From NCBI GenBank assembly GCA_903851445.1, contig CAINOH010000009.1:197784-261783 (forward strand): a stretch of 64,000 nucleotides of DNA, given 5' to 3'. The stretch is from an uncultured Microcaldota archaeon (lineage in GTDB: Archaea > Micrarchaeota > Micrarchaeia > Norongarragalinales > CAINOH01). Both the position numbers and the translations under genes were made by a program. Position 1 is the first letter of the stretch. Every line of letters begins with the position of its first letter. The notes beneath the pieces were generated by a model. The model did not search any database and was not told the DNA's origin. It worked only from the letters and a program-made list of their open reading frames with translations. This document shows positions 1 through 64,000 of this stretch, in pieces.

Positions 1-205
1 ATACGCGCAGAAGCCGGAAGCGGGCGCCGAAAAGCCGGAGTCGCGCACCGTTCCTGCGAGCATGCCGATTTTGGTGGTTGCAAAAAAAGAGGATCCGGCA
101 ACGGTTGCACAGCAAGAGGCAAGCTCAAGCCGGGCAGACCAGGACGAGACACTACTGCCTGAATTGCAGTCAGTAGTCCGACAGCCATCCAACGGTGCGG
201 TTTAA
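1..205 (+). CDS. C-terminal end of an unidentified protein (partial)
   Basis: The frame is open from the window edge and ends in TAA at 203-205, giving 67 visible residues. The segment is rich in Pro, Ala, Glu and Lys at first, then contains a short hydrophobic patch (PILVVAKK), and ends in a Gln/Ser-rich tail (LPELQSVVRQPSNGAV). It looks like a disordered C-terminal extension. The composition matches neighbouring coding DNA, so I believe it is coding. No family can be assigned because the body of the protein lies outside the window. Confidence 0.5.
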   Translation, partial: YAQKPEAGAEKPESRTVPASMPILVVAKKEDPATVAQQEASSSRADQDETLLPELQSVVRQPSNGAV

Positions 206-277
206 AATTCGGCGGGGCTAAAAACCTTTACTTCTTCTAATCATTGTCCCGCTGCGCTCACTTGGGGGAATGTTACT

Positions 278-1918
278 ATGGAATCTTTCACAGAACAGGA
301 AACGCAAATCCTGCTCAATTTCTGCTCGAACACGGACAAGCGGGTGTTCGTGCTCAAGAACCTGCCCGAGGCAATCAAGGGCGCGCTCTTTTCGCGCTAC
401 TCGCGCTCAACAAAGTCCCTTCGCAGGCTCCTTCTTGACGAGTTCCTCTCATCAAAGGAATCCGGGCTCATGGAGCTTGTAGGGCAAGGCACGGGGCCAG
501 ACTTGGCAGCTGCCACGCTCAAGGCCGAGGAGTTCTACAACCGGGTTCTCGACGGTTTTGGTGACGACTCTGTTGGCGAGCTTGGCGGCGCGCACGTTGC
601 AATCGAGGACGTCTCAATCGTGTCCACGAAGACAATCGAAGACGCGCGCGTCGGCGGCTCCCCGCTTGAAAAATCCACGCGATACGTGTATTTCGACCAG
701 AAGCGCGATGGAAAATGGCTCTACTACCGCGAGCCCGCGATAATGGCATCCACATTCGCAGACGAGTATTCTGCCTCCATGGATTCTCTTTTCGAAACAT
801 ATGCCCGCCTCGTTCCGACTCTCACGAAATACGTCGAGGAGCAGTGGCCGATTGAGCAGTTCGAGTTCCAGCCCGACCGCACGCAGCCGGCGGTTCTTTT
901 CGGCAAGCTTGCTGATGAGAAGGCAATCAAGCGCGCAAAAGTCGCCTACACTGGCGCAGTCCGTGCAAAAGTCTGCGATGCCTTGCGCTACCTTCTTCCT
1001 GCAAGCACACTCACCAATATGGGCTTTTATGGGAACGGCCGCTTCTGGCAGAACATGATTTCCCGGCTATATTCGCATCCGCTTGCGGAGTCGCAGGAAC
1101 TTGGTGCGGCCATGCACAAGGAGCTTGGCACAGCCATCAAGCCGTTCGTGCGCCGCGCAAAAAAAGACGAGTATTTGGCGGGCCGGCAAGGGCGAATGAA
1201 AAACGCCATTGCAGGAATCGCGGCAGGAGAAAACAAAAACAGGGTTGAGCTTGTTGGTTATGACAACGATGCTGTTGACCGTACAGTTGCAGCTTGCCTC
1301 TATCCATATTGTGACGCGCCAATGACCGCCCTGTTGCAGAAGGCGCAGGCAATGACCGAACAACAGAAAGCGGAAGTTGTTGAAGCTTATGCGGGCGGCC
1401 GCAATACGCGGCGCGACAAGCCCGGCCGCGCGTTTGAGCAGGCCTACTATGATTTTGACGTCTGCGCGGACTACGGCGCCTACCGTGACATCCACCGCCA
1501 CCGCATACTCACGCAGGAGCGCCAGCTCCTAGGGTGCAGGCACGGTTTCGAGACTCCCGAAGAATTAGTGCAGGCGGGTCTTGAGAAGGATTATTCGGAT
1601 GCGATGAAGTCAGCGGCAGTTCTTTACAACAAAATCGCAGAGCAAATGCCGTTCGAGGCGCAATACTGCGTTCCCCTGGGCTACAGGATTCGCTGGCGCA
1701 TGAAAATGAATTTGCGCGAGGCCTATCACTTCTGCGAAATCCGCAGCGGCATGCAGGGTCACACGTCATACCGCCGTGTTGCGCAGGATGTTTACAGGCA
1801 CATCAACAATGCGCACCCCGCGTTGGCACGGAACATGTCATTCGTGGATATGAAAGAGTACCCGCTTGGTCGCATCAATGCCGAGATGAGCAAGGAAAAC
1901 AAGCGCGCATTGCAATAG
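278..1918 (+). CDS. ThyX-like (FAD-dependent thymidylate synthase family) double-domain protein
   Basis: A 546-residue protein, about twice the usual ThyX length (200-250 aa), apparently made of two ThyX-like halves. The first half has a GDDSVGELGGAHVAIEDVS block aligning with the ThyX region before the signature, followed by SPLEKSTRYVYF, like the end of the signature; the RHR triad is replaced by EDAR. The second half carries RHRILTQERQLLG, close to the RHRxxSxNExSxR motif but without the terminal Arg. ThyX makes dTMP from dUMP using FAD and methylenetetrahydrofolate. Whether this divergent form does so is uncertain; a folate or nucleotide-binding relative is possible. The ATG at 278 follows a GGGGGA purine stretch. 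A dCMP deaminase at 45630 could supply dUMP. Confidence 0.75.
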   Translation: MESFTEQETQILLNFCSNTDKRVFVLKNLPEAIKGALFSRYSRSTKSLRRLLLDEFLSSKESGLMELVGQGTGPDLAAATLKAEEFYNRVLDGFGDDSVGELGGAHVAIEDVSIVSTKTIEDARVGGSPLEKSTRYVYFDQKRDGKWLYYREPAIMASTFADEYSASMDSLFETYARLVPTLTKYVEEQWPIEQFEFQPDRTQPAVLFGKLADEKAIKRAKVAYTGAVRAKVCDALRYLLPASTLTNMGFYGNGRFWQNMISRLYSHPLAESQELGAAMHKELGTAIKPFVRRAKKDEYLAGRQGRMKNAIAGIAAGENKNRVELVGYDNDAVDRTVAACLYPYCDAPMTALLQKAQAMTEQQKAEVVEAYAGGRNTRRDKPGRAFEQAYYDFDVCADYGAYRDIHRHRILTQERQLLGCRHGFETPEELVQAGLEKDYSDAMKSAAVLYNKIAEQMPFEAQYCVPLGYRIRWRMKMNLREAYHFCEIRSGMQGHTSYRRVAQDVYRHINNAHPALARNMSFVDMKEYPLGRINAEMSKENKRALQ

Positions 1919-1984
1919 TTTTTTTTGGGTTAGCCGGCAGTGTAAGCGGTTTTCGCTGGCCATGCAGCTTTTCCGCACCCGTTG

Positions 1985-2539
1985 CTATTTAGTCGCTTTC
2001 AGCAAGTCGCTCTTTGAGACTATCCCCGCGACTTCCTGTCCTCTCATCACAAGAACAGCGGGCGCGTACTTCAGCAGCCCCACAACAGCAGTCGCCGGCG
2101 TGCGGACGGAGACGCAGGGGAATGGCTCATCCATCGTGTCGCCGACTTTTTTTGCGGAAACCTTGGCGTAGTTTTCATTGGACAGCAGTTCAAGCATCCA
2201 GCGCTCGGAAATGCTCCCTATTGCCTTGCCGTTTTCCATCACCGGCATCTGGGAAATGCCGTTCTTTCGCAGTATCGCAACAGCGGCGCCGACCTTTTCA
2301 GATGGCCTCACCGAATACACTTTCGGGGTCATGATTTCGCCGGCAACTGCGCCGCTTGCGGCCTCGAGCGAGTCGAGCGCGGAAAAGACTCTGCTTGCAA
2401 GGGCGTACGCGGGGTCGAGCTTTCCCGTCTCAAGCTTTGCTATGAACGACTGGCTGGTTTGCGAGGCCTTGGCAAGCTGAGCCTGCGTGATGCCCAGGCG
2501 CCTCCTGCGGGAGGGTATTGTTGAAATCTGCGGAAGCAA
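1985..2539 (-). CDS. HTH-CBS domain transcriptional regulator
   Basis: A 184-aa protein with an N-terminal Xre-type helix-turn-helix (LGITQAQLAKASQTSQSFIAK, residues ~12-35) and two CBS repeats (ISQMPVMENGKAIGSIS in the first). Archaeal proteins of this type normally begin a few residues before the HTH with L-P-x-I, so I start at the TTG at 2539, preceded by GAAGGGCGAG. The ORF track start at 2959 runs through metG and is not credible. CBS pairs bind adenosyl ligands such as AMP or SAM, so this is probably a ligand-sensing DNA-binding protein. It is divergent from metG and shares its TATA element; control of metG in response to SAM is an attractive but untested idea. Confidence 0.8.
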   Translation of the reverse strand: MLPQISTIPSRRRRLGITQAQLAKASQTSQSFIAKLETGKLDPAYALASRVFSALDSLEAASGAVAGEIMTPKVYSVRPSEKVGAAVAILRKNGISQMPVMENGKAIGSISERWMLELLSNENYAKVSAKKVGDTMDEPFPCVSVRTPATAVVGLLKYAPAVLVMRGQEVAGIVSKSDLLKATK

Positions 2540-2578
2540 GCAACTCGCCCTTCTTCTGCATCTGTCACGTTCGGCGTC

Positions 2579-2589
2579 GGTTAAATACC
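2579..2589. promoter_or_regulatory. Shared near-palindromic TATA box between metG and HTH-CBS gene
   Basis: GGTTAAATACC reads as a TATA element on both strands. On the plus strand its centre lies about 26 nt before the metG GTG at 2612, leaving no leader. On the minus strand it predicts a transcription start near 2558, about 19 nt before the TTG of the regulator. One TBP site could therefore fire in both directions. Confidence 0.5.
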
Positions 2590-2611
2590 TTTCAATCGCT
2601 AATGTGTCTAC

Positions 2612-4309
2612 GTGATTCCAATCGTGACTCGCAGGATACTCATCACTTCGGCTTTGCCCTATGCGAACGGCGACATCCACTTCGGCCACATAATGAGCAC
2701 CTACCTGCCGGCCGACGTCTATTCTCGCTACTGCAAGCTCGCCGGGTACGACGCACTCTACATCTGCGCATCTGACGAGCACGGCACCCCAATCGAGCTT
2801 GCAGCCCAGAAAGCCGGAAAGGACGCGGCGACGTTCGTGAACGAGTTCCACGACCGCCAGGCAGCTGACTTTGCAGCGCTCGGCATACGCTTTGACGAGT
2901 ACTACCACACCAATTCGGACGAGAACACCAAGGTCGCGCAGGAGTTCTTTGCCGAACACAAAAAGAAAGGAGACATTTACGAAAAGGAAGTTGAGCAGAC
3001 GTTCTGCGAAAAGGACGGCCGCTTCCTTCCAGACCGCTTTCTCCGCGGCACCTGTCCGTTCTGCAGCGCAGAGGACCAGTACGGTGACAGTTGCGAAAAG
3101 TGCGGCAAGACCTATGGTGCAGGCGAGCTTTTGAACCCGCGCTGCGCGGTCTGCGGCGGCACGCCCATACGCAAGAAGTCAAGGCACCTGTTCTTTTCCC
3201 TCTCGAAATACTCCCAGTGGCTCGAAAAATACCAGTCCGAACAGCCGTTCCCGCGCGAGGTGGTGAACTACCTGGGAAAGTGGATTTCCGAGGGCCTTGC
3301 TGACTGGGACATAACCCGCGACGGCCCGTACTTCGGCATCCCCATCCCCGGCGAGGAGAACAAGTTCTTCTACGTCTGGTACGACGCGCCCATCGGGTAC
3401 ATATCCTCCACGCTTCACTACTGCAACGCCCACGGAAAGAATTTTGAGGACTATTGGAAGGGAACGGACGCCGAGCTCGTGCACTTCATAGGAAAGGACA
3501 TCGTCTACTTCCACTTCCTCTTCTGGCCCGCGATGCTCAAGGAAGCAGGTTATTCGCTTCCCCACCGCATCCCGGTCCGCGGCCACGCCACGATACAGGG
3601 CGAGAAGATGAGCAAGAGCCGCGGGAACTTCATCGGGCTTTCGGAGTTCCTCGCAAAATACCCGGCGGACTACCTGCGCTTCTACTACAACTCCGTCACG
3701 CCCAACAACTCGTCTGACGCGGACTTTTCCTGGGAGGAGTTCGGCGCGAAGACGAACAGCGAGCTTGTCGGCGCGCTGTGCAACTACTGCTACCGAGTGC
3801 TCTCCTTCACCAGCAGCCAGTTTGAAGGGCAAGTCCCGGTGCCCGCGCCCGGGCTTTTGGACTCCAAGCTTGAGAAGGAATTCTCAGCAAAGATTGACGC
3901 AATGCCTTCCGCAATCGCAGACCAGCTTGAGCAGGTGGAAATCAAGGCCGGCCTGGAGGCGGGGATGGCCTTTGTCAACGACTGCAACCGCTACTTCAAC
4001 GACCGCGCGCCCTGGAAGCTCGCAAAGGAAAGGCCGGAGGAAGCGAAGGCCGTGATGTTCCTTGCGGCAAAGGCGGCGTACGCCATCTCAATCCACTTCC
4101 AGCCGTTCATACCCTTCTACTGCCAGAAAATCTACTCCCAGCTCGGGTTTGAAGGGGACGTTTCGGCAGTGCGCTGGGCAGACCTTTCGGCGTTTGCGCC
4201 CGGCAGGAAGCTTGCAAAGCCGGAGATAGTCTACCGGCCGCTTGAAAAGGAAGTCCTCGCGGCCGAGGCTGCAAAGCTTGCCGCTGCTTGCAAAAAAATA
4301 ATCGTTTAA
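2612..4309 (+). CDS. metG: Methionyl-tRNA synthetase
   Basis: Class I aminoacyl-tRNA synthetase charging tRNA-Met. The 565-aa protein has the HIGH-type motif in YANGDIHFGHI (residues ~17-27), a zinc-binding insertion with two Cys pairs (CPFCSAEDQYGDSCEKC and CAVC), and the KMSKS loop as GEKMSKSRGNF (~330). It ends soon after the anticodon-binding helical domain, so it lacks the C-terminal EMAP/Trbp-like tRNA-binding domain found in some homologues; that domain may be a separate gene elsewhere. The GTG at 2612 sits 23-28 nt from a TATA box, which implies a leaderless mRNA. It lies divergent to an HTH-CBS regulator. Confidence 0.96.
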   Translation: MIPIVTRRILITSALPYANGDIHFGHIMSTYLPADVYSRYCKLAGYDALYICASDEHGTPIELAAQKAGKDAATFVNEFHDRQAADFAALGIRFDEYYHTNSDENTKVAQEFFAEHKKKGDIYEKEVEQTFCEKDGRFLPDRFLRGTCPFCSAEDQYGDSCEKCGKTYGAGELLNPRCAVCGGTPIRKKSRHLFFSLSKYSQWLEKYQSEQPFPREVVNYLGKWISEGLADWDITRDGPYFGIPIPGEENKFFYVWYDAPIGYISSTLHYCNAHGKNFEDYWKGTDAELVHFIGKDIVYFHFLFWPAMLKEAGYSLPHRIPVRGHATIQGEKMSKSRGNFIGLSEFLAKYPADYLRFYYNSVTPNNSSDADFSWEEFGAKTNSELVGALCNYCYRVLSFTSSQFEGQVPVPAPGLLDSKLEKEFSAKIDAMPSAIADQLEQVEIKAGLEAGMAFVNDCNRYFNDRAPWKLAKERPEEAKAVMFLAAKAAYAISIHFQPFIPFYCQKIYSQLGFEGDVSAVRWADLSAFAPGRKLAKPEIVYRPLEKEVLAAEAAKLAAACKKIIV

Positions 4310-4327
4310 CCAGTTACGCGTGGTCGT

Positions 4328-4615
4328 GTGGATAATCCAAGGAGCAGACGAAGAGTAGGTTTACATGAGTCTACGCCCACTGTTGACGTTCACGTCAACA
4401 ACGCCACGAAAATTGCCGGCCGGCCGGTAACGGGCCTCATTGAGGCGCTGCACATCGAGGGTTACCATCCGAAAAAAGACGAGCAGCACATCATCCGCGT
4501 TTTTAAGGAAGAAGCAGAAGAACGCAACATTTCACCAGAGGACCATGCGCGCGAGATGCTGGTTTTGTTCCAAAGGCATTGGGAAAAGAATAACGCAGGC
4601 AACCCGCGCGGCTGA
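4328..4615 (+). CDS. Small hypothetical protein
   Basis: A 95-aa ORF 18 nt downstream of metG, possibly its operon partner. I do not recognise a family. It has a basic N-terminus (NPRSRRRVG), a short beta-like stretch (TVDVHVNNATKIAG) and an acidic, helical C-terminal half (KKDEQHIIRVFKEEAEERN, then HAREMLVLFQRHWEKN). No membrane segment or Cys motif. The GTG start at 4328 is not certain; TTG codons inside the gene could also serve. It is unlikely to be noise because codon use and GC match the surrounding genes and no other ORF overlaps it convincingly. Confidence 0.5.
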   Translation: MDNPRSRRRVGLHESTPTVDVHVNNATKIAGRPVTGLIEALHIEGYHPKKDEQHIIRVFKEEAEERNISPEDHAREMLVLFQRHWEKNNAGNPRG

Positions 4616-4654
4616 TTTTTGGCAGTTGCCTCCGAACCACATCTCCCAAGCCCG

Positions 4655-4666
4655 TTTTATTTATTT
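4655..4666 (+). promoter_or_regulatory. TATA-like element upstream of tRNA-like RNA
   Basis: TTTTATTTATTT lies about 31-42 nt before the first base of the tRNA-like RNA at 4697. This fits a promoter whose transcript carries a short 5' leader removed by RNase P, or a start slightly upstream of the RNA. Confidence 0.45.
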
Positions 4667-4696
4667 CCACCACCATACTATCTTCCGTAATCGGAT

Positions 4697-4957
4697 GGGG
4701 TTATGGTATAACCTGGCAGAACAGCAGAGGCAACGGAACCTTCGGGTCCCAAGCCGCTGAAGCTCCAGCAAAACCTGCGCCTCAAAACGCACGTTTGGAT
4801 TAACTTCCTGTCAGGGAGCAAGGTTTTCCGAGCAGCAGCGCACCAGTTGCGTTGCGTGCGATGACTGAAAGACTGGAGCGCGGATTGGCCTTCGGGCCAA
4901 GATGAACGCGCCAAATGGAGAAACCTGCGGATCGGGGTTCAAATCCCCGTGACCCCA
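4697..4957 (+). ncRNA. 261-nt RNA with tRNA-like acceptor and T arm (intron-bearing tRNA or tmRNA-like RNA)
   Basis: The ends form a 7-bp acceptor stem, GGGGTTA with TGACCCC, plus an unpaired A at position 73. The 3' part has a perfect T arm: CGGGG, loop TTCAAAT, CCCCG (4933-4949). The 5' part resembles a D arm (TGGTATAACCTGG) but its stem is poor. GCAG (4724-4727) can pair with CTGC (4925-4928) where an anticodon stem would be. Between them lie about 190 nt with two UUCG-capped hairpins (around 4736-4750 and 4885-4900). I could not build a normal anticodon loop with U33, so a simple tRNA plus one canonical intron does not fit. CCA is not encoded. Alternatives: tRNA with several introns, or a tRNA-like RNA of unknown role. 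Confidence 0.55.
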
Positions 4958-5025
4958 TTTCATTTCTTTCTGGTTTTTGAGACTTTTTCGCCGGAGTTTA
5001 TATTTTCGTTGTTTCTAATGCTGTC

Positions 5026-5394
5026 ATGCAAATCAACTTCAAGCGCTATCTCCTCTACCTTGTCCGCTGGCAGCTTTCCACGCCCATACTTGCGTTCGTG
5101 ATATTGTGGATGGCCGGCTACGACACGCTTACCGCGACCATCGTCGCAAACATCATCGGAGGCCTCATCTTCTTCTGGGTCGACCAGTACATCTTCACCT
5201 CAAAGGACCTCGCCGCCCAGTGGGAAGTCAGGGAGAACGTCAAGTGTTCGGACTGCGGCAAGCTGGCGCGCGGCTATAGGCTCGTAAGGACCGAGAACTA
5301 CGACAAGACAAGGGACGCGGCACCCAAGTTCAGGTGCGAGTCCTGTTCGCAGAGGAAATCGGAAGAGCTCAAGAAGACGGGAATAAAGGTCTAG
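5026..5394 (+). CDS. Small membrane protein with C-terminal zinc ribbon
   Basis: A 122-aa protein with two predicted membrane helices (about residues 12-30, YLVRWQLSTPILAFVILWM, and 35-55, TATIVANIIGGLIFFWVD), followed by a cytosolic-type zinc ribbon built from CSDCGK and CESC about 38 residues later. The hydrophobic part recalls small integral proteins of the GtrA kind but that is only a resemblance. No enzymatic motif is visible. It overlaps the convergent gene at 5391 by 4 nt, so the two mRNAs end tail to tail. The function is unknown; a redox, metal or RNA-linked membrane role would be speculation. Confidence 0.65.
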   Translation: MQINFKRYLLYLVRWQLSTPILAFVILWMAGYDTLTATIVANIIGGLIFFWVDQYIFTSKDLAAQWEVRENVKCSDCGKLARGYRLVRTENYDKTRDAAPKFRCESCSQRKSEELKKTGIKV

Positions 5395-6059
5395 GCTTTT
5401 GCCTGTCCTTTGGCCGGCTCTTTGTTTGAAATTATTTCATCTATAGCATAAGCAATCTTTTTGGAAATTTCCGGGTCAAGGAATTTTTGTTGCTCTGGCT
5501 GGCGTATCTTACTGTAGGTTAGGTTGTGGTCCGGATCCAGTTTTTGGCTAACCGAGTAGTTGTTTGCAATGTTCTTTATTCTTGTGAGTTTTGTTTTCAT
5601 TTTTTTATGCAGTTGTTTTGGCAAGGCGTGGTCAATCGCAGGAACTTCCACGTAGTAGTTCCCGCCAAATTTGATTAGAAGAATCTCGTGAGGATACCAC
5701 AAACCCGGCGCGCCCATGGGTCCGACTTTGAATTTTTTTGGTTTGGCTTTTTCGGCATGACCCAGTATGTCCGGCGAAGATGAATGAAAACTGAACACTG
5801 TCGCGTCGTGTCTTTTTCTGTATTTTTGCAGGGCAGATCCAAAATCAAAGCTGCCGTCTCGGGTTTTTATTGCCATTATCTTAGCTGCCAGCTCTGGTGT
5901 TTCGTCCCTGGCAATCCCATATGTCGTTTTTTCAACAGGATTCTTTTCCAGCACGACCTCGTGGCCTAGTGTCCGAAGGATGCCAGCGCATTTTCGTGCG
6001 TGGTGTCCAGCGACAGTTTCCAAGGGGTGCTCGTTCCACAGGATAACTACTTTTGCCAT
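5391..6059 (-). CDS. Hypothetical protein, low-GC
   Basis: A 222-aa soluble protein I do not recognise. The N-terminus (MAKVVILWNEHPLETVAGHH) looks like a first beta strand of an alpha/beta fold with conserved-looking His residues. The middle has ATVFSFHSSSP, a strand followed by His/Ser residues, and KVGPMGAPGLWYPHEILL; the C-terminal part is Lys-rich and helical. An N-formylglutamate amidohydrolase-like or carboxypeptidase-like fold is a guess only. The codon choice (TTT, ATT, AAA, TTG) is clearly more AT-rich than in neighbouring genes, which suggests transfer or relaxed selection. It overlaps the convergent membrane protein gene by 4 nt. Confidence 0.6.
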   Translation of the reverse strand: MAKVVILWNEHPLETVAGHHARKCAGILRTLGHEVVLEKNPVEKTTYGIARDETPELAAKIMAIKTRDGSFDFGSALQKYRKRHDATVFSFHSSSPDILGHAEKAKPKKFKVGPMGAPGLWYPHEILLIKFGGNYYVEVPAIDHALPKQLHKKMKTKLTRIKNIANNYSVSQKLDPDHNLTYSKIRQPEQQKFLDPEISKKIAYAIDEIISNKEPAKGQAKA

Positions 6060-6140
6060 GATTTGATTCGTTGCCCGGCATTTTATTCCTATGGCGCGGC
6101 CGCCATACTCCTTTATTTTCAGCTTCCTACAGTACTTGCA

Positions 6141-6827
6141 ATGGACTACGTAATCGGCTGCGACGAGGCAGGCCGCGGCTGCGTTTTAGGCGCCCTAGTC
6201 ATGGCCGCGTTTGCGGTTCCCAAGGAGCGCGAGCTTGAGCTCAAGGCGGCAGGCGCGCGGGACTCGAAGGAGCTTACCCCGCAAAAGCGCGAGGAGCTTG
6301 CAAAGACTTTGGGTGCGATTGGCAAGTACGTGACACGCCACGTCTCCGCATCCGAGATCAACGCCGCGATGCTGAAGAAGAAGTCGCTCAACGAGCTTGA
6401 GGCGGAAATCATCGCAGAACTGTTGGACGCTTTCGTTTTGGGTTTGCAAAAAAAAGGCTCCACCATCAACACCATTTACGTCGACTCCCCGGACCCGGTC
6501 CCGAGAAAGTACGAGCAGCGCATCAGAAAGCACGCGAAGAACCTGGCGAAAATAAAGATAGTCAGCGACAACCATTCCGAAAACAAGTACCCGTGCGTAG
6601 CTGCGGCGTCGATAATGGCAAAGACCGAGCGCGACTTCGAGCTTGAGAAAATCCACAAGATTTTCAAAAATGAGGAAATCGGCTGCGGTTACACGCACGA
6701 CAAGGCCACCATTGCCTTTGTGCGCAGGCACCTGCACGACGAGAAGCTCGCGCCCTATCTCAGAACGCAGTGGAAAACCGTGAAAAACATGCAAATCGTG
6801 CAAATTGACCTGAATAAATTTTTCTAG
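6141..6827 (+). CDS. rnhB: Ribonuclease HII
   Basis: Cleaves the RNA strand of RNA-DNA hybrids and removes single ribonucleotides from DNA. The 228-aa protein starts with IGCDEAGRGCVLGALV, the hallmark of type 2 RNase H, giving the first catalytic Asp and Glu. YVDSPD supplies a third acidic residue, and VAAASIMAKTERD is the family motif around the fourth. The ORF track starts at 6000, but the family begins right before the DEAGRG motif, so the ATG at 6141 is used. In the family consensus the motif is DEAGRGP; here Pro is replaced by Cys, which is tolerated at a non-catalytic position. Confidence 0.95.
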   Translation: MDYVIGCDEAGRGCVLGALVMAAFAVPKERELELKAAGARDSKELTPQKREELAKTLGAIGKYVTRHVSASEINAAMLKKKSLNELEAEIIAELLDAFVLGLQKKGSTINTIYVDSPDPVPRKYEQRIRKHAKNLAKIKIVSDNHSENKYPCVAAASIMAKTERDFELEKIHKIFKNEEIGCGYTHDKATIAFVRRHLHDEKLAPYLRTQWKTVKNMQIVQIDLNKFF

Positions 6828-6914
6828 TTTTCGGCAGTTTGACCAGCCTTCCACTATTCCGCGTCTTGGATTTTATCATTGGAACTCCGATACGCGAACT
6901 GCGGTCGGGTCGAC

Positions 6915-6922
6915 TTTATATA
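6915..6922 (+). promoter_or_regulatory. Strong TATA box for a non-coding transcript
   Basis: TTTATATA is a near-ideal archaeal TATA box. No credible protein gene follows it on the plus strand. It predicts a transcription start near 6944-6948, about 30 nt before the 5' strand of the long terminal helix of the RNA candidate at 6945-7245. Confidence 0.6.
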
Positions 6923-6944
6923 CTGAAACTTTTTACTCATATTC

Positions 6945-7245
6945 CCCCAACTTCAACAAAACCCAAAAACAAAAATTGCGGGTTTTGGAAGAATCCGAGT
7001 GTAAATGCGTTTCGGCTCAATTAATTGGGCTGTTTGAGTGGATTCGTAGAGCGAAGGAGTTCCACCGGCTTGTCCGTGTTCGGAAATCTCCCTCTTTGCG
7101 GAACCGCACAAAGAGCTCCAATTGCAAACGTTCGGCCGAACTGGAGAAAAATTTATGCAGGGCCCTAAACCAGCCCGAAAATTGGTTTGTCTCCGAACCG
7201 AAACGCAAAGCATGAATCGGGCGCTTTCAAAACCCGCCTTTTTCT
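6945..7245 (+). ncRNA. Candidate structured non-coding RNA, about 300 nt
   Basis: The segment lies between rnhB and the exonuclease gene and holds only weak ORFs. Its ends pair: GCGGGTTTTGGAAG (6978-6991) with CTTTCAAAACCCGC (7224-7237), 14 consecutive pairs with one G-U. Outside it A5 (6971-6975) faces T5 (7239-7243). Inside it are a 5-bp step (6994-6998 with 7217-7221) and a 10-bp helix, TGCGTTTCGG (7006-7015) with CCGAAACGCA (7198-7207). The interior has hairpins such as CTCTTTG/CAAAGAG, CTCCA/TGGAG and AAACCA/TGGTTT. The wobble pairs are G-U on the plus strand and would be A-C on the minus strand, so the RNA is plus. A T-run follows the 3' strand. I did not find the core motifs of RNase P or SRP RNA. 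Confidence 0.55.
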
Positions 7246-7336
7246 ATTTAAAGATTGGGCAAAGCAAAGGCTCTTTTTTCATCGTTGCAAGAAACAGCGA
7301 AAGCAAGAGAATACGGGAAGCCTGCATCTGCTTTTT

Positions 7337-7924
7337 CTATCTTTCCTGCAGTTCTTTGAGCTTGAAGAAGCACTTGGCGCAAGCTTCGGCGTCCTTGTAC
7401 GCGCTGTGCGAACCTGAAAGTTCCTTTGCAAATAATTTCCAGTGAAGCTGCGAGAGCGTCGGCCACTTGTACCCGTAGCCATATCCGGTCTTCGGTATTG
7501 CGCAAAGGTCAGTAGTTGATTTCATCGTGCAGAACTTCTCAATCTCCTTGAGCGTTTCGATGTCGGAGTGCAGACCCAGTCGGTAAAGCTCGGCGCCGAG
7601 GATTTTTTGGTCAAAGTCAATGTTGTGGCCAACCAAGGTGTGCGCCTCATCAAGGGCATCGATGAACTTTTCAAGGGCGTCCACAAGGGCAATTCCGTCT
7701 GCAAGCGCGCGCTCGGTTGTAATGCCGTGGATCCTTACAACGTCTTCAGGGATTGTGAACCCTTCGGGCTTGATAATCAGGTCCGCGCTTTCCTTGAGCT
7801 TGCCCGCATCATCATACATTAGGAAGCCCAGCTGAACCATGCGCGGCCAGTTGTCCGTGTCGCAAAAGTCCGCATCCCAGCGCACAGGCAGGCCGGTTGT
7901 CTCGGTGTCGAAGAAGAGGTACAC
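7337..7924 (-). CDS. DnaQ-like 3'-5' exonuclease (DEDDh family)
   Basis: A 195-aa exonuclease-fold protein. The DEDDh residues are visible: FDTETTG (ExoI), HNIDFD (ExoII) and HSAYKDA (ExoIII). Such proteins proofread DNA or trim RNA and DNA 3' ends; stand-alone versions in archaea have no fixed assignment. The ORF track begins 88 residues too early inside scpB. I use the GTG at 7924, which puts the first strand at residue 2 and is preceded by GGATGGTAAG. It follows scpB by about 50 nt in the same direction and is probably co-transcribed. Confidence 0.85.
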   Translation of the reverse strand: MYLFFDTETTGLPVRWDADFCDTDNWPRMVQLGFLMYDDAGKLKESADLIIKPEGFTIPEDVVRIHGITTERALADGIALVDALEKFIDALDEAHTLVGHNIDFDQKILGAELYRLGLHSDIETLKEIEKFCTMKSTTDLCAIPKTGYGYGYKWPTLSQLHWKLFAKELSGSHSAYKDAEACAKCFFKLKELQER

Positions 7925-7973
7925 TATGTTCTTACCATCCTGTAATCTTTTTAGCTGATTGCCAAGCGCAGCT

Positions 7974-8831
7974 TCACTGCGCCTGCTGGAAGTGTTCGAA
8001 GAACTTGCGCGTGGGCTTGAGCAGCCGCGTGTTGCCCTTCTTTTCGGAGATGATATAGCCGCGTTCCTTAAGCTCGGCAACATACTCATAGATTTCGCCG
8101 CGGAAGTAGTTCTTGAGCCCGCTCTGCAGTATCTGGCCTTTCTTTGCGATGAGCGCGAGAATCTTGAGCGATTTTCTTGAAAGCTCAATTTCCTTTGAAA
8201 GCTGCGAAACTGCGGGAAGGTAGATGCTGCGCACCTGCAGCCGCGCCTCGTTGTTTATGAATTCAATCATCAGTGCGGACTGTCTTTCGTCGTATTCCGC
8301 CTGCAGGTTGTAGACAAAGCGGGTGGCTTGTTTTACCGTGCAGTGCGAAAGCAATGCAAGTTCTGCCGGAGTGAGTGGCTTGTTTGCAAGTAGCAACGCT
8401 GCCTCGATTACCTTGGCCTTGTCCAGCTCGGGTCTTTCCTTTGCAACCTCGGAAAGCTTGTCAAGTGCAGACTGGCCTATGTCGCCTTCCTCCTCGTATT
8501 GCGGCTCCTCCTCTTCAGCGTCTTTTGTTGTCATCGAGCCTTTGGAGTCGCCTTCGGAGGATTCCGTGTCAGCACCAGCAATGGTCTTTTCGGGGGTGAT
8601 TGTCTCCATTAGCCGGGTTTCTTTTTTGTCTTCCGCTTCAGCGGCCTTCTGCTCCTCAATGGCTTGGCCTATCGCGTCGGAAGTCTTCTCAAGCTCGGCG
8701 CCGCCAATCTGCTCCTCGTGGGCGTTGATGGCCTCTTCATTGATGGACTCCACAAGCTCGGCCTCCATTCTGTCCGCCTGTTGCCTGAGGTCCTGGACTT
8801 CAGCAGTTGGTTTTACTGGCTTTCTTGCCAT
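7974..8831 (-). CDS. scpB: Segregation and condensation protein B
   Basis: ScpB is the winged-helix kite subunit of the SMC-ScpAB condensin complex. The 285-aa protein has a long acidic, low-complexity N-terminal region (about residues 1-135, many Glu, Lys and Ala) before the ScpB core. The core begins near KVIEAALLLANKPLTPAELA (first winged helix) and ends with LKILALIAKKGQILQSGL and YVAELKERGYI (second winged helix). The N-terminal tail is much longer than in typical ScpB (about 180-200 aa). ScpA and SMC are not in the window. It lies upstream of a DnaQ-like exonuclease gene in the same orientation. Confidence 0.88.
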   Translation of the reverse strand: MARKPVKPTAEVQDLRQQADRMEAELVESINEEAINAHEEQIGGAELEKTSDAIGQAIEEQKAAEAEDKKETRLMETITPEKTIAGADTESSEGDSKGSMTTKDAEEEEPQYEEEGDIGQSALDKLSEVAKERPELDKAKVIEAALLLANKPLTPAELALLSHCTVKQATRFVYNLQAEYDERQSALMIEFINNEARLQVRSIYLPAVSQLSKEIELSRKSLKILALIAKKGQILQSGLKNYFRGEIYEYVAELKERGYIISEKKGNTRLLKPTRKFFEHFQQAQ

Positions 8832-8888
8832 AGGCGTTACACTCGGTCTTTGCTTGCAACTCTAGTGGGTAATAGTAGTCAAGGCGGG

Positions 8889-8899
8889 GTTTTATAAAA
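8889..8899 (+). promoter_or_regulatory. TATA box of rpsB
   Basis: TTTTATAAAAA preceded by a G-rich stretch (GGCGGGG), about 100 nt before the uS2 start. It predicts a transcription start near 8920 and a leader of about 75 nt. The leader ends with a GGTG ribosome binding site 8 nt before the ATG. Confidence 0.5.
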
Positions 8900-8996
8900 A
8901 TGCTTCAGCCCAAGCAATAGCGGCAACAGCCGGCTTTGCGCTGTTGACTAACTGCCTGCGTGTTGTAACAAGGGCATTGAAACTTAGGTGTAGACT

Positions 8997-9584
8997 ATGG
9001 CAGAGACTCTGCTTCCACAGGAAAAATATCTCGAATCGGGCATCCACATCGGGACCAAGACCAAGAACGGCGGGATGCGCGCATTCATCTACAAGGCGCG
9101 CGAGGACGGCCTCCACGTGCTCGACCTCAAAAAGATGGACGAGCGCATGAGGCTTGCTGCAGGAATGCTTGCGGCATACGAGCCCTCCACAGTGTACATA
9201 ATCGGCAGCAAGGACAACGCCTTCGGTCCAATCAACAAGATGTGCGAGCTTACGGGCTTTAACGCCCTGAACAACCGCTTCACTCCCGGCCGCTTCACAA
9301 ACCCCGAGCGCGCCGACTTCGTCGAGCCGGCACTCATCTTCGTGACCGACCCCGGGGTTGACAAGCAGGCCGTAAAGGAGGCCAACGTCATCAACGTGCC
9401 CGTAATCGCGCTTTGCGACACCAACAACAGCACCCGCTTCGTCGACCTGGTAATCCCGGCGAACAACAAGGGAAAGAAGGCCATCGCACTCGCGTTCTGG
9501 CTCATCACCCGTGAAGTGCTCAAGCTGAAGGGCTCAATCTCAGGCTACGAGGAGTTCACGGCAGTGCCGGCGGATTTTGAGTAA
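8997..9584 (+). CDS. rpsB: Small ribosomal subunit protein uS2
   Basis: Ribosomal protein S2 of the 30S subunit. The 195-aa protein has the archaeal/eukaryotic (SA-type) form: an N-terminal segment with YLESGIHIGTKTKN, a central stretch with the conserved FTPGRFTNP, and the C-terminal VPVIALCDTNN near FVDLVIPANNKGK. Length is typical for archaeal S2. The ATG at 8997 is preceded by AGGTGTAGACT, a good ribosome binding site. The usual S2 neighbours (RpoN, RpoK, S9, L13, enolase) are absent here, although rpoK lies 12 kb away. Confidence 0.96.
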   Translation: MAETLLPQEKYLESGIHIGTKTKNGGMRAFIYKAREDGLHVLDLKKMDERMRLAAGMLAAYEPSTVYIIGSKDNAFGPINKMCELTGFNALNNRFTPGRFTNPERADFVEPALIFVTDPGVDKQAVKEANVINVPVIALCDTNNSTRFVDLVIPANNKGKKAIALAFWLITREVLKLKGSISGYEEFTAVPADFE

Positions 9585-9632
9585 GTTCATTTAGGCGGTT
9601 TCTCCGCCATCATCTTTCTTTTTCTTAAAAAA

Positions 9633-10418
9633 TTAGATTTTTACAACAAGGCCTTCCTTAGCCGCAACCGCCTTCACTCCAGTCTCCTTTTCAAAGCGCG
9701 TCAGTTCCTTGTCTATCCCTGCCTTGAGGAAGCGCTCGCCAAAGTGCGAAAAGACGATCATCTTGGGCTTGTTTTTCATGGACGTGACCCCGGCGATGAC
9801 TTCATTGAGGCACAGGTGGAACTCGAACCGGTCGGAAGCTGGCCGCAGGCAGTTCACCACAAACGCGCCAAGCCCGCCTTCCAAGTCATATTGCTTCCAT
9901 AGCCCTGCAAAGACCTGCGTGTCAGCTGTGTACGCGACGGTCTTGCCGCCTGCTGACTTGTAGATGAAGCCGATTGACGAGGGGTCCTCGTGGTCGCACG
10001 CAGTGGCGGTGAGCTTGCCTGCATCGAGCAGCTGGCGGCACTCGCCCGGAGTCATTGCCTTGCAGTTGAGAAGAAGTGACTTGAAGTATTCGGGGACCTC
10101 CTTTTCGAACTCGCCGATTCCCTCAACCACGCTCCGTGCCGCAAGCAGGGTGCCGAACTTCTTGTGCCAGTGGTCAAGGGTCATCGCCTCAATCACAATC
10201 TTGGCGTCGCCAACGTGGTCGAGGTGGCAGTGGGAGACAAAGACCGTGTTGAGGCCCTTGAAGGAAAGCTTGTTCGAGAACGTCTTGAGGAACGCTCCGG
10301 GACCCGGGTCGCAGTGCATCACCAGCTTGCCGTCAGTTAGCCGAAAGCCGCCCGTAGGCATGGCCTGCGTGTCAAGCACTACCCGACCGCCCCCGCAGCC
10401 TAGGAAAAAGAGTTCCAT
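9633..10418 (-). CDS. Metallo-beta-lactamase fold hydrolase, RNase Z-like
   Basis: A 261-aa protein with the metal-binding signature SHCHLDHVGD (residues ~60-69), an N-terminal MELFFLGCGGGR strand typical of RNase Z/PqqB/ElaC-like proteins, a later His in ATACDHEDPSSIGF, AYTADTQ supplying the bridging Asp, and SHFGER near the C-terminus. This order matches the RNase Z-like branch, but the flexible exosite arm is not clear, so tRNA 3' processing is only one option; cyclic nucleotide phosphodiesterase-like proteins share these motifs. It is convergent with rpsB and stands alone. Confidence 0.8.
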   Translation of the reverse strand: MELFFLGCGGGRVVLDTQAMPTGGFRLTDGKLVMHCDPGPGAFLKTFSNKLSFKGLNTVFVSHCHLDHVGDAKIVIEAMTLDHWHKKFGTLLAARSVVEGIGEFEKEVPEYFKSLLLNCKAMTPGECRQLLDAGKLTATACDHEDPSSIGFIYKSAGGKTVAYTADTQVFAGLWKQYDLEGGLGAFVVNCLRPASDRFEFHLCLNEVIAGVTSMKNKPKMIVFSHFGERFLKAGIDKELTRFEKETGVKAVAAKEGLVVKI

Positions 10419-10507
10419 TGCAATACAATGGGCGCGGGAAGAAAATAAAAGGCTGAAGCGGGGTTGCCGAACGAAATAAAAAAGCGCTCGCAGTCGTGTC
10501 TTTCGTG

Positions 10508-11353
10508 ATGTATATGGGTAGGTCTCAAAAGGGTTTTATTCGCGATATCAACGCCGGGCGTGCAAGCAACCGTCCTTTTTGGACGGAACAAAAGAGACAG
10601 GCTGCCCAGACGGCTCAAGCCAACGCGGCCAGGGAAAAGGAACTGGCCGTGCTGAAAGCCAGGTCAGAAGAGCTTCGGAATTCATATTCCGCCGCCTTGA
10701 AAGCCAGAGATTTCGTGAAGTGCAGGGACACTTTGCAGCAACTATCGCGGGTTTATAGAGAGCGAAGTATGGATCACCACTATGATGTTGTGATGGGGCG
10801 TTTGGATTCTGCGGACAAAGTCGTCGATTCCCTTCATGAGATAAACGAAATCCGCGCCAAATACCCTGCGGAACAGAGGACTGCGGTCGGAGTTAGCAAA
10901 CCATCGAAGACGGATTCTGAAGACCTGTACACGCATCACATCAGAGCCGCAACCAACATAGCAAAGCTGTTCAAAAAGCCAGTAGAGGAGCATCCCCTTT
11001 CAAAGGCGCACTCAAACGAAGCCGCGGCCATCAAGGAGCATTATTCCTCGTTGGTTAAGGTGGAGCGCATAAAGCGTATAGAAAAGGACTTGGCGATGCT
11101 CAAACCCGAAAATATTGGTTCACTCAAGGACTTGTTAATGGGAGAGCTCGCCCGGTTGAACGGTTCTCCCTCGGAGGCACGGACGCACTACATGCGTGCT
11201 TTTGCACCCGGCAAGGAACAGCGCGACAATGTCCGCTTCATCGTAGATCTGAACGGCCGGGAAACTGCCCGTAATATCCTTGAACTTGCCGCGCCTGAAG
11301 GCGAAAAACCTACGTTGTTCGCCCGAAGGATGTTTGCGGAACATCTCTACTAG
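10508..11353 (+). CDS. Orphan hypothetical protein, helical
   Basis: A 281-aa soluble protein, rich in Lys, Arg, Glu and Ala, mostly helical (for example KQRRAAQ-like segments near residue 30 and LKARSEELRNSYSAALKARD). The C-terminal part has an arrangement resembling TPR helices: LLMGELARLNGSPSEARTHY looks like the second helix of a repeat. No catalytic motif. A TATA-like AAATAAAA centred at 10478 predicts a start at about 10503, so I use the ATG at 10508 rather than the track GTG at 10496; the ATG at 10514 is also possible. It is one of several orphan genes in the window that stand alone between conserved genes. Confidence 0.6.
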   Translation: MYMGRSQKGFIRDINAGRASNRPFWTEQKRQAAQTAQANAAREKELAVLKARSEELRNSYSAALKARDFVKCRDTLQQLSRVYRERSMDHHYDVVMGRLDSADKVVDSLHEINEIRAKYPAEQRTAVGVSKPSKTDSEDLYTHHIRAATNIAKLFKKPVEEHPLSKAHSNEAAAIKEHYSSLVKVERIKRIEKDLAMLKPENIGSLKDLLMGELARLNGSPSEARTHYMRAFAPGKEQRDNVRFIVDLNGRETARNILELAAPEGEKPTLFARRMFAEHLY

Positions 11354-11407
11354 ATGAAATAAGTAGAGCTTTAAAATAAGAAATAAAAAGAAAAAGTGAA
11401 AGAGGAA

Positions 11408-11578
11408 CTATGTCCTCTTTGCGTATTTCTTGGTCCAGCGCAGGTGCAGCGGGTTCCTCGTCTTGGAGTTTACCTCGCACTTGTGCGAGCAGTAGTGGCT
11501 CACTACGCCCTGCTTGGTGATGAACGTCACGCCGGTGCCCACCGGGTACTTGTTTCCGCAGAATGTACAGACTGCCAT
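11408..11578 (-). CDS. rpl24e: Large ribosomal subunit protein eL24
   Basis: A 56-aa zinc ribbon protein of the 50S subunit, missing from the supplied ORF track because of its length. The translation begins MAVCTFCGN and has the second Cys pair in HYCSHKCE, giving C-x2-C and C-x3-C zinc ligands; it ends with RWTKKYAKRT, all typical of archaeal L24e. The ATG directly abuts the TAA of the eS28 gene (TAAATG), so translation is probably coupled. It is the last gene of the L7Ae-S28e-L24e cluster; the ndk gene that often follows is absent here. Confidence 0.95.
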   Translation of the reverse strand: MAVCTFCGNKYPVGTGVTFITKQGVVSHYCSHKCEVNSKTRNPLHLRWTKKYAKRT

Positions 11579-11893
11579 TTATTTGGTAGCACCCCGTGGC
11601 TTGATCGGCTTTGCCTCGCGCTCGGTCTCAAGCAGTATCAGGTAATCCCCCTTGCGTATGGGGCCCTTTACGTTGCGCCTAATGACACGGCCCTGGTCGC
11701 GGCCCGAGAGCACCTTGCACATTACCTGGATGACCTCACCGAACACCCCTGACCGGCCGAGGATTTCGACTACCTGCGAGGGGTAGCCTTCGAAGTTGGC
11801 TGGGATTGCAGATGCGTCGGACGCCTTTGTCTCGAGTGACTTGGCCTGCTCCTCCTTTTCCTTCTTGGATTCAATCTTCTTTTTTCCGCCCAT
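11579..11893 (-). CDS. rps28e: Small ribosomal subunit protein eS28 with N-terminal extension
   Basis: OB-fold ribosomal protein of the 30S subunit. The core is unmistakable: [40 protein letters not shown] and the C-terminal LLETEREA. The usual archaeal length is about 70-80 aa; this one has 104 aa because of a Lys/Glu-rich N-terminal tail of about 35 residues ([19 protein letters not shown]). The tail has no internal Met to allow a shorter start, so it is probably real. It sits between L7Ae (38-nt gap) and L24e (zero gap). Confidence 0.94.
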
Positions 11894-11931
11894 TGTAACA
11901 CGTCTCTAAAAGTAAGTCAAGCTAGATGGAG

Positions 11932-12321
11932 TTATTTCTTCTTCTCCTCTGCCTTGGGCGCGAGGGCAACAGCCTTCTCTACGACCTCCTTGAGCACGGC
12001 CTCGGCCTTGTCCGCCTTGGCCACTGCGACTGCCGCAGTCCCCACTCCCAGGCCAGCGGCCTTTCCAAGCGTGAGCTTCTCCGAGATGAACACGTACGGC
12101 ACCTTCTTCTCACCACAGAGCATCGGAAGGTGCATGACGATTTCCTCAGGGTCGACGTCAGCTGCGATGAGCACGAGCTTTGCGTTCCCGCGCTCGATGG
12201 CCTTTGTCGCCTCGTTGGTTCCCTTTCGGAGCCCGCCGCACGCAAGGCCGGCCTCCACTACCTGGAGTGCCTTCTGCTGGACGTCGGAGGGGGTTTCGTA
12301 CTTTACATAAGATTTTGCCAT
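11932..12321 (-). CDS. rpl7ae: Ribosomal protein eL8 (L7Ae), kink-turn binding protein
   Basis: A 129-aa protein that binds kink-turns in 23S rRNA, C/D and H/ACA guide RNAs and often RNase P RNA. GGLRKGTNEATKAIERGNAKLV is the RNA-binding signature; ADVDPEEIVMHLP and VPYVFISEKLTLGKAAGL follow as expected. The C-terminus adds an Ala/Glu/Lys tail. The ATG directly follows the TAA of a 27-codon upstream ORF (12322-12405). In other archaea L7Ae can repress its own mRNA through a leader kink-turn; the leader here contains GATGA but I could not fold a clear kink-turn. Confidence 0.95.
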   Translation of the reverse strand: MAKSYVKYETPSDVQQKALQVVEAGLACGGLRKGTNEATKAIERGNAKLVLIAADVDPEEIVMHLPMLCGEKKVPYVFISEKLTLGKAAGLGVGTAAVAVAKADKAEAVLKEVVEKAVALAPKAEEKKK

Positions 12322-12405
12322 TTACAGATTCACCTTTCTCAATTTCGCTTTCATTGAAAGACGTTTCATCGCTTTCCCCGGGCAGCAGTCGCCGTCCCGG
12401 GTCAT
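12322..12405 (-). CDS. Possible small leader ORF, 27 aa, abutting rpl7ae
   Basis: An ATG ORF (start MTRDGDCCPGKAMKR, end KVNL) whose TAA is immediately followed by the ATG of rpl7ae. A TATA box on the minus strand (CTAAAATACTT, about 12440-12450) predicts a start near 12420, so this ATG would be the first on the mRNA after a leader of about 15 nt. The same TAAATG junction is used between rps28e and rpl24e in this operon. The C-terminal part is strongly basic. It could be a leader peptide, a small ribosome-associated protein, or a chance ORF. Confidence 0.35.
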   Translation of the reverse strand: MTRDGDCCPGKAMKRLSMKAKLRKVNL

Positions 12406-12439
12406 AAAGCCAGAGTCCGCAAAAACGCGGAGAACTAGC

Positions 12440-12450
12440 GAAGTATTTTA
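12440..12450 (-). promoter_or_regulatory. TATA box of the L7Ae-S28e-L24e operon
   Basis: Reading the minus strand, CTAAAATACTT lies about 40 nt before the small ORF and 120 nt before rpl7ae. The stretch between it and the plus-strand TATA-like GATTTAAAA (12463-12470) forms the divergent promoter region shared with the orphan gene at 12523. Confidence 0.45.
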
Positions 12451-12522
12451 GTGCAAATAATGATTTAAAAGCGGATAGGATTACAAGAAACCTTAGGCAA
12501 ATGGCAGGAGCGATGAGTATGA

Positions 12523-12873
12523 ATGGACAGACGAGAACGGCAACCCCTGGCAGAGTCCCCCGTTAGGAGTAAAGCCGCGCAGGAAGTCGCCTTCGATCAC
12601 ATAAAGTTTTTAGATACGCTTGACCCGAAGGTTCATTGCGAGCTAAACCACCCTATCTACACGGAGTACGCCCGCGAAGTTTTTAACAAGACCAACTGGT
12701 CTGCTAAAAGCGCCCGCGTGGACGAGCTGCTGCGCTTTGCAGGAAGCAAGATGCCGGAGTTGACGGGCAAAACCCTACGTCCGGGAACGGCGCGGTTTGA
12801 GAAGGCATTCATAAAACATTACTCGAACTCGCTTGCGTCAATGTGCAGTTCGATACTTCGAAACATGAAGTAG
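12523..12873 (+). CDS. Orphan hypothetical protein
   Basis: A 116-aa basic protein with no recognised family. Features: Arg-rich N-terminus, FDHIKFLDTLDPKVHCELNH, and a helical C-terminal half (FEKAFIKHYSNSLASMCSSI). The start is unclear. Three in-frame ATGs just upstream (12501, 12513, 12519) lie in a different frame that stays open for 21 codons and ends in TAG; the best ribosome binding site (GGCAGGAG) precedes that other frame. Either the annotated ATG at 12523 is used, or a frameshift in the sequence joined the two frames. Confidence 0.5.
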   Translation: MDRRERQPLAESPVRSKAAQEVAFDHIKFLDTLDPKVHCELNHPIYTEYAREVFNKTNWSAKSARVDELLRFAGSKMPELTGKTLRPGTARFEKAFIKHYSNSLASMCSSILRNMK

Positions 12874-12891
12874 CCGAAAGGACCGCTTTCC

Positions 12892-13905
12892 CTACAGCCA
12901 GTCCTCTTTCTTGAAGTACAGCGTGGTGCCTACCATCATCACAGCCATCACCGCAAGGAGCACGTAGAAGCCGTACTCGAATTCGGTCTCGGGCATGTTG
13001 TGGAAGTTCATCCCGAAGATTCCGGCAAGGAGCGTGGGCGGCATCAGGATGGTGGATATTGCTGCCACCCGCTTCATCGACTTGTTGAGCGTGTTTGACA
13101 CGGAAGACAGGTACGCTTCCATCACGTTGGTGACCATGTCGCGGTTCATCTCTACGTTGTCCAATAGGCGCACGAGGTGGTCGTAGGTGTCGCGGTAGTA
13201 CGGCGCGTTCTGGTCGCGTACAAAGCGCACCTCGCGCCGCGAAAGCGACCCGGCGACGTCGCGGAGCGGCTGGACTTCCTTGCGGAACGTAAAGAGCAGC
13301 TTCTTCATGCGCAAGGCTTCTGAAAGCGTGGCCTTGGTGGGCTGGCCGAGCACCTCGTCCTCGAGACAGTCGAGCTTTTCCGTTATTGCGTTGAAAAGCG
13401 GGAAGTAGTCATCGACAGTCGCGTCCATCACCGCGTACAAAAGGTAGTCCGCGCCAAGCGAGAGCAGGTACGGGTTCTTCTTGGCCTTCTCGTAGACGAC
13501 TTCCTGCGTGGTGGCATTGTCAATGCTGTGGGTGATTATCCAGTTGTCTCCAAGGAAGAAGTTGAGCTGGGTGGTCTTTCCGCTCACAACGTCCGTCTCG
13601 TCCGGGCCTATCTCGTAGTCCGGCCCGGCGCCTGCGGGGATTGCGGGCACCTTGAACGAGTGCACCACCACGAACGCGTAGTTCGGGTAGACTTCGACCT
13701 TCGGCCGCTGGTTGGTCTTTCGCGCGTCCTCGATGGAAAGCTCGTGAAGCCTGAACGCGTGCGCAAGCCCCTCAGTTTCCTTGGGCGTTGGTGCGTCCAC
13801 ATCCACCCACACGGTGTTGGACTTTACCGCAGCTGCCTTGGCTATTGCCGCAAGGTCGGACTCTTCCCTGGCCTTTCCTTTCGAGTAGATGAGCGCGCGG
13901 ATCAT
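12892..13905 (-). CDS. corA: CorA-type magnesium/cobalt transporter
   Basis: A pentameric Mg2+ channel of the CorA-MIT family in the cytoplasmic membrane. The 337-aa protein has the large N-terminal alpha/beta cytosolic domain, a long helical stalk (VRDQNAPYYRDTYDHLVRLL onward), then the first membrane helix ending in GIFGMNFHNMPE with the required GMN motif, and the second membrane helix (YVLLAVMAVMMVGTTLYF) ending in a basic tail. I start at the ATG at 13905, preceded by GTGA, instead of the track start which adds a non-conserved MRRAVFKSSEK. The gene is convergent with the orphan at 12523. Confidence 0.93.
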   Translation of the reverse strand: MIRALIYSKGKAREESDLAAIAKAAAVKSNTVWVDVDAPTPKETEGLAHAFRLHELSIEDARKTNQRPKVEVYPNYAFVVVHSFKVPAIPAGAGPDYEIGPDETDVVSGKTTQLNFFLGDNWIITHSIDNATTQEVVYEKAKKNPYLLSLGADYLLYAVMDATVDDYFPLFNAITEKLDCLEDEVLGQPTKATLSEALRMKKLLFTFRKEVQPLRDVAGSLSRREVRFVRDQNAPYYRDTYDHLVRLLDNVEMNRDMVTNVMEAYLSSVSNTLNKSMKRVAAISTILMPPTLLAGIFGMNFHNMPETEFEYGFYVLLAVMAVMMVGTTLYFKKEDWL

Positions 13906-13987
13906 TTTTTCACTTGATTTGAAAACGGCCCGGCGCAAATTAAAGCTTTTTATTGCGGGCTTACGATTGTGATGTGGACGCGGTGCA

Positions 13988-14698
13988 TTGGGGTTGGGCT
14001 ACAAAAAAGGGCAACTGGTTCTTTTCGACCTCGACCAGACCATTGTTGATGCGATTCCCCTTTACGACCGCGCGTGCAGGAGGGCCTTTCGCGAGCACTT
14101 CAACGTTGAGTGCAGCGCATACGAGTTGGACTTTGCTGGAAAGACCATGCCCGCGATAATTCGGGAGGGTTGTGAAAAGAAGGGCGTGCCAAGAACGGAG
14201 TACGATGCCAAAGCGCACCTTGTGATTCGCGACTTGATACGGTATTTCGACAGCTACGTTTCGCAGAAGGATTCGAATATCAGGGTCCTTCCGGGTGCAA
14301 AAGAGCTGCTTGAGGCGCTTTCCAAAAAGGGCATCCTGCTAGGCATAGTGACCGGGAGCGCGGAAAAAAGCGCAAACAAGCTTCTTTTTCGGGCGGGGCT
14401 TCGGCGGTATTTTGCGTTCGTGGTCGGCGGCGAGCGTGCTGCTGACAAGAAGCAGGCTGCCAAAGAGGCGCTTTCCGAAGCCAAAAAGGCGTTGGGGTGT
14501 TTTCCGAAAAAAGTCGTCTTCGTGGGCGATTCTCCACGCGAGGCGCAGGTTGCAAAAGCCGAAAACTTCGCTTTTATCGGAACCGCAACAGGTTATCACA
14601 CGAAAAAACAGCTCAAAGATGCCGGGGCGGCCTTCGTGTTTGCGGACCTTTCAGGCACCAAAAAAGTCCTGGCTGCGATATTGTCGCAACTTAAATGA
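13988..14698 (+). CDS. HAD-superfamily phosphatase (phosphoglycolate phosphatase-like)
   Basis: A 236-aa haloacid dehalogenase hydrolase. Motif I is LFDLDQTIVD (the nucleophile Asp and the acid/base Asp), motif II is the Thr in GIVTGS, motif III a Lys in the KKQAAKEA region, and motif IV is VFVGDSPREA. The helical cap between residues ~20 and 90 is C1-type, as in phosphoglycolate phosphatases and beta-phosphoglucomutases, so the substrate is probably a small phosphomonoester. It starts at a TTG; the ORF has no ATG near the expected N-terminus. It is convergent with taw1. Confidence 0.82.
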   Translation: MGLGYKKGQLVLFDLDQTIVDAIPLYDRACRRAFREHFNVECSAYELDFAGKTMPAIIREGCEKKGVPRTEYDAKAHLVIRDLIRYFDSYVSQKDSNIRVLPGAKELLEALSKKGILLGIVTGSAEKSANKLLFRAGLRRYFAFVVGGERAADKKQAAKEALSEAKKALGCFPKKVVFVGDSPREAQVAKAENFAFIGTATGYHTKKQLKDAGAAFVFADLSGTKKVLAAILSQLK

Positions 14699-14744
14699 TT
14701 GCTTAGTTTGTAGTGCCTAACTTTCTTCTTTTGTTGGGTTCCGC

Positions 14745-15761
14745 CTAGCCCGTTTTCAGCATCCTTTCCCTTTGCGCCTTCTCGTCCCTGCACAAAAGCG
14801 TGACCGCGCTCGGTCCGTGCTCGTCGGTGACAAGGTATCCAGTTTCCTGCGCAAGCTTCTGCGAGAAGTCGTTTATTTGCGCCTGTGTCGGCATCTCATC
14901 CTTTTCCAAAATTATGTATGACGCGCCGACATGCATATAGCTCTTGGCCTCGACGTAGTCCGGCTGGGCTTTTTCTATCAGTTTGGTAAAGCCATCGATC
15001 GCCGCATCGGTCATATTCAGGTTCCTCATCAAGGTCATCCGCAGGACAGTCCGTGCCTTTCCTTTCAGGCTTGCCATCAGCTCAAGCGACGCCTCGTATT
15101 TTTTCCAAGTGTCAGGCTCCTGCGGCAAAAGGAGTCTTTCGTGCGAGAACTGGTCGAACGCGGCAAGCGAAAGGTAAAGCTGGGTCGGAAGCGCCCGTTC
15201 ATCAGCAAGTCGTTCAACCATTTCCGGTCGCGTGCCGTTGGACGCAAGGAACGTCGTCAGGCCCATCCTGTGGAACTCCTTGACAAGTTCCGGAAGCTGG
15301 GGGTAGAGCGTGGGTTCGCCTGCAAGCGAAATAGCCACATGCCTTGGCTTCTGGCTTCTCTTCCAGGAGGCCATATTCACTTTTGAGTTGCCAGGGAAGC
15401 CGTTGAGGTTGTGAAGCTGGGCTTTAATCGCCCCTTCAGCAATGTCTTTCGCACCATCAACTCCGGCCGTCCACTGCGCGGAGTAGCTTGCAGGGTCGCG
15501 CCAGCAGAACACGCACTTTTGCGTGCAGAACGGCAGGGCCGGCGTGAACTGGACGCACTGCTCGCTTGAAATGCCGTAGAACCTGTTCTTGTAGCACGAG
15601 CCTCCGGTGAGTATTGCCTTCTTGCACCAGTGGCACACCTTCACAGCCGAGTGCCTGTGCGGCCCGACAAGCTCGTAGCCTGCCTTTTCCAGGCGGTGAA
15701 GCTGTTCCTTGGAGAGGGCAGCAGGCTGGGTGGTTCCTGCAGGCTCAAGGCAAATGGCCAT
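14745..15761 (-). CDS. taw1: tRNA 4-demethylwyosine synthase (Taw1/TYW1)
   Basis: Radical SAM enzyme that builds the tricyclic imidazopurine of wyosine on G37 of tRNA-Phe from 1-methylguanosine and pyruvate. The 338-aa protein has the radical SAM cluster CTQKCVFCWRDP (C-x3-C-x2-C) and an upstream Cys set (CHWCKKAI and SCYKNRFYGI) that provides ligands for the second cluster. HVAISLAGEPTLYP and FLASNGTRPEMVERL are family blocks. The length is typical of archaeal Taw1, which lacks the flavodoxin domain of eukaryotic TYW1. Downstream wyosine genes (taw2, taw3) are not in the window. Confidence 0.95.
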   Translation of the reverse strand: MAICLEPAGTTQPAALSKEQLHRLEKAGYELVGPHRHSAVKVCHWCKKAILTGGSCYKNRFYGISSEQCVQFTPALPFCTQKCVFCWRDPASYSAQWTAGVDGAKDIAEGAIKAQLHNLNGFPGNSKVNMASWKRSQKPRHVAISLAGEPTLYPQLPELVKEFHRMGLTTFLASNGTRPEMVERLADERALPTQLYLSLAAFDQFSHERLLLPQEPDTWKKYEASLELMASLKGKARTVLRMTLMRNLNMTDAAIDGFTKLIEKAQPDYVEAKSYMHVGASYIILEKDEMPTQAQINDFSQKLAQETGYLVTDEHGPSAVTLLCRDEKAQRERMLKTG

Positions 15762-15862
15762 AGAATCTGTTTTTGCCTGCCAAGGTATTTAGTGCCTGCG
15801 GATGGGGGCAACAGCGGTTTTTAATCGGTGGCGTTTCTAATGTTTTCAGAAGGTGGTTTGGA

Positions 15863-16246
15863 ATGACTCCACAAAACGAGGCTACCCGCAAAGGCAATCT
15901 TCCCGTTTCTCAAGTTATGGAAATGAAGGGAAAATTAGCCCATCTTGATGTGCACATGCCGGATTCAGACCATTATTTGCACAGTTTTGGGAAATTCCTA
16001 TCCAAGAGGATATGCGACCACCAACTCGCCCCCGCAGGTTTTCATACTGCCGCACAGCTGGCGCTTTTTGATTTAGAACGGGGGAAGGACGGCTATACAG
16101 GAGAACCCATACGTCATGACTTGGTCGGTTTTCCACCGTTTGTGTTTCGGACTTACGCGCTGATGATTCCCGAAATAGCAAGCGCAGTCTGCCCGCCAAA
16201 ATTTGCCGCGGCTGTGAAGGATGCGTTTGAGAAATCCAAACAGTGA
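15863..16246 (+). CDS. Orphan hypothetical protein
   Basis: A 127-aa protein without a recognised family. It has several His residues early (HLDVHMPDSDHYLHSFGKF, then CDHQLAPAGFH) which might bind metal, but the spacing matches no motif I know. No signal peptide or membrane helix. The ATG at 15863 follows AGAAGGTGGTTTGGA, a good ribosome binding site, and a TATA-like TTTTTAATC at about 15820 sits 43 nt before it; the track start at 15773 lies upstream of that promoter and is unlikely. Confidence 0.55.
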   Translation: MTPQNEATRKGNLPVSQVMEMKGKLAHLDVHMPDSDHYLHSFGKFLSKRICDHQLAPAGFHTAAQLALFDLERGKDGYTGEPIRHDLVGFPPFVFRTYALMIPEIASAVCPPKFAAAVKDAFEKSKQ

Positions 16247-16307
16247 CGTAACGCTTCCGCTTGGGTTTCAAAAACAATAGAAAAAGAATTGAAAAAAGAA
16301 AAGAAGC

Positions 16308-16565
16308 CTAGAATGAGAGTGCGCGCCGGTCCACTACCATGACGTCCTTCACGTCAAGTACGGACGAGTACGGCAGCATGGCCTCGACGCCCTTCTCTCC
16401 AAGCCTCTGGGCGAGGGTGGAGTCGGGGTTGGGCTCGATGAGCACGCTCTCTATCTTTCCGGACAGCTCGTTGATGTAGAGGTCCAGCACCCGGCCGAGT
16501 TCCTCTCCGTCTGTAGTGATGATTCTCTTTCCAGCGAGCTGTTTTGCGATCGCGAATTTGACCAT
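16308..16565 (-). CDS. PRC-barrel domain protein
   Basis: An 85-aa single PRC-barrel. The fold is visible from LAGKRIITTDGEELGRVLDL (first hairpin) and KIESVLIEPNPD, followed by LPYSSVLDVKDVMVVDRRA, the closing strands. Archaeal stand-alone PRC-barrel proteins are common; some (CdpB) bind FtsZ or SepF in haloarchaeal division, others bind RNA or photosystem subunits. With FtsZ in the same window a division role is conceivable but there is no positional link. It is divergent from the small gene at 16732. Confidence 0.82.
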   Translation of the reverse strand: MVKFAIAKQLAGKRIITTDGEELGRVLDLYINELSGKIESVLIEPNPDSTLAQRLGEKGVEAMLPYSSVLDVKDVMVVDRRALSF

Positions 16566-16678
16566 ATTTTCACCTTCGTAAAAAGCATTGGGGAGCCTTT
16601 GTATAATTTGGATATGCTTCTAATGTTTTTAAACCCGTTGGGAATTTGCAGGCGCGGTTTTTGCGAGGTAAAGTCGGT

Positions 16679-16686
16679 TTTATATA
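16679..16686 (+). promoter_or_regulatory. TATA box of the small gene at 16732
   Basis: TTTATATA, with flanking GG on the left and CCGGCCGG on the right, predicts a start near 16710 and a leader of about 20 nt containing GGGTGTGTGG as ribosome binding site. Confidence 0.55.
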
Positions 16687-16731
16687 CCGGCCGGCAGTGA
16701 TTAACCTGTCTTACGTTACGGGTGTGTGGAA

Positions 16732-16977
16732 ATGAAGGTAAAGGACGAGGTTCTCACGGTAATCGACGCTTTGAAGAAGGCCGGCTTCACTCCAGTTGAC
16801 GCGGTATTTGAGGGTGCGGTAGGGGTAAAGGAGGACACCACGCTCGCGTTCATGGACAAGCTCAACGACGCGCAGATGGTCTCCGGAGTGGTCAGGGTAA
16901 TCTACACGACTTCGGACAATGCAGTGCGCTTTGTGGAAATCCCTGTTGGCGAGCAGAAGGCACAGGAAGGCCAGTAG
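16732..16977 (+). CDS. Small conserved-looking hypothetical protein
   Basis: An 81-aa acidic protein. The pattern (VKDEVLTVIDALKKAGF, FEGAVGVKEDTTLAFMDKLN, VVRVIYTTSDNAVRFVEIPV) suggests helix-helix-strand-strand and looks like a compact folded domain, not a random ORF, but I cannot assign a family. The gene has a strong TATA box and ribosome binding site. The GTG at 16726 would add two residues; the ATG at 16732 is better spaced from GGTG. It is convergent with the NFACT-N gene. Confidence 0.6.
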   Translation: MKVKDEVLTVIDALKKAGFTPVDAVFEGAVGVKEDTTLAFMDKLNDAQMVSGVVRVIYTTSDNAVRFVEIPVGEQKAQEGQ

Positions 16978-17011
16978 GGGGGTTCCGGCTCGACCGGGCA
17001 TCGCCACCAAC

Positions 17012-18055
17012 CTAAACCTCTATTTCTATTTTATTTTTCCTCTCTTTCTTTGCTTTCTCAATAGCATCCTCCACTTTGTCATAGTGGAGGTAGATTGCAT
17101 CGCCAAAATCCTGCAGCCCTTCAGCAGCCACAAGGGCTTCGGCAATCGACTTTTCCTGGATTTCCTTTTGCTTTAGGAGCTTCTCAAGCTTGGCGTTCTT
17201 GGCCTTCTTTACAGGACCGGAAATTGCCGCTTTGGAATAATATTCGTCAAGCGCGTCGGAAAACGTGTCGAAAACCTTGGAACTTACGGGCTCGGACTTC
17301 AGGTATGCTGTCGGGTCGTTGAGCTTGATTGCGGAAAAGCCGGTAGCACCGCCTTCGGCGCCATAATAAACCACGAATTCTGGTTCAGAAACGTACTTTG
17401 TCAGTGCCTTCGCCGCTTTTTTTGCATCCGACAGGTCCGCGCCTTTTGAAAAATCGTCAAAATATGCAGGCGCAAGCGCGATTTTCTTCGCCGCGTCCTT
17501 TGCATCTGCACCGCCTGGCGCCTTATCCGCCGCTGCCTCAAGGGCTTTCTCAACAGCAGCGGCATCAAACGGGCTTGCCGTAGCAGCCGGGACCGGGTAT
17601 TGCCCCCCGCGCGCAACAACGCGCTTTGCTTCCCTCTGCTCGTGATATGCCGCGATTATCCTCCCATCCTCGCTGCACAGGACCAGGTTCCCCTTTGCGA
17701 ACATCTCAAAGTACAAGAGGCACGCCTCTTCCTTTCGCAGTTGCATCACAACAAGCCGGTCGAGCGACACCTGCGAGATGCCCTCGAATACCGCGTTCGC
17801 AAGCCTCTTGCGCAAAAGCGACGCGAACGAAGTCGGCTGCATCGGCGACTCCGGAATCATCTTTGATGCGGACAGCCGCGTGCCGAGCGTTGCAACAAGG
17901 TCGGTCTTTTCGCCCTTGTTTCCGAGCCTGAACCTGAAAACACCGTCCTCGATTTCATAGATTTGTTCGAGTCTGCCGCCAACAGCTTGCGCTAGTTCCC
18001 TGACCGCGTAGTGGTAGTCGAGGTTGGACATCTTCTGCGGCTGCTGCCGTGCCAT
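17012..18055 (-). CDS. NFACT-N domain protein (truncated RqcH/Rqc2 relative)
   Basis: The N-terminal part is clearly NFACT-N: SNLDYHYAVRELAQAVGGRL, RFRLGNKG, LRKRLANAVFEGISQVSLDRLVVMQL and LLYFEMFAKGNLVLCSEDGRIIAAY. Full Rqc2/RqcH proteins (about 550-700 aa) continue through HhH and coiled-coil domains to an NFACT-R domain. This 347-aa protein stops in the coiled-coil region (LKQKEIQEKSIAEALVAAEG, ending KNKIEIEV) with no NFACT-R in any downstream frame. RqcH-type proteins bind 50S-nascent chain complexes and add C-terminal tails. The ATG at 18055 lies about 25 nt from a TTAAAATA box, so it is probably leaderless. Confidence 0.8.
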   Translation of the reverse strand: MARQQPQKMSNLDYHYAVRELAQAVGGRLEQIYEIEDGVFRFRLGNKGEKTDLVATLGTRLSASKMIPESPMQPTSFASLLRKRLANAVFEGISQVSLDRLVVMQLRKEEACLLYFEMFAKGNLVLCSEDGRIIAAYHEQREAKRVVARGGQYPVPAATASPFDAAAVEKALEAAADKAPGGADAKDAAKKIALAPAYFDDFSKGADLSDAKKAAKALTKYVSEPEFVVYYGAEGGATGFSAIKLNDPTAYLKSEPVSSKVFDTFSDALDEYYSKAAISGPVKKAKNAKLEKLLKQKEIQEKSIAEALVAAEGLQDFGDAIYLHYDKVEDAIEKAKKERKNKIEIEV

Positions 18056-18191
18056 TAAAAGCAACTCGTGTGCTAATCGTATTTTAAGCAAGGTTTGCGT
18101 CCTAATTTGGACGATGCAAAGCCTTCGCCATCCATTGTAATGTTTTAGGCTGCAGGTTCTTTTTTAACACGACAAATACGCAGTGGTTTCT

Positions 18192-18947
18192 ATGAAAACG
18201 CAGGCCAAACCAACGCCTTCATCGCCGCACCCCAACGGCAAGCCGGTAATCGAGCTTGACTCCGTCTACAAGTCCTACTTCATGGAGTCTCTGGAGGTTC
18301 CCATCCTCAAGGACATAAACATAGCTGTCCGCGAGGGCGAGTTCGTGGCGATCATGGGGCCATCAGGCAGCGGGAAGTCCACGCTTATGAACCTCGTCGG
18401 CTGCCTTGACGTTCCCACGCAGGGTAGGGTGCTACTTGACGGCCACGACATCACCAGGCTTTCCGACAACAGTCTTGCGCGCATCCGCGGCAGCCTCGTA
18501 GGCTTCGTGTTCCAAAAGTTCAACCTGATTAATTCGCTGACCGCGTGGGAGAACGTGGCGCTCCCGCTCATCTTCCACGGCACTCCTGCTGACGAGCGCA
18601 AGGCCGTTGCAATCAGGATCCTGACCTCGGTAGGCATGGCCGACCGGGTGAACAACCACCCAAACCAGCTTTCAGGGGGTCAGCAGCAGCGCGTTGCGAT
18701 TGCGCGCGCCCTTGCGGTCCGGCCTCAGATGATTCTTGCGGACGAGCCAACCGGAAACCTTGACTCGACAACCGGCAAGGAGATCCTCTTGCTTTTCCGT
18801 AGCCTCAATGCCGAGGGCAAGACGATAGTCCTTGTCACGCACGACGAGAGCGTGGCGAGCAACGCCCGGCGCATCATCCAAATCAGCGACGGCCGAGTGG
18901 TAAGCGACGAGGGTTCCAGGCACGTTAAAAAGAAGGTGTCCGATTAA
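18192..18947 (+). CDS. ABC transporter ATP-binding protein (MacB/LolD type)
   Basis: A 251-aa ATPase subunit. Walker A is GPSGSGKST, the Q-loop lies in GFVFQKFNLI, the signature is LSGGQQQRVAIARAL, Walker B is MILADEPTGNLDS, and the H-loop is LVTHD. The FNLI-NSL-TAWENV stretch and the NLDS form are typical of the LolD/MacB/FtsE branch that drives mechanotransmission rather than bulk transport. It heads a three-gene unit with an S-layer-type secreted protein and an FtsX-like permease. A TTTTTTAAC box 25-30 nt upstream favours the ATG at 18192. Confidence 0.93.
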   Translation: MKTQAKPTPSSPHPNGKPVIELDSVYKSYFMESLEVPILKDINIAVREGEFVAIMGPSGSGKSTLMNLVGCLDVPTQGRVLLDGHDITRLSDNSLARIRGSLVGFVFQKFNLINSLTAWENVALPLIFHGTPADERKAVAIRILTSVGMADRVNNHPNQLSGGQQQRVAIARALAVRPQMILADEPTGNLDSTTGKEILLLFRSLNAEGKTIVLVTHDESVASNARRIIQISDGRVVSDEGSRHVKKKVSD

Positions 18948-18999
18948 ATTTTCAGGGGAATGTTCAGGGAAAGCAGTGTTTATACAAGGGGTGTCTTTG

Positions 19000-20280
19000 A
19001 TGAAGAACGAAATGAAAATCCTATTTGCATTGATGGCGGTGGTGCTCCTGTCGCCGGTTGCGTTCGCGCTGGACGCAAGCCAGTCCGCGGGCCAGATAGA
19101 GGTACGCAACGAGTCCTATTACACGCCGTTTCCTGTTGAGCCGGGGAACTATTTTGACTTCTTTGCGTCGGTGAAGAACTCCGGTACTGACACGCTTTCG
19201 GTGACTTGCGGCCTGGATCCCAAGTACCCCTTCTCGATGGACGCAGGCGAGGAGAACTACCGCACGTTCACCCGCATGGCCGAAGCCAAGGAAGCGCTCC
19301 TGAATTTCAGGGTGCGCGTGGCGGACACCGCGGTCGAGGGCACCAACTACCTTGACTTTACCTGCCGAAACATAGACACTGGCCAGGCCAACACCGTCCA
19401 GTTCAAGGTAATCATAAAGGCAAAGGCCTCGACTGTGAACATCGCGTCAGTGACAACCGACCCCGCAACAATCAGGCCGGGCCAGAAGGCCACGCTCACA
19501 ATCGTAGTTGACAGCGCGTCGCCCAACTACCTTCGCGACTTCAAGATAAGCCTCGGGATAGGCTCGGACACCCTGCCTTTTGCAGTGATTGGCGGGACCA
19601 ACGAAAAACTCGTGTCCGAAATCGCGCCCCTCCAGTCAACCACTTTCTCGTTCGACCTGATGGCTTACCCGTCGGCAGCGTCGGGCGTGTACAAGCTGCC
19701 GATCACCATCACTTACTCTGACAAGCTAGGCCGCGCGTATTCAATCAGCCAGTCGTCGGGCCTCGTGGTGGGAAGCCAGCCAAACCTCGAGCTTGCTGCT
19801 GAAAGCACGGACATAGTGCAGCCGGGTGCAACCGGGAAGGTAATCTTTCGCGTGATGAACCGCGGGCTTGTCAACGTCAAGACCCTGCGCATCGAGATGC
19901 AGCCGTCCAAGGACTACGTAATCCTCTCCGCGCCTTCGCAGTTCATAGGCTCGATAAACGCCGACGACTTCGAGACTGCGGAGTTCCGAATCCACGTGTC
20001 CGAGAACGCGACCGGGCCGCTTGCGCTTCCGGCAAAGCTGTACTACTCGGACACGTCCAATGCCGAGTTCGCAACCGCCGCAACCGCGTCGTTGCCGCTG
20101 TTCTCTCAGGTGGAGGCGATACAGTATGGGCTTGAGAAGATTCCCGACAACACGCTGATTTACATCCTGCTAGCAATAGTTGTTCTGTATCTTCTCTACA
20201 AGTACGCGCTCCCGCCGGTGTCCGGCTTCATAAGCGAGTATTTCGGGAAGCAGAGGCAGGCAAAGAAGCAGCGCGATTAA
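19000..20280 (+). CDS. Exported COG1361-like protein with Ig-type domains and C-terminal membrane anchor
   Basis: A 426-aa protein with a signal peptide (MKILFALMAVVLLSPVAFA), a predicted extracellular region of beta-sandwich repeats (APHP/NEW3 or CARDB type, for example TIRPGQKATLTIVVDSASPN and VQPGATGKVIFRVMNRGLVN), and one C-terminal membrane helix (TLIYILLAIVVLYLLYKYAL) with a basic cytosolic tail. COG1361 proteins occur beside MacB-like ABC genes in many archaea. The position between the ATPase and the permease gene suggests it is the extracytoplasmic part of that complex. Confidence 0.82.
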   Translation: MKNEMKILFALMAVVLLSPVAFALDASQSAGQIEVRNESYYTPFPVEPGNYFDFFASVKNSGTDTLSVTCGLDPKYPFSMDAGEENYRTFTRMAEAKEALLNFRVRVADTAVEGTNYLDFTCRNIDTGQANTVQFKVIIKAKASTVNIASVTTDPATIRPGQKATLTIVVDSASPNYLRDFKISLGIGSDTLPFAVIGGTNEKLVSEIAPLQSTTFSFDLMAYPSAASGVYKLPITITYSDKLGRAYSISQSSGLVVGSQPNLELAAESTDIVQPGATGKVIFRVMNRGLVNVKTLRIEMQPSKDYVILSAPSQFIGSINADDFETAEFRIHVSENATGPLALPAKLYYSDTSNAEFATAATASLPLFSQVEAIQYGLEKIPDNTLIYILLAIVVLYLLYKYALPPVSGFISEYFGKQRQAKKQRD

Positions 20281-20350
20281 TTTCGTCGTCGCAGGAGGGC
20301 CTCTTTCCTTTTTCCTTTCCCTCTTTTCTTTTTTTTAATTTCATCTTAGC

Positions 20351-21595
20351 TTGGTTGGTGTTCTTGTAGTGTTCGGCCTTGGCAGTTTCCTGTCGCTCTT
20401 CTCGCTCGCCCTTGACAGCATATCGCACCGCAAGATGCGCTCATTCCTGACTATGCTGGGAATATTCATCGGCGTCGCCTCGGTGGTGGCGCTCATCGCG
20501 CTCGGCCAGGGGCTTTCGGATTCCATCAACGGCGAGTTTCAGAAAATCGGGGTCGACAAGCTCACGGTGACGCCCGGCGGCAGTGCGATGTCCGCGATGT
20601 ACGCGTCAAGCAAGCTTACCGAGCGCGACTTTGCGGCGGTAAAGCGCGTGAACGGGGTTGAAACTGCCGGTTATATGATGACGCAATCGATGCTGGTCCA
20701 GCACGGTGACAAGAAGATTTTTGCAATTGTAAGCGGCATATCAACGTCTGCGGATGAGGCCGGGCCTGTTGAGGAGTTCATGGGAATCGAAATCGAGCAG
20801 GGTCGGAGCCTCAACTCGAATGACAAGTACAAGGCGCTTGTCGGCTCCAGGCTTGCGACTGAGAACATCTTTGGCCACGAGCTCAAGCTCAATGACGTCG
20901 TGGTAATCAACAACACGGAGTTCCGCGTTGTGGGTGTACTCAAGAAAGTGGGCAATCCTACTGTTGACAGCGCCTTCATCATTCCCGGAGACGCCGCAAA
21001 GGAGGTCATGGGCTCAAGCGAGTACAGCAGGTTCGTGCTCAAGCTCTCCTCGGGAATAGTCCCGGGAGACCTGCGCGATGACGTTGAAAAGGCGCTCCGG
21101 CAGTCGCGGGGCGTGACAAAGAAGAATCAGGACTTCCAGGTCAGCACCTCCGAGCAGCTCCTCCAGAGTTTCAACACGATTTTTGGGGTTGTGCAGGCAA
21201 TCATCATAGGGATTGCCGCAATCTCGCTGCTTGTCGGCGCAGTCGGGATTATGAACACGATGTACACCGCGGTGCTTGAGCGCACCAAGGAAATCGGGAT
21301 AATGAAGGCCGTTGGCGCGAAGAATTCGGAAATCCTCGTGCTGTTTTTGATAGAGTCCGGGCTGCTTGGCCTTGTCGGCGGAGTCATCGGCGTAATCCTG
21401 GGGTTCCTGATGGGGAAAGTGGCCGAGTACATTGCAAACCAGATGCTCGGCACCAGCCTTCTGAAGCTGTACTTCCCGCCGGAACTGATATTCGGCGCGT
21501 TGCTGTTCTCCTTCGTGATAGGCGCATTGTCCGGCATGGTGCCAGCGCGGCAGGCATCGCACCTGCGGCCGGTTGATGCTTTGCGTTACGAGTGA
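20351..21595 (+). CDS. FtsX/MacB-like ABC transporter permease
   Basis: A 414-aa permease with the MacB topology: an N-terminal membrane helix starting with KMRSFLTMLGIFIGVASVVALIALG, a large external MacB periplasmic-core domain (about residues 45-270), then three membrane helices near the C-terminus (IIIGIAAISLLVGAVGIMNT, then LIESGLLGLVGGVIGVILG, and FGALLFSFVIGALSGMVPA). The ending ARQASHLRPVDALRYE is the classic MacB C-terminus. The start is a TTG at 20351; no ATG is available before the first helix. It is the third gene of the ABC unit. Confidence 0.92.
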   Translation: MVGVLVVFGLGSFLSLFSLALDSISHRKMRSFLTMLGIFIGVASVVALIALGQGLSDSINGEFQKIGVDKLTVTPGGSAMSAMYASSKLTERDFAAVKRVNGVETAGYMMTQSMLVQHGDKKIFAIVSGISTSADEAGPVEEFMGIEIEQGRSLNSNDKYKALVGSRLATENIFGHELKLNDVVVINNTEFRVVGVLKKVGNPTVDSAFIIPGDAAKEVMGSSEYSRFVLKLSSGIVPGDLRDDVEKALRQSRGVTKKNQDFQVSTSEQLLQSFNTIFGVVQAIIIGIAAISLLVGAVGIMNTMYTAVLERTKEIGIMKAVGAKNSEILVLFLIESGLLGLVGGVIGVILGFLMGKVAEYIANQMLGTSLLKLYFPPELIFGALLFSFVIGALSGMVPARQASHLRPVDALRYE

Positions 21596-21667
21596 AAAAG
21601 ATTACACTATTTTTAATGAAAATTAAAAAGTTGGGCGGAACATGCCGCCAAGAAGGAGTTTGGCGCT

Positions 21668-21859
21668 CTAGCGGAGGACCGAGAGCGGGATTGCGTTCTT
21701 CTCGAACTCAAGCTTTGCAAGCACGAGCGAGTTAATCGTGTTGAGGTTGTTCTTGACAAGGCACGGCGCGCCCATTGCAAGCTGGAGCGCTCTTGCGCCA
21801 ACCACTCTTGCGACTTCGTACTTGGTCATGTCCTTGAATTTTACAGTTGCGGATGGCAT
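21668..21859 (-). CDS. rpoK: RNA polymerase subunit K (Rpo6)
   Basis: The archaeal counterpart of eukaryotic Rpb6 and bacterial omega; it stabilises the clamp of RNA polymerase. The 63-aa protein has KYEVARVVGARALQLAMGAP followed by LVLAKLEFEKNAIPLSVLR, which is the whole conserved core. The ORF track extends upstream to 22003, but the family starts shortly before TKYE, so the ATG at 21859 (MPSATVKFKDM) is used. It usually lies in the S13-S4-S11-RpoD or S2-enolase neighbourhoods; here it is solitary and divergent from an AlkD-like gene. Confidence 0.93.
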   Translation of the reverse strand: MPSATVKFKDMTKYEVARVVGARALQLAMGAPCLVKNNLNTINSLVLAKLEFEKNAIPLSVLR

Positions 21860-21996
21860 TGGAAAGTTGCACCTCTGGTGGATGATGAAAAAGCCGGCTG
21901 GAAGAAAGCGTTTCTCCGGTCTATCCTTTGGGCGGTTCAAAGCATTAAATACTTTCCAAGGGGATGTTTTTGGTGTATCTGGGAGGATTAGGCGCG

Positions 21997-22734
21997 ATGG
22001 CATCCAACATTACCAAGAGGATACGTTCATTCCTGCGAAAGGCCGCAAACCCTAAAGTTAGGGAAAAGTCACGGCGATTCTTCACCGAACCCGTTAGGCC
22101 GCTTGGCGTGCCTATGCAAGGTTGCACAAAGGCGGTGGCTGTTGCGATTGCGGACGCAAAAAAGGTGGGCATTGCCTTGTCTGTTGCTGATGCCAAGGAT
22201 GCTGCCAAAGACCTATATTCTTCGGGCGTCCTCGAAGAGCAATATTGCGCGAACATCCTGCTTTCCAAGTTCGAACGAAAATTTCAAGAGGAAGACCTTG
22301 CATTCTTCGAATCACTTATCCCCAAACACATCAACAACTGGGCCTGTTGCGACGGCTTGTGCTCGATTTTGGGAAAGCTCTACGAAATGTACCCACAGCA
22401 GGCGCAAAAGACGCGCTTTTGGCCGAAATCAAAGAACCGGTGGGTCAAGCGCGCGTCAGTGGTGTGCTTTGTCCTGCCCGTGCGGCGCGGGGTGTTCATC
22501 GACTTGGTTTATGGCAACGTCTCGTCAATGCTTTATGATTCGGACGACTTGGTGCGCAAAGCAAACGGCTGGGCGCTGCGGCAGGCCGGCAAGTTCGACG
22601 AGAAGCGGCTCGTCTCATTCCTTGAAATGCACGCGGATATGCCGGCAATCACGCTTTCCTACGCAGTGGAGAAATTGGATGACAAGACGAGAAAAAGGAT
22701 TCGCGGCCTGAGAACGGCCGGGATAAAAAAATAG
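21997..22734 (+). CDS. AlkD-like DNA alkylation repair / HEAT-repeat protein
   Basis: A 245-aa helical protein resembling the AlkD family of DNA glycosylases, which excise N3- and N7-alkylated purines with a HEAT-like repeat solenoid. The stretch INNWACCDGLCSILGKLYEMYP matches the family block with W and D, and NRWVKRASVVCFVLPVRRG matches the block with WxxRxA. The C-terminal LVRKANGWALRQAGKFDEKRLVSFL matches the final repeat. The ATG at 21997 follows GGGAGGATTAGG and lies downstream of an ATTAAATAC TATA box, so the track start at 21964 is less likely. Confidence 0.78.
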   Translation: MASNITKRIRSFLRKAANPKVREKSRRFFTEPVRPLGVPMQGCTKAVAVAIADAKKVGIALSVADAKDAAKDLYSSGVLEEQYCANILLSKFERKFQEEDLAFFESLIPKHINNWACCDGLCSILGKLYEMYPQQAQKTRFWPKSKNRWVKRASVVCFVLPVRRGVFIDLVYGNVSSMLYDSDDLVRKANGWALRQAGKFDEKRLVSFLEMHADMPAITLSYAVEKLDDKTRKRIRGLRTAGIKK

Positions 22735-22768
22735 ATGTTGGCGGCAAGCGCCGCCTTCCAAAGGGACT

Positions 22769-23056
22769 TTACTGGACTATTTCCATCTTTCCGAACTTGC
22801 CCAGCGTAAGCTGCGGTTTGTCTTGCCAAGTGTTGACGTAGCCGTTGGTAATCTTTATCTTGGAACCAACCGAGACCTCGTCAATCTTCTCGTTCCAGAG
22901 CACGAGCGCGATTGTTCCGGAGTCGTCCTTGATGATGACGTTCGCCACGCGGAGCTTGCGGCCCATCTTGTCAATTTCGCGGGGAGTCTCGATGTCAACT
23001 ACTTCGGCCTCGAGCTCCACGTTGCCTGTTCCCGGATTGAGTTCTGAAATCTTCAC
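22769..23056 (-). CDS. Single OB-fold nucleic acid-binding protein (RPA/SOSS-B-like)
   Basis: A 95-aa protein consisting of one OB-fold: MKISELNPGTGNVELEAEVV, then REIDKMGRKLRVANVIIKDDSGTIALVLWNEKI and the closing GSKIKITNGYVNTWQDKPQLTLG. The DDSG-x-x-x-LxLW pattern is typical of archaeal RPA-like single-stranded DNA-binding proteins (SOSS-B, RPA41 OB domains). It has no zinc finger, so it may act as a small accessory RPA or a separate ssDNA-binding protein. It is convergent with the AlkD-like gene and divergent from the Bud23-like gene. Confidence 0.85.
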   Translation of the reverse strand: MKISELNPGTGNVELEAEVVDIETPREIDKMGRKLRVANVIIKDDSGTIALVLWNEKIDEVSVGSKIKITNGYVNTWQDKPQLTLGKFGKMEIVQ

Positions 23057-23158
23057 TTAAAACCACCTGTTTTCAAAAAAAGCGTTTCCCGCCGCATTGC
23101 GGCACTTATTTTTTGAAATGCCGCGCTTAATAAAACCAAGTTACGCCTTTGTTTTGAT

Positions 23159-23833
23159 ATGCGCAAGTTCAATGGCCTGCCGGGACGAAAGCCGCGTTCA
23201 AGGCCGGCCCTTTTTCGGACCAAGGCAGCCGGCCGCAGCCGGCCTGAGGATTCCTTTGCCGCGGGGGAGTTTTACGGAAGCGGCGAGGGTGACTCCCACC
23301 GCGAAAGCAACGCGATACGCAGCATCCAAGGCAAAATCACAATCCGCAGCCTTGAACTTTTGGCAATCGTCCCGCCTGCAAGGCTTCTTGATGCCGGTTG
23401 CGGCTCCGGTTTCTCTAGCCTCGTTGCAAAGGCCGCGGGGTTTGAGGTTTTGGGCTTTGACCTTGACAAGAAGATGGTTGATGCCGCAAGGAAAAACAAA
23501 GTCGATGCCAAGGTAGGAAACCTGACCAAGATTCCCTTCGGTGACAACTCGTTTGATGCGGCCATTTCAATTTCTGCCCTCCAGTGGCTCGGCGCAGGCA
23601 AAAACCCGTTGGCTGCGTTCGAGGAGTATTTCAATTCTGCAAAGGAGTTTGCGCGCGTCCTGAAGCCAGCTGGCCGCGCGGTAATTCAGTTCTACCCCCG
23701 CGACGAGGACGAGGCGTTCCGTGCAGGCCGGGCCTTCCGGAAAGCGGGGTTTGCCGTGACGCTGCAGGTAGACTCTGCCGACAACCCTAAACGGCGGAAA
23801 ACGTACCTTGTTCTGGGGCGGCAAATCGCCTAA
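23159..23833 (+). CDS. Bud23-like SAM-dependent methyltransferase
   Basis: A 224-aa class I methyltransferase. Motif I is LLDAGCGSGFSSLVAKAAG, followed by GFDLDKKMVDAARK and the acidic motif FDAAISISALQWL. The order FY-x-x-GE, then SNAIRSIQGKITIRSLELL and the ISISALQWL block match Bud23, which makes m7G in 18S rRNA of eukaryotes; archaeal members are presumed rRNA methyltransferases. A TTAATAAAA box lies about 27 nt before the ATG at 23159, which implies a leaderless transcript. The N-terminus carries about 30 basic residues before the conserved region. Confidence 0.8.
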   Translation: MRKFNGLPGRKPRSRPALFRTKAAGRSRPEDSFAAGEFYGSGEGDSHRESNAIRSIQGKITIRSLELLAIVPPARLLDAGCGSGFSSLVAKAAGFEVLGFDLDKKMVDAARKNKVDAKVGNLTKIPFGDNSFDAAISISALQWLGAGKNPLAAFEEYFNSAKEFARVLKPAGRAVIQFYPRDEDEAFRAGRAFRKAGFAVTLQVDSADNPKRRKTYLVLGRQIA

Positions 23834-23898
23834 AAAACCCTTCGGTTTTCCCTCGTAAACCGCCAGTCTGGTCTGGGGCTTAAAAACCATTAGAAGCT

Positions 23899-23906
23899 AC
23901 ATATAT
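23899..23906 (+). promoter_or_regulatory. TATA box of the histone gene
   Basis: ACATATAT predicts a start near 23930; the histone ATG follows at 23956 with GAGGGATT as ribosome binding site. Confidence 0.5.
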
Positions 23907-23955
23907 CCAGTGCGAATTTTAGTGCACTTTCCAGGGTATTTTAGAGGGATTTCTT

Positions 23956-24411
23956 ATGGCCGCTATAGATGAGATGACCACTGTAGACAACGTCGCGCAG
24001 GAAGCCGCGGCAGAGGTTGCAGAAGGCGAAGAGGCCGAGGATGCCGAGTCGCCGTCGCTGCCTTTCCCCAACGCGCGCGTAGTCAAGATTATCAAGGAGA
24101 ACCTCAAGCGCGAGCACCAGATAAAGCGCGACGTCAAGGTCGGCGCGAACGAGCTTGCAGGCCAGATAATCGCGGACATCGCGCAGAGCATGGACAACGA
24201 GGAGTACTTCACGCTGTCAGTCGAGCACTTCAACAAGGCAGCGCGCAAATACCGCGAGATTCACCTGAACCAGAAGCGCATCATGCGCATCAAGAAAGTC
24301 CTGGAAAAACAGCGCGCTGAAATCGACGAGATTATCGCCGAAATCGAGCTCGAGCAGCCCGGCGCAATGTCCGGCCACGCCACTGGCTCGAACGGCCAGC
24401 AGACCGCATAG
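23956..24411 (+). CDS. Histone-fold protein with long N- and C-terminal tails
   Basis: The centre (about residues 34-100) looks like one histone fold: SLPFPNARVVKIIKENLKRE (alpha 1 and loop), VKVGANELAGQIIADIAQSM (alpha 2), then FTLSVEHFNKAARKY (loop 2 and alpha 3). It is longer (151 aa) than classic archaeal histones (about 66-70 aa). It has an acidic N-terminal tail (many Glu/Ala) and a charged helical C-terminal part (HLNQKRIMRIKKVLEKQ) plus a Gly/Ser/Gln end. The acidic tail makes a plain HMf-like DNA wrapper unlikely; an NF-Y or TAF-like role is possible. A coiled-coil gene follows 22 nt downstream. Confidence 0.72.
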   Translation: MAAIDEMTTVDNVAQEAAAEVAEGEEAEDAESPSLPFPNARVVKIIKENLKREHQIKRDVKVGANELAGQIIADIAQSMDNEEYFTLSVEHFNKAARKYREIHLNQKRIMRIKKVLEKQRAEIDEIIAEIELEQPGAMSGHATGSNGQQTA

Positions 24412-24433
24412 GCCTTTTTTCTTCCCTCCAATT

Positions 24434-25372
24434 TTGCGTGATTTTTCAGTGCCTGAAGAGCCCGTTGTTGCAAAGGAGTCCGTTGCGGAAAAACCAGCAA
24501 CAGCGCCAGCGAAGCCCGACATCGAGGCAATCCGCGAAAAGAGGCAACTCTCCCAGAAGCAGGTCTCCGAGCTGGTCACCCAGAACCGGCAGAACATCGC
24601 CAGATTCAAGGACTTATCCTCCAAAATCAAGCTTGAAAAGCAGCGCCGCGACGAGCTGAACGCGAAGACCAAGGAATTGCGTGCAAAGCGCCACGAGATG
24701 ATTGAAAAAATCAAGGATGCGCGCGCGAAGCTTAATGCCGTGCTTGACGAGGTAAAGAAAATACCCGCCGGGCCGAATGCCGAGCAGCTCAAGGCCGAGA
24801 TAGATTCGCTTGAGTGGTCGCTTTCAACTGTTGCGCGCTCAGCCAAGGCAGAAAAGGAGCTTTCAAAGAAAATCCGCGAGCTTGAAAAGCAGCTGCCCCT
24901 TGCAGTAAAGAAAGTTGACGCGTCGGGCGCAATCCGGGCTCTTCGCACTGAAATCCGCGGCCTTGAGGCGCCTCTTGAGGCGCTTGACAGGGAGCTTCGG
25001 CCGGCTCTTGAGGAGGCCAACGGCCACCATCGCAAGCTCATCTCGTACTACAAGGAGGCCGAGCAGCTCTCCAAGTCCATATCCTACGCCTTTTCACAGC
25101 TTGACATGGTGCGGCTCGAGGCGGCAACTGACGCCAAGGCCTACTCCGAGGCTGTTGGCGCCGTACGGGAAAAGGAGTTGGGCTACCAGCAGGAGTTGCG
25201 CGAGCTTGAGCGTGCGGAACGCGAGAAGGAGAATGCCGAGAAGGACGCGGCAAAGAGCGCCACGCAGAAGAAGATATTCGAGGCCGCAAAGCCCATCTAC
25301 GAGAAGTTCAGGGCAGGAAAGAAAATCTCAACAGAGGAGTTCCTGATTCTGCAGGGCTCGGGGTTGTTGTAG
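24434..25372 (+). CDS. Long coiled-coil protein (COG1340-like)
   Basis: A 312-aa protein that is almost entirely charged heptad-like helix (for example NRQNIARFKDLSSKIKLEKQ, RRDELNAKTKELRAKRHEM, EKELSKKIRELEKQLPLAVK). The C-terminus KPIYEKFRAGKKISTEEFLI is a compact conserved end seen in archaeal COG1340 coiled-coil proteins, a family of unknown function often mis-annotated as phosphoserine phosphatase. It begins at TTG 24434 or GTG 24449, 22 nt after the histone gene, so the two may be co-transcribed. No membrane segment. Confidence 0.7.
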   Translation: MRDFSVPEEPVVAKESVAEKPATAPAKPDIEAIREKRQLSQKQVSELVTQNRQNIARFKDLSSKIKLEKQRRDELNAKTKELRAKRHEMIEKIKDARAKLNAVLDEVKKIPAGPNAEQLKAEIDSLEWSLSTVARSAKAEKELSKKIRELEKQLPLAVKKVDASGAIRALRTEIRGLEAPLEALDRELRPALEEANGHHRKLISYYKEAEQLSKSISYAFSQLDMVRLEAATDAKAYSEAVGAVREKELGYQQELRELERAEREKENAEKDAAKSATQKKIFEAAKPIYEKFRAGKKISTEEFLILQGSGLL

Positions 25373-25380
25373 TTTCTGCT

Positions 25381-26034
25381 TCAGACACGCACTTTTTTTC
25401 CAGTGGGGCAAACACCATTCAGCGGGCACACCTTGCACCTAGGTCCGACTGGCCTGCAGACCGTCTGCCCCAGGCGCACGAAATACTCGTTGACAAGAAT
25501 CCAGTCCTTTCTTTGGAAAACCATTTCCAGCTCCTTTTCCGTCTTTTCCGGTGTCTTTGCATTCGACAGCCCGAGCCATCTGGAAATGCGGAAAACGTGC
25601 GTGTCAACCGGTATTGCGGGAATGCCGAAGCCGTAGACGAGCACGCAGCCGGCGGTCTTCGGCCCGACTCCAGGCAGCGCCTCCAGGGCCTCGCGGGAGT
25701 TAGGCACTACGCCGGCATATTCCTCAACGAGAATTTTGCAGACTTCTCTGATCTCCTTGGCTTTTTGGTTGTAGAACCCGGCAGCGTGGATAAGCTTTGC
25801 AATGTCCCCTTCCTTTGCATTTGCGATGGCCCCTGCAGTAGGATATTTTGCAAAAAGCTTCGAGCTTGCGATGTCAGTGTTCTCGTCGCGCGTGCGCTGG
25901 GAGATGATAGTGGAAATCAAGACTTCGAACGGGCCGTAGGCCGACTTATGCCCGAGGAACGTCTTTCCCTTCAAAAATCTTCCAAGACGGGCAACGGCCG
26001 TTCTTGCCAGTTTCCGCCTTTTTTGCAAGTCCAT
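25381..26034 (-). CDS. nth: Endonuclease III
   Basis: Bifunctional DNA glycosylase/AP lyase removing oxidised pyrimidines in base-excision repair. The 217-aa protein has the HhH motif EALPGVGPKTAGCVLVYGFG with the catalytic Lys, then VDTHVFRISRWLGL with the catalytic Asp, and the 4Fe-4S loop CRPVGPRCKVCPLNGVC. The ATG at 26034 (MDLQKRRKLART) is the family N-terminus; the track extension to 26103 overlaps the divergent coaD promoter. The spacing of the cluster Cys residues is C-x6-C-x2-C-x5-C as in the family. Confidence 0.96.
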   Translation of the reverse strand: MDLQKRRKLARTAVARLGRFLKGKTFLGHKSAYGPFEVLISTIISQRTRDENTDIASSKLFAKYPTAGAIANAKEGDIAKLIHAAGFYNQKAKEIREVCKILVEEYAGVVPNSREALEALPGVGPKTAGCVLVYGFGIPAIPVDTHVFRISRWLGLSNAKTPEKTEKELEMVFQRKDWILVNEYFVRLGQTVCRPVGPRCKVCPLNGVCPTGKKVRV

Positions 26035-26078
26035 CAAAATAAATTCTGGCCAGCAGTGAATTAAATCAGGAGTTTTCG

Positions 26079-27089
26079 ATGGCAAAACGCTTTGGCCTTG
26101 CAATAGTGGGCGGCACTTTCGACCGTTTTCACAAAGGGCACGCGGCGCTTCTTTCCAAGGCGTTCGCAGCTGCGGACAGGGTTGTCATAGGCGTGACCGA
26201 TAGGCGAATGACCGGCAAGAAGCCCTTTTCAAGAAACGTCGAGTCGTTTTCAATGCGAAAGAAGGCCGTTCAGGATTTCATAGGTAAAAACCATCATTCA
26301 AACCGCTGTCAAATCGCTATTATTCACGACGCGTTCGACCCCAGCGCCGTTTGGAAAAAAGCCGACGCAATCGTGGTTACAAAAGACACAGCCAAGGGCG
26401 CGAGGGCAATCAACGCAGCAAGAAGAAAGGCAGGCCTAAAGAAGGCAAAAGTGGTTGGCTGCCCGTTTGTAGTTGCAAGCGACGGCCGCCGAATCTCATC
26501 GACCCGAATTCGTCTTGGCCAGATGGACAGAAACGGCAAGGTTTTTCTTTCAGGCAAGGCATATTCCAAAGCACTTTCAATGCCCGCTTTCTTGACACCA
26601 GTTATTCGAAGGCCTTTTGGAAAGCTTTTCTTGGAACCGGATGCCGCAAAAAAGGTTGCCGCGTTCCTGAAGACGAAAAAGCCAATTTCCATCGCAACAG
26701 TTGGCGACGCGACTTTTCGCAATCTTTCAACTCTTGGCATCGCGCCCGACTTGGCCATAGTCGATTCTTTTGAGTTGCGTGCTTCCTGCAAAATCCCGAA
26801 GCAGCTGCCAAAAAAACAGCTTGCGGTTTCAAACCCTGCAGGAAAAATTACTCCTTCGCTTGTTGCGGCGATAAAAAAGGCGGTTGCATCCTCGCTTGAT
26901 GCGGGCGTTCGGATTGCGATAGTGGTCCGCGGGGAGGAGGACCTTGCAGTTCTTCCTGTTGTTCTTGCGCTTCCACTTGGTTCTGTTGTGCTTTACGGCC
27001 AGCCGAAGAAAGGCATCGTAGCAGCAGTTGTTGATGAAACGGCGAAGCAAAAGGTCACGATGTTGTTGTCCCGGTTTACCGTTAACTAG
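26079..27089 (+). CDS. Fused phosphopantetheine adenylyltransferase and GTP-dependent dephospho-CoA kinase
   Basis: Two last steps of CoA synthesis in one 336-aa chain. Residues 1-150 are a nucleotidyltransferase of the archaeal PPAT type: GGTFDRFHKGHAALLSKAF (the HxGH-type site) and RRISSTRIRLGQMD (the ISSTRI motif). Residues ~170-336 are a DUF359 domain, the archaeal GTP-dependent dephospho-CoA kinase: TVGDATFRNLSTLGIAPDLAIVDSFE, SNPAGKITPSL and RGEEDLAVLPVVLALPLGSVVLYGQP. The usual GDVTT appears as GDATF. In most archaea the two enzymes are separate genes. The ATG at 26079 follows AGGAG. Confidence 0.9.
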   Translation: MAKRFGLAIVGGTFDRFHKGHAALLSKAFAAADRVVIGVTDRRMTGKKPFSRNVESFSMRKKAVQDFIGKNHHSNRCQIAIIHDAFDPSAVWKKADAIVVTKDTAKGARAINAARRKAGLKKAKVVGCPFVVASDGRRISSTRIRLGQMDRNGKVFLSGKAYSKALSMPAFLTPVIRRPFGKLFLEPDAAKKVAAFLKTKKPISIATVGDATFRNLSTLGIAPDLAIVDSFELRASCKIPKQLPKKQLAVSNPAGKITPSLVAAIKKAVASSLDAGVRIAIVVRGEEDLAVLPVVLALPLGSVVLYGQPKKGIVAAVVDETAKQKVTMLLSRFTVN

Positions 27090-27092
27090 CTC

Positions 27093-27455
27093 TCAGTTTA
27101 TGAAAATTACTTTCTGCCTCCCCCGAAAGTCTGCGTCTCCAGTGAGGACAGGAACTGATACGCTTGCATAGCTGTATATTATCGCGTCAGAGAGGTGCAT
27201 GTTCTCTTCCGCTGCAATCTTGCCGGCAAGCATGGCCTGTTTTGCATCCAAAATAAGCACTATGCTCTTGGAGGCTATCAAACGCAGGGACTTCTCGATT
27301 TTATCATCTGCAAAGCCTTTCCGCTTGAAGCTGCGGTAAAGCTCGGCAAACGCGAGTGCTGGCGTCTTGAGGAGGTTTCCTTCCATCGCCTGTGCGACCT
27401 TGCGGTTTCCGGAAACGTATTCTGCCCACGCCCAGGAGTCGACGATTATTTCCAT
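27093..27455 (-). CDS. vapC: VapC-type PIN domain ribonuclease toxin
   Basis: A 120-aa PIN domain. Acidic active-site residues: D in IIVDSWAWAEYVSG, E in ALAFAELYRSF, D in HLSDAIIYSYA, and D in VLTGDADF. This is the ordinary four-acid arrangement of an active PIN nuclease, which in VapC toxins cuts tRNA or rRNA. The start lies 4 nt after the end of the antitoxin gene, and the stop is 3 nt from the end of the convergent coaD-DPCK gene. Together with the operator-like repeats upstream of vapB this looks like a complete, functional module. Confidence 0.88.
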   Translation of the reverse strand: MEIIVDSWAWAEYVSGNRKVAQAMEGNLLKTPALAFAELYRSFKRKGFADDKIEKSLRLIASKSIVLILDAKQAMLAGKIAAEENMHLSDAIIYSYASVSVPVLTGDADFRGRQKVIFIN

Positions 27456-27459
27456 AGCT

Positions 27460-27660
27460 TTAGTCCTCGTCCCTTATCAGGTCCTTTGCCGAAAACCTGC
27501 CTTTCATCGATCCGAAAAGGTCGTCCTTTGGTGTGGCGAATAGCCGCTCCTTTAGTATGGTGTTGACTGCAGCTGAAATGTTGGTGCCAAAGTCTTGCCT
27601 CAGCTTCTGCATAACCGTGTTTTCAAGAACCAGCGTAGTCCTTATTGTTGCAACAGTCAC
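27460..27660 (-). CDS. vapB: VapB-type antitoxin
   Basis: A 66-aa protein with an N-terminal ribbon-helix-helix look (TIRTTLVLENTVMQKLRQDFG followed by NISAAVNTILKERL) and a C-terminal tail that would wrap the toxin (DLFGSMKGRFSAKDLIRDED). Antitoxins of this design bind their own promoter through the N-terminal dimer and neutralise the PIN nuclease with the tail. It starts with GTG at 27660, right after the repeats at 27671-27690, and is followed after 4 nt by vapC. Confidence 0.8.
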   Translation of the reverse strand: MTVATIRTTLVLENTVMQKLRQDFGTNISAAVNTILKERLFATPKDDLFGSMKGRFSAKDLIRDED

Positions 27661-27670
27661 AAAAATTCAC

Positions 27671-27690
27671 CATACGTCATACGTCATACA
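27671..27690 (-). promoter_or_regulatory. Tandem-repeat operator of vapBC
   Basis: On the plus strand CATACGT, CATACGT, CATACA are consecutive 7-nt repeats (minus strand ACGTATG units). They lie between the TATA box (27693-27702) and the vapB start, over the expected transcription start. That is where a ribbon-helix-helix antitoxin would block initiation, so autorepression is likely. Confidence 0.6.
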
Positions 27691-27692
27691 AC

Positions 27693-27702
27693 ATATATAT
27701 TT
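27693..27702 (-). promoter_or_regulatory. TATA box of vapBC
   Basis: Minus strand AAATATATAT, a strong TATA box. A start about 25 nt downstream would fall near 27672, inside the repeats and about 12 nt before the vapB GTG. Confidence 0.6.
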
Positions 27703-27771
27703 GTTTGGTATCCGCGGCCTAAACCCAAAGTTTACACTCCTTCTGGTATTCTGTGCCTTCTTGGTGTTTAC

Positions 27772-29208
27772 CTATGCCGCGCGCTTCCAGAGCGTTCCTG
27801 TTGGCTTGTCCGCGAGTATTATGCCTTTCCTTGCAAGCCCGTCGCGTATTTCGTCAGCCTTGGCAAAGTCCTTTGCCTTCTTTGCCGCGTCGCGCTCCGC
27901 AACCAGCGCCGCAACTTCGGCGTCCGGAATTCCGGCCTTGGCTTCATTAGCGTCGAAAATTCCGAGCACGCCGTTTGCCAGCTTTTCAAAAGTGTCCGCA
28001 AGAAGTGCAAACGACGTTCTTGACGTGCCCTTTTCCGCCTCCAGTCGATACGCGAAGTCCTTGAGCTCGAACAGCGCAGAAAGCGCAAGCGGCGTGTTGA
28101 AGTCGTCATCCATCGCATCTTCAAATTTTCGGGCTGTTGCAAAGACGTCTGCCTTTACCTTTGCATCCGATTCTGATTTCTCAGGTCGTGCCTCGTTCTT
28201 TTTTTCACGCTCAATGAGCTGCCTCGTGTCCAGAAGCTTCTGCAGGGTGGGTCGCAATTCCTCAATCCTATCAGGCGATGCGTCTATCGGGCCGCGGTAG
28301 TGCGTTGAGACGTAGAACAGGCGGACAAGGCGCGCTCCGTGCGTGTCCAGCGCCTGGCGGAGCGTGATGAAGTTGCCAAGCGACTTTGCCATCTTGTCCT
28401 TCCCGACTACGACAAAGCCGTTGTGCAGCCAGTAGTTGGCGAACGGCTTTCCAGTAGCGGCCTCGGACTGGGCGATTTCGTCCTCGTGGTGCGGGAAAAT
28501 CAGGTCCTGGCCGCCGCCGTGGATGTCCAAGGTGTCGCCGAGATTCTTGGTGCTCATCACCGAGCATTCGATGTGCCATCCCGGCCTTCCCTTGCCCCAG
28601 GGCGAGTCCCAAGAAGGCTCGCCCGGCTTTGCGCTTTTCCACAGCGCAAAATCCTCCGCGTTCTTTTTCCTCTCGTCAACGTCGATGCGCGCGCCAGCCC
28701 TGAGCTTTTCAAGCGGCTGGCCCGAGAGCTTCCCGTAGGGGATGAACCTGCTGACTTCATAATAGACGTCCTTGCCGCTCCCGTGCTGGCCTTCGACCAC
28801 GTACGCGTAGCCGTTGCTTATGAGCCTCTGGACGAACTTGATGATGTCGGGGATGTTTTTGGTGACAAGAGGGTATTCGTCTGCCCGCAGTATTCCCAAG
28901 GAATCCATATCAACAAAGTATTCTTCCGAAAATCGCTCGGATAGTGCGAACGGGTCTTGTTTTGCTTCGGACGCCCTCTTGATTATCTTGTCGTCAATGT
29001 CAGTGAAGTTCTGGACGTACTTGACTTTGTAGCCGCAAAACGCGAGGTATCTTCGGATGACGTCAAATGCGGTGTAGCACCTTCCGTGGCCAAGGTGGCA
29101 GTAGTCGTAGGGTGTGATGCCGCACACGTACATCCTGACCTTGCCTTCTTCCAGGGGTACGAATTTTTTCTTGCCCTTCGAGAGGGTGTCAAACACCGTC
29201 AATGCCAT
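27772..29208 (-). CDS. cysS: Cysteinyl-tRNA synthetase
   Basis: Class I synthetase charging tRNA-Cys. The 478-aa protein has the zinc ligand Cys and HIGH-type motif in MYVCGITPYDYCHLGHGR, the conserved WHIECSVMSTKNLG with a second zinc Cys, HHEDEIAQSEAATG with further ligands, and the KMSKS-type loop as KMAKSLGNF. The Ser to Ala change in KMAKS is a mild deviation. Residues after ~300 form the DALR-type helical domain ending in GTLWKRAA. The ATG at 29208 is the family start; the track N-terminus runs through the tRNA-Cys gene, which lies 34 nt upstream on the same strand. Confidence 0.96.
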   Translation of the reverse strand: MALTVFDTLSKGKKKFVPLEEGKVRMYVCGITPYDYCHLGHGRCYTAFDVIRRYLAFCGYKVKYVQNFTDIDDKIIKRASEAKQDPFALSERFSEEYFVDMDSLGILRADEYPLVTKNIPDIIKFVQRLISNGYAYVVEGQHGSGKDVYYEVSRFIPYGKLSGQPLEKLRAGARIDVDERKKNAEDFALWKSAKPGEPSWDSPWGKGRPGWHIECSVMSTKNLGDTLDIHGGGQDLIFPHHEDEIAQSEAATGKPFANYWLHNGFVVVGKDKMAKSLGNFITLRQALDTHGARLVRLFYVSTHYRGPIDASPDRIEELRPTLQKLLDTRQLIEREKKNEARPEKSESDAKVKADVFATARKFEDAMDDDFNTPLALSALFELKDFAYRLEAEKGTSRTSFALLADTFEKLANGVLGIFDANEAKAGIPDAEVAALVAERDAAKKAKDFAKADEIRDGLARKGIILADKPTGTLWKRAA

Positions 29209-29242
29209 AATCCCAGTCACAACACAGTTTTGGTTTTCCTTA

Positions 29243-29313
29243 AGCAGAGGGAGGGAGTCGAACCCTCTTAAACCGCTTTGCAGGCGATCGCGTAGCCGTT
29301 CCGCCACCTCCGC
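29243..29313 (-). tRNA. tRNA-Cys (GCA)
   Basis: On the minus strand the acceptor stem GCGGAGG pairs with CCTCTGC, the anticodon arm is ATCGC-CTGCAAA-GCGGT with anticodon GCA, and the T arm contains GGTTCGACTCC. The discriminator base is U73, the identity base of tRNA-Cys. No intron and no encoded CCA. It sits immediately upstream of cysS in the same direction. Confidence 0.93.
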
Positions 29314-29356
29314 ACGGTTAATCTTGCGGGTGCTTTGAAAAATTCAAACGGTCAGG

Positions 29357-29372
29357 TTCGGCACGTGCCGAA
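29357..29372. repeat. Perfect 16-bp palindrome
   Basis: TTCGGCACGTGCCGAA equals its own reverse complement. It lies in the non-coding stretch between tRNA-Cys and a small membrane protein gene, directly before a terminator-like hairpin. It could be a protein binding site or the first of three RNA hairpins. Confidence 0.6.
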
Positions 29373-29373
29373 A

Positions 29374-29408
29374 ATCGTCATCCTGATTCTTAGGATACGA
29401 TGTTTTTT
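29374..29408 (+). terminator. Hairpin followed by T6, terminator-like
   Basis: ATCGT-c-ATCCT pairs with AGGAT-ACGAT (10 pairs, one bulged C, loop GATTCTT) and is followed by G and six T. The orientation is plus, although no plus-strand gene is upstream; both flanking genes are on the minus strand. This suggests an unannotated plus-strand transcript or a bidirectional element. Confidence 0.5.
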
Positions 29409-29433
29409 ACTGGCGCCAAACGCTAGCGCCGGT
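29409..29433 (+). repeat. Inverted repeat / hairpin
   Basis: ACTGGCGC and GCGCCGGT can form an 8-bp stem (one T-G wobble on the plus strand) around CAAACGCTA. It is the third hairpin in a row. CGGTCAG occurs both just before the group (29349-29355) and just after it (29430-29436). No gene is visible from 29314 to 29553. Confidence 0.45.
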
Positions 29434-29553
29434 CAGAACTAGCGACAACAGAAGTGCGTGTCCGATGCAATGGCCGAGTTGGTCATCTTGATATTCTCTT
29501 TTCCTTTTGGTGCTTTTATTCCTTTTCAGGGGGTTGCTGCCGCGTTGCCCGCC

Positions 29554-29766
29554 TTACATCAAAAGCAGGCCGAACACGAAAAGGAGGATTATGTAGTAGA
29601 ACAGCTGGTCGAAGTTCTCGCCGCGCACGAACACGTCGAAGAACGTGATTGGGTCGGACATTTCCTTCTGCTCTACGAACCAGGTGTTGTCGTCGGCACC
29701 CTTGATTTTCTTGGTTTCACGGGTGAAGCGGAACTGTGCCCGTGACTCGCCTTTAATGTGTGCCAT
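29554..29766 (-). CDS. Small C-terminally membrane-anchored protein
   Basis: A 70-aa protein: MAHIKGESRAQFRFTRETKK, then a predicted amphipathic or soluble part with DPITFFDVFVRGENFD, and a single hydrophobic segment at the very C-terminus (LFYYIILLFVFGLLLM). This is the layout of a tail-anchored protein with its N-terminus in the cytosol. I do not recognise a family. The ATG at 29766 (MAHIKG) is preferred to the track start at 29775 because it is better spaced from the upstream GTTAC/GAAG region, but the difference is only three codons. Confidence 0.55.
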   Translation of the reverse strand: MAHIKGESRAQFRFTRETKKIKGADDNTWFVEQKEMSDPITFFDVFVRGENFDQLFYYIILLFVFGLLLM

Positions 29767-29884
29767 TTGTAACAACTTCCAGATAGTAACAAGTGTGTTC
29801 GGTGGCTTTTATTCCTTTCGCGGCCTTAAAAAGTCCGGCTTTTGACGAAGGCGTCAGCCTTCTGGCAGTCCGCTTTTTGTCTTC

Positions 29885-30646
29885 TCATTTCTTGGCAACA
29901 TACTGAAAGAAATCCGCGCCGACATCATGGCCATTCTTGAAGTCCGAATACTGCTCTATGTTTTCAAATCCCGCTTGTCGTATGAGCGAAACCAGTTCGC
30001 CGTCCTTGAAAGGATACAATGTCATCTGTCCTGCTTTGCCGTTTTCGTGCGTTGCCTTCAACACTATTTTTTCAGGTCCGATTTCAATTGGGACGCATTT
30101 CACTTTCTTTCCGCAATAGACGTATTTCCCGGAATACCTGAAATTACCGTTCAGTATTTTTTCCTTTTCAGCCAGCATATACCCGTAATTGCGCTCGTCT
30201 ATGATCAGTATCCCGCCGGGCCGCAGCACGTTTCTGAACGCCGAAAGCGTGCGCATCTGGACTTGCTTTTTGAAAAGGTGCGTGAGCGAGTTTCCCTGCA
30301 GAATTATCGCGTCAAAAGAAGCGCGTCCGAATTTTTCATCAAGCTCGCGCCAATCATAGCCGGTAAGCTTAATGTGCACGGCCTCCTTAGCTGCATTTTC
30401 AAGCGCTTTCCGTGCAAATACCGCGTCAATCTCGTTGCTTGTAACGTCAAAGCCCTGCTTGAGAAGGTAAATCGAGTCGCAACCCGTGCCAAGGCTCGCG
30501 TCAAGGATTTTCCTGCAGCCATTTTCCTTCAGGGTGTTGACAAGAAAGCCGTTTTCTCCCTCGCGGCGCTTGTTCCAATCAATATATTCATCCCAGAAAT
30601 CCACGAGGACTTGGGAATAATCAGTGCGGTCCACAGTCTTAGTCAC
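29885..30646 (-). CDS. SAM-dependent methyltransferase (glycine N-methyltransferase-like)
   Basis: A 253-aa class I methyltransferase. Motif I is ILDASLGTGCDSIYLLKQG, the acidic residue after strand 2 is in VTSNEID, and motif IV is FDAIILQGNSLTHLF. The C-terminal half contains beta-strand material as in glycine/sarcosine N-methyltransferases, which use GTGxDS-like motifs. The substrate cannot be named. Codon use is more AT-rich than that of neighbouring genes (many AAA, ATT, TTT), so transfer is possible. It ends about 30 kb into the window, next to an endonuclease IV-like gene on the same strand. Confidence 0.72.
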   Translation of the reverse strand: MTKTVDRTDYSQVLVDFWDEYIDWNKRREGENGFLVNTLKENGCRKILDASLGTGCDSIYLLKQGFDVTSNEIDAVFARKALENAAKEAVHIKLTGYDWRELDEKFGRASFDAIILQGNSLTHLFKKQVQMRTLSAFRNVLRPGGILIIDERNYGYMLAEKEKILNGNFRYSGKYVYCGKKVKCVPIEIGPEKIVLKATHENGKAGQMTLYPFKDGELVSLIRQAGFENIEQYSDFKNGHDVGADFFQYVAKK

Positions 30647-30674
30647 AGAATCAACTTTACCAGAAATATTTTTT

Positions 30675-31511
30675 TTATCCCCGCGCCCTTTCGTACTCCT
30701 TCTTCATCAAAATCGCATCAGTCTCAATGTTCGGCGACTCGGAGATTATCGTTCCCGCGCACTTGTTGTCAACCAGGCTTTCCGCAAGCAGCGAAAAGCG
30801 GGGCGACTCTGCATCGATGGTCAGGTGCCTAAGCTCGCCCTTTGCCGAGTATTGTATTCCTGCAAAGTGGCAGTGAAGCTGTTGCAAGCCCGCCTTTCCA
30901 ACAGCGTCTTCCACTGTCTCGAATATCCTGTCAAAGTCCTTTTTCGTATTCAAGCCGCCGTTCGCCCTCGCGTGCAAATGGGCAAAGTCAATCGTCGGCT
31001 TGAACCGTTCAAAGCCAATCTCGGACGCAAGGCCGTAAAGCTCCGCAAGGTTTCCGAAGGCGCTTGGCTTTCCGGTAGTTTCCGGTGCAAGGACTGCCTT
31101 GCGTATTCCCGCCTTTTTCATCGAGTCCAAGACGTTCAGGTAGCCTTCCTTTGCAGCCTCGAACGCTTTTTTCCCGTCAAGCTTGCCGTAGTATCCCGTG
31201 TGGACTACCACCCGGCCGCCGCCGGCATTTTCCAGAATCCGCGCAGTGTCAAGTATGCGCACCTTGCTTGCAGCCACTTTCTCCGGCTCGTCAGAGCACA
31301 GGTTGACGTAGTACGGCGCGTGGGCTGAAAGCACCACCTTGTTCTCTTTTGCTGCCTTTCCGCAGGCTTCTGCCTTCCCAGCTGCCATCCTTGCGGAGTG
31401 CACGAACTCGAACTCGAAGGCGTCCAGGCCCAGCTTGCGCACAAACCCGATTCCCGCAAGCGAGTCGCGCCCGGGGCAGGAAAGCGGTATGCCAGCGGTT
31501 CCGAAAATCAT
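30675..31511 (-). CDS. Endonuclease IV-like TIM-barrel protein
   Basis: A 278-aa protein of the AP endonuclease 2 / xylose isomerase-like fold. The metal ligands of endonuclease IV can be recognised: H in LSAHAPYYVNLCS, H in VVVHTGYYG, E in VLAPETTGKPSAFGN, D and H in TIDFAHLHARANGG, H in LHCHFAGI, and E in IISESPN. This family cuts DNA 5' of abasic sites in base-excision repair, consistent with the nth and AlkD-like genes nearby. The ATG at 31511 (MIFGTAGIP) matches the family start; the track start adds 15 non-conserved residues. Confidence 0.85.
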   Translation of the reverse strand: MIFGTAGIPLSCPGRDSLAGIGFVRKLGLDAFEFEFVHSARMAAGKAEACGKAAKENKVVLSAHAPYYVNLCSDEPEKVAASKVRILDTARILENAGGGRVVVHTGYYGKLDGKKAFEAAKEGYLNVLDSMKKAGIRKAVLAPETTGKPSAFGNLAELYGLASEIGFERFKPTIDFAHLHARANGGLNTKKDFDRIFETVEDAVGKAGLQQLHCHFAGIQYSAKGELRHLTIDAESPRFSLLAESLVDNKCAGTIISESPNIETDAILMKKEYERARG

Positions 31512-31595
31512 TGCCACGCAAAGACTTGATTTGGGAGGGATTAATAGCATTAGCAACCACGTTATTTTCGGCTATAGGCAACAGCCGCGAAGGCG

Positions 31596-32276
31596 ATGGG
31601 AATGGCAACAGTCACTTATCTCGGGCACTCCGGGTTCTTGGTGGAGCTTGAGGGCAAGATATTGCTTTTCGACCCCTGGCTGGACCCGAGGCCGAAAAAC
31701 GCAGAGAGGCTGGTGCCGCCGTCAACCAGCGCGGAGAAAATCAAGAAGGCCGACGCAATCTTCATCTCAAGCCCGGCTTTCGACCACTTTGACGCCCACG
31801 ACGTCTCCATAATCGCCGAAGGCACCTACGCGCATGTGGTCGCGCCTGAGGAGGTGCTCTCGCAGCTTCAAATCCAGGATAAGTTCAAGATGTCCGCAGT
31901 TGACGGCGACGACTTCGAGTTTTACGGCATGGGCATCCAAGTTCTTCCTGTTCGCAGCAACACGCCCGGCGCAGTTGGCTACCTGGTCCGCTGCGGCGCA
32001 AAGAGCGTCTATTTCTCGGGCGACACTTACGACTTTTTCGCGCTTGCAAACGTCGAGGCGGACCTTGCGCTCCTCCCAATCGGCGGCACGCAGACCATGG
32101 ACATACTGTCGGCAGTGAGCGCGGTAAAGAAGATGCGCGTAAAATACGTCATCCCCTGCCACTACGACACGTTCTCCCGCATCCATGCCGACCCCTACGA
32201 TTTCGCAAAGCGCGTAAAGCAGGAGACCAAGGCCCAGGCAGTAGTCCTGGGCGTGGGTCAGACTGCACGTTTCTAG
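31596..32276 (+). CDS. UPF0173-type metallo-beta-lactamase fold protein lacking the HxHxDH histidines
   Basis: A 226-aa MBL-fold protein resembling the UPF0173/YtkL group: TVTYLGHSGFLVELEGKILL and FDPWLDP at the N-terminus, then SVYFSGDTYDF, LALLPIGGTQTMD and VIPCHYDTF. In place of HxHxDH it has SSPAFDHFD, so the first two metal-binding His are Ser and Ala while the Asp-His pair is kept. One zinc site is probably altered or lost. The protein may use a different metal set or be a non-hydrolytic relative. It is divergent from the endonuclease IV-like gene. Confidence 0.8.
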   Translation: MGMATVTYLGHSGFLVELEGKILLFDPWLDPRPKNAERLVPPSTSAEKIKKADAIFISSPAFDHFDAHDVSIIAEGTYAHVVAPEEVLSQLQIQDKFKMSAVDGDDFEFYGMGIQVLPVRSNTPGAVGYLVRCGAKSVYFSGDTYDFFALANVEADLALLPIGGTQTMDILSAVSAVKKMRVKYVIPCHYDTFSRIHADPYDFAKRVKQETKAQAVVLGVGQTARF

Positions 32277-32382
32277 GCCGTTGACCGGGCCGCGGGCCGT
32301 TCAAACCCCGCAGGGCCCTTTCGGAGTTTTTTTAAGACTCCTCATGCCCTAATATGATTCCCACTAACAGGTGATTTTGGAT

Positions 32383-32787
32383 ATGATTACGCACGGAAGG
32401 ATAGTCGAGGTCAAGGCGACCAAGAAAAAGGATGGCAACATCACCGGAATGTCGGTCAACGTCAGTGTTGAGAGTGTGGCAACCGAGGGCAGCCAGATCA
32501 AGGTGGCGTACACTTACGAGATAATCTATCAGCAGGACGTAGCCAGCATGTCTATATCCGGCGAGCTGTTCACCGACGCGAACTCCGACCTTGGAAAGAA
32601 GCTCCTTGACGGCTGGAAGAAGAACAAGCAGCTCCCGGCTGACGCGGCAGAGGAGATAATCACCGCGCTCACCTATGCCGGAAGCAGCGTGGGCACGCTC
32701 CTTGCCTTTGCAATCAACATCAACGCGCCGATCAACGTGCCGCGCGCAAAGGTCGCGCCCGCAGGGCAGAGCCCCAAGGCGGGTTAG
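32383..32787 (+). CDS. Conserved-looking hypothetical protein
   Basis: A 134-aa soluble protein with a beta-rich N-terminal part (ITHGRIVEVKATKKKDGNIT, then GMSVNVSVESVATEGSQIKV and AYTYEIIYQQDVASMSISG) and a helical C-terminal part (LGKKLLDGWKKNKQLPADAA, IITALTYAGSSVGTLLAFAI). The organisation resembles small archaeal proteins found near translation genes, but I cannot name one. The ATG at 32383 follows AGGTGATTTTGG, a good site; the track start at 32371 is the GTG-like codon inside that site. It may be the first gene of a unit with the two orphan genes downstream. Confidence 0.6.
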   Translation: MITHGRIVEVKATKKKDGNITGMSVNVSVESVATEGSQIKVAYTYEIIYQQDVASMSISGELFTDANSDLGKKLLDGWKKNKQLPADAAEEIITALTYAGSSVGTLLAFAININAPINVPRAKVAPAGQSPKAG

Positions 32788-32804
32788 GTATTTGAGGTGT
32801 TCAT

Positions 32805-33071
32805 ATGACGCAGTTTATTCCCAAGGGAGAAGAGCCCGCACGCAAAAAGCCAATATCGCCCATTGCAAGTAAATCCGCAGAAGAAGCCGTTCAGAGGGCA
32901 TTTGAATTTTTCAGCGCGACCACACCTGCAGAGCACGCCAAGATAGCCCGCTATTTCGGCAAAAATCCGGACCATGCACACATATTCATGAAAGCTAAGA
33001 AGCTTCCGGACGGCATGCCCTTGGCGGAGAAGAAGTCCTTGTTGTGGCAGCAGCTTGGATACCGGCGATAG
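32805..33071 (+). CDS. Orphan hypothetical protein
   Basis: An 88-aa basic protein. The first 25 residues are disordered-looking and rich in Pro, Lys and Ser; the rest is helical (AEEAVQRAFEFFSATTPAEH, then IARYFGKNPDHAHIFMKAKK). No family assignment. It starts 17 nt after the previous gene with GAGGTGTTCAT as ribosome binding site, so it is likely co-transcribed with it. Codon use matches the neighbouring orphan at 33136. Confidence 0.5.
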   Translation: MTQFIPKGEEPARKKPISPIASKSAEEAVQRAFEFFSATTPAEHAKIARYFGKNPDHAHIFMKAKKLPDGMPLAEKKSLLWQQLGYRR

Positions 33072-33135
33072 GAGCAGTTCTATCATTTCCTTTTTTTTCA
33101 TATTCCTTTTTCTTCGTTTCCACCCTACTTGTTCA

Positions 33136-34986
33136 ATGGTCCCAAAAGCCAAGCTCCCACCAAGGCCATTCCAACAGTCGAGCCTCTTTCGGAGATTTTC
33201 CGGCATCTCGCGCTTTTCGGGCGAGGAACGGCACATACTTTCCGAACTTTCCAACGCCTGGGATGCGGCAGCTGCCACGGCCGCGCAAAAAAGGGCGGCA
33301 GAGCTGAAGCCAAAGGTACCTACCGTGCTGCAGGATTACCCGCGCTATACTGCTGACGCGTTCGCGTTCATCAATAAGTTCACCCACTCCGCCAACAGCC
33401 GCGACTATGGTGCTTCCCTGCTCGAGTACATGGCCGGAAAGTATCCCCAGGCGCACGCGCAGGTTTGCGACATCGCGCGAAATCGGCTTGGGTTTGGGCC
33501 GCGCCATGATGCAAAAAACCCACAGTCGCAGGACTCCAAGCCGCCGATAGCACAAGACGAGCAGTCGGACCAGCGTGTGGAATGGTATTCGCGTCCTGAG
33601 ACGTTCCTTCCAGTTGTGTCGAGAGCCCCGCCAGTGCACGCGCATGCAAACGATGCTGCCGGCCAGACGGAAAAACCGTGGTATGCGGTCCCAGTGCCCG
33701 GTGTGACAATTAAAAAGAAGGAAAAGTCCGCGCCCGTTCCAAAAGAAAAGTCCGTTGTTCTTCCCCCGCCGGTCGGCTATTCAAGGTATTACCCATCCAA
33801 TCCCCTTGTTGACAACCTGCGATTCTATTTCGGAGTGATAAACCCAGCAGGCCTTCGTTTTAAGAGCATATCAAAATTCATACGCAGCGACCCGGTGTCC
33901 TCGCGGGCAGTTCAGATTGTCAACGAAAACGGGCTGGACCTTGCAAACCCCGAGCACGTCCGACAACTGGAGAAAACCATCGGGCGCGAGTTCAGTCAAG
34001 ATGCCCTTGGGCCTATGAAAAAGAAACCGCTTAATAAAATTAAAAGAAAGTTCATGACTATTGACGACCTAAAGACAGAACCCCCCAAGCCCACCAATTT
34101 CAATGTCGAATATACTCCGTTTTTTCACGTGCTTGTGCGAAACAAGGCGGGTTCAAAAGACGTTGGTGTTCCTGTCAAGGCCACCGGTCAAAAAGGCGGG
34201 TGGGGCCGTGTTGCCGGCACAAAGTTTGCCCCGAAGCTTTCAAAGGACCCTCGCGAGAACGTGCGCAAACTCCTCGATGGCACCCTTCCGTTCGGTTCAA
34301 AGGGTGAATTCCGGCGGCTGATAAAATCAGACCCGGAGCATATTATCGCCTGGCACGAGCTTACGGGTACGAAGCCAGTATTGCCTTCCGCGGCAAAAGA
34401 CGTTCCCCCCAGAGCCAAAAGGCAAAAAGACGCAAACCCAAACCAAGCAGATACCATCGAGCCGTTAAGTCCGGCTGCCGGCATCGACCGCGTGGTAGGT
34501 GATTTGGTGCGCTACCGCAACAAGGAGCCAAGCCCCACAGAAATCAACGAGGTTAACCGCTTACTTGCCGACTTGGTTCAGGGAGTCGAAGAACCCGCTT
34601 ACAAGTTCGGACGACCTGCCTTACCATTGAAAGAACAGGTCTTTTGCGCCATCCAAAAAGTCTATTCTCAACGATCCAGCCGCGGCGCCGTCTCCCTATT
34701 CAATAATGCCGTCCAGAACGGCCTAATAACGCATCGGCCGTACTTTAACGCGGTTTCAAAATTCTTGAACCGCGAGGACGTAACGCCCATCTTGCAACAC
34801 TTGGTAGCGGTCTCGGCACCTCCGCTTAAGGCGGTGGAAACGGGGTTTGCGATGGGTTCAACGGACTTTAGGGTCCCTCGCCTTACCCCGAGGCTTAAGT
34901 CCAAGAACCGCACCGCCCAAATAAACGAGTTACTCTGCAAGGTCATAGCACACAATCTGACCGTAGTACAAGAAAACAAAAGTTAG
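33136..34986 (+). CDS. Large orphan protein, Pro/Lys-rich, function unknown
   Basis: A 616-aa soluble protein with no recognised domain. Layout: short helical N-terminal region (LSELSNAWDAAAATAAQKR), a Pro-rich low-complexity linker (residues ~140-230, with PPPVGYSRYYPS at its end), a possible folded region with TPFFHVLVRNKAGSKDVGVP, a second linker (PPRAKRQKDANPNQADTIEP), and a helical C-terminal part (VVGDLVRYRNKEPSPTEINE, QVFCAIQKVYSQRSSRGAVS) that could contain PPR/TPR-like helical hairpins. No signal peptide or membrane helix. I use the ATG at 33136; the track start at 33055 would overlap the previous gene. Confidence 0.55.
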   Translation: MVPKAKLPPRPFQQSSLFRRFSGISRFSGEERHILSELSNAWDAAAATAAQKRAAELKPKVPTVLQDYPRYTADAFAFINKFTHSANSRDYGASLLEYMAGKYPQAHAQVCDIARNRLGFGPRHDAKNPQSQDSKPPIAQDEQSDQRVEWYSRPETFLPVVSRAPPVHAHANDAAGQTEKPWYAVPVPGVTIKKKEKSAPVPKEKSVVLPPPVGYSRYYPSNPLVDNLRFYFGVINPAGLRFKSISKFIRSDPVSSRAVQIVNENGLDLANPEHVRQLEKTIGREFSQDALGPMKKKPLNKIKRKFMTIDDLKTEPPKPTNFNVEYTPFFHVLVRNKAGSKDVGVPVKATGQKGGWGRVAGTKFAPKLSKDPRENVRKLLDGTLPFGSKGEFRRLIKSDPEHIIAWHELTGTKPVLPSAAKDVPPRAKRQKDANPNQADTIEPLSPAAGIDRVVGDLVRYRNKEPSPTEINEVNRLLADLVQGVEEPAYKFGRPALPLKEQVFCAIQKVYSQRSSRGAVSLFNNAVQNGLITHRPYFNAVSKFLNREDVTPILQHLVAVSAPPLKAVETGFAMGSTDFRVPRLTPRLKSKNRTAQINELLCKVIAHNLTVVQENKS

Positions 34987-35141
34987 GAGTTAGCCCGAAT
35001 TTACCAAGGCAGGAACTTTTCAACAAAAGCTCCAACGTCGCGCGCCTTATGGGGCTTCTCAAGGAAGTGCCGGAGCCGAACCCGCGTTTTAGCCTGTTCC
35101 GCAGGCGCCGCTAAGAGTCAAAAAACATAAAATTAGGATTG
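34987..35141. other. Short gap with gene remnant-like frame
   Basis: On the minus strand a frame without any start codon reads AEQAKTRVRLRHFLEKPHK and ends at TAA near 35001. It looks like the C-terminus of a protein but is cut off by a stop (TGA) just upstream, so it may be a decayed fragment or chance. Nothing else is visible before the P1 terminator hairpin. Confidence 0.25.
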
Positions 35142-35161
35142 GAGGGAAAAAACAATCCCTC
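35142..35161 (-). terminator. Hairpin with T-run after the P1 gene
   Basis: On the minus strand GAGGGA pairs with TCCCTC around TTGTTTTT, about 25 nt after the stop of the L12/P1 gene. The T-rich loop and the following T-rich stretch fit an archaeal termination site for the L1-L10-P1 operon. Confidence 0.45.
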
Positions 35162-35185
35162 AAGCCGTAATGGTACGTGTAGTAT

Positions 35186-35485
35186 TTATCCGAACAGGCT
35201 CGCAAGTCCCGCTGCAGCCTCTTCCTCCTTCTTCTCCTCGGAGACTTCAGCCTTCTTCTCTTCCTTCTTGGCCTCTCCTGCGGGTGTGGCTGGTGCTGCG
35301 GCGAAAGCTGCCTGCTTGATTGCGTCCTCGATGTTCACGCCCTCGAGCGCTGCAACGAGTGCCTTGATTTTTGTCGGCTCCTCGTTGACTCCAGCTGCGG
35401 CGAGGACCTTCTTTACGTTGTCCTCGCTTATGGGCTGGCCTGCGGCGTGCAGGAGCAATGCGGCATATGCGTCTTTCATTTGCAT
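35186..35485 (-). CDS. rpl12: Large ribosomal subunit protein P1 (archaeal L12)
   Basis: Stalk protein that recruits translation GTPases. The 99-aa protein has the N-terminal dimerisation domain ([40 protein letters not shown]), an Ala-rich hinge, a highly charged Glu/Lys segment, and the end GLASLFG, which is the conserved C-terminal motif that contacts aEF2 and aIF5B (usually GLGALFG). It is the last gene of the L1-L10-P1 operon, 29 nt after P0. Confidence 0.96.
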
Positions 35486-35514
35486 CTCCTCAATTTATCG
35501 TAAAACCTATTTCG

Positions 35515-36348
35515 TCATCCTTGCGCAGGGGCGGCTGGCTCGGAAGGCGCTGCCGGTGCAGCGGCCTCCTTTGGCGCCTTGTCCTCAACTACCTTGTTGA
35601 TTGCAAGCGCCTTTGCCTGCGCTGATGCGAGTATGACTGGTGTTGAATCCTTGTTGTAAATCTCCGCGAACACGCACAGGTTCATCGCGGCCTGGTGTGC
35701 TGATGCGAGCTGTGCGATGTACTGCGAGTCGTCGACGTCAAGCACGTTGGCAGGGTAAGTCATGTTGTCGGTGAACGCCGACTTCATGGTCATCCCGATT
35801 TCGAACGGCTCGATGCCGAGCTTTGTGAGTATCTTTGCAACCGCGTCCGCAATCGGCTCGCCCTTCCTGGCAACAGTCGCGTCGCTTACAATCACGATTT
35901 TTGTTCCCTGTATCTTGGCGTTGATTTTCGCCTGCTTGAGCTCGGTTAGCACCGGGCCAGGTGCAAGGTTGGTCTCCCCGCCAGGGACTACGATGTCCGC
36001 GTTTGCAATCATCCCGGTCTTTGCCGGTGCCTTGGCCTTGCTTTGGCGCAGCATCTTTGCAAGCTTGAACGGGTCCTCGTTTGAAAGGAGGAACGCGACT
36101 GAGCCGCTCTCGTCAATCGTCTTTGAGAGCGCGTCGAAGCCAGGCTTGTTTGCCTTCTCAAGCGCCTTGCGCAGGAGCGTCGTGCGCGTAATCACGAGCT
36201 CGGCCTTCCCGCGGAGCTTCTTCTTGATTGCGTTGTAGTGCTTTGACGGCAGGTTCTGCAGGCTGACCACTGCCACGACCTTGTAAGCGGCAATCTTCTT
36301 GGTAAGGTCGGCTACTGCCTTTTCCTTCTGCTTTCGGTTTAGTACCAT
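35515..36348 (-). CDS. rpl10: Large ribosomal subunit protein uL10 (P0)
   Basis: Anchors the P1 stalk dimers to 23S rRNA. The 277-aa protein starts with LNRKQKEKAVADLTKKIAAY and has the rRNA-binding domain with VVSLQNLPSKHYNAIKKKLR and TRTTLLRKALE, followed by the archaeal insertion domain (GPVLTELKQAKINAKIQGTK) and P1-binding helices. The C-terminal end is an Ala/Pro-rich hinge finishing in PAAPAQG: it lacks the usual acidic SLFG-type tail seen in P1 and in most archaeal P0. I use the ATG at 36348; the track adds MIL upstream. Confidence 0.95.
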   Translation of the reverse strand: MVLNRKQKEKAVADLTKKIAAYKVVAVVSLQNLPSKHYNAIKKKLRGKAELVITRTTLLRKALEKANKPGFDALSKTIDESGSVAFLLSNEDPFKLAKMLRQSKAKAPAKTGMIANADIVVPGGETNLAPGPVLTELKQAKINAKIQGTKIVIVSDATVARKGEPIADAVAKILTKLGIEPFEIGMTMKSAFTDNMTYPANVLDVDDSQYIAQLASAHQAAMNLCVFAEIYNKDSTPVILASAQAKALAINKVVEDKAPKEAAAPAAPSEPAAPAQG

Positions 36349-36357
36349 GAGAATCAA

Positions 36358-37011
36358 CTATGCCGCCACGGCAACGGGCTTTCCCATTGTCGTCTTGATG
36401 TAAATGGACTTGATTTTGCCTTCGGTTGCCTTGTGCTTTATCGCGTCAATCACTGCAACCGCGTTCTCTGCAACCTGCTTGTCTGTCATCTCCTCGTTGC
36501 CCACGATGCAGTGGACTACCGGGAGGTACTTGCCCTTTGTTCTGAGCGTGACCGAGCGCTTTGCCTTCTCCACCACGTCAGGCAGGTTGGAGTTGGGCAT
36601 GATTGGCTTTGGCAGCTTGCCCTTGGAGCCAAGGACCTGACCGAGCGCCTTACCAACAGCGGCCATGAGCTGCGTCTGGGACAAGAGCGAATAGTTGAGG
36701 AGCTCCTTCTGCTTCTTCTTGTCCGAAGCGTAGGATGCGATCTGCTCGCTGCCGATGACCAGGGGCACGAGCTTCTTCATGTCTACAGCCAGCTGGCCGT
36801 CAGCGAACACCGCCACCTCTACCGGACGCGGTGCGTAAGGGAGCGTGACTTCGAGCGTGATGCGGTTCTCCGGCTTGTTGAAGTCGATGTCGCGGAAGTT
36901 GATGGCGATGTCCACGCTCTGCTTGAACTTGCGCTTGCCCTTGTTCTCAGTAAGCACCGCAGTGACTGCCTTTGAGACCTTGTCGTTTTCGTAGACCAAT
37001 TGTTCTGGCAC
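36358..37011 (-). CDS. rpl1: Large ribosomal subunit protein uL1
   Basis: Forms the L1 stalk and helps release deacylated tRNA; in many archaea it represses its own operon. The 217-aa protein has the N-terminal FKQSVDIAINFRDIDFNKPE, the domain II region with GKLPKPIMPNSNLPDVVEKA (including the conserved PxPxP-like segment) and the end TTMGKPVAVA. It starts with GTG at 37011. It is the first gene of the L1-L10-P1 operon, which in many euryarchaea is continuous with L11; here L11 is 6 kb away. Confidence 0.96.
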   Translation of the reverse strand: MPEQLVYENDKVSKAVTAVLTENKGKRKFKQSVDIAINFRDIDFNKPENRITLEVTLPYAPRPVEVAVFADGQLAVDMKKLVPLVIGSEQIASYASDKKKQKELLNYSLLSQTQLMAAVGKALGQVLGSKGKLPKPIMPNSNLPDVVEKAKRSVTLRTKGKYLPVVHCIVGNEEMTDKQVAENAVAVIDAIKHKATEGKIKSIYIKTTMGKPVAVAA

Positions 37012-37050
37012 CAGTTGAATCGTGAACCTTGCAGACGAACCTGTCGGATG

Positions 37051-37070
37051 CCACCGGCTTAAGCCGATGG
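37051..37070. promoter_or_regulatory. Hairpin in the leader of the L1 operon
   Basis: CCACCGGC-TTAA-GCCGATGG forms seven pairs and one mismatch, about 40 nt before the L1 GTG on the minus strand. L1 binds a stem in its own mRNA in several archaea, so this is a candidate control element; the fit to the L1 binding site was not tested. Confidence 0.35.
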
Positions 37071-37207
37071 GTCAAAAGAACCAGACGCTCCTAAGAGCCT
37101 TGATTCCCTCCTGCCCAGGGCAGTCCAAACGGGCGCATTTCTGCGGAACTATACAGTGAAGGTAATTGTTTATAAAAGTGATGAATTGGGTCGGGTCCTG
37201 AGCCAGA

Positions 37208-37216
37208 CCTATAAAC
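37208..37216 (+). promoter_or_regulatory. TATA box of the orphan membrane protein gene
   Basis: CTATAAACT is centred about 25 nt before the ATG at 37237, which would make the mRNA leaderless. A second TATA-like TTTATAAA lies at 37168-37175. Confidence 0.45.
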
Positions 37217-37236
37217 TAACTCGCCCAAGTTTTTGT

Positions 37237-38376
37237 ATGTTCGACCGCGACTTTGTAGGCAGGGTAAAATTCGTCTTTTCAGACCCGCAATACAGCAACG
37301 CCGACAGGGCTGTTTTTGTCGCGTATTACGTTTTCGTCATAGCCGGCATATTGGGCATCTTTTGGTATCTTTTTTCGACCCTGAACTTGGCAATAACCGC
37401 CTTTGTGCTTATCGCCTTCGCCGTAGTGCTTGCAAAAATCACTCAGTGGTGTTTCCAAAAATTCACCGTTGCGTACTTGAAGAATGCCGGAAGGGGTGAC
37501 GAGGTCGAACTCCGCACCGAAATGATGGATTACGCGGTCAAGGCCACGGATGCATTTGCAGGCAACCCCAAAGGAGTGAAGGCTTCCGACTTGCCAAAGG
37601 CGTCCCCCCTGTTGCAGAAGGAGTTTGACAAGCAGCAAGTGCCCGCAATATGGATTCAGGCATCCGTTGCAATCCTCCTAATCCTTTTTTTTGTTTTTTT
37701 GTCATTCGCATACAAGAACATCACCGGATACGACTACGTGTTCTTTGGCAACGGGCTTTCAGCCTACAACCGCCTGCCGTCCGACAAGTATGTGATTGTA
37801 CGATATAGCTTTGTGAATTATCCTCTGCCCGAAGGCTTGCAAGGTTCCCTTGACGGCAAGGATTTTGCGCTTTACCTTTCCAACAACACCCTTCTTATCA
37901 AACCAGGTAGTTCCGTTTTCATTCCCGTATCGGGGCCGCCTTACACTGCAATGTACTCGTATGTAACTAAGAAAGGGTTATCGGTGGACTTCAGCAAGAC
38001 TGCCTCTTTTGATATCTATGAAGGGTTTCCCGATTCATCCCGTCATGAATTTTTATCTAGTCTTTCGGGGAGTTTTGAATCAGACAACACCCATTCGTCT
38101 GGGTCTTTCGTCAGCGCGGACGTGATGGCCTTGGGCATTGAGGAGAACGGGACGATTTATTTCGTGCGCGAGTTCATCGACTCAAAGAAGCTCCAAGTGG
38201 ACCGCGTTCTGCACAATAGCGATTATTCATATGAAAACGAAAATGATGGAAAAGCATACCAGAAGCTCTATTTATCGGTTGGCCAGAAGATGTATGCAAA
38301 CTGCACTGCGTTGAACACGATGGTTCTCATTGAGCACCTCGGCATCTTCTCAAAAAGCGGGATTGTCTTAGGTTAG
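37237..38376 (+). CDS. Orphan membrane protein with large C-terminal domain
   Basis: A 379-aa protein with three predicted membrane helices in the first half: AVFVAYYVFVIAGILGIFWY, LAITAFVLIAFAVVLAKI (close together, about residues 25-75) and IQASVAILLILFFVFLSFAY (about 145-165). The remaining 210 residues are probably extracytoplasmic and beta-rich (VIVRYSFVNYPLPEGLQGSL, LYLSNNTLLIKPGSSVFIPV). There is no known domain. The AT-rich codon use differs from the ribosomal genes next to it. It stands in the block that separates the L1-L10-P1 operon from L11. Confidence 0.6.
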   Translation: MFDRDFVGRVKFVFSDPQYSNADRAVFVAYYVFVIAGILGIFWYLFSTLNLAITAFVLIAFAVVLAKITQWCFQKFTVAYLKNAGRGDEVELRTEMMDYAVKATDAFAGNPKGVKASDLPKASPLLQKEFDKQQVPAIWIQASVAILLILFFVFLSFAYKNITGYDYVFFGNGLSAYNRLPSDKYVIVRYSFVNYPLPEGLQGSLDGKDFALYLSNNTLLIKPGSSVFIPVSGPPYTAMYSYVTKKGLSVDFSKTASFDIYEGFPDSSRHEFLSSLSGSFESDNTHSSGSFVSADVMALGIEENGTIYFVREFIDSKKLQVDRVLHNSDYSYENENDGKAYQKLYLSVGQKMYANCTALNTMVLIEHLGIFSKSGIVLG

Positions 38377-38425
38377 TAGTGCTTCGCATCCTCGCGCATA
38401 AAAACCTGCAAGCAGAGATTTACCT

Positions 38426-40438
38426 GTGGCCTTTGAAAATTTACCCATCCAGCAGACCTCGTCGCCCTTGCAGGTCCCCGGCATCAATCCCGAGCCAATC
38501 AAGGCGCACTACGAGCCGGGCGAAGTCACTGCGCTTTTTGAGGAACAAGTTGCAAAGGCCAAGAATGCGCTCGATTCGATAGTCAGTCTTCCAAAGGAAA
38601 AGCAGGCAGGTGCGCTGCTTGCATTCGAGACTGCCTTGTCGGAACTAAGCGACGCGGTCAACCCGCTCTATTTTACCTCCTATGTCTACCCGGATGCGGG
38701 CGTGGCAGCCGAGGGCACCGCTTGCGAGGAAAAACACGGCCGTTTCCTGGTTGATGTCTTCACGCGCAAGGACATCTACGACATAATCCGGCAAAACCCT
38801 CCGGCTGCAGCTGATGAACGCAGGCTCTACGACAAGACTGTCGAGGCGTTTGAAAAGAACGGCCTGGACCTGCCGCCAGAAAAGCTCAACAAAGTCCGTG
38901 AACTGAAAAAGAAGCTGGCTGGCCTCGAGTCGAAATTCGGCGCAAACCTCAACTTGGACAGCACGACGATTGCATTCAGTGCAGCGGAGCTTGAAGGCGC
39001 GCCGCAGGATTTCCTTGGCCGGCTGAAAAAGTCAGATGACGGGAAGTTTGTCCTTACCATGAAGTATCCCGACTACGAGCCGGTGATGCTTAATGTAAAA
39101 AGCGGGGACACGAGAAGGCGCATGCGGCTTGCGTTCCTCAACCGCGGCGCACCTGCTGAAAACACCAAGCTGTTAGAAGAGGCCATAGCAACCAGGCAAG
39201 AGATTGCGCAACTAAGCGGCTTTGGCTCGTGGGCGGACTACCGCACAAGCACCAGGCTTGCAAAGGATGCCGCGCACGTTGCCGCGTTCATAGCAAATCT
39301 CAAACCGGCAATCATAAAGAAAAGCCGCGAGAACATTTCCGCGCTTTTGGAATTCAAGCGCTCGCTGGAGCCAAACGCATCAGCAGTTGAGGTGTGGGAT
39401 GTTGCATACCTTGAAAACCAGTTGAAAAAACAGAAATATGCCCTTGACGACGAGCTGGTCCGAGAGTATTTCCCGCTCGAATCGGTAATCTCCGGGTTGT
39501 TCTCCATCTTCTCAACAGTATTTGGAGTGCGCTTTGAGCAGGTCGCAAATGCCAGGACCTGGCACCCAGATGCACAGCTTTACCGTATAGCCGAACCAGC
39601 TTCCGGCAAATCACTTGCGTACGTCTATTTCGACCTTTTCCCGCGAAAGGGAAAGTTTGGCCACGAGGCGATGGTGACCCTAGTTTGCGGCCGCAAGGCG
39701 GAAAGCGGATACGTAGCGCCCGTAGTCGCCATTGTCGCAAACAAAAACCCGGCTGCCGGAGGAAAGCCGCCGCTCCTTTCGCACGGCGAGGTAGTGGCGC
39801 TTTTCCACGAGTTCGGCCACGCGCTCAACACGACCCTCACAAGCGTCCCGTATGCAAGCCTTTCCGGCAGCAACGTCGCCTGGGATTTTGTGGAGACGCC
39901 GTCGCAGACTTTGGAAAACTGGCCTTACGCCGCGCAGGTCATCGACATCCTGTCCTGCCACTACAAGGACAATTCGAAGATGCCGCAGGGCCTGCGCGAC
40001 AAGATTGTCGCGTTGCGCGACCTTAACCTCGGATATTCCTATTCCGTCCTTCTTGCCTTCTCGCAAACGGATCTAGAACTGCACACGGCAAAAGGGGCGG
40101 TTGACATGGTTACCGTCGCGGATTCGGCATTCCTTGACTTTACCGGGATGAAAAAGCAGGAAGGCACCAATTTCCTTGCAACGTTCGGCCACATAATGGG
40201 CGGGTACGACGCTGGCTACTACTGCTACGCCTGGTCGCAGGTGTTCGCGTACGACTGCTTTGCGCAGTTCGAGAAGGAGGGCCTGCTCAACGCTGCAACA
40301 GGCGCGCGCTACAGGAAATGGGTGCTAGAGCAGGGCGACATGCAGGACGGCGACAGGCTCCTAGAGGGCTTCCTCGGCAGGCCGGCAAGTCCGGAAGCGC
40401 TTTACAAGAGGCTGGGAATAACCGTTGGTTCGGGCTGA
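38426..40438 (+). CDS. M3 family zinc oligopeptidase
   Basis: A 670-aa thimet oligopeptidase/oligoendopeptidase-like metallopeptidase that degrades short peptides in the cytosol. The zinc motif is LFHEFGHALNTTLT (HExxH plus G), and the third ligand region is SNVAWDFVETPSQTLENW with the expected Glu. Further family features are the long helical N-terminal half and YYCYAWSQVFAYDCFAQF near the C-terminus. The start is GTG 38426, about 26 nt after a CATAAAAAC box, so it is probably leaderless. It is convergent with the epimerase genes. Confidence 0.93.
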   Translation: MAFENLPIQQTSSPLQVPGINPEPIKAHYEPGEVTALFEEQVAKAKNALDSIVSLPKEKQAGALLAFETALSELSDAVNPLYFTSYVYPDAGVAAEGTACEEKHGRFLVDVFTRKDIYDIIRQNPPAAADERRLYDKTVEAFEKNGLDLPPEKLNKVRELKKKLAGLESKFGANLNLDSTTIAFSAAELEGAPQDFLGRLKKSDDGKFVLTMKYPDYEPVMLNVKSGDTRRRMRLAFLNRGAPAENTKLLEEAIATRQEIAQLSGFGSWADYRTSTRLAKDAAHVAAFIANLKPAIIKKSRENISALLEFKRSLEPNASAVEVWDVAYLENQLKKQKYALDDELVREYFPLESVISGLFSIFSTVFGVRFEQVANARTWHPDAQLYRIAEPASGKSLAYVYFDLFPRKGKFGHEAMVTLVCGRKAESGYVAPVVAIVANKNPAAGGKPPLLSHGEVVALFHEFGHALNTTLTSVPYASLSGSNVAWDFVETPSQTLENWPYAAQVIDILSCHYKDNSKMPQGLRDKIVALRDLNLGYSYSVLLAFSQTDLELHTAKGAVDMVTVADSAFLDFTGMKKQEGTNFLATFGHIMGGYDAGYYCYAWSQVFAYDCFAQFEKEGLLNAATGARYRKWVLEQGDMQDGDRLLEGFLGRPASPEALYKRLGITVGSG

Positions 40439-40466
40439 GCTGGCAGTATTTGCATAGTTCTTTCCT

Positions 40467-41528
40467 TCACAAATACGGCTTCAGGCTCTCCTTCGAGAGT
40501 TTAACCTTCGGCTCCCACCCGAAGGCTTCCCTCGCCCTCCTGCAGTCGAACTCGCGGTTGTCAGCCAAAGTCAGGATGTTCTCAACAGTCATCGAAGTCT
40601 TTCTTCCAATCAGCTTGAACGCGGCGTTGCGCAGCTGGAGCGCGCGGATTGCAAGTTCCTTGGACGTGTGCTTGGTTGGTGCGGGCACTCCGAGCGCATG
40701 GCAGACTATGCCGTAGACTTCCTTCTGCGTCTGGGCCTTTGCAGAGAAGCAGAACGTGCCCTCCTGCACCAGCGGGTTGCGGATTACTGATTCTATTGCC
40801 GAGATTGCGTCGGAGACGTTGATGAACGAAATCCTGTTCTCGCCCGAGCCGATGATTTGGAGCGTTCCGGACTTGGCCATCGAAAGGACTTTCGAAAAGC
40901 CCTCGGTGAACCCCTCGCCGTAGATTATCGAGAAGCGGCAAATCACGTATGCCGCGCCGGAGTTGCGCACTGCGTCCTCGGCCAGCGCCTTGCTCTTTCC
41001 GTAATTGTTAATCGGGTTCGCTGCGGCATCCTCGTTTATCGGGGTTGCGGACTCCTTTCGCGTCACGCTGGTTGAGGAGATGAAAATAAGCCTCGCGCCG
41101 GCCTTCCTGCACGCGTCAGCCGCGACCTTGGTCGGCGCGGTGTTCGCCTTTGTCATCTCGTCAAGCGATGCGGAATAGTCTATCTTCGCGGCCAGGTGCA
41201 CAAAATCAGAGGCGCCGGCGATTTTCCTTGCAAGCTCGCCGGAGTCGGAAAGCGAGTCCCTGGCAATTACCAGTGCTGGGTGTGCCTTGCAGAAGTGTTC
41301 GCTTACCTTGTTGCAGGCGTGCTTGCGGAGCTCCCACTCAGCCTCGTCGTTTCGCACAATCGCAATGACAGAGTAGCCTTTTTGCAGCAGCGACGACACC
41401 AAGAGTCTGCCCAGGCGTCCGGCGGCTCCGCTGACCGCAATCTTGCGCGCGGCGTCCCGAGCCCCGTTGCCTGCACCGGGCTTTGCTTTGCCGCGGCCGG
41501 CATTTTCCTGTGTGCGTTTGTGGGCCAT
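40467..41528 (-). CDS. NAD-dependent epimerase/dehydratase (extended SDR), copy 2
   Basis: A 353-aa extended short-chain dehydrogenase-like protein. The nucleotide motif is AVSGAAGRLGRLLVSSLLQK, the active site Tyr and Lys lie in NNYGKSKALAEDA with Ser/Thr in FISSTSVTRKES, and VHLAAKIDY follows the family pattern. It has an extra N-terminal tail of about 30 Lys/Gly/Ala residues. It is a close paralogue of the gene directly upstream; its ATG comes 2 nt after the TAA of that gene. Likely substrates are nucleotide sugars or steroid-like hydroxyl compounds; I cannot choose. Confidence 0.83.
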   Translation of the reverse strand: MAHKRTQENAGRGKAKPGAGNGARDAARKIAVSGAAGRLGRLLVSSLLQKGYSVIAIVRNDEAEWELRKHACNKVSEHFCKAHPALVIARDSLSDSGELARKIAGASDFVHLAAKIDYSASLDEMTKANTAPTKVAADACRKAGARLIFISSTSVTRKESATPINEDAAANPINNYGKSKALAEDAVRNSGAAYVICRFSIIYGEGFTEGFSKVLSMAKSGTLQIIGSGENRISFINVSDAISAIESVIRNPLVQEGTFCFSAKAQTQKEVYGIVCHALGVPAPTKHTSKELAIRALQLRNAAFKLIGRKTSMTVENILTLADNREFDCRRAREAFGWEPKVKLSKESLKPYL

Positions 41529-41530
41529 CC

Positions 41531-42718
41531 TTACCAATTGTAGTTCTTCTTGATGTGGTTAAAAACCGGGTTGGATTCAAGCGGCGGCCGCTCGTCCGAG
41601 CAGTATACCGCGAGGCTGTGCACGTCCAGCTTTACGCTTGGCTGGAAGCCGAACGCGTTTTTTGCGCGCGTGCAGTCGAACACCCGGTTGTCGGCGAGCG
41701 TGAGCATGTTCTCCACGCTCAGCTCGGGGGACTCGCCGAGCACGTCAAGGGCGAACGTTTTTGCCCGCAATGACAGCAGTGCGAAATCCTTTTGCACGTG
41801 CCTTGTCGGCGCCGGCGCTCCAACCGCTTCCGCAAGCACGCCGTAAAGCTCGGTTTGCGTGATGTTGCCGCCTGAAAAGATGAACGTGCCTTCGCGCACT
41901 TCGGCGTGGCACAGGACAGCCTTCAGCGCGGCCACTGCGTCGTTTATGTGTATGAACGTAATCCGGTTGCTGCCGTCGCCGATTACGAAGAGGCGCCCCT
42001 GCCGCAGCAGCTGGACCACCTTGGTGAAGCCGTCCGAGAACCCTTCGCCGTAAATCACCGGGAAACGCACTATTACGTGCGCAATCCCGGCCTTGAGCAC
42101 CGCCTCCTCCGCAAGCAGCTTGCCTTTTCCGTAGTTGTTCGAAGGCGACGGCCTTGCGTCCTCGTTGATGGGGTCCTTGGATTCCTTGCGGGTGACGCTT
42201 GTGGATGAAACGTAAACCATCCTCGCGCCCGTCATTCTGCACGCCTCGGCAACCACCCTGACGGGGCGCACCGTCGCCTTTACCATCTTTGAAAGGGGCG
42301 CGGTGTATGCGACCGTCGCGCCTAGGTGCACCACGTCCGAGGCGTCCTTGATGAGCGCGGCAACGGATTCGGGGTCAACTAGCGGGTCCTTCTCAATCAC
42401 GAGCTCGTGGTGGGGCCTGCAGTATTTTTCGTGCACCGAGTTGCAGGCGATTTTCTGCAGCTCCCACGCGCCTTCGTCGTCGCGGACTATCGCAATCACT
42501 TTCCTGCCGCTTTCCAGAAGCGCCTTGACGAGCTTCCTGCCTATGCGGCCGGCCGCGCCTGTGACTGCCACTGGCCTCGTTTTCCCTGCCTTTGGCGCTT
42601 CCCGTGCAGCCGGGTTTTTCCGGTAGGCCAGCGAGCTTTTGGGCGCGCGTGAGGTTGCAACTGGCGCTTTTTTTGCAGCTTTCGGCCTTGCCTTTGCTTT
42701 AGCGTTTTTCCCAGGCAT
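41531..42718 (-). CDS. NAD-dependent epimerase/dehydratase (extended SDR), copy 1
   Basis: A 395-aa protein with the Rossmann motif VTGAAGRIGRKLVKALLESG, VHLGATVAYTAPLSKMVKAT, the catalytic SSTSVTRKESKDP and NNYGKGKLLAEEAV (YxxxK). It starts with about 50 residues of Lys/Ala/Pro-rich sequence (KAKARPKAAKKAPVATSR), a tail not found in ordinary epimerases and reminiscent of histone H1-like tails. The tail might hold the enzyme to nucleic acid or to anionic surfaces. It is the first of a tandem pair probably arisen by duplication. Confidence 0.83.
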   Translation of the reverse strand: MPGKNAKAKARPKAAKKAPVATSRAPKSSLAYRKNPAAREAPKAGKTRPVAVTGAAGRIGRKLVKALLESGRKVIAIVRDDEGAWELQKIACNSVHEKYCRPHHELVIEKDPLVDPESVAALIKDASDVVHLGATVAYTAPLSKMVKATVRPVRVVAEACRMTGARMVYVSSTSVTRKESKDPINEDARPSPSNNYGKGKLLAEEAVLKAGIAHVIVRFPVIYGEGFSDGFTKVVQLLRQGRLFVIGDGSNRITFIHINDAVAALKAVLCHAEVREGTFIFSGGNITQTELYGVLAEAVGAPAPTRHVQKDFALLSLRAKTFALDVLGESPELSVENMLTLADNRVFDCTRAKNAFGFQPSVKLDVHSLAVYCSDERPPLESNPVFNHIKKNYNW

Positions 42719-42966
42719 CTTCCCTTACCAAGTAATGCTTTCGCCTGCAGGGTAAAAAAATGCTTTCAAGGCATAACTCCGGCCTGACAGCCGGGTTTGT
42801 AGGGCTGCAAGCTGGAAAAAGAGGGGAATGGTTAAAAACTAAAAAGCAGCCGCGAAAAGGGGTGTGGCCGGGATGGAAAAAAATTCCAAAAAAGGGAAAA
42901 GAAAAAAGAATCGAAGGCGTTGCGGCTGGAAGGCCTTTCAGGCCACCACTCCGCACGTGCCGAAAC
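42719..42966 (-). other. Intergenic region after L11 with T-rich terminator stretch
   Basis: About 250 nt without a gene. On the minus strand, after the L11 stop, a GGCCT-GAA-AGGCC hairpin (about 42931-42943) is followed by a long T-rich stretch (around 42875-42910), a likely terminator of the ftsZ-secE-spt5-L11 operon. Closer to the epimerase there is a small CCGGC/GCCGG hairpin. No further gene is visible. Confidence 0.4.
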
Positions 42967-43458
42967 TTACTTTAGCTTGGCGTCGTAGCTTCCCGTCTGG
43001 AGCTTCTTGATGGCTTCCTTTGCGTTCAGCCCGTCCACAGTTGCGCCGAGGCTCAGGCAGCTTCCCATTACCTCGGAAACCTGCGCCTTGAGCGTCTTTG
43101 CAAGGGTTGCGTCGGTCTTCATCTTGGCGACCTTGACGCACTGCTCGATGGTCATGTTCCCGATGACCTTCTTGCCTTTGGCCCCGGGCTCTTCCTTTAC
43201 AGGCTCCTTCAGGCCGAGCTCCTTCTTGATGAGTGAGGACATCGGAGGCGTGCCAACCGTAATCTCGAAAGTCTTTGAGCCCTTGTCAACGACTACTGTG
43301 ACCGGCACCTGCATCCCTGCGAAGGCCTTGGTCTTTTCGTTGATCTGGGCAACCACCATGCCCACGTTCACGCCAGTTGGCGCAAGCGACGGGCCGAGGG
43401 GTGGTGCCGGCGTTGCCTTTCCGCCTTCCACCATGGCGCTTACCGTAACATTTGCCAT
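42967..43458 (-). CDS. rpl11: Large ribosomal subunit protein uL11
   Basis: Part of the GTPase-associated centre of the 50S subunit. The 163-aa protein has MVEGGKATPAPPLGPSLAPT with the Pro-rich loop typical of L11, then INEKTKAFAGMQVPVTVVVD and the rRNA-binding C-terminal domain (GNMTIEQCVKVAKMKTDATL, VMGSCLSLGATVDG). The ATG at 43458 is the family start. It is the last gene of the ftsZ-secE-spt5-L11 unit, 38 nt after spt5. Confidence 0.96.
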   Translation of the reverse strand: MANVTVSAMVEGGKATPAPPLGPSLAPTGVNVGMVVAQINEKTKAFAGMQVPVTVVVDKGSKTFEITVGTPPMSSLIKKELGLKEPVKEEPGAKGKKVIGNMTIEQCVKVAKMKTDATLAKTLKAQVSEVMGSCLSLGATVDGLNAKEAIKKLQTGSYDAKLK

Positions 43459-43496
43459 AATCCATTTCACCTTTCAAAAACGATTTTCAACTGAGA

Positions 43497-43934
43497 TTAC
43501 TGGGGGAGCACGCGTATCGTGTTCAGCTTGATTGTGACCGGGATGGGCACCGCGACCTCGATGAGCTCCACCGTGACCTCGTCCTTTTCCTGGTCAACGC
43601 GCACGACCTTGGCCTTCTCGCCCTTGAACGGGCCCGAGATGACCTCCACGAGCTGGCCGCGGTTGATTATTACCTCGATGGGCTTGCTTTCGAGGAACGT
43701 GGCGATGTCCGCAATCTGCATCGTGTTCGCAAGAAGTCCCTTGACGTGCGGCACGTTCTGTATCGCCTGCTTTGCGTCGAACTCGTTGTCCGCCTCGGCT
43801 ATGAGGTACCCCTTTAGCATTGGCGAGACAACCAGTGCTTTGACCGGAAGCTTGAACTTGCGGATTTTTTCGTAGAGCATGTCCGCGACTATGCTCTCTT
43901 GCCCTGCTGTGACGCGGTAAGTGTATAGTGGCAT
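43497..43934 (-). CDS. spt5: Transcription elongation factor Spt5 (NusG homologue)
   Basis: Binds the RNA polymerase clamp with Spt4 and closes the DNA channel. The 145-aa protein has the NGN domain (YTYRVTAGQESIVADMLYEK, KALVVSPMLKGYLIAEADNE, IQNVPHVKGLLANT) and one KOW domain (INRGQLVEVISGPFKGEKAK). The ATG at 43934 begins the NGN domain with MPLYTYRVTAG; the track start is far upstream in secE. In the conserved archaeal order it follows secE. Confidence 0.95.
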   Translation of the reverse strand: MPLYTYRVTAGQESIVADMLYEKIRKFKLPVKALVVSPMLKGYLIAEADNEFDAKQAIQNVPHVKGLLANTMQIADIATFLESKPIEVIINRGQLVEVISGPFKGEKAKVVRVDQEKDEVTVELIEVAVPIPVTIKLNTIRVLPQ

Positions 43935-43965
43935 AAGGTAATGCTTGACCTCCTGTTGGTTTGTC

Positions 43966-44190
43966 TCAGACTTGGCGCAGGTAGTACCAGAATATGGATA
44001 TGGCAAAGCCGATGGCGCCAATGACCAGCATCCCAAGGGCGGTGCTCTTTGCAATGTGCTCGTACTCCTCTCCCTTTGGCTTGTGCGTGACGTTGAGCAC
44101 GCGTTCAGACTGGCCGATAAAGTCGGAAACCATTGCGCCAATGTCCATAGTTCTTCTTGCACCCTTTTTCCTGTTTTTGTAATCGTTCAT
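43966..44190 (-). CDS. secE: Protein translocase subunit SecE (Sec61 gamma)
   Basis: A 74-aa single-span component of the SecYE translocon. The amphipathic helix is ERVLNVTHKPKGEEYEHIAK, which contains the conserved KPxxEE-like motif, followed by one membrane helix (LGMLVIGAIGFAISIFWYYL). The ATG overlaps the TAA of ftsZ as TAATG, indicating translational coupling. The N-terminal 14 residues (MNDYKNRKKGARRT) are more basic than usual; MDIGAMVSDF at residue 15 is an alternative start. Confidence 0.92.
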   Translation of the reverse strand: MNDYKNRKKGARRTMDIGAMVSDFIGQSERVLNVTHKPKGEEYEHIAKSTALGMLVIGAIGFAISIFWYYLRQV

Positions 44191-45302
44191 TAAATGAAGT
44201 CGATGTTCTCGACTGCCTCGCCGGTAGTCTGCGCCATCTGCTTTTCGCGCACCCCGGAGAGCACGGCGAGCACGCGCACGCCGCGGTTCTTGATGTTGTC
44301 ATCGACAGTCGCGCCCCAGATGATGTGCGCGTCAGGCGCGATGCTCCTGCTTATCGCCGTGACAGCGGCCTCGGACTCGCCAAGCGTCATGTCCGGCCCG
44401 CCGGTTATGTTGATTAGCGCCTTCGATGCGCTTGAAACGTCCATATCAAGGAAAGGCGAACTGAGCGCCTTCTCTGCAGCCTGCACCACGCGGTCGGGCA
44501 TTTCGCTGCCTTCCATCTCGCCAAGGCCAATCATCGCGCTTCCGGATTCGCCAAGGATTGTGCGCACATCAGCAAAGTCCAGGTTGACCAGGCCGGGTTT
44601 TGTTATGAGCTCGGTGATTCCCTTCACCGCGTTTGCGAGCACCATGTCAGCAGCCTTGAACGCCGCGTTGAGCGGTAGGTCCGGGACGTATTCCAAGAGC
44701 TTGTCATTGGGGATGACTATTGTGGTGTCCGCCTCGCGCTTGAGCTTGTCGAGGCCCTTTATTGCGTTCTCCTTGCGTTTGAGCCCTTCGGATGAGAACG
44801 GCATTGTGACTATTGCGATGCAGAGCGCGCCGGACTGCTTTGCACAGCGTGCAATGATGTGGGCAGAGCCCGTTCCGGTCCCTCCGCCCATGCCGCAGGT
44901 CACAAAGACCAGGTCGGCGTTTCCGACGATGTCTTTGATTTCCTGCTCGGACTCCTGCGCAGCAGCCTCTCCCACTTCGGGATTGGAGCCTGCTCCAAGG
45001 CCCTTGGTCTTCTTCCTCCCAAGGATTACGCGCTTGTCGGCGTGGGTCTTCAGGAGGTGCTGCGCGTCGGTGTTCATCGCAACCAGGCGTGCGCCGATGA
45101 CGCCGACTTCCTGGATGCGGTTGAGCGTGTTGTTGCCTGACCCGCCCGTGCCCACGATGCAAATCTTGGGTTTGTTCTCCTCGAGTATCTTCATCAGTTC
45201 CAGGTCGTCTTCCGACATCGGTTTTCCTGGCTCGGTTACCACTGTGCGTGACACGGGTATTCCGGGGCCTTTTGAGAACATTTCCTCGAAGTTGACGGGC
45301 AT
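44190..45302 (-). CDS. ftsZ: Cell division protein FtsZ
   Basis: Tubulin-like GTPase that forms the division ring. The 370-aa protein shows IVGTGGSGNNTLNRI (first G box), NTDAQHL, the tubulin signature GGGTGTGSAH, PFSSEGLKRKENA, and the T7 loop NLDFADVRTIL. The C-terminal 10 residues (TTGEAVENIDFI) include an I-D-F-I end like the partner-binding tail of archaeal FtsZ1/FtsZ2. The ATG at 45302 is preferred to the track start because the upstream residues (MPIKPTYQHWKWII) are not conserved. It is the first gene of an operon with secE, spt5 and rpl11. Confidence 0.96.
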   Translation of the reverse strand: MPVNFEEMFSKGPGIPVSRTVVTEPGKPMSEDDLELMKILEENKPKICIVGTGGSGNNTLNRIQEVGVIGARLVAMNTDAQHLLKTHADKRVILGRKKTKGLGAGSNPEVGEAAAQESEQEIKDIVGNADLVFVTCGMGGGTGTGSAHIIARCAKQSGALCIAIVTMPFSSEGLKRKENAIKGLDKLKREADTTIVIPNDKLLEYVPDLPLNAAFKAADMVLANAVKGITELITKPGLVNLDFADVRTILGESGSAMIGLGEMEGSEMPDRVVQAAEKALSSPFLDMDVSSASKALINITGGPDMTLGESEAAVTAISRSIAPDAHIIWGATVDDNIKNRGVRVLAVLSGVREKQMAQTTGEAVENIDFI

Positions 45303-45445
45303 AATTATCCACTTCCAATGCTGATAAGTTGGTTTTATCGGCAAAGGTTAAAACCAATTGCGATGCGGGCACCGGATGCCTGCCTTTGCAACAGACAAAA
45401 TCAGCCTTCGGCTGGACGTATAACAACAAGAGTAGGCTTGGAATA

Positions 45446-45590
45446 ATTCTTAATGGTTTGCAATCTGCCGCAAGTCCGCAGCAGCCTTTCGGCGGGCGTG
45501 GGATTAGGTGTTTGCCTGTTGAGCTGACGGGATTATGGCGGACAACGTTCCCCACAGGCAGCCTGCCCGCCAAACCAGTTGACTGGATAC
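45446..45590 (+). ncRNA. Candidate structured RNA with a three-way junction
   Basis: The gap between ftsZ and the deaminase gene is 327 nt. Helices: GGTTT (45455-45459) with AAACC (45572-45576); GGCGGGCG (45491-45498) with TGCCCGCC (45564-45571), directly stacked on the first along the 3' strand; a CTGC/GCAG hairpin between them (about 45464-45480); and GCCTGT (45514-45519) with ACAGGC (45554-45559). A TATA-like GTATAACA at 45418-45425 predicts a start near 45446. The G-U wobble again favours the plus strand. No riboswitch class was recognised. Both ends are approximate. Confidence 0.4.
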
Positions 45591-45629
45591 CAACGGATTA
45601 TAAACGTGCAGAAGGTATCTCTTCTGAAA

Positions 45630-46097
45630 ATGGACAAAAAGCCGCGTCCCTCCTGGGACGAGTATTTCATGCAGATTGCAGAGGACGTAGCCGCACGCTC
45701 CACCTGCAACTCGCGCCACGTTGGCTCGGTCATAGTGGTGGAGCGGCGGATGGTCGCAACCGGCTATAATGGCGCCCCCCACGGAATGCCCCACTGCACC
45801 GATGTTGGCTGCAAGCTCGTCACGGTGACCGAGAACGGAGAGAGCAACGAAAAGTGCGACCGCGTGCTCCACGCCGAGCAGAACGCAATCATACAGTGCG
45901 CGATGCATGGAGTGCCGTGCAAGGGTGCGACGATTTACACTACTGCCCGGCCGTGCAGGCTGTGCGCAAAGATGATAGCCAACGCCGGGATAAGGCGCGT
46001 GGTCTATTGCGATGAGCCTTCGGACAGGGAGCCTTTCGAGATACTTGCTGCTGCGGGAGTGGAAGCGGACCGGCTGGTTTCTGCAAAGGAAAAGTAA
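45630..46097 (+). CDS. Deoxycytidylate (dCMP) deaminase
   Basis: Zinc-dependent cytidine/deoxycytidylate deaminase family enzyme converting dCMP to dUMP, the precursor for thymidylate. The 155-aa protein has RHVGSVIVVERRMVATGYNG, then the zinc motif LHAEQNAIIQCA (HAE) and ARPCRLCAKMI (PCxxC); the layout and length match dCMP deaminase/ComEB. I use the ATG at 45630; a TTATAAAC box 25-30 nt upstream makes the track start at 45579 impossible for this transcript. It complements the ThyX-like gene in the window. Confidence 0.9.
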   Translation: MDKKPRPSWDEYFMQIAEDVAARSTCNSRHVGSVIVVERRMVATGYNGAPHGMPHCTDVGCKLVTVTENGESNEKCDRVLHAEQNAIIQCAMHGVPCKGATIYTTARPCRLCAKMIANAGIRRVVYCDEPSDREPFEILAAAGVEADRLVSAKEK

Positions 46098-46134
46098 GGG
46101 GTCCGGCAGCTAAACACAAAAAAGGAAAACAAAA

Positions 46135-47064
46135 ATGAAAACAAAAAACCCCTTTACCGTCGTGATGCCCGCATACAACGAAGAGGATGGCATCGCCAGG
46201 GTCATTGACGAGGTCAAAGGCCACGCTGACAAGCTTATTGTAGTTGACGACGGCAGCAGCGACCGGACAAGGGTGATTGCCGAGGAGTGCGCAAGGAAGC
46301 ACCCTGGAATCACCGTGGTAAGCCATGCAAGGAACAAGGGCAAGGTCGCGGCAATACTTACCGGAATCAGGCACGCAAGGACCGAAGTGGTCGTGCTCAT
46401 TGACGCGGACCACACGTACCCCGCAAAGGACATTCCCATACTTGTAAAGAAGATTGAAGAGGGCTCGGACCTGGTGCTTGGAAACCGCTTCTCCTCGGGA
46501 CTGCGTAACATCCCTGCGTTCAACCGCCTCGGGAACGGGCTGTTCTCGTTCCTGATATCCTTTGCAAGCGGACAGGAGATAGCGGACGGCCAGACGGGCT
46601 TTCGCGCATTCCGAAAGGGGATGCTTGGCGACCTGGACATCCGTTCGAACGGGCTCGAGTTCGAGACCGAGATGACCATAAAGGCGGCAATCAACGGCTA
46701 CAAGGTCGAGGAAGTGCCGATAGAATACAGGAAGAGGATTGGAAAGTCCAAGCTCAACCCGGTCAGGGACGGCTACCGGATGTTTTTTGCGATACTGCGC
46801 TCGGGCTACTCGCAGATGTCCATAATTTCCAAGGGGTTCGCGCTGCCTGGGCTGTTCATCGTGCTGGTCGGGATACTCTTCATGCTCGTGTCAATAAGCG
46901 AGTACTTGGCTGCTGGCAAGCTGTCGCACGAGTACTACCCGCTCCTGTTCGTCTTCTTCGCCCTTGCAGGGACGCAACTAATCACGCTGGCGGTGTTTTC
47001 GGACGTGCAGCAGAAGAAGCTCTCAAGGATAGAGCGCGACGTTGCTTCGCTGAAGAAAAAATAA
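46135..47064 (+). CDS. Family 2 glycosyltransferase, dolichyl-phosphate mannosyltransferase-like, membrane-anchored
   Basis: A 309-aa GT2 enzyme transferring sugar from a nucleotide sugar to a polyprenyl phosphate or similar acceptor. The N-terminal GT-A domain shows VVMPAYNEEDGIARVIDEVK, VVDDGSSDRTR, and VVLIDADHTYPAKDIPILVK (DxD-type), then GQTGFRAFRK. Two membrane helices end the protein (ALPGLFIVLVGILFMLVSIS, YYPLLFVFFALAGTQLITLA). It follows the dCMP deaminase after 37 nt and is convergent with an integral-membrane glycosyltransferase gene that could use the lipid-linked sugar. Confidence 0.88.
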   Translation: MKTKNPFTVVMPAYNEEDGIARVIDEVKGHADKLIVVDDGSSDRTRVIAEECARKHPGITVVSHARNKGKVAAILTGIRHARTEVVVLIDADHTYPAKDIPILVKKIEEGSDLVLGNRFSSGLRNIPAFNRLGNGLFSFLISFASGQEIADGQTGFRAFRKGMLGDLDIRSNGLEFETEMTIKAAINGYKVEEVPIEYRKRIGKSKLNPVRDGYRMFFAILRSGYSQMSIISKGFALPGLFIVLVGILFMLVSISEYLAAGKLSHEYYPLLFVFFALAGTQLITLAVFSDVQQKKLSRIERDVASLKKK

Positions 47065-47071
47065 AAAAAGG

Positions 47072-48628
47072 CTACTTCTTTTTGAACACGAAGACAATCG
47101 GCTGGCTTACCGTACTCCCGTTATCAGCAGTCACAGGCGTCGAGTAATACTTCACAACCTCGTACTTGTCAGTATCCGAGAACAAGTGATAGTAGGTGTT
47201 GTCAGGAAGGGCGGTGCCGTTCTGCAACGCGGAAAACACGGTTACGAGCGGGGCGTAGACTTCCAGCAGGGACGTCAGGTATACTGTGGAATTAAGCACT
47301 GCCGCTTGCGAAAGGAACGTGGTATAATTGGGGTCCAGGCCGAGCGTCGGCCTTCCGGAATACGCGCCGACTTGGGGATGTCCGCTTGCCATCACCCACT
47401 CGCCGGGGTTGGTGATGTTCCTTATGAAGTACGCCGCCTCCTGGACCTGCGCGTAGGATGGCTGCTTGCTCTTGTAAAGCGCCCAGCACTGGTCGAGGTT
47501 GCCGTAGCTTGCACCCAGCAAAAACAATATTAGAAGGCAGGATACTCCAGTCCAGAAGCCGGCCTTTGCCTTGCCTGACGCCGCATCAGCAAGCGCGTTT
47601 GCGGCATCGCCAAGGAGCCTTCCTGCAAGGATGAACGCGACCGGAAGCAGAAAGATGATGAAGCGATCCTCCTTGTACGTGAAAAGGAACGTCATTATCA
47701 AAAGGGGAAGGAGGAGGGTGAGCGCGAGTGTGATTGCGTTGTCGTCCTTTTTGATGAATGCGTAGGTAATCCCAAGGAGCACGAGGATTGCGCCAAGTGA
47801 GTTGTTGAAAATCCAGTTGGCCTGCGTGATGAAGAGGAACTGGTCGGCCTGGCCGTAGCCCTGCGTGCCTGTGAAGTACTCGCCCGCAAGGCCGAAGGCA
47901 GAGCCGGACTTGGAGATTTGGTAGTTGAGGAACGCGGCTGCGAGCACCAGGACAAGGAGCACGCACAGCCCGGTTCTCTTTGGCGAGGACTGCATAGTCT
48001 TGATTATCGCGTCGCGGTAGATGAACGCGCCAACAGCAAGCCCCAGAACTATTGAGAAAAAGATGTATTTTGTGAACCCGCCGAGCAGTATCGAAAGCAC
48101 GAACACAAACATCCAGTTCGGGCTCCTTTCCTGCACGGTGCGGAAGAACGCGTACAGGCCGAGGGCCGTAAAGAACATCTGCGGCGCGTCTGTGAGCACG
48201 CGCGAGGAGTAGAACCACAGCAGTTGCGAGAACGAAAGCAGGAGCACCGTCGCTATTGCGGGCAGGTCGCCGAAGAGCCTGCGGGCAAGAAGGTATGTTG
48301 CAAGGACCGCCAACGCGCAAAGGAGTGCAACTGCAAGGTGGCCTGAATAGATATAGTCGCCTGCGATGGACGACACCACCGCGATGAAGTAGGGGAGTGC
48401 GTAGGAGCGCTGCGACTGCGTAAGTATCCCTAGAGGGTCAGTGGGCTGCACTGCGAACTGGCCGTGCTCGGAGATTGACTGGGCCAGGAGCACGTAGTCG
48501 CCCTCGTCGGTCCACAGCGTGTTCTGCGTGCCGTAGACAAGCGCAAAGTAGAATACCCCCACGGCGGCGGCAACAGCAAGGAGGCCGCTGGCAGTCCGCA
48601 CGTAAGAGTCCATTTGGTTGAAAGCCAC
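47072..48628 (-). CDS. Integral membrane glycosyltransferase (GT39/ArnT-like)
   Basis: A 518-aa polytopic protein with about 11-12 predicted membrane helices. The early motif NTLWTDEGDYVLLAQSISEH has the acidic residue in the first external loop that is essential in PMT/ArnT enzymes using polyprenyl-phosphate sugars. Further helices are clear (for example YLLARRLFGDLPAIATVLLL, LALTLLLPLLIMTFLFTYKE), and a C-terminal extracellular domain of about 150 residues contains NITNPGEWVMASGHPQVGAY. It probably glycosylates proteins or lipids outside the membrane, with the GT2 gene as donor maker. Confidence 0.82.
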   Translation of the reverse strand: MAFNQMDSYVRTASGLLAVAAAVGVFYFALVYGTQNTLWTDEGDYVLLAQSISEHGQFAVQPTDPLGILTQSQRSYALPYFIAVVSSIAGDYIYSGHLAVALLCALAVLATYLLARRLFGDLPAIATVLLLSFSQLLWFYSSRVLTDAPQMFFTALGLYAFFRTVQERSPNWMFVFVLSILLGGFTKYIFFSIVLGLAVGAFIYRDAIIKTMQSSPKRTGLCVLLVLVLAAAFLNYQISKSGSAFGLAGEYFTGTQGYGQADQFLFITQANWIFNNSLGAILVLLGITYAFIKKDDNAITLALTLLLPLLIMTFLFTYKEDRFIIFLLPVAFILAGRLLGDAANALADAASGKAKAGFWTGVSCLLILFLLGASYGNLDQCWALYKSKQPSYAQVQEAAYFIRNITNPGEWVMASGHPQVGAYSGRPTLGLDPNYTTFLSQAAVLNSTVYLTSLLEVYAPLVTVFSALQNGTALPDNTYYHLFSDTDKYEVVKYYSTPVTADNGSTVSQPIVFVFKKK

Positions 48629-48670
48629 ACAGTAGGATAAACAAGATTACGTTTCTTATACCGATGACTA

Positions 48671-48678
48671 TTATATTT
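48671..48678 (+). promoter_or_regulatory. TATA box of tRNA-Val
   Basis: TTATATTT lies 32-39 nt before the tRNA 5' end, as expected for a tRNA promoter with a short leader. Confidence 0.5.
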
Positions 48679-48709
48679 GTTCCAATGCAGAGATAATTCC
48701 TGCTTCTCT

Positions 48710-48782
48710 GGGCCTGTAGTCGAGTGGTTAAGACGTCGCTCTTACACAGCGAAAATCGGGAGTTCGATCCTCCCCGGGCCCA
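48710..48782 (+). tRNA. tRNA-Val (UAC)
   Basis: Acceptor stem GGGCCTG pairs with CGGGCCC, the D arm includes GTCGAGTGGTTAAGAC, the anticodon arm is TCGCT-CTTACAC-AGCGA with anticodon UAC, and the T arm is GGGAG-TTCGATC-CTCCC. Discriminator A73, no intron, no encoded CCA. It reads Val GUA and possibly other Val codons by wobble. Confidence 0.94.
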
Positions 48783-48856
48783 TTCGCTTCTTCTAGCTCC
48801 CTCTAAGTTCATCTAATGCGTTTGCTGACTAAAAAAACGTGTTTGCTTGTCCTGTT

Positions 48857-49276
48857 TTACTCGGGCACTTGCACCGGCTCCCCGCTTTGCAGGATGTTCG
48901 GCATCGAGTCTTCCACTACGATGAAATCAGATGCGTCCAGGCCGGGCTTGTTCGCCAAGGGCATCGGGGTAGTTGTCCCGTTCACCGGAGAGCACGTTCC
49001 ACGGTAATACGCCCATTCGTCGCACTGCGACCCGTCCGGGAAAGCGCATAATCCGCTCTGGCTTCCGTCAGCAGCGGTGACTATCTTGGATGCGCCGCCA
49101 TTCTGAGCGCAGTAGACCGACGCGGGGTTGGCCAGGTTAGACGTGCTGTTGTTCGTGGCGGTTCCATTCTGGTTCGGTTGCCCGTTCTGGGACGCAACGC
49201 AGCCCATCACCAGCAACCCGACGAAGAACAGGGCCAGGAGGGCGACTGCCGGGTTCTTGTCCGTACTGAACTTCAT
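48857..49276 (-). CDS. DUF333 lipoprotein
   Basis: A 139-aa protein with a signal peptide ending in a lipobox-like segment (LFFVGLLVMGC), an Asn/Thr/Gln-rich linker (potential N-glycosylation sites such as NNST) and one DUF333 domain: ANPASVYCAQNGGASKIVTA then LCAFPDGSQCDEWAYYRGTC. This domain with three spaced Cys is common in exported archaeal and bacterial proteins; its role is unknown. The two possible ATGs are 49285 and 49276. It is the third of three consecutive genes for exported proteins on this strand, and its start overlaps or abuts the stop of the preceding gene. Confidence 0.8.
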   Translation of the reverse strand: MKFSTDKNPAVALLALFFVGLLVMGCVASQNGQPNQNGTATNNSTSNLANPASVYCAQNGGASKIVTAADGSQSGLCAFPDGSQCDEWAYYRGTCSPVNGTTTPMPLANKPGLDASDFIVVEDSMPNILQSGEPVQVPE

Positions 49277-49288
49277 AAATACCATGTC

Positions 49289-50254
49289 TCATTCCGCTCC
49301 GGCGCTGCCATTGAGCGCAACGAACAGGTCATTGAGTCCCTTGGCAGCTGACCTGATGTCGATCCAGACAGCTGAAAGCTGATCCTGCAAGACGTCCTTG
49401 GTTCCCCAAGAGTTGATTTCCGTGACTGCGGCTTCCAAGGACGCCTGCACAGCGGCGACATCGCTGCTGCGGCCGGCCTCGATCGCGTTCGGGGACATCA
49501 CAACAAGCAAGTCTGCCATCCTCATCGTCTCGAACCTCGCTGCCATGTGGAAGTTGGTGCCGTTCATGCACCCGTCATACAGGCAGTACTGGTGGAGGGC
49601 TTTCCTCAGTTCGGACGCGTTGTCGGTCCGGCTGATTTCATCCTGGAGGGGAACAAATATTTGCGCCCTGGCGCCATCCACCAGGTCAAGAAGATTGCTC
49701 GCATCAACCCCGCGGTCCGACAGGTTCTGCGCCCTCCGCTGGTAGATGATGAGCGTGTTGTTGTAATAGTTGAGCACCATGTTCGCATGCTTTTTCATGT
49801 CAAAGCACCGGTCATTGGCTTCTCTCAGCGATTGCAGTGTGGACTTCAGTGAGCGCAATGCCGCCTTCGTTTCGTTCTTCGACATGCCGGTGCTATTCGA
49901 CTTCAGGCTGTCAAGGCCCGCCTTGATTGTTGCTTGGTTCTGCTTCAGGTGCTGTGAGAACATCTCCTGGACGTATACGTTGTAGTTCTTCGCGTCGCCC
50001 AGGCTTGCATACTGGCTCAGCTTGGGCAAGTCCGACTGCATGGCCGCTATCCTCGGGGTCAATGCGGGCGACAGGGCGGGAAAAAGCGCGATTATCGCGT
50101 TCATCGTGTCCGTATCAAGCGTCACCTTGCACGTCATGTCCTCCAGCGCCGAATCGAGCATGGGTTTTACATCTGGTCTTGCCGCGGGCTCCGCGGCCGC
50201 CATAGAAACTAGAAAGGAGAATAACAACAGGGCCGCGATGAACTTGGTCTCCAT
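49289..50254 (-). CDS. Exported helical protein
   Basis: A 321-aa protein with a clear signal peptide (METKFIAALLLFSFLVSMAAAEPAA, signal peptidase cleavage likely after AAA or AEPA). The mature part is helical with repeated Leu/Ala heptads (KAGLDSLKSNSTGMSKNETK, ALRSLKSTLQSLREANDRCF) and Asn-Xaa-Ser/Thr sites (NST, NET, NNT, NLS, NAS, NGT, NGS), which suggests N-glycosylation outside the cell. Four Cys could form disulfides. There is no membrane anchor after the signal peptide. No family recognised. It lies between two other exported protein genes. Confidence 0.7.
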   Translation of the reverse strand: METKFIAALLLFSFLVSMAAAEPAARPDVKPMLDSALEDMTCKVTLDTDTMNAIIALFPALSPALTPRIAAMQSDLPKLSQYASLGDAKNYNVYVQEMFSQHLKQNQATIKAGLDSLKSNSTGMSKNETKAALRSLKSTLQSLREANDRCFDMKKHANMVLNYYNNTLIIYQRRAQNLSDRGVDASNLLDLVDGARAQIFVPLQDEISRTDNASELRKALHQYCLYDGCMNGTNFHMAARFETMRMADLLVVMSPNAIEAGRSSDVAAVQASLEAAVTEINSWGTKDVLQDQLSAVWIDIRSAAKGLNDLFVALNGSAGAE

Positions 50255-50294
50255 ATTTATCTCATCTCTTTAATCATGACCCGTTTAAATTTCC

Positions 50295-50774
50295 CTACTT
50301 TTTAGCCTTCTTCCTTTTCTGCATCCTTGCCACGAAAAGAAGCGCAACCGCCACGAGCGGGGCAAGCAGGGGGTTGAAGTCCGGCACACTGCGTACAATT
50401 CCCTTGCGATAGTAATAGTACTGCGTGGCCGAGTCGCTTATGCAGCCCGTAAGGTTCGCAGTGACCGTATAGGTGTGGGTGCCCTCGCGGTAGTCGGCAA
50501 GAGAAATTGAATAGTTTCCAAGGCCGTACGCGGGAATGCCCAGAATGGTGCCGTTGTCCAAAAGCAGCGTGGCCTGGGCGGCAACCGGCGAGTTTGACGA
50601 GGCGTTGGTGACATTGACGCTTATGTAGAGGTTGTTAACGCCATCCGCAACAGCTGGCGCGAAATAGCCGTCAGCGGGCGAGATTATGTGCACCTTGAGC
50701 ACGCAGCTCGGCACTGCCGCAAGCACCGGGGTGCAAAGGAGCGCAAGCAAAAGGAAAGCGATGGACTTTCTCAT
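50295..50774 (-). CDS. Exported protein with C-terminal membrane anchor
   Basis: A 159-aa protein: signal peptide MRKSIAFLLLALLCTPVLAA, an extracellular beta-rich domain (NNLYISVNVTNASSNSPVAA, GTHTYTVTANLTGC, with several N-glycosylation sites), and a C-terminal membrane helix plus basic tail (LLAPLVAVALLFVARMQKRK). The domain resembles the Ig-like or CARDB units of archaeal surface proteins but is too short to assign. It starts at ATG 50774, divergent from the GTPase gene. Confidence 0.72.
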   Translation of the reverse strand: MRKSIAFLLLALLCTPVLAAVPSCVLKVHIISPADGYFAPAVADGVNNLYISVNVTNASSNSPVAAQATLLLDNGTILGIPAYGLGNYSISLADYREGTHTYTVTANLTGCISDSATQYYYYRKGIVRSVPDFNPLLAPLVAVALLFVARMQKRKKAKK

Positions 50775-50841
50775 CCGAACAACCGTCGTGGCGCGTGTTG
50801 CCGCCGCCGATTGTTATTAAACTTGGCCGCAATAAAAAGCT

Positions 50842-52041
50842 GTGCAGGTGCAAAACTCGCCAATGGTCCTCCTTGCTGTTTGTGGAAAGCCCAATGTCGG
50901 AAAAAGCACGATGATGGCAGCCGCGACGGGCACCGCGCCCCAGATTGCAAACTACCCATTCACAACAATTGACCCCAACAAGGGCGTGTGCTTTGCAAAC
51001 GCGCCCTGCCCGCACGTGCGGCTCAAGGTGGTCTGCACGCCGAACAACGCGCGGTGCGAGGCCGGCACGCGCCGGGTTCCTGCAAATATCGTTGACGTCG
51101 CAGGCATAGTTCCTGGCGCGCACGAGGGCAAGGGGATGGGGAACCGCTTTTTGTCCGACGTTGCAGCTGCTGACGCGCTCCTGATTGTGGTTGACGCTTC
51201 GGGCGGCACCGACGACTGCGGAAATATTGTCGCGTTCGGCTCGCACGATGCCACTGCTGACGTGAAGCTGTTCCTTGACGAGCTTGACGACTGGTTCTTC
51301 GAGGTAGTTGGCAGGAATGCGAGGAAGTTCAAGGGAACACACACCGTCCTTGAGGACTTCTTCCAGTCGCTTGCGGGAATCGGCATCCCCCACGCAGAGG
51401 CAAAGGACGCTTATGCACGGCTCGGGCTCGGGTCGGAGCCGTCCAAGCTAACCGACGCGGACGTGCGCAGGCTTTCCAAGCTGCTGCGCGAGCGGACCAA
51501 GCCGTTCCTCATTGCGGCAAACAAGTGCGACTCGGGCTACGCTCAGGGAAACATCGAGTCGCTGCGCAACGCCTACCCGGAAACGCAGGTAATCCCCGTG
51601 TTTGCCGACTATGAGCTTGCGCTGCAGCGGGCGAAGACGTCAGGTATAGTAGAGTATGACGGAAAGAAAATCACACTTACTGCAAAGGGGGCGCAGAACG
51701 AGCGTGCTGTAGAGGCAATCAAGAAAATCGGGACCGCCGTTGCGGCATACGGCTCGACAGGGGTGCAGGAGGCGATTGACCGCGCGGTGTTTGGCCTTGC
51801 GCGCCAGGTGGTCGTCTTTCCCGTTGAGGACGAGACGCACTATTCGAACCACTTTGGCAAGGTCCTTCCTGACGCGATACTGCTCAAGCAGGGAAGCACG
51901 CCGGTTGACCTTGCTGGCGCAATCCACGCCGACCTTGCAAGCCATTTCCTCTACGCTGTTGACTGCGAGAAGAAGACGCGCATAGGAAAGGACCACCGGC
52001 TCGCAACAGGCGAGGTCATCAAGGTAGTGGCGACAAAATAA
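50842..52041 (+). CDS. OBG/YchF-superfamily GTPase (Ygr210-like) with TGS domain
   Basis: A 399-aa TRAFAC-class NTPase. G1 is VCGKPNVGKSTMMAAATG, G2 region QIANYPFTTIDPNKGV, G3 is IVDVAGIVPGAHEGKGMGN, and the base-recognition motif is AANKCD. A long helical insertion (residues ~120-200) and a C-terminal TGS domain (HFGKVLPDAILLKQGSTPVD to GEVIKVVATK) match the archaeal Ygr210/YyaF group, translation-linked proteins interacting with ribosomes. G4 as NKCD instead of NKxD is conventional. The gene starts at GTG 50842 or ATG 50863; the TATA-like TTATTAAA at 50814 fits the first. Confidence 0.88.
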   Translation: MQVQNSPMVLLAVCGKPNVGKSTMMAAATGTAPQIANYPFTTIDPNKGVCFANAPCPHVRLKVVCTPNNARCEAGTRRVPANIVDVAGIVPGAHEGKGMGNRFLSDVAAADALLIVVDASGGTDDCGNIVAFGSHDATADVKLFLDELDDWFFEVVGRNARKFKGTHTVLEDFFQSLAGIGIPHAEAKDAYARLGLGSEPSKLTDADVRRLSKLLRERTKPFLIAANKCDSGYAQGNIESLRNAYPETQVIPVFADYELALQRAKTSGIVEYDGKKITLTAKGAQNERAVEAIKKIGTAVAAYGSTGVQEAIDRAVFGLARQVVVFPVEDETHYSNHFGKVLPDAILLKQGSTPVDLAGAIHADLASHFLYAVDCEKKTRIGKDHRLATGEVIKVVATK

Positions 52042-52181
52042 GCCCGAGGGCCGTTTACGCTCCTTTTGCGTTTTGCCTGCAGCAAGCATAAAAAAGACAG
52101 CAAGCAAACATAGGAAATAAAAGCGGCCGCAAAGTGAAACGTAATAATGCAAAATTCGCTCTTATACCGGAGATGATTTTT

Positions 52182-52424
52182 ATGGCAACCGAACACAAGG
52201 TAACAGTATACTCAACAAAGACGTGCCAATACTGCCACATGGTCAAGGACTGGCTCAAGAAGAAGGGCGTGCCCTACAAGGAAATCGACGTGGGCTCCGA
52301 CCAGAAGGCGGCAATGGAACTGGTCGAAAAGAGCGGCCAGATGGGCGTGCCAGTAATCGACTTTGACGGCAAAATCATCGTAGGTTTTGACCAGCGCGCG
52401 CTCCTTGCGGCAATCGGCGCCTGA
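52182..52424 (+). CDS. Glutaredoxin-like (NrdH-type) protein
   Basis: An 80-aa thioredoxin-fold protein with the redox motif CQYCHMVKDWLKKKGVPY, the cis-Pro in MGVPVIDFDGKIIVGF, and glutaredoxin length. NrdH-like proteins reduce ribonucleotide reductases or other disulfides. The start ATG at 52182 follows GGAGATGATTTT; the track start is 48 nt upstream and not supported. It ends 5 nt from the convergent cdc6 gene. Confidence 0.92.
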   Translation: MATEHKVTVYSTKTCQYCHMVKDWLKKKGVPYKEIDVGSDQKAAMELVEKSGQMGVPVIDFDGKIIVGFDQRALLAAIGA

Positions 52425-52429
52425 GCGTT

Positions 52430-53506
52430 TCAGGCAGTCTTCACAAGCCGGGTCTTTCCCCTGCTGCCTTCCGGCTGCGCCTCGCGAACCAAAACCAGCT
52501 TCCTCTTTTCAAGCGAGTTGACATAGTTTCGGATTTGCCGTTCACTTTCGCCGTTTAGTGCCATGTATTTTTCGTAAAGCGCGCCCGAGGTCATCTCGCC
52601 GTGCTTGGTAAGTATGTCAAGGACCAGTTGTTCTGGTTCGGAAACGCCCGAGAGGCGCTGCTCCTTCTTCCACTCGCCGGCAACAGCGTAGGATGCACGC
52701 ACGTCGGACTCATCGATTCTTTTTGCGCCGCGCTTCTCCGCATTGCGGCCTGCCTTCCAGAGGGCCTCGAGTGCAACCCGCGCGTCGCCGCCTGCCTTGG
52801 CCCCGAACGCGGCGCACAGGCCGATTATGTCCTCGCTTGCCGCTCCGGGAAGGAACCCTTCCTTTGCGCGTGCGGCAAGAATTTCCTTCAGCTGGGATGG
52901 AAGGTATTTCTTGAACTCGACTTTCTCAAGACGTAGCGAGCTTTTGATGCGGCTGTCAAGCCCAGCTGCAAGGTCGGGTACGTTGGAGACCAGGATGAGG
53001 CCGAATGATGCGCCGTGGTTTTCTGCTGCACGCGAAAGCTCGTAAAGGATTGTTGCGGACTCGCCTGTTGCGACCCGGTCAGCCTCGTCAAGGACAACGA
53101 TGCACGCCTTGCGGTCGTATTTGAGCCGCTGGACGATTCGGGAAAAGATTTCGTCAGCGCCAACCCCGCGCTTTGGGAGCGCCTCGCCAACCTGGTCCGC
53201 AATGGTGGAAAATACCGCCTGACGTGAATAGCTCTCCCAGCAGTTCACATAGGCGGTGACCGCCTTTTCAGTGAACTCGGAAAGCTCAGTTAGCACAAGA
53301 CGCGAGGCAGTAGTCTTTCCGGTGCCTGTTGGGCCGTAGATGAAGACGTTCTGGGGCGGCTGGCCGCGGGCAACGCCCTGCATGCACCTTGCAATCGCCT
53401 GCACCTGCTCGGCCCTGAACATGAGCTGCGGCGGCTGGTACTCGGGAAGGAGCACGCGCTCGTCGCGGAACACGCCCGACTGTAAATTATCGAAAATTCC
53501 GGCCAT
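52430..53506 (-). CDS. cdc6: Orc1/Cdc6 replication initiator
   Basis: Origin-binding AAA+ ATPase. The 358-aa protein has Walker A in IYGPTGTGKTTASRLVLTEL, Walker B in CIVVLDEADRVATG, sensor-type LILVSNVPDLAA, and the C-terminal winged helix (TKHGEMTSGALYEKYMALNG, RQIRNYVNSLEKRKLV) which binds ORB elements. The length is somewhat short of the usual 380-420 aa. Origins often lie beside cdc6, but the upstream gap of 54 nt holds only the promoter; one weak ORB-like core (CCAGTGAAAAC) is seen there. It starts with ATG 53506. Confidence 0.95.
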   Translation of the reverse strand: MAGIFDNLQSGVFRDERVLLPEYQPPQLMFRAEQVQAIARCMQGVARGQPPQNVFIYGPTGTGKTTASRLVLTELSEFTEKAVTAYVNCWESYSRQAVFSTIADQVGEALPKRGVGADEIFSRIVQRLKYDRKACIVVLDEADRVATGESATILYELSRAAENHGASFGLILVSNVPDLAAGLDSRIKSSLRLEKVEFKKYLPSQLKEILAARAKEGFLPGAASEDIIGLCAAFGAKAGGDARVALEALWKAGRNAEKRGAKRIDESDVRASYAVAGEWKKEQRLSGVSEPEQLVLDILTKHGEMTSGALYEKYMALNGESERQIRNYVNSLEKRKLVLVREAQPEGSRGKTRLVKTA

Positions 53507-53560
53507 GATGATATAATGTGGGGTGGCTAGGATAAAAAAACGACCAGTGAAAACATCGTT

Positions 53561-54274
53561 TCAGCCCGAGTTGTCTTCGTATTCGTTGTATTCCTCGTGG
53601 TTGAATTCGTAGCTGATTCGGGTCGCCTTCTTGCTGTCGCCTGTGATGAAGCCGGAAACGAGTTCCTGCTTGGTCTTTGCGGCATCCTCGCCAAACAGGC
53701 TCCTGCTGTTGCACGCGTCAAGAAGGAAATACCCCTCTTCCGGTGAGCCGAAAGTGACTACTGGGTGGGTCGAGCCGTCTTCCAGGAGGAGCACGCTTAC
53801 CATTGCCGTCTTACACCCGAGCGAGGACAGGAGCGAGCACAAGAGGAGGCAGCGGTCGAACGCGTCCGCAATGCCAAGAGACGCCATTTCCGCGTAAGTG
53901 AGCCAGAAAGAGATGGACAACTCGGAGTGCGTCTTGCCAAGCGACTGCACTGCAAGGAATGCGGCTTTTGCCGCGTCGTCAAAGTCAGTCTCGGTGTCGT
54001 ACTCGAGCTCGCGGCTCTCGACAACCTTCTCTCCAGCAGCCAGTTTTTTTGCCTCGGATATTGCAAAGACTATTTCCGAGCGCATATTCTGCACTGCGGG
54101 TTCCTTAGGGTCTATTGCGGACTTGAGAACCGGGACTGTCTTCTGTTCGCCCTCGTTTATGTAGTCGCGGTAGCGCTCTATGATTGCACGGTAAAAAGTT
54201 GCGCGCGCCTTCCAGACCGGCCAGTCGGCCCCGGTTTGGGCGGCAGCTTCAATGGGGTTTGCGTCCGCGTCCAT
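53561..54274 (-). CDS. Transglutaminase-like fold protein
   Basis: A 237-aa soluble protein. The stretch GIADAFDRCLLLCSLLSSLGCKTAMVSVLL resembles the G-x-C-x-x-x-A-x-L-x-x-x-L-R-x-x-G core of transglutaminase-like proteins, with a Cys at the nucleophile position; HPVVTFG supplies a His and YFLLDAC an Asp, in the right order for a Cys-His-Asp triad. The N-terminal half is helical. Overall similarity is weak. The ATG at 54274 follows GAGAGGTCGT and a TTTTTATT TATA box; the track start at 54310 would lie at the promoter. It is upstream of cdc6 on the same strand. Confidence 0.6.
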   Translation of the reverse strand: MDADANPIEAAAQTGADWPVWKARATFYRAIIERYRDYINEGEQKTVPVLKSAIDPKEPAVQNMRSEIVFAISEAKKLAAGEKVVESRELEYDTETDFDDAAKAAFLAVQSLGKTHSELSISFWLTYAEMASLGIADAFDRCLLLCSLLSSLGCKTAMVSVLLLEDGSTHPVVTFGSPEEGYFLLDACNSRSLFGEDAAKTKQELVSGFITGDSKKATRISYEFNHEEYNEYEDNSG

Positions 54275-54376
54275 TACGACCTCTCTTAATTGGGATAATG
54301 CGCCTTCCAAAATAAAAAGGGCAGTCGCGCCTAATATACTCGTAAAAAACGCTGTTTGACGAAGAGCGATACTAGG

Positions 54377-55687
54377 ATGAACGTTACTTTTTTCGGCGCG
54401 GCACGCGAAGTCGGCCGGAGCGCCATAATGCTCGAGGCAGGCGAGAAGATACTCCTTGACTGCGGCATCAAGCCCGCAAAGGAGCCCGAATACCCGCTAC
54501 TGGACAGCAAGACCATCAAGTCGCTTGACCGAGTTGTGCTTTCGCACGCCCACCTGGACCACTCCGGCTACATTCCGGGGCTTTACGGCCAAGGGTACAA
54601 GGGCCAGGTCGAGATTACGAAGCCAACTCGCGACCTCATCCAGCTTCTGCTTGCGGATTTCCTGCGGTTGAATAAGATAAACCCGCCATACTCGCAGGTC
54701 GAGGTCAGCCGGCTGCTCAAGAGCACCTCGATTCGCGAGTTCGACGAGCCGTTCAAGACCAAATCCTCCACCATCCGTTTTCGCACAGCAGGCCACATAC
54801 TCGGGGCGGCGATGACCGAGGTGCACACTGCAAACCGCAAGATTCTCTACTCCGGGGACATTGATATCCGCGAGTCGCGGCTTTTGGACGGCGCAGCTAC
54901 CGACCTTGAAGCGGACACGCTCATACTGGAAAGCACGTACGGCGCGAAATCCGACAAGCACCCGTCGCTCAAGACCACTGGGAAGGGGTTCATTGACTCG
55001 GTGAACAGGACGCTCAAGCGGGGCGGCAAGGTAATCATTCCCACCTTTGCAATCGGGAGGGGGCAGGAAATACTGTTCACCCTCGAGTCCTACCTGCGCT
55101 CCGGCGGGTTGGAGCGTGTGCCGATTTACCTTGACGGAATGGTCACCCGCGCGCTGCGCATCTACAGGCACAACGCGATTTACCTGAAGAAGGAAATCCA
55201 GCGCCGCATACTCACAAGCGAGGACGACCCGTTCAAGAGCGAGTTCTACTTCATACCGCAGCGCAAGGACCGCGGCGACGTGTTCGAGCACGACCGCGCA
55301 ATCATACTCGCGACAAGTGGCATGCTCAACGGCGGGCCGGTGATGAGCTACCTTGACAAGCTTGGCTCGGACGAGCGCAACAAACTTCTCTTGGTAGGCT
55401 ACCAGGCCGCTGGCACGCAGGGACGCGAACTGCTGGAAGGCCGCGGTTACGTCGAGACCGAGGGCAGGCGCATTGACATAAACTGCGAAATCGAGCAGGC
55501 GCCATTCTCCGGCCATTCCGACCACGCCGAGCTGGTATCGTTTGCAAAGTCGGTCAAGGGACTCAAGAGCGTCTACGTAGTCCATGGCGAGGGCTCGAAG
55601 TCCTACGAGCTTGCCGAGGCCATAGAAGCCCAGTGCAAGGGCGTGCAGACAATAGTGCCCGAACTGGGCGAGACAATAAGAATCTGA
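54377..55687 (+). CDS. Beta-CASP ribonuclease aCPSF2
   Basis: Metallo-beta-lactamase/beta-CASP nuclease of the archaeal CPSF family. The 436-aa protein has motifs SHAHLDHSG (His/Asp zinc ligands), FRTAGHILGAAM, LYSGDIDIRES, ILESTYGAKSDKHPS, the beta-CASP motifs and PFSGHSDHAELVSF near the C-terminus. There is no KH domain at the N-terminus, so it is aCPSF2 and not aCPSF1, the main termination nuclease. Family members act as endo- or 5'-3' exoribonucleases. The ATG at 54377 begins the family N-terminus (MNVTFFGAAREVG). An EamA transporter gene follows 6 nt downstream. Confidence 0.94.
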   Translation: MNVTFFGAAREVGRSAIMLEAGEKILLDCGIKPAKEPEYPLLDSKTIKSLDRVVLSHAHLDHSGYIPGLYGQGYKGQVEITKPTRDLIQLLLADFLRLNKINPPYSQVEVSRLLKSTSIREFDEPFKTKSSTIRFRTAGHILGAAMTEVHTANRKILYSGDIDIRESRLLDGAATDLEADTLILESTYGAKSDKHPSLKTTGKGFIDSVNRTLKRGGKVIIPTFAIGRGQEILFTLESYLRSGGLERVPIYLDGMVTRALRIYRHNAIYLKKEIQRRILTSEDDPFKSEFYFIPQRKDRGDVFEHDRAIILATSGMLNGGPVMSYLDKLGSDERNKLLLVGYQAAGTQGRELLEGRGYVETEGRRIDINCEIEQAPFSGHSDHAELVSFAKSVKGLKSVYVVHGEGSKSYELAEAIEAQCKGVQTIVPELGETIRI

Positions 55688-55693
55688 TGCGCG

Positions 55694-56596
55694 ATGGCAA
55701 AGTCCACCGAACTTGTTGGGGTAGCGTTCGTTCTACTTACCGCAATATTGTCGGGCCTTAGGCCAGCGCTGACCAAGTTCGGCACGGCAAACTATCCACC
55801 CATACTGCTTGCCGGATTTACCGTCCTTTTTTGCGCCATAACCTCGTTTGCAATCTTCTTGGCAGGAAAGCAGCCCATGCGTTCCCTCATTCCGGACCAG
55901 AAAAAATATTTCACAAGCGGCATCGTTGGCGCGGGCCTGGCGCCCCTCTTTCTATATCTGGGGCTTCAAACCACGAGTGGGATAGACGCCAGCCTGTTTT
56001 TGCAGATTGAACTAGTATACTCCCTTGTCATCTGCTACTTCCTGATGAGGGAGAAAATCACTTTACAACAAGTATTCCTGACCGCAATCGTCTTTGTCGG
56101 CGCCATAGCGACGTTGTTCAAGGAAAGCACGCCGACGCTTTCAACGGGCTCGATGATGATACTCGCAGTACCGCTCTTCTATGTGCTGTCAAACGCGATG
56201 TCAAAGGACTTGCTGAAGAGGCACACGCCGGAGGCGGTAAGCACTATGCGACAACTGTATGGTGCATTGTTCCTTCTTACTACTGTCCTGCTCTTTGAGG
56301 GCGTACCGGCCTCAATCGTGCTTAACCCACAGTTTCTGCTTTACGCGGCAATGCTCGGGATTCTCCTGACTGGCGTGGCACTCTGCTGGTACAACGCCAT
56401 TGACAGGGTGAACGTTTCGAAAGCTACGGCCATAGGCGCAGTCGAGGTAATCATAAGTGTCATTGTATCTTGCATCGTGCTTGGGGAGGTGCCGACCCTG
56501 CTGCAATATTTTGGAATAGCACTTATTGTCGTAGGCACGGTGCTGTTGGCGTTCAATGTAAAAAGCGAACAGCGTAGTCTGTCAGCAAAAGTCTGA
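55694..56596 (+). CDS. EamA/DMT-family transporter
   Basis: A 300-aa protein with ten predicted membrane helices in two five-helix repeats: LVGVAFVLLTAILSGLRPAL begins the first and GSMMILAVPLFYVLSNAMSK begins the second; ATAIGAVEVIISVIVSCIVL followed by GIALIVVGTVLLAF closes the second. Such proteins export metabolites, amino acids or nucleotide sugars. Given the nearby sugar-nucleotide operon a sugar-linked substrate is conceivable, but the family gives no clue. It is 6 nt after aCPSF2 and convergent with the HAD gene. Confidence 0.88.
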   Translation: MAKSTELVGVAFVLLTAILSGLRPALTKFGTANYPPILLAGFTVLFCAITSFAIFLAGKQPMRSLIPDQKKYFTSGIVGAGLAPLFLYLGLQTTSGIDASLFLQIELVYSLVICYFLMREKITLQQVFLTAIVFVGAIATLFKESTPTLSTGSMMILAVPLFYVLSNAMSKDLLKRHTPEAVSTMRQLYGALFLLTTVLLFEGVPASIVLNPQFLLYAAMLGILLTGVALCWYNAIDRVNVSKATAIGAVEVIISVIVSCIVLGEVPTLLQYFGIALIVVGTVLLAFNVKSEQRSLSAKV

Positions 56597-56598
56597 AA

Positions 56599-57378
56599 TC
56601 AGGGAAATATTTCGTCCAGCTTTTCATAGTCCGCAGCAAAGGCGTGCATCCCGAGCTTCCTCGCAGGCGCAAGGTCGTGCGCTTCAGAGTCACCGACCAT
56701 CGCGCAGTCCGACGGCTTGACTTTGAGTTGCTTGCACGCAAGCGCGTAGTAGGACGAGTGCGGTTTCATCTTCTTGGTCTCGGAAGTAGTCACGATTACG
56801 TCAAAGAAGTCCATCAACCCGGCTGCCTCGAGCTTCTCAAGAGCCCACTCGTGTTCCTCACAGGTTATGACTGCGAGCTTGACGGAATACTTTTTCTGAA
56901 GTTTTTCGATGAACCTTCTTGCAGCAGGGTAGGGTACAATCTTGGAAAGCACCAGTTCGCGGAATTTTTTCTCGGCATCAACAGTGACTTGCGGTTTTAT
57001 TCGGAATTTTTTTGCAAGAAGCGCGTAGGAATAGCCCCTCGACCGCTTCTGGATGTCATCCTCACCTGAAAGCTTTTCAACAATGTTGTAGAACGCAAGA
57101 AGCACCTGCTTGTGGTCAGCACCCTCGTCCTCGAAGAGCCGCAGGGCTTCCGCGTCGCACTCCTTTGCAATGTCGCGGGTTGGGTAGAGCGTGTTGTCAG
57201 CGTCGAAAAGAACTGCTTTGATTTTGGATGCAACGAACGGGGCGGATTTGGTTTTGGAAGCGTCAAAAATGGCTGCTACTGCCGGCGGTTTTTGCTTTGG
57301 TGCTGCAGCTACTGCTGCTTTTCTTTTCTTTGCAGGAATGATTTTTTTCCTACTCAACTTTCTCCCCATCCTTAACAT
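56599..57378 (-). CDS. HAD-superfamily hydrolase with basic N-terminal extension
   Basis: A 259-aa protein whose HAD core begins at residue ~53: VLFDADNTLYPTRDIAKECD (motif I), VITCEEHEWALEKLEAAGLM (motif II Thr), a Lys in KKMKPHSSYYALACKQLKVK (motif III), and MVGDSEAHDLAPARKLGM (motif IV). The N-terminal 50 residues are Lys/Ala-rich (KKIIPAKKRKAAVAAAPKQK), similar in style to the tails of the two epimerases in this window. It overlaps the GlmU-like gene by 29 nt and is the last gene of the glm operon, so a sugar phosphate is a reasonable substrate guess. Confidence 0.8.
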   Translation of the reverse strand: MLRMGRKLSRKKIIPAKKRKAAVAAAPKQKPPAVAAIFDASKTKSAPFVASKIKAVLFDADNTLYPTRDIAKECDAEALRLFEDEGADHKQVLLAFYNIVEKLSGEDDIQKRSRGYSYALLAKKFRIKPQVTVDAEKKFRELVLSKIVPYPAARRFIEKLQKKYSVKLAVITCEEHEWALEKLEAAGLMDFFDVIVTTSETKKMKPHSSYYALACKQLKVKPSDCAMVGDSEAHDLAPARKLGMHAFAADYEKLDEIFP

Positions 57379-58573
57379 CGTTGTAAGCTACCTCGTTGGG
57401 CATCACGCCCGCACCCGCGCCCAGCTTTACCCCTGGCATGACGCTTGCGTTCACGCCAAGCCACGAGCCCTCGCCCATAACCGTTCCGAAAAAGTCCAGG
57501 CCGGTGTCCTTCTTCCCGTTCTTGGAGTCGCTTTTTACGTTTCCCTTGTCAAAGCGCCTGTTTGCGGTAACGGAAAATGCGGCAAGCCTGCAATTGCGGT
57601 CAATGATGGAATCCTCGACCGAGCAGTGGTGCAAGTGCGCTCCTTCAAGCACAAGCGAGTCCTTGACTTCGGTGCAGTAGCCAGCGACCGCCCGAGCTTC
57701 CAGGCAGGAGTAGTTTCGCACGAGCGCGCCGGTGCCGACAACCGCGCCTTCGCCAATGTACGCCGGGCCCTTGATTACTGCGTTCTCCATCACCTTCGCC
57801 CCCTTTGAGACGTAGGCGCGGCCGCTAATAACCGCGCTTTCATCAACTTCCGCACCAGGCGCGATTACGGGCCGGTCAGGAAGCGTGCGCTCCATTATGA
57901 AGTTCTTGAGCGCAAGGAGGTGCCAGGGATACTTCAGAGTAGGCTGGTAGCCTTCGACCTTGGCGCACAGTACCTTACCTTCCGTTACAAGCAAGGAGAG
58001 CGCGTTCTCAAAGGAGTAGTGGCCTGAATCAACAGCCGTAAGCGCGGAAATGAATTTTGCGGAAAGCAAATACGTGCTTACAATCCGAAAGCCCGCGTGC
58101 GGATCCTGTGGCTTTTCCTCAATCGAGGTTACTTTTGAGTCGGAGTCGAACTTTACCTCGCCGTATTCGGACACGTCGGGCACCTGCCGGCCGCAGACAG
58201 CAGCATCGCACTGGCCGAGGGTCTTGAGCGCGGAATAATTGTCGCCCGCATTCACCGCGTGGCCGCTTGCAACCACAAAAGAGCTAGGGAATTTGCCCGC
58301 AATCCTGAGTATCTCCGCACCCATTCCCTCCTGCGAGCTGGACTCGACGACCTCCGCCTTCACGCCTGGAACGGACAACGCTATCTTTTTTGCAAGGTCG
58401 CCGTCGCGGTCGGAGACCACTATGATTTGCTCGTTAATGCCGTTTGCCGCGAGGCTTTCCATCGTGTGCGCAAGCAGGGTTTTTCCGCAGACTTCGTATA
58501 ATGCCTTGTGCCTTGAACTTGCCAGTGGCCACATGCGCGAGCTTGCGCCAGCTGCGAGTATCACTGCCTTCAT
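57350..58573 (-). CDS. GlmU-like bifunctional sugar-1-phosphate nucleotidylyltransferase/acetyltransferase
   Basis: A 407-aa protein. The N-terminal domain is a nucleotidylyltransferase (AVILAAGASSRMWPLASSRHK with the phosphate-binding loop, SIEEKPQDPHAGF, DSGHYSFENALSLLV). The C-terminal part is a left-handed beta-helix with hexapeptide repeats (VIAPGAEVDESAVISGRAYV, NAVIKGPAYIGEGAVVGTGA, DFFGTVMGEGSWLGVNASVM). Enzymes of this type make UDP-GlcNAc from GlcN-1-P, acetyl-CoA and UTP. In the canonical loop (LAAGxGxRMxPLTxxxPK) the final Pro-Lys appears as His-Lys. ATG overlaps the stop of the upstream gene as ATGA. Confidence 0.88.
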   Translation of the reverse strand: MKAVILAAGASSRMWPLASSRHKALYEVCGKTLLAHTMESLAANGINEQIIVVSDRDGDLAKKIALSVPGVKAEVVESSSQEGMGAEILRIAGKFPSSFVVASGHAVNAGDNYSALKTLGQCDAAVCGRQVPDVSEYGEVKFDSDSKVTSIEEKPQDPHAGFRIVSTYLLSAKFISALTAVDSGHYSFENALSLLVTEGKVLCAKVEGYQPTLKYPWHLLALKNFIMERTLPDRPVIAPGAEVDESAVISGRAYVSKGAKVMENAVIKGPAYIGEGAVVGTGALVRNYSCLEARAVAGYCTEVKDSLVLEGAHLHHCSVEDSIIDRNCRLAAFSVTANRRFDKGNVKSDSKNGKKDTGLDFFGTVMGEGSWLGVNASVMPGVKLGAGAGVMPNEVAYNDVKDGEKVE

Positions 58574-59544
58574 TTTGGACCAACCAAGGAAATTACTGTT
58601 GTTGCGATTTTATTTGCGTCGTGCCGGGCCATTCCGTTGACGTTCGAAAGCAGGTCACAGGAGACGAAGCCGTAGCCTTCAAAATCCTCTTTTCTTGCCA
58701 CTACCTGCGACGCGCCCTCTTTTTCGTACTTCGCCTGCGTGTCACTTCCAAAAGCAGTTGAATTCGCCACCACGAAATCCATCTTGCATCCGGCGTACTT
58801 TTCGATTTCCATAATGAAGTCGCGGCCTGAAAACCCATCCGTCTCCCCGTGTTTTGTCGCAAGGGGAAGGATGAACACCTTGCGCGCATTGCTTGCGCAG
58901 ATTGCCTTTGCCATTCCTGACACCAACATGTTGGGAACGATGCTGGTGTAAAGGTCGCCGGGGCCGATGACAATCAGGTCGGAGTTTTGCACTGCAGCAA
59001 TCGCCTTGGCCGAAGCCCTTGCATCAGGCTGCAAAAAGACGCGCCTGATTTTCGGCCTCTTGCCATTCGGGATGTCGATGTTGGTCTCTCCTTCGATTAC
59101 TGTCCCGTCGGCAAGCTCGGCGCACAACTCGGCCTTGTCAAGGGTGACCGGGATGACTCTGCCCGTAATGTCAAGCATCTTTCCCGCTTCGTCGATAGCC
59201 TTCTCGAAATCGCCCGTGGTTTTTTCAAGTGCAGTTAGGAAGAGGTTTCCGAAGTTGTGGCCCGAAAGCGAGGAGCCGTTCTCGAAACGGTAGTTGAAAA
59301 GGTCAAGCATGAGCTTTGGCGAGTTGGAGAGCGCAACAAGGCACTGCCGCACGTCGCCTGGCGGGAGCACCCCGAGCTCGGTCCTGAGCCTGCCCGAGCT
59401 TCCGCCGGAGTCGGTCATGGTGACGATTGCGTTGATTTCTACTGGCATCCTCTTTAGGCCCTCAAGGAGGGTGAAGCGGCCGCTGCCGCCGCCAATGACC
59501 GTGATGACTGGCCTCTTTTCCCATTTCGTATTTTTTTCCGCCAT
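58570..59544 (-). CDS. GlmR/YvcK-family protein (CofD-like fold, UDP-sugar binding)
   Basis: A 324-aa protein of the YvcK/GlmR group. The nucleotide site is VIGGGSGRFTLLEGLKRMPV, the signature is MTDSGGSSGRLRTELGVLPPG followed by DVRQCLVALSN, then GHNFGNLFLTALEKTTGDFE and VIGPGDLYTSIVPNMLVSGM. In Bacillus GlmR binds UDP-GlcNAc and controls GlmS; CofD itself is a phospholactate transferase for F420 but lacks the GGSSGRLR-LPPGD pattern. Its place between glmS and the GlmU-like gene, with 4-nt overlap downstream, supports a role in UDP-GlcNAc control. The alternative GTG start at 59556 would overlap glmS by 4 nt (GTGA). Confidence 0.88.
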   Translation of the reverse strand: MAEKNTKWEKRPVITVIGGGSGRFTLLEGLKRMPVEINAIVTMTDSGGSSGRLRTELGVLPPGDVRQCLVALSNSPKLMLDLFNYRFENGSSLSGHNFGNLFLTALEKTTGDFEKAIDEAGKMLDITGRVIPVTLDKAELCAELADGTVIEGETNIDIPNGKRPKIRRVFLQPDARASAKAIAAVQNSDLIVIGPGDLYTSIVPNMLVSGMAKAICASNARKVFILPLATKHGETDGFSGRDFIMEIEKYAGCKMDFVVANSTAFGSDTQAKYEKEGASQVVARKEDFEGYGFVSCDLLSNVNGMARHDANKIATTVISLVGPK

Positions 59545-59552
59545 GTGGATGC

Positions 59553-61331
59553 TCACTTCACTGTCACTGACTTTGCGAGGTTGCGCGGCCTGTCGGGATT
59601 GTTCTTCCGCAGTACGGCCGTGTGGTATGCGAGGAACTGCAGCGGGATTGAAAACACGAGCGGAAAGTGGTGCTCCTCGACTTTGGGAACCGCGATAAGC
59701 TCGTCAAAGGCGCTGTTGGGCTCGTCCGAGCATCCGATTACGAACGCCCCGCGTGCAGCAGTCTCCATAACGTTTGAAATCGTTTCCGCGTGCGTGTAGT
59801 CGTTCGGGCAGATTGCAATCACCGGCGTGCCCTTGGAGATGAGCGCTAGGGTGCCGTGCTTGAGCTCGCCCGCCGCCATGCCCTCGGCGTGGATGTAGGT
59901 GATTTCCTTGAACTTGAGCGCGCCCTCAAGCGCAGTCGGGAAGTTCGGGCCGCGCGCGATGAAGTATGCTGCGGGTTCCTTTGCAAGCCTTTGTGAGAGT
60001 TTTCTGCCAACCGCATCCCATCCGGGAAGCGAATTTTCCAAAATCCGCGATACCTCGTCAAGCTTCCTCTTCTCATCATCCTTCTTTCCGACAACCGTAG
60101 AGGCGAGAAGGTAAAGCAGTGAAAGTTGCGCCACGAATGTCTTGGTTGCGGCAACGCCGATTTCGGGCCCGCAGTTCAGGTGGAGTGCGCAATCCGAGAT
60201 GCGGTCAAGGCTTGAGCCCACCACGTTCGTTATCGCAAGGACCTTTGCGCCGCGCGCCTTGGCAATCTTGACGCCCTCGATGACGTCGGCAGTCTCCCCG
60301 CTTTGTGAGACCGCAATCACCAACAGGTCGTCGTCAACTATGTTCTTTGCAATGTAGGGGAACTCGCTTGCGACAACCACTTCGCAGAACTTCCCGCCGA
60401 TGCGGTTGAACAAATAGCGTCCTACAAGCGAGGCGTGGCGCGAGGTGCCGCACGCCACGAAGACGACGCGGTTCTCACGCACAAGTCGGGCCGCCTTCTC
60501 AAGTGCAGCAGGTTCCTGCATCGCAGCGAGCCGAATGGCAGCCGGCGCCTCGTAGATTTCCTTGAGCATAAAGTGCGGGTATTCCTGCTTGTCGGAGAAC
60601 ACGCTGCCGGTTCCAAATACAATAGGCTTCCGGCCAACCTTTTTTCCAGTTCGCAGGTCGAGCACCTCGAGTGAACCTTTCTTTATGATTGCAAAATCGC
60701 CGTCCTCCAGGAACAAGCCCTCTTTCGAGCATTTCGCAAGCGGGACGGGGTCGCTTGCAGCAGCTGCAAAACCGTCGCCTGCCGAAAGCACAAGTGGGGA
60801 CTGGTTCTTTGCGGCAACAAGCGCGTCAGGCGAGCCTTCGTATGCCGCAAGAATTGCGTAGCTTCCCTCAAGACGCCGGAAAGCAGCCAGGGCCGCATCA
60901 ACAAAGCCCATCGTGCGCAGGTTCTCTTCAATCAGGTGGCCGATGACCTCGCTGTCGGTCTCTGAGGAGAAGTTGTGGCCGCGTGAAGTAAGTTCTGAGC
61001 GCAATGCCTGGAAGTTTTCGATGATTCCGTTGTGCACTACTGCAACTTTTCCCGTGCAGTCCGTGTGCGGGTGCGCGTTTGCGTCGGAGACCCCGCCGTG
61101 GGTTGCCCAGCGCGTGTGCGCTATGGCAAAATTGGACGCGGACATATCCTCTGCTGCGAGCTTTTTGTCAAGGGCTGACACGTCGCCAACGGTCTTTACG
61201 ACCTTGATCCTACCTTCCTTTGTGGCGAAGGCAATGCCTGCGGAGTCGTAGCCGCGGTACTCAAGAGTGCGAAGGCCTTCCAGGGCGTTCGCTGCGGCGT
61301 TGTTTCCGATGAATCCGGTAATTCCACACAT
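59553..61331 (-). CDS. glmS: Glutamine-fructose-6-phosphate aminotransferase
   Basis: First step of the UDP-GlcNAc pathway: fructose-6-phosphate plus glutamine to glucosamine-6-phosphate. The 592-aa protein begins MCGITGFIG with the N-terminal nucleophile Cys exposed after Met removal. The Ntn glutaminase domain has LEYRGYDSAGIAF and HTRWATHGGVSD; two SIS domains follow (VACGTSRHASLVGRYLFN, AVSQSGETADVIEGVKIAKA; and the second with FIARGPNFPTALEGALKFKE). The C-terminus RPRNLAKSVTVK matches the family end. The ATG at 61331 is fixed by the Cys; the track start is too long. A TATA box lies 42-49 nt upstream. Confidence 0.97.
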   Translation of the reverse strand: MCGITGFIGNNAAANALEGLRTLEYRGYDSAGIAFATKEGRIKVVKTVGDVSALDKKLAAEDMSASNFAIAHTRWATHGGVSDANAHPHTDCTGKVAVVHNGIIENFQALRSELTSRGHNFSSETDSEVIGHLIEENLRTMGFVDAALAAFRRLEGSYAILAAYEGSPDALVAAKNQSPLVLSAGDGFAAAASDPVPLAKCSKEGLFLEDGDFAIIKKGSLEVLDLRTGKKVGRKPIVFGTGSVFSDKQEYPHFMLKEIYEAPAAIRLAAMQEPAALEKAARLVRENRVVFVACGTSRHASLVGRYLFNRIGGKFCEVVVASEFPYIAKNIVDDDLLVIAVSQSGETADVIEGVKIAKARGAKVLAITNVVGSSLDRISDCALHLNCGPEIGVAATKTFVAQLSLLYLLASTVVGKKDDEKRKLDEVSRILENSLPGWDAVGRKLSQRLAKEPAAYFIARGPNFPTALEGALKFKEITYIHAEGMAAGELKHGTLALISKGTPVIAICPNDYTHAETISNVMETAARGAFVIGCSDEPNSAFDELIAVPKVEEHHFPLVFSIPLQFLAYHTAVLRKNNPDRPRNLAKSVTVK

Positions 61332-61372
61332 AGGCATTCGCCAGACGGAAAGAACATTTTGCACAAGGCGGT

Positions 61373-61380
61373 TTATATAT
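61373..61380 (-). promoter_or_regulatory. TATA box of the glm operon
   Basis: Minus strand ATATATAA (plus GTTTATATATT) predicts a start near 61348 and a leader of about 17 nt before glmS. Confidence 0.6.
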
Positions 61381-61447
61381 TCCGCTGAGGCAAAAACGAT
61401 AATTTGGTTCGTTTTTTTGATAAAAACTTAATAAAACTATAGAACAG

Positions 61448-61456
61448 TTATAAATA
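61448..61456 (+). promoter_or_regulatory. TATA box of the HTH regulator gene
   Basis: TTATAAATA about 65 nt before the ATG at 61519. The leader contains GGGCG-GCGCCTG-CGCCC (about 61483-61502), a stable small hairpin, and GTGGTGAC as ribosome binding site. The glm operon promoter is 70 nt away in the opposite direction, so the regulator could act on both. Confidence 0.5.
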
Positions 61457-61518
61457 TCTTCAAAATCGTAATGATTGCGGGGCGGGCGGCGCCTGCGCCC
61501 AAGTGGTGACTAATTACA

Positions 61519-62451
61519 ATGGCATCCATACGACAGCCGGTTCCTTCCGAGCAGGCCATGCTTTTCGTAAACGAGGAGGGCTACTCGTCAAAGCTTGCGG
61601 ACTTTGCGCAGGTGTCCGGCCTCTCAAAGGACCGTCTTGAGATACTGCGCCTGCTTGCGGCCGAGTCGATGTACCCGGCTGAGATTGCCCGCGAGCTCAA
61701 GCTCCCGGAGCAGACGGTCTATTACCATATGCGCAGTCTCTTGTCTGCGCAGCTTGTCGAGATAAGCTCGGAGGAACAGAAGCAGGGTGGCACCGCAAAA
61801 AGGTATTCTTTCCCTGCAGACTCGCTTTCGGTTCTGCTTTCCGAGCGCAAGGCAAAGAGCCCGCGCATATCGCGGCAAAAAAAGATTCCTGGCTTTCTTG
61901 AGTCGTTCGTAAGGAACGGCGTGTTCGACGCTAAAATGGTGGTGGGCTCCCCAGACCCGCACGGACCCTACCGCTCGCGCGGCTCGGAATTCTGCGCAAC
62001 CGAGGTCGCAATGTACCTTGGCGGGTTCTGCTCGTTCGAATACCCGCTCTATTACCTTGACACCGAGCTTACCGAGCAGCAGCGCAGGCACAATCTGGTT
62101 GCGCTCGGCGGGCCGAAAGTGAACACGCTTGTAAACGACGCGAACGCCTCGCTTCCCATCCGCTTTGACAAGTCGAACTTCTCAATCTATTCCTCCCTGT
62201 CCAAGAAGAAATACACGGAGGACGTCGGCATAGTCGAGCTTGTGCAGAACCCTTTCAACCCGAAGTCCAGGCTCCTGGTCATTGCGGGAAGCAGCCACCA
62301 CGGAACGCGCATCGGCGTGCTTGGCCTGTTGCGCCACCAGCGCGAGTTCGAGTTGGGGAACGCCTTTGACTCCTCGGTGATGGCCAAGGTGATAGCCGGG
62401 TTCGACGAGGACTCCGACGGGATAGTGGACACTGTCGAGATACTGGAATAA
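61519..62451 (+). CDS. Winged-helix regulator with S-layer-like GGPxVN domain
   Basis: A 310-aa protein with an N-terminal ArsR/TrmB-like winged helix (KDRLEILRLLAAESMYPAEI, LKLPEQTVYYHMRSLLSAQL, residues ~35-95). The C-terminal domain includes LVALGGPKVNTLVNDANASL followed by PFNPKSRLLVIAGSSHHGTR, a pattern seen in the outer domain of archaeal S-layer proteins and in a set of archaeal regulators. The ligand is unknown. It is divergent from the glm operon across 187 nt, so it is a reasonable candidate regulator of cell-surface sugar genes. No membrane helix. Confidence 0.75.
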   Translation: MASIRQPVPSEQAMLFVNEEGYSSKLADFAQVSGLSKDRLEILRLLAAESMYPAEIARELKLPEQTVYYHMRSLLSAQLVEISSEEQKQGGTAKRYSFPADSLSVLLSERKAKSPRISRQKKIPGFLESFVRNGVFDAKMVVGSPDPHGPYRSRGSEFCATEVAMYLGGFCSFEYPLYYLDTELTEQQRRHNLVALGGPKVNTLVNDANASLPIRFDKSNFSIYSSLSKKKYTEDVGIVELVQNPFNPKSRLLVIAGSSHHGTRIGVLGLLRHQREFELGNAFDSSVMAKVIAGFDEDSDGIVDTVEILE

Positions 62452-62600
62452 AAAAAAACGGGCAGGAACCGGATTGCCTCCGTCGGTTCCGTGCTTTGTT
62501 GGTAGTGGATGGGTAGTGGAAGGCACGGAACGCCCGGTTGCCTGTTAGGGCTTTCAGCTCCTTCCACTATGCGAATGTTCGCGAAGTAGTATTCGCCAGC
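62452..62600 (+). other. Hairpin-rich gap after the HTH regulator
   Basis: Contains CCGTGCTTT (62489-62497) pairing with AAGGCACGG (62520-62528), a 9-bp stem with one T-G wobble, whose loop holds two copies of GGTAGTGGA. CCTTCCACTA further on (about 62561-62570) could pair with TAGTGGAAGG instead, so two structures compete. GGAACCG/CGGTTCC and GCGAAT/ATTCGC are extra hairpins. It could be a 3' end structure or an unknown RNA. Confidence 0.4.
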
Positions 62601-62603
62601 CAA

Positions 62604-62611
62604 CGTTTATA
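62604..62611 (+). promoter_or_regulatory. TATA box upstream of the Lrp-type regulator
   Basis: GTTTATAT about 120 nt before the ATG at 62731, predicting a leader of about 95 nt. The leader shows no clear structure except a CCGG-x-CCGG repeat. Confidence 0.45.
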
Positions 62612-62730
62612 TCCTGTTGTCCGGATTTACCGGAATGGAAAAATAAGGCGAAAGGTTTTTCTATTTTCACAAGTTTTGTATTGTTCAGTGCAACTTTTTG
62701 CAAACAAACACGCAACTACGGGTTGATTTT

Positions 62731-63732
62731 ATGACGCTCCACAACGTGCTTGACGACAAGGACTGCCGGATACTTTACTGGCTGGACACCGACGCGAGGA
62801 TGAGCAACGCCGCGCTCGCAAAGAAGGCCGGGCTCTCCTCCGAAGTCGCGCGCTACCGCGTCCGCAGGCTCGAGCGCGATGGCATAATCAAGAAGTATTT
62901 TGCGCTCATCGACGTTACCAAGCTGGGTTTCTCCTCTTTTCGCGTGTATATCAAGCTCCAGGGGATGCCGCAGTCCGTTGAGAGGGCGTTCACGAAATAC
63001 CTCAAGGAGCGGCCCGATGTCGGCTGGTTCACGTTCGTGCAGGGCCAGTGGGACGTTGTCCTCATAGTGTGGGCAAGGGACGTCTACGCGTTCGAGAAGT
63101 TCTGGCTCGACTTCGTGCAGCGTTTCGGCAAGCACGTCGAGCGCCACTGGATGTCCATCTTTTTGCAGTATGTCCACCTCAACAAGCGCTTCCTTTTGCC
63201 GCGGGAGTCCAAGCTCCGGGTGTACACCGTCGGCCAGAGCGGCCGGGAGAAAATCGACGACCTGGACGTCGAGATACTGCGCGCGCTCAGCGAGGACGCG
63301 CGCTGCCCCCTTTTGGAGCTTGAAAAGAGGCTCAAGCAAAGCTACAAGGTCATCGCCTACCGCATACGGCGGCTTGAGAGGAAGGGCGTGATCCTGGGCT
63401 ACCGTGCGTTCATCGACGTCTCAAAAATCGGCTACAACTACTACAAGGTGCTCTTTTCGTTGCACAACGTGGACCTGCGCAAGCTCGAGGCGCTCGAGCA
63501 GTCGGTGATGAGGATCCCGAACACGGTATACGTCGACAAGACCATAGGCGGGGCCGACTTCGAGGCGGAATTCCAGTGCGCCGGAGGCAACGAACTACGC
63601 AGCATCATCGAACGCCTGCGGCAGGAGTTCCCGACATTGATACGCAACACCGAGACTCTGGAGTACTACCGGGAGGAAAAATTGTGCTACCTGCCCCCGC
63701 TAGAGCTGGGCCTTGGGAAAAAGAAGAAATGA
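62731..63732 (+). CDS. Tandem Lrp/AsnC-type transcriptional regulator
   Basis: A 333-aa protein with two consecutive Lrp-like modules. Module 1: DKDCRILYWLDTDARMSNAA, AALAKKAGLSSEVARYRVRR, then a RAM-like ligand domain (FRVYIKLQGMPQSVERAFTK, VQGQWDVVLIVWARD). Module 2: LDVEILRALSEDARCPLLEL, KRLKQSYKVIAYRIRRLERK, followed by YYKVLFSLHNVDLRKLEALE and a partial RAM domain. Normal Lrp proteins have one module (about 150 aa) and dimerise; this one looks like a fused dimer with diverged halves. The ATG at 62731 begins the first helix; the track start at 62698 is poor. Confidence 0.85.
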   Translation: MTLHNVLDDKDCRILYWLDTDARMSNAALAKKAGLSSEVARYRVRRLERDGIIKKYFALIDVTKLGFSSFRVYIKLQGMPQSVERAFTKYLKERPDVGWFTFVQGQWDVVLIVWARDVYAFEKFWLDFVQRFGKHVERHWMSIFLQYVHLNKRFLLPRESKLRVYTVGQSGREKIDDLDVEILRALSEDARCPLLELEKRLKQSYKVIAYRIRRLERKGVILGYRAFIDVSKIGYNYYKVLFSLHNVDLRKLEALEQSVMRIPNTVYVDKTIGGADFEAEFQCAGGNELRSIIERLRQEFPTLIRNTETLEYYREEKLCYLPPLELGLGKKKK

Positions 63733-63861
63733 TCTTTAGAAAAAAAAACAGCAGAAGAAAAAGAAATTAAAAGAAAATCAGGTAGAAACAAAGTTAAAAA
63801 ATAAAATCAAACCCGAAAAAAACGAAGTAGAAAAAGAAAAAAAAATAAAAAAACTGCCGGC
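63733..63861 (-). terminator. A/T-rich spacer, terminator of the downstream minus-strand gene
   Basis: About 130 nt very rich in A on the plus strand, so T-rich on the minus strand, with T-runs of 5-9. It follows the stop codon of the glyA-like gene on the minus strand and ends the Lrp gene on the plus strand. Archaeal terminators are short U-tracts, so this probably stops the minus-strand transcript. Confidence 0.5.
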
Positions 63862-64000
63862 TTATGCCACCGGCAAGTCGAACGTGTACTGCACCTTCTG
63901 GAACCTGTTGCGCAGCGCGAGGACCTCGTCCTTGCAGTTCTTGTTCTCGATGAGCGCCTTGCGGAATATGACCGCAAGCTCGCCGAAGTCGCCTTCCTTC
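63862..64000 (-). CDS. glyA: C-terminus of probable serine hydroxymethyltransferase (partial)
   Basis: The last 45 codons of a gene entering from the right edge, ending in TAA at 63862-63864. The residues EGDFGELAVIFRKALIENKN and DEVLALRNRFQKVQYTF resemble the C-terminal helix pair of archaeal serine hydroxymethyltransferase, which ends in a helix followed by FQKVxYxF. GlyA makes glycine and methylenetetrahydrofolate, the one-carbon donor for ThyX-type enzymes. The identification rests on this short segment only. Confidence 0.65.
   Translation of the reverse strand, partial: KEGDFGELAVIFRKALIENKNCKDEVLALRNRFQKVQYTFDLPVA

Follow-up and report, generated by a model that had tools for sequence, protein, structure and literature searches.

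Which protein makes UDP-GlcNAc in an archaeon that carries glmR between glmS and glmU, GlmU or GlmR itself? In Firmicutes, GlmR is described as an accessory enzyme or regulator, and GlmU is the main uridyltransferase. We examined this gene arrangement in a 64,000-nucleotide stretch of Micrarchaeota DNA, hereafter the window.

A tight glmS-glmR-glmU-HAD unit on the minus strand

In this archaeal genome, glmS, glmR, an archaeal-type glmU and a HAD hydrolase gene form a single tight minus-strand unit of four open reading frames. The gene identities and the order proposed in an earlier note were borne out by the reading frames and profile scores. The features are as follows.

61371..61381, minus strand: TATA-box-like AATATATAAAC, candidate promoter of the glmS unit, roughly 40 nt before the ATG of glmS; read in the sequence
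59553..61331, minus strand: glmS, isomerizing glutamine:fructose-6-phosphate amidotransferase, first gene of the unit, native archaeal type (TIGR01135, tree)
58570..59544, minus strand: glmR (YvcK, TIGR01826), Patescibacteria-like (profile score, identity to Patescibacteria L004); alternative start GTG 59556
57350..58573, minus strand: glmU-like gene, bifunctional protein of 407 aa with the ST0452 fold, Patescibacteria clade (TIGR03992, fold match, tree)
57899..58573, minus strand: GlmU N-terminal nucleotidyltransferase domain, residues 1-225, altered metal site (alignments)
58259..58264, minus strand: codons G104-H105, replacing the metal-binding Asp (E. coli GlmU D105; ST0452 NGD motif) (alignments and model)
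57353..57880, minus strand: acetyltransferase domain of GlmU, C-terminal, a left-handed beta-helix, residues 232-407 (keeps H315 and N338)
56599..57378, minus strand: HAD-superfamily hydrolase, 259 aa, start uncertain (Pfam PF00702, Hydrolase, and PF13419, HAD_2; motifs)

The 8-nt gap between glmS and glmR becomes a 4-nt overlap if glmR starts at GTG 59556, and glmR and glmU overlap by 4 nt. The overlap of glmU and the HAD gene is 29 nt when counted from the first of three candidate HAD starts (ATG 57378, ATG 57369 and TTG 57360), the HAD domain beginning only at about residue 52. Rfam and bacterial promoter and terminator scans of the operon region returned nothing useful.

GlmS (592 aa) scored 661 bits against TIGR01135 (cut-off 418), and its N terminus, MCGITG, has the Met-Cys-Gly start with the N-terminal Cys nucleophile. 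The HAD protein carries the DxD motif (D59/D61), K205 and GDSEAHD; with 116 bits against a cut-off of 170 for TIGR02253 (HAD-IA), it was placed in the HAD superfamily only.

The second gene encodes GlmR

GlmR (324 aa) scored 329 bits against TIGR01826 (cut-off 196), whereas the F420 CofD model TIGR01819 gave 26.7 bits (cut-off 257), ruling out a 2-phospho-L-lactate transferase. It was the sole CofD-superfamily protein found in the genome and is 52% identical to GlmR of Patescibacteria L004. In alignments, Y273 and R307 are the counterparts of the B. subtilis UDP-GlcNAc-site residues Y265 and R301, and N205 corresponds to Listeria N198. The control idea of the earlier note depended on a protein distinct from CofD and on the presence of UDP-GlcNAc-site residues, and the window protein has both features. 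Of the catalytic Asp pair, D45 (B. subtilis D38) is kept, and S46 stands at the D39 position. This Ser in place of the second catalytic Asp of Listeria and B. subtilis GlmR counts against GlmR as the main uridyltransferase here; S. aureus GlmR is active though Asn stands at that position (PMC10128056).

The GlmU-like protein has lost the metal-site residues of its nucleotidyltransferase domain

The GlmU-like protein fell under the TIGR03992 cut-off (244.8 versus 292.1 bits), and its AlphaFold2 model (pLDDT 93.6) had ST0452 as best fold match (TM 0.86-0.87). The first metal-site Asp is absent: G104-H105 stands at the end of model strand 98-103, where NGD/YGD has become SGH. The second metal ligand is absent as well, with T212-L213-K214 in its place (DIGKPW to TLKYPW), and S78 replaces the UTP-site Gln. 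Every archaeal row compared retains the first Asp, and nearly all rows retain the Gln. The acetyltransferase residues H315 and N338, by comparison, were invariant throughout the GlmU alignment and in all rows that had lost the Asp. The archaeal genome, which is 81% complete, yielded no further full-length GlmU.

Relaxed constraint on the N-domain was not found. G9, R13, K23, G83, E153 and W217 do not vary among the Asp-lost rows, and N-domain identity relative to C-domain identity stands at 0.86, against 0.87 in Asp-keeping archaeal GlmU; both observations argue against decay. K214 is invariant across the Asp-less GlmU clade and present in 41 of 48 other Patescibacteria rows, and it could assume a metal's role.

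The metal Asp was lost in 10 GlmU rows, and all 10 of those genomes carry GlmR, whereas among Asp-keeping Patescibacteria GlmR is present in 15 of 49 and absent in 34. Fisher's test gave p=5e-5 for Patescibacteria plus the window with kinship ignored, but the tree holds only 2 state changes, leaving no power after tree correction. The association is therefore essentially that of one clade, with clade-level support only, and was rejected as independent evidence. One member of the Asp-less clade, L014, retains an Asp with glmR alongside.

A rather unlikely reading of these data is that the nucleotidyltransferase domain is active by altered chemistry, for example with Lys214 in the metal's role, and that GlmR is accessory, as in Firmicutes. 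The ordinary constraint on the N-domain, with G9, R13, K23, G83 and E153 conserved and K214 invariant clade-wide, fits this reading, as do the 34 Asp-keeping Patescibacteria, mostly with a K-type second site, that have no GlmR and presumably need UDP-GlcNAc. The window protein, however, has lost both the first Asp and the UTP-site Gln. H. influenzae GlmU is stated to need K25, Q76 and D105 (PMC10128056), and of these the window protein has an equivalent of the Lys alone.

glmR and glmU were probably imported beside a native glmS

Family and protein searches agreed on 2 GlmR-bearing genomes among the 295 of the archaeal phylum; 162 of 333 Patescibacteria genomes carry GlmR. The window GlmS grouped with GlmS of its own order, and a clade with Patescibacteria was disfavoured (AU p=0.044). 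The window GlmU grouped with Patescibacteria GlmU (support 99/97; with L081, 98/95), and a place within the archaeal main group, that of its own order's GlmU, was rejected (AU p=1.8e-7). Acquisition of the three genes as one, which the earlier note had raised for phylogenetic checking, was thus ruled out. In the GlmR tree, the window protein had no supported place. That the order's two GlmR genes have a common origin was unsupported; the second, in genome G239, is unlinked to glm genes and lies apart in a weak tree.

Gene order pointed the same way. Order relatives carry glmS-HAD-glmU-glmM, and therefore a Patescibacteria-type glmR-glmU pair seems to have displaced the native glmU. In patescibacterium G353 the order is glmS-glmR-glmU, as in the window; glmR also adjoins glmU in G305, G584, G591, G633, G340, G539 and G512, so that the glmR-glmU linkage recurs across Patescibacteria. 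These data strongly suggest that glmR arrived with glmU from Patescibacteria, replacing the native glmU next to glmS. The HAD gene may or may not have come with this block. HAD genes adjoin glmU in patescibacterium G591 as well as in relatives of the same order, and the window HAD matched that of G591 at 1.4e-14 and the best-matching HADs of the order at 5e-17 to 8e-17. The link of the HAD gene with the glm pathway, in any case, is firmer than the earlier note knew, since glmS and glmU flank a HAD gene in several relatives of the same order.

An assembly chimera or bacterial DNA binned with the archaeon would also account for a glmR nearly absent from the phylum and a Patescibacteria-type glmU, but is very improbable. 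The contig is 452 kb long, Orc1/Cdc6 lies a few kb from the unit, and within the unit the genes, the native glmS among them, overlap or touch one another. The GC and GC3 of glmR (0.55 and 0.67) and glmU (0.57 and 0.68) are like those of glmS and the neighbours. The window also holds an archaeal-type YchF GTPase as a second archaeal marker, and the estimated contamination of the genome is 0.88%.

The earlier note had taken the gene cluster to suggest that the GlmR control circuit is not only bacterial; this is weakened because glmR-glmU looks like a Patescibacteria import and GlmR is so rare in the phylum. We consider it unlikely that GlmR acts chiefly as a UDP-GlcNAc sensor, stimulating GlmS at low UDP-GlcNAc as proposed for B. 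subtilis, with GlmU performing both final steps. Such a role would agree with the stimulation of GlmS by GlmR in vitro in B. subtilis (PMC7525490), with Y273 and R307, and with the adjacency of glmS and glmR in the window and in Patescibacteria L004, L117/L163 and L131. Most Patescibacteria glmR genes examined, however, have no glmS alongside, a Listeria study did not reproduce the interaction of GlmR with GlmS (PMC10128056), and the window GlmU lacks the metal-site residues. Moreover, an imported GlmR would not be expected to share a co-evolved interface with a native GlmS. A further point against it is that YvcJ/RapZ (PF03668) had no match in the 81% complete genome, nor in a yvcJ-bearing B. 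subtilis control genome.

GlmR as the candidate main uridyltransferase

GlmR is a reported uridyltransferase that makes UDP-GlcNAc from GlcNAc-1-P and UTP (PMC10128056; PMC13046274), and the proteins of Listeria, S. aureus and B. subtilis produced UDP-GlcNAc in vitro (PMC10128056). Because this activity is reported for bacterial GlmR, and because the GlmU here lacks the acidic metal-holding residues, GlmR may do the final step, beyond regulating. From the residue patterns we infer that the GlmU N-domain may be inactive or weak and that GlmR would carry the uridyltransferase step. We give a probability of roughly 45% to the reading that this is a UDP-GlcNAc operon of an archaeon in which the main uridyltransferase is GlmR, and not GlmU's nucleotidyltransferase half. 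GlmS would form glucosamine-6-phosphate, which a GlmM-like phosphohexomutase encoded elsewhere on the contig (L057, present in the genome) would convert to glucosamine-1-phosphate; GlcNAc-1-phosphate would then come from the GlmU-like protein through its acetyltransferase half, and GlmR, as the main enzyme of the final step, would join it to UTP. Binding of UDP-GlcNAc at the GlmR sensor site may exert feedback on these steps.

Other nucleotidyltransferases in the genome (GalU L053, L051 and L052), together with its 81% completeness, count against GlmR as the main enzyme. So do the ordinary constraint on the GlmU N-domain, the conserved K214, the confinement of the Asp-loss association essentially to one clade, the Asp kept by L014, and the unsupported place of the window protein in the GlmR tree. 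One of them might make UDP-GlcNAc, leaving the GlmU N-domain as a structural or regulatory relic and GlmR with some other function. GalU did score above its NCBIfam cut-off (350 versus 327), and the genome has further sugar nucleotidyltransferases without an assigned role, but this explanation is improbable: none of the three genes is linked to the operon, the GalU gene adjoins a UDP-glucose-dehydrogenase-like gene, and the recurrent glmR-glmU linkage across Patescibacteria speaks against it.

A wider version of the GlmR reading is put forward tentatively, also from sequence comparison: GlmR may be the sole or principal UDP-GlcNAc uridyltransferase in one lineage within Patescibacteria and, through glmR-glmU transfer, in this archaeon, with GlmU serving as an acetyltransferase with a nucleotidyltransferase-like regulatory domain. 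The presence of GlmR in "some archaea" has been mentioned (PMC13046274); in the open-access literature, we found no report that GlmR takes the place of GlmU in either Patescibacteria or archaea. A lineage with a linked, Asp-less GlmU would be a natural case in which GlmR must do the uridyltransferase job, and the dispute over whether GlmR is an enzyme or a regulator of GlmS could then be put to a direct in vitro test on three small proteins. The locus would also illustrate how an operon is rebuilt across domains, a pair of Patescibacteria-type genes being set beside a native archaeal glmS.

Comparison with known systems

The window GlmR resembles GlmR/YvcK of B. subtilis and L. monocytogenes in exceeding the TIGR01826 cut-off and in its equivalents of D38, Listeria N198, Y265 and R301. 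It differs in its archaeal host, in having Ser in place of the second catalytic Asp, in lying in a glmS-glmR-glmU unit instead of a yvcJ-glmR-yvcL operon, and in that yvcJ/rapZ was not found in the genome. The GlmU-like protein shares with S. tokodaii ST0452 (PDB 2ggo, 5z09, 5z0a; TIGR03992) the two-domain fold (TM 0.86-0.87) and the acetyltransferase His and Asn, but not the metal-binding Asp, the second ligand or the nucleotidyltransferase-site Gln, and it scores below the family cut-off (245 versus 292 bits). The glmS-HAD-glmU-glmM operon of order relatives (L025-L027, L034, L037, L041) likewise brings glmS, a HAD gene and a GlmU-type protein together; unlike the window, it has no glmR, includes glmM, and its native glmU has a metal site that is intact or Glu-substituted. 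Units of Patescibacteria, glmS-glmR-glmU (G353, L163) and glmR-glmU-HAD (G591, L079), match the window in gene order and in the Asp-less GlmU clade, but stand in a bacterial host, with a Patescibacteria-type GlmS in G353 and a HAD protein only 28% identical.

Organization of the glm Operon

The four minus-strand genes that the earlier note had placed here were borne out, at these positions:

61331-59553, minus strand: glmS, family score 661 bits (cut-off 418)
59544-58570, minus strand: glmR, family score 329 bits (cut-off 196)
58573-57350, minus strand: glmU-like gene, family score 245 bits (cut-off of 292 not reached)
57378-56599, minus strand: HAD hydrolase gene, under all specific HAD equivalog cut-offs

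The glmR and glmU reading frames share 4 nt, and the 8-nt gap between glmS and glmR would become a 4-nt overlap if GTG 59556 is the glmR start, while the 29-nt overlap of glmU with the HAD gene hinges on the start of the latter (ATG 57378, ATG 57369, or TTG 57360). Upstream of glmS, at about 40 nt, there is a TATA-like box. The surroundings are archaeal: the window also encodes Orc1/Cdc6, an archaeal-subfamily GTPase related to YchF and, divergently from glmS (61519-62451, plus strand), a protein in which an ArsR-like helix-turn-helix domain precedes an S-layer-like outer domain (match to the S-layer outer domain family PF05124). This protein could be a regulator of the operon.

GlmR Is of the YvcK Type

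As had been proposed, the glmR product belongs with YvcK rather than with CofD; the F420 CofD model gave 27 bits against a cut-off of 257, thus ruling out CofD. Among solved structures, its nearest is the YvcK-family protein BH3568 of B. halodurans. The first catalytic Asp (D45) and the Asn (N205) are retained, and Y273 and R307 correspond to the Tyr and Arg needed by B. subtilis GlmR to bind UDP-GlcNAc, so the site residues on which the earlier note's control idea depended are present. The second catalytic Asp is replaced by Ser46, a position at which S. aureus GlmR, an active enzyme, has Asn (PMC10128056).

GlmR may control GlmS as in B. subtilis, a model whose support here comes down to the gene order and these conserved binding residues; the partner YvcJ was not found. 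The family search of the window genome returned no YvcJ/RapZ match and no CofD-superfamily gene besides glmR, an absence that is not proof, as the control B. subtilis genome, known to have yvcJ and yvcK, also gave no CofD/YvcK or RapZ match.

GlmR occurs in 2 of the 295 genomes of the phylum, the family and protein searches agreeing, and in 162 of 333 Patescibacteria. The top GTDB relative is a patescibacterium protein (52% identity) whose gene directly follows glmS. The second GlmR of the archaeal order (L161, contig C75 of G239) is encoded away from any glm gene and was probably acquired independently; the only full GlmU-type match in G239 (L043) is interrupted by a contig end.

GlmS and GlmU Differ in Descent

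Phylogeny, by which the earlier note had hoped to learn whether the trio was acquired together, gave a divided answer: GlmS went with its order, GlmU with Patescibacteria, and GlmR took no supported position. Nearly all genomes of the order have an archaeal-type GlmU, only 23-33% identical to that of the window. In a 56-protein tree, the window GlmU fell inside an 11-member clade whose other members are all Patescibacteria (support 99/97). Constraining it to the order's main group was rejected (AU p=1.8e-7), and placement with the odd order members L022 and L023 was borderline (p=0.047). No second full-length GlmU was found in the window genome (81% complete). The window GlmS clustered with its order, weakly placed inside it; a 100/100 branch set five Patescibacteria GlmS apart, and a clade joining them to it was marginally rejected (p=0.044).

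Some order relatives (L025, L026, L027, L034, L037, and L041) have glmS-HAD-glmU-glmM, and in others (L033, L035, L036, and L038-L040) glmS lies immediately ahead of glmU. The first of these arrangements recurs in this archaeal order, the HAD hydrolase being an unassigned partner in hexosamine metabolism; matches to the window HAD in the order and in the patescibacterium G591 are about equally distant. The window GlmM-like mutase is encoded elsewhere on the same contig. The most economical scenario is replacement of the native glmU, next to the native glmS, by a glmR-glmU pair of Patescibacteria type. Donor arrangements are found: glmS-glmR-glmU, ordered as in the window, in the patescibacterium G353, glmR-glmU-HAD in G591, and adjoining glmR and glmU in several further Patescibacteria. 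The unit is a real, somewhat unusual operon of known parts, probably rebuilt in part by horizontal transfer.

A 285-aa protein of the window genome (L052:1360-2217, contig C23) has about 45 residues that look ribbon-helix-helix-like by eye, followed by a sugar nucleotidyltransferase domain (PF00483), the only part detected by Pfam. L056 (contig C24 of the same genome), with two nucleotidyltransferase-like proteins and an adjoining HAD protein, is a possible second sugar-nucleotide cluster.

An Altered GlmU Site and a Possible Source of UDP-GlcNAc

ST0452, the bifunctional GlmU of S. tokodaii, and all order GlmU compared carry a metal-binding Asp (NGD, NAD, or YGD) after the strand ending near residue 103, where the window GlmU has S103-G104-H105. 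In its structural model (pLDDT 93.6; best match ST0452, TM 0.86-0.87), the strand is predicted to stop at 103 and the next Asp, D111, to fall within the helix that follows. TLKYPW stands in place of the second ligand motif DIGKPW, and Ser78 in place of the UTP-site Gln; the acetyltransferase residues His315 and Asn338 are invariant in the alignment. Nine Patescibacteria of the same clade have likewise lost this Asp, their loop carrying His, Lys, or Arg instead. GlmR was present in 10/10 genomes with such a GlmU versus 15/49 Patescibacteria keeping the Asp, an association without independent replicates because it reflects one clade and two state changes. A Lys motif (LKYPW and similar) in place of DIGxPW occurs in most Patescibacteria GlmU of L082-L103 and L134-L160, including those from genomes that lack GlmR.

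Evidence against a takeover of its function by GlmR comes from the GlmU N-domain, on which constraint is ordinary (identity ratio 0.86 vs 0.87 in Asp-keeping archaea) and in which Lys214 is invariant: this domain may have altered catalysis or a regulatory nucleotide-binding role. Lys is able to replace a metal in related pyrophosphorylases.

Nevertheless, the retained acetyltransferase half of a GlmU without metal-site residues, the glmR-glmU linkage in the window and several Patescibacteria of this clade, and the activity of bacterial GlmR together point to GlmR as the putative uridyltransferase of the unit. The GlmU-like protein would serve as the acetyltransferase, and the final reaction leading to UDP-GlcNAc may have passed to GlmR, a testable possibility. 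An Epimerase_2 family protein encoded in the window genome may consume the product, as, we infer, may surface glycans. Such a role would match that of bacterial GlmR, which converts GlcNAc-1-P and UTP to UDP-GlcNAc, has no acetyltransferase activity (PMC10128056), and whose uridyltransferase activity is important in vivo in B. subtilis (PMC13046274).
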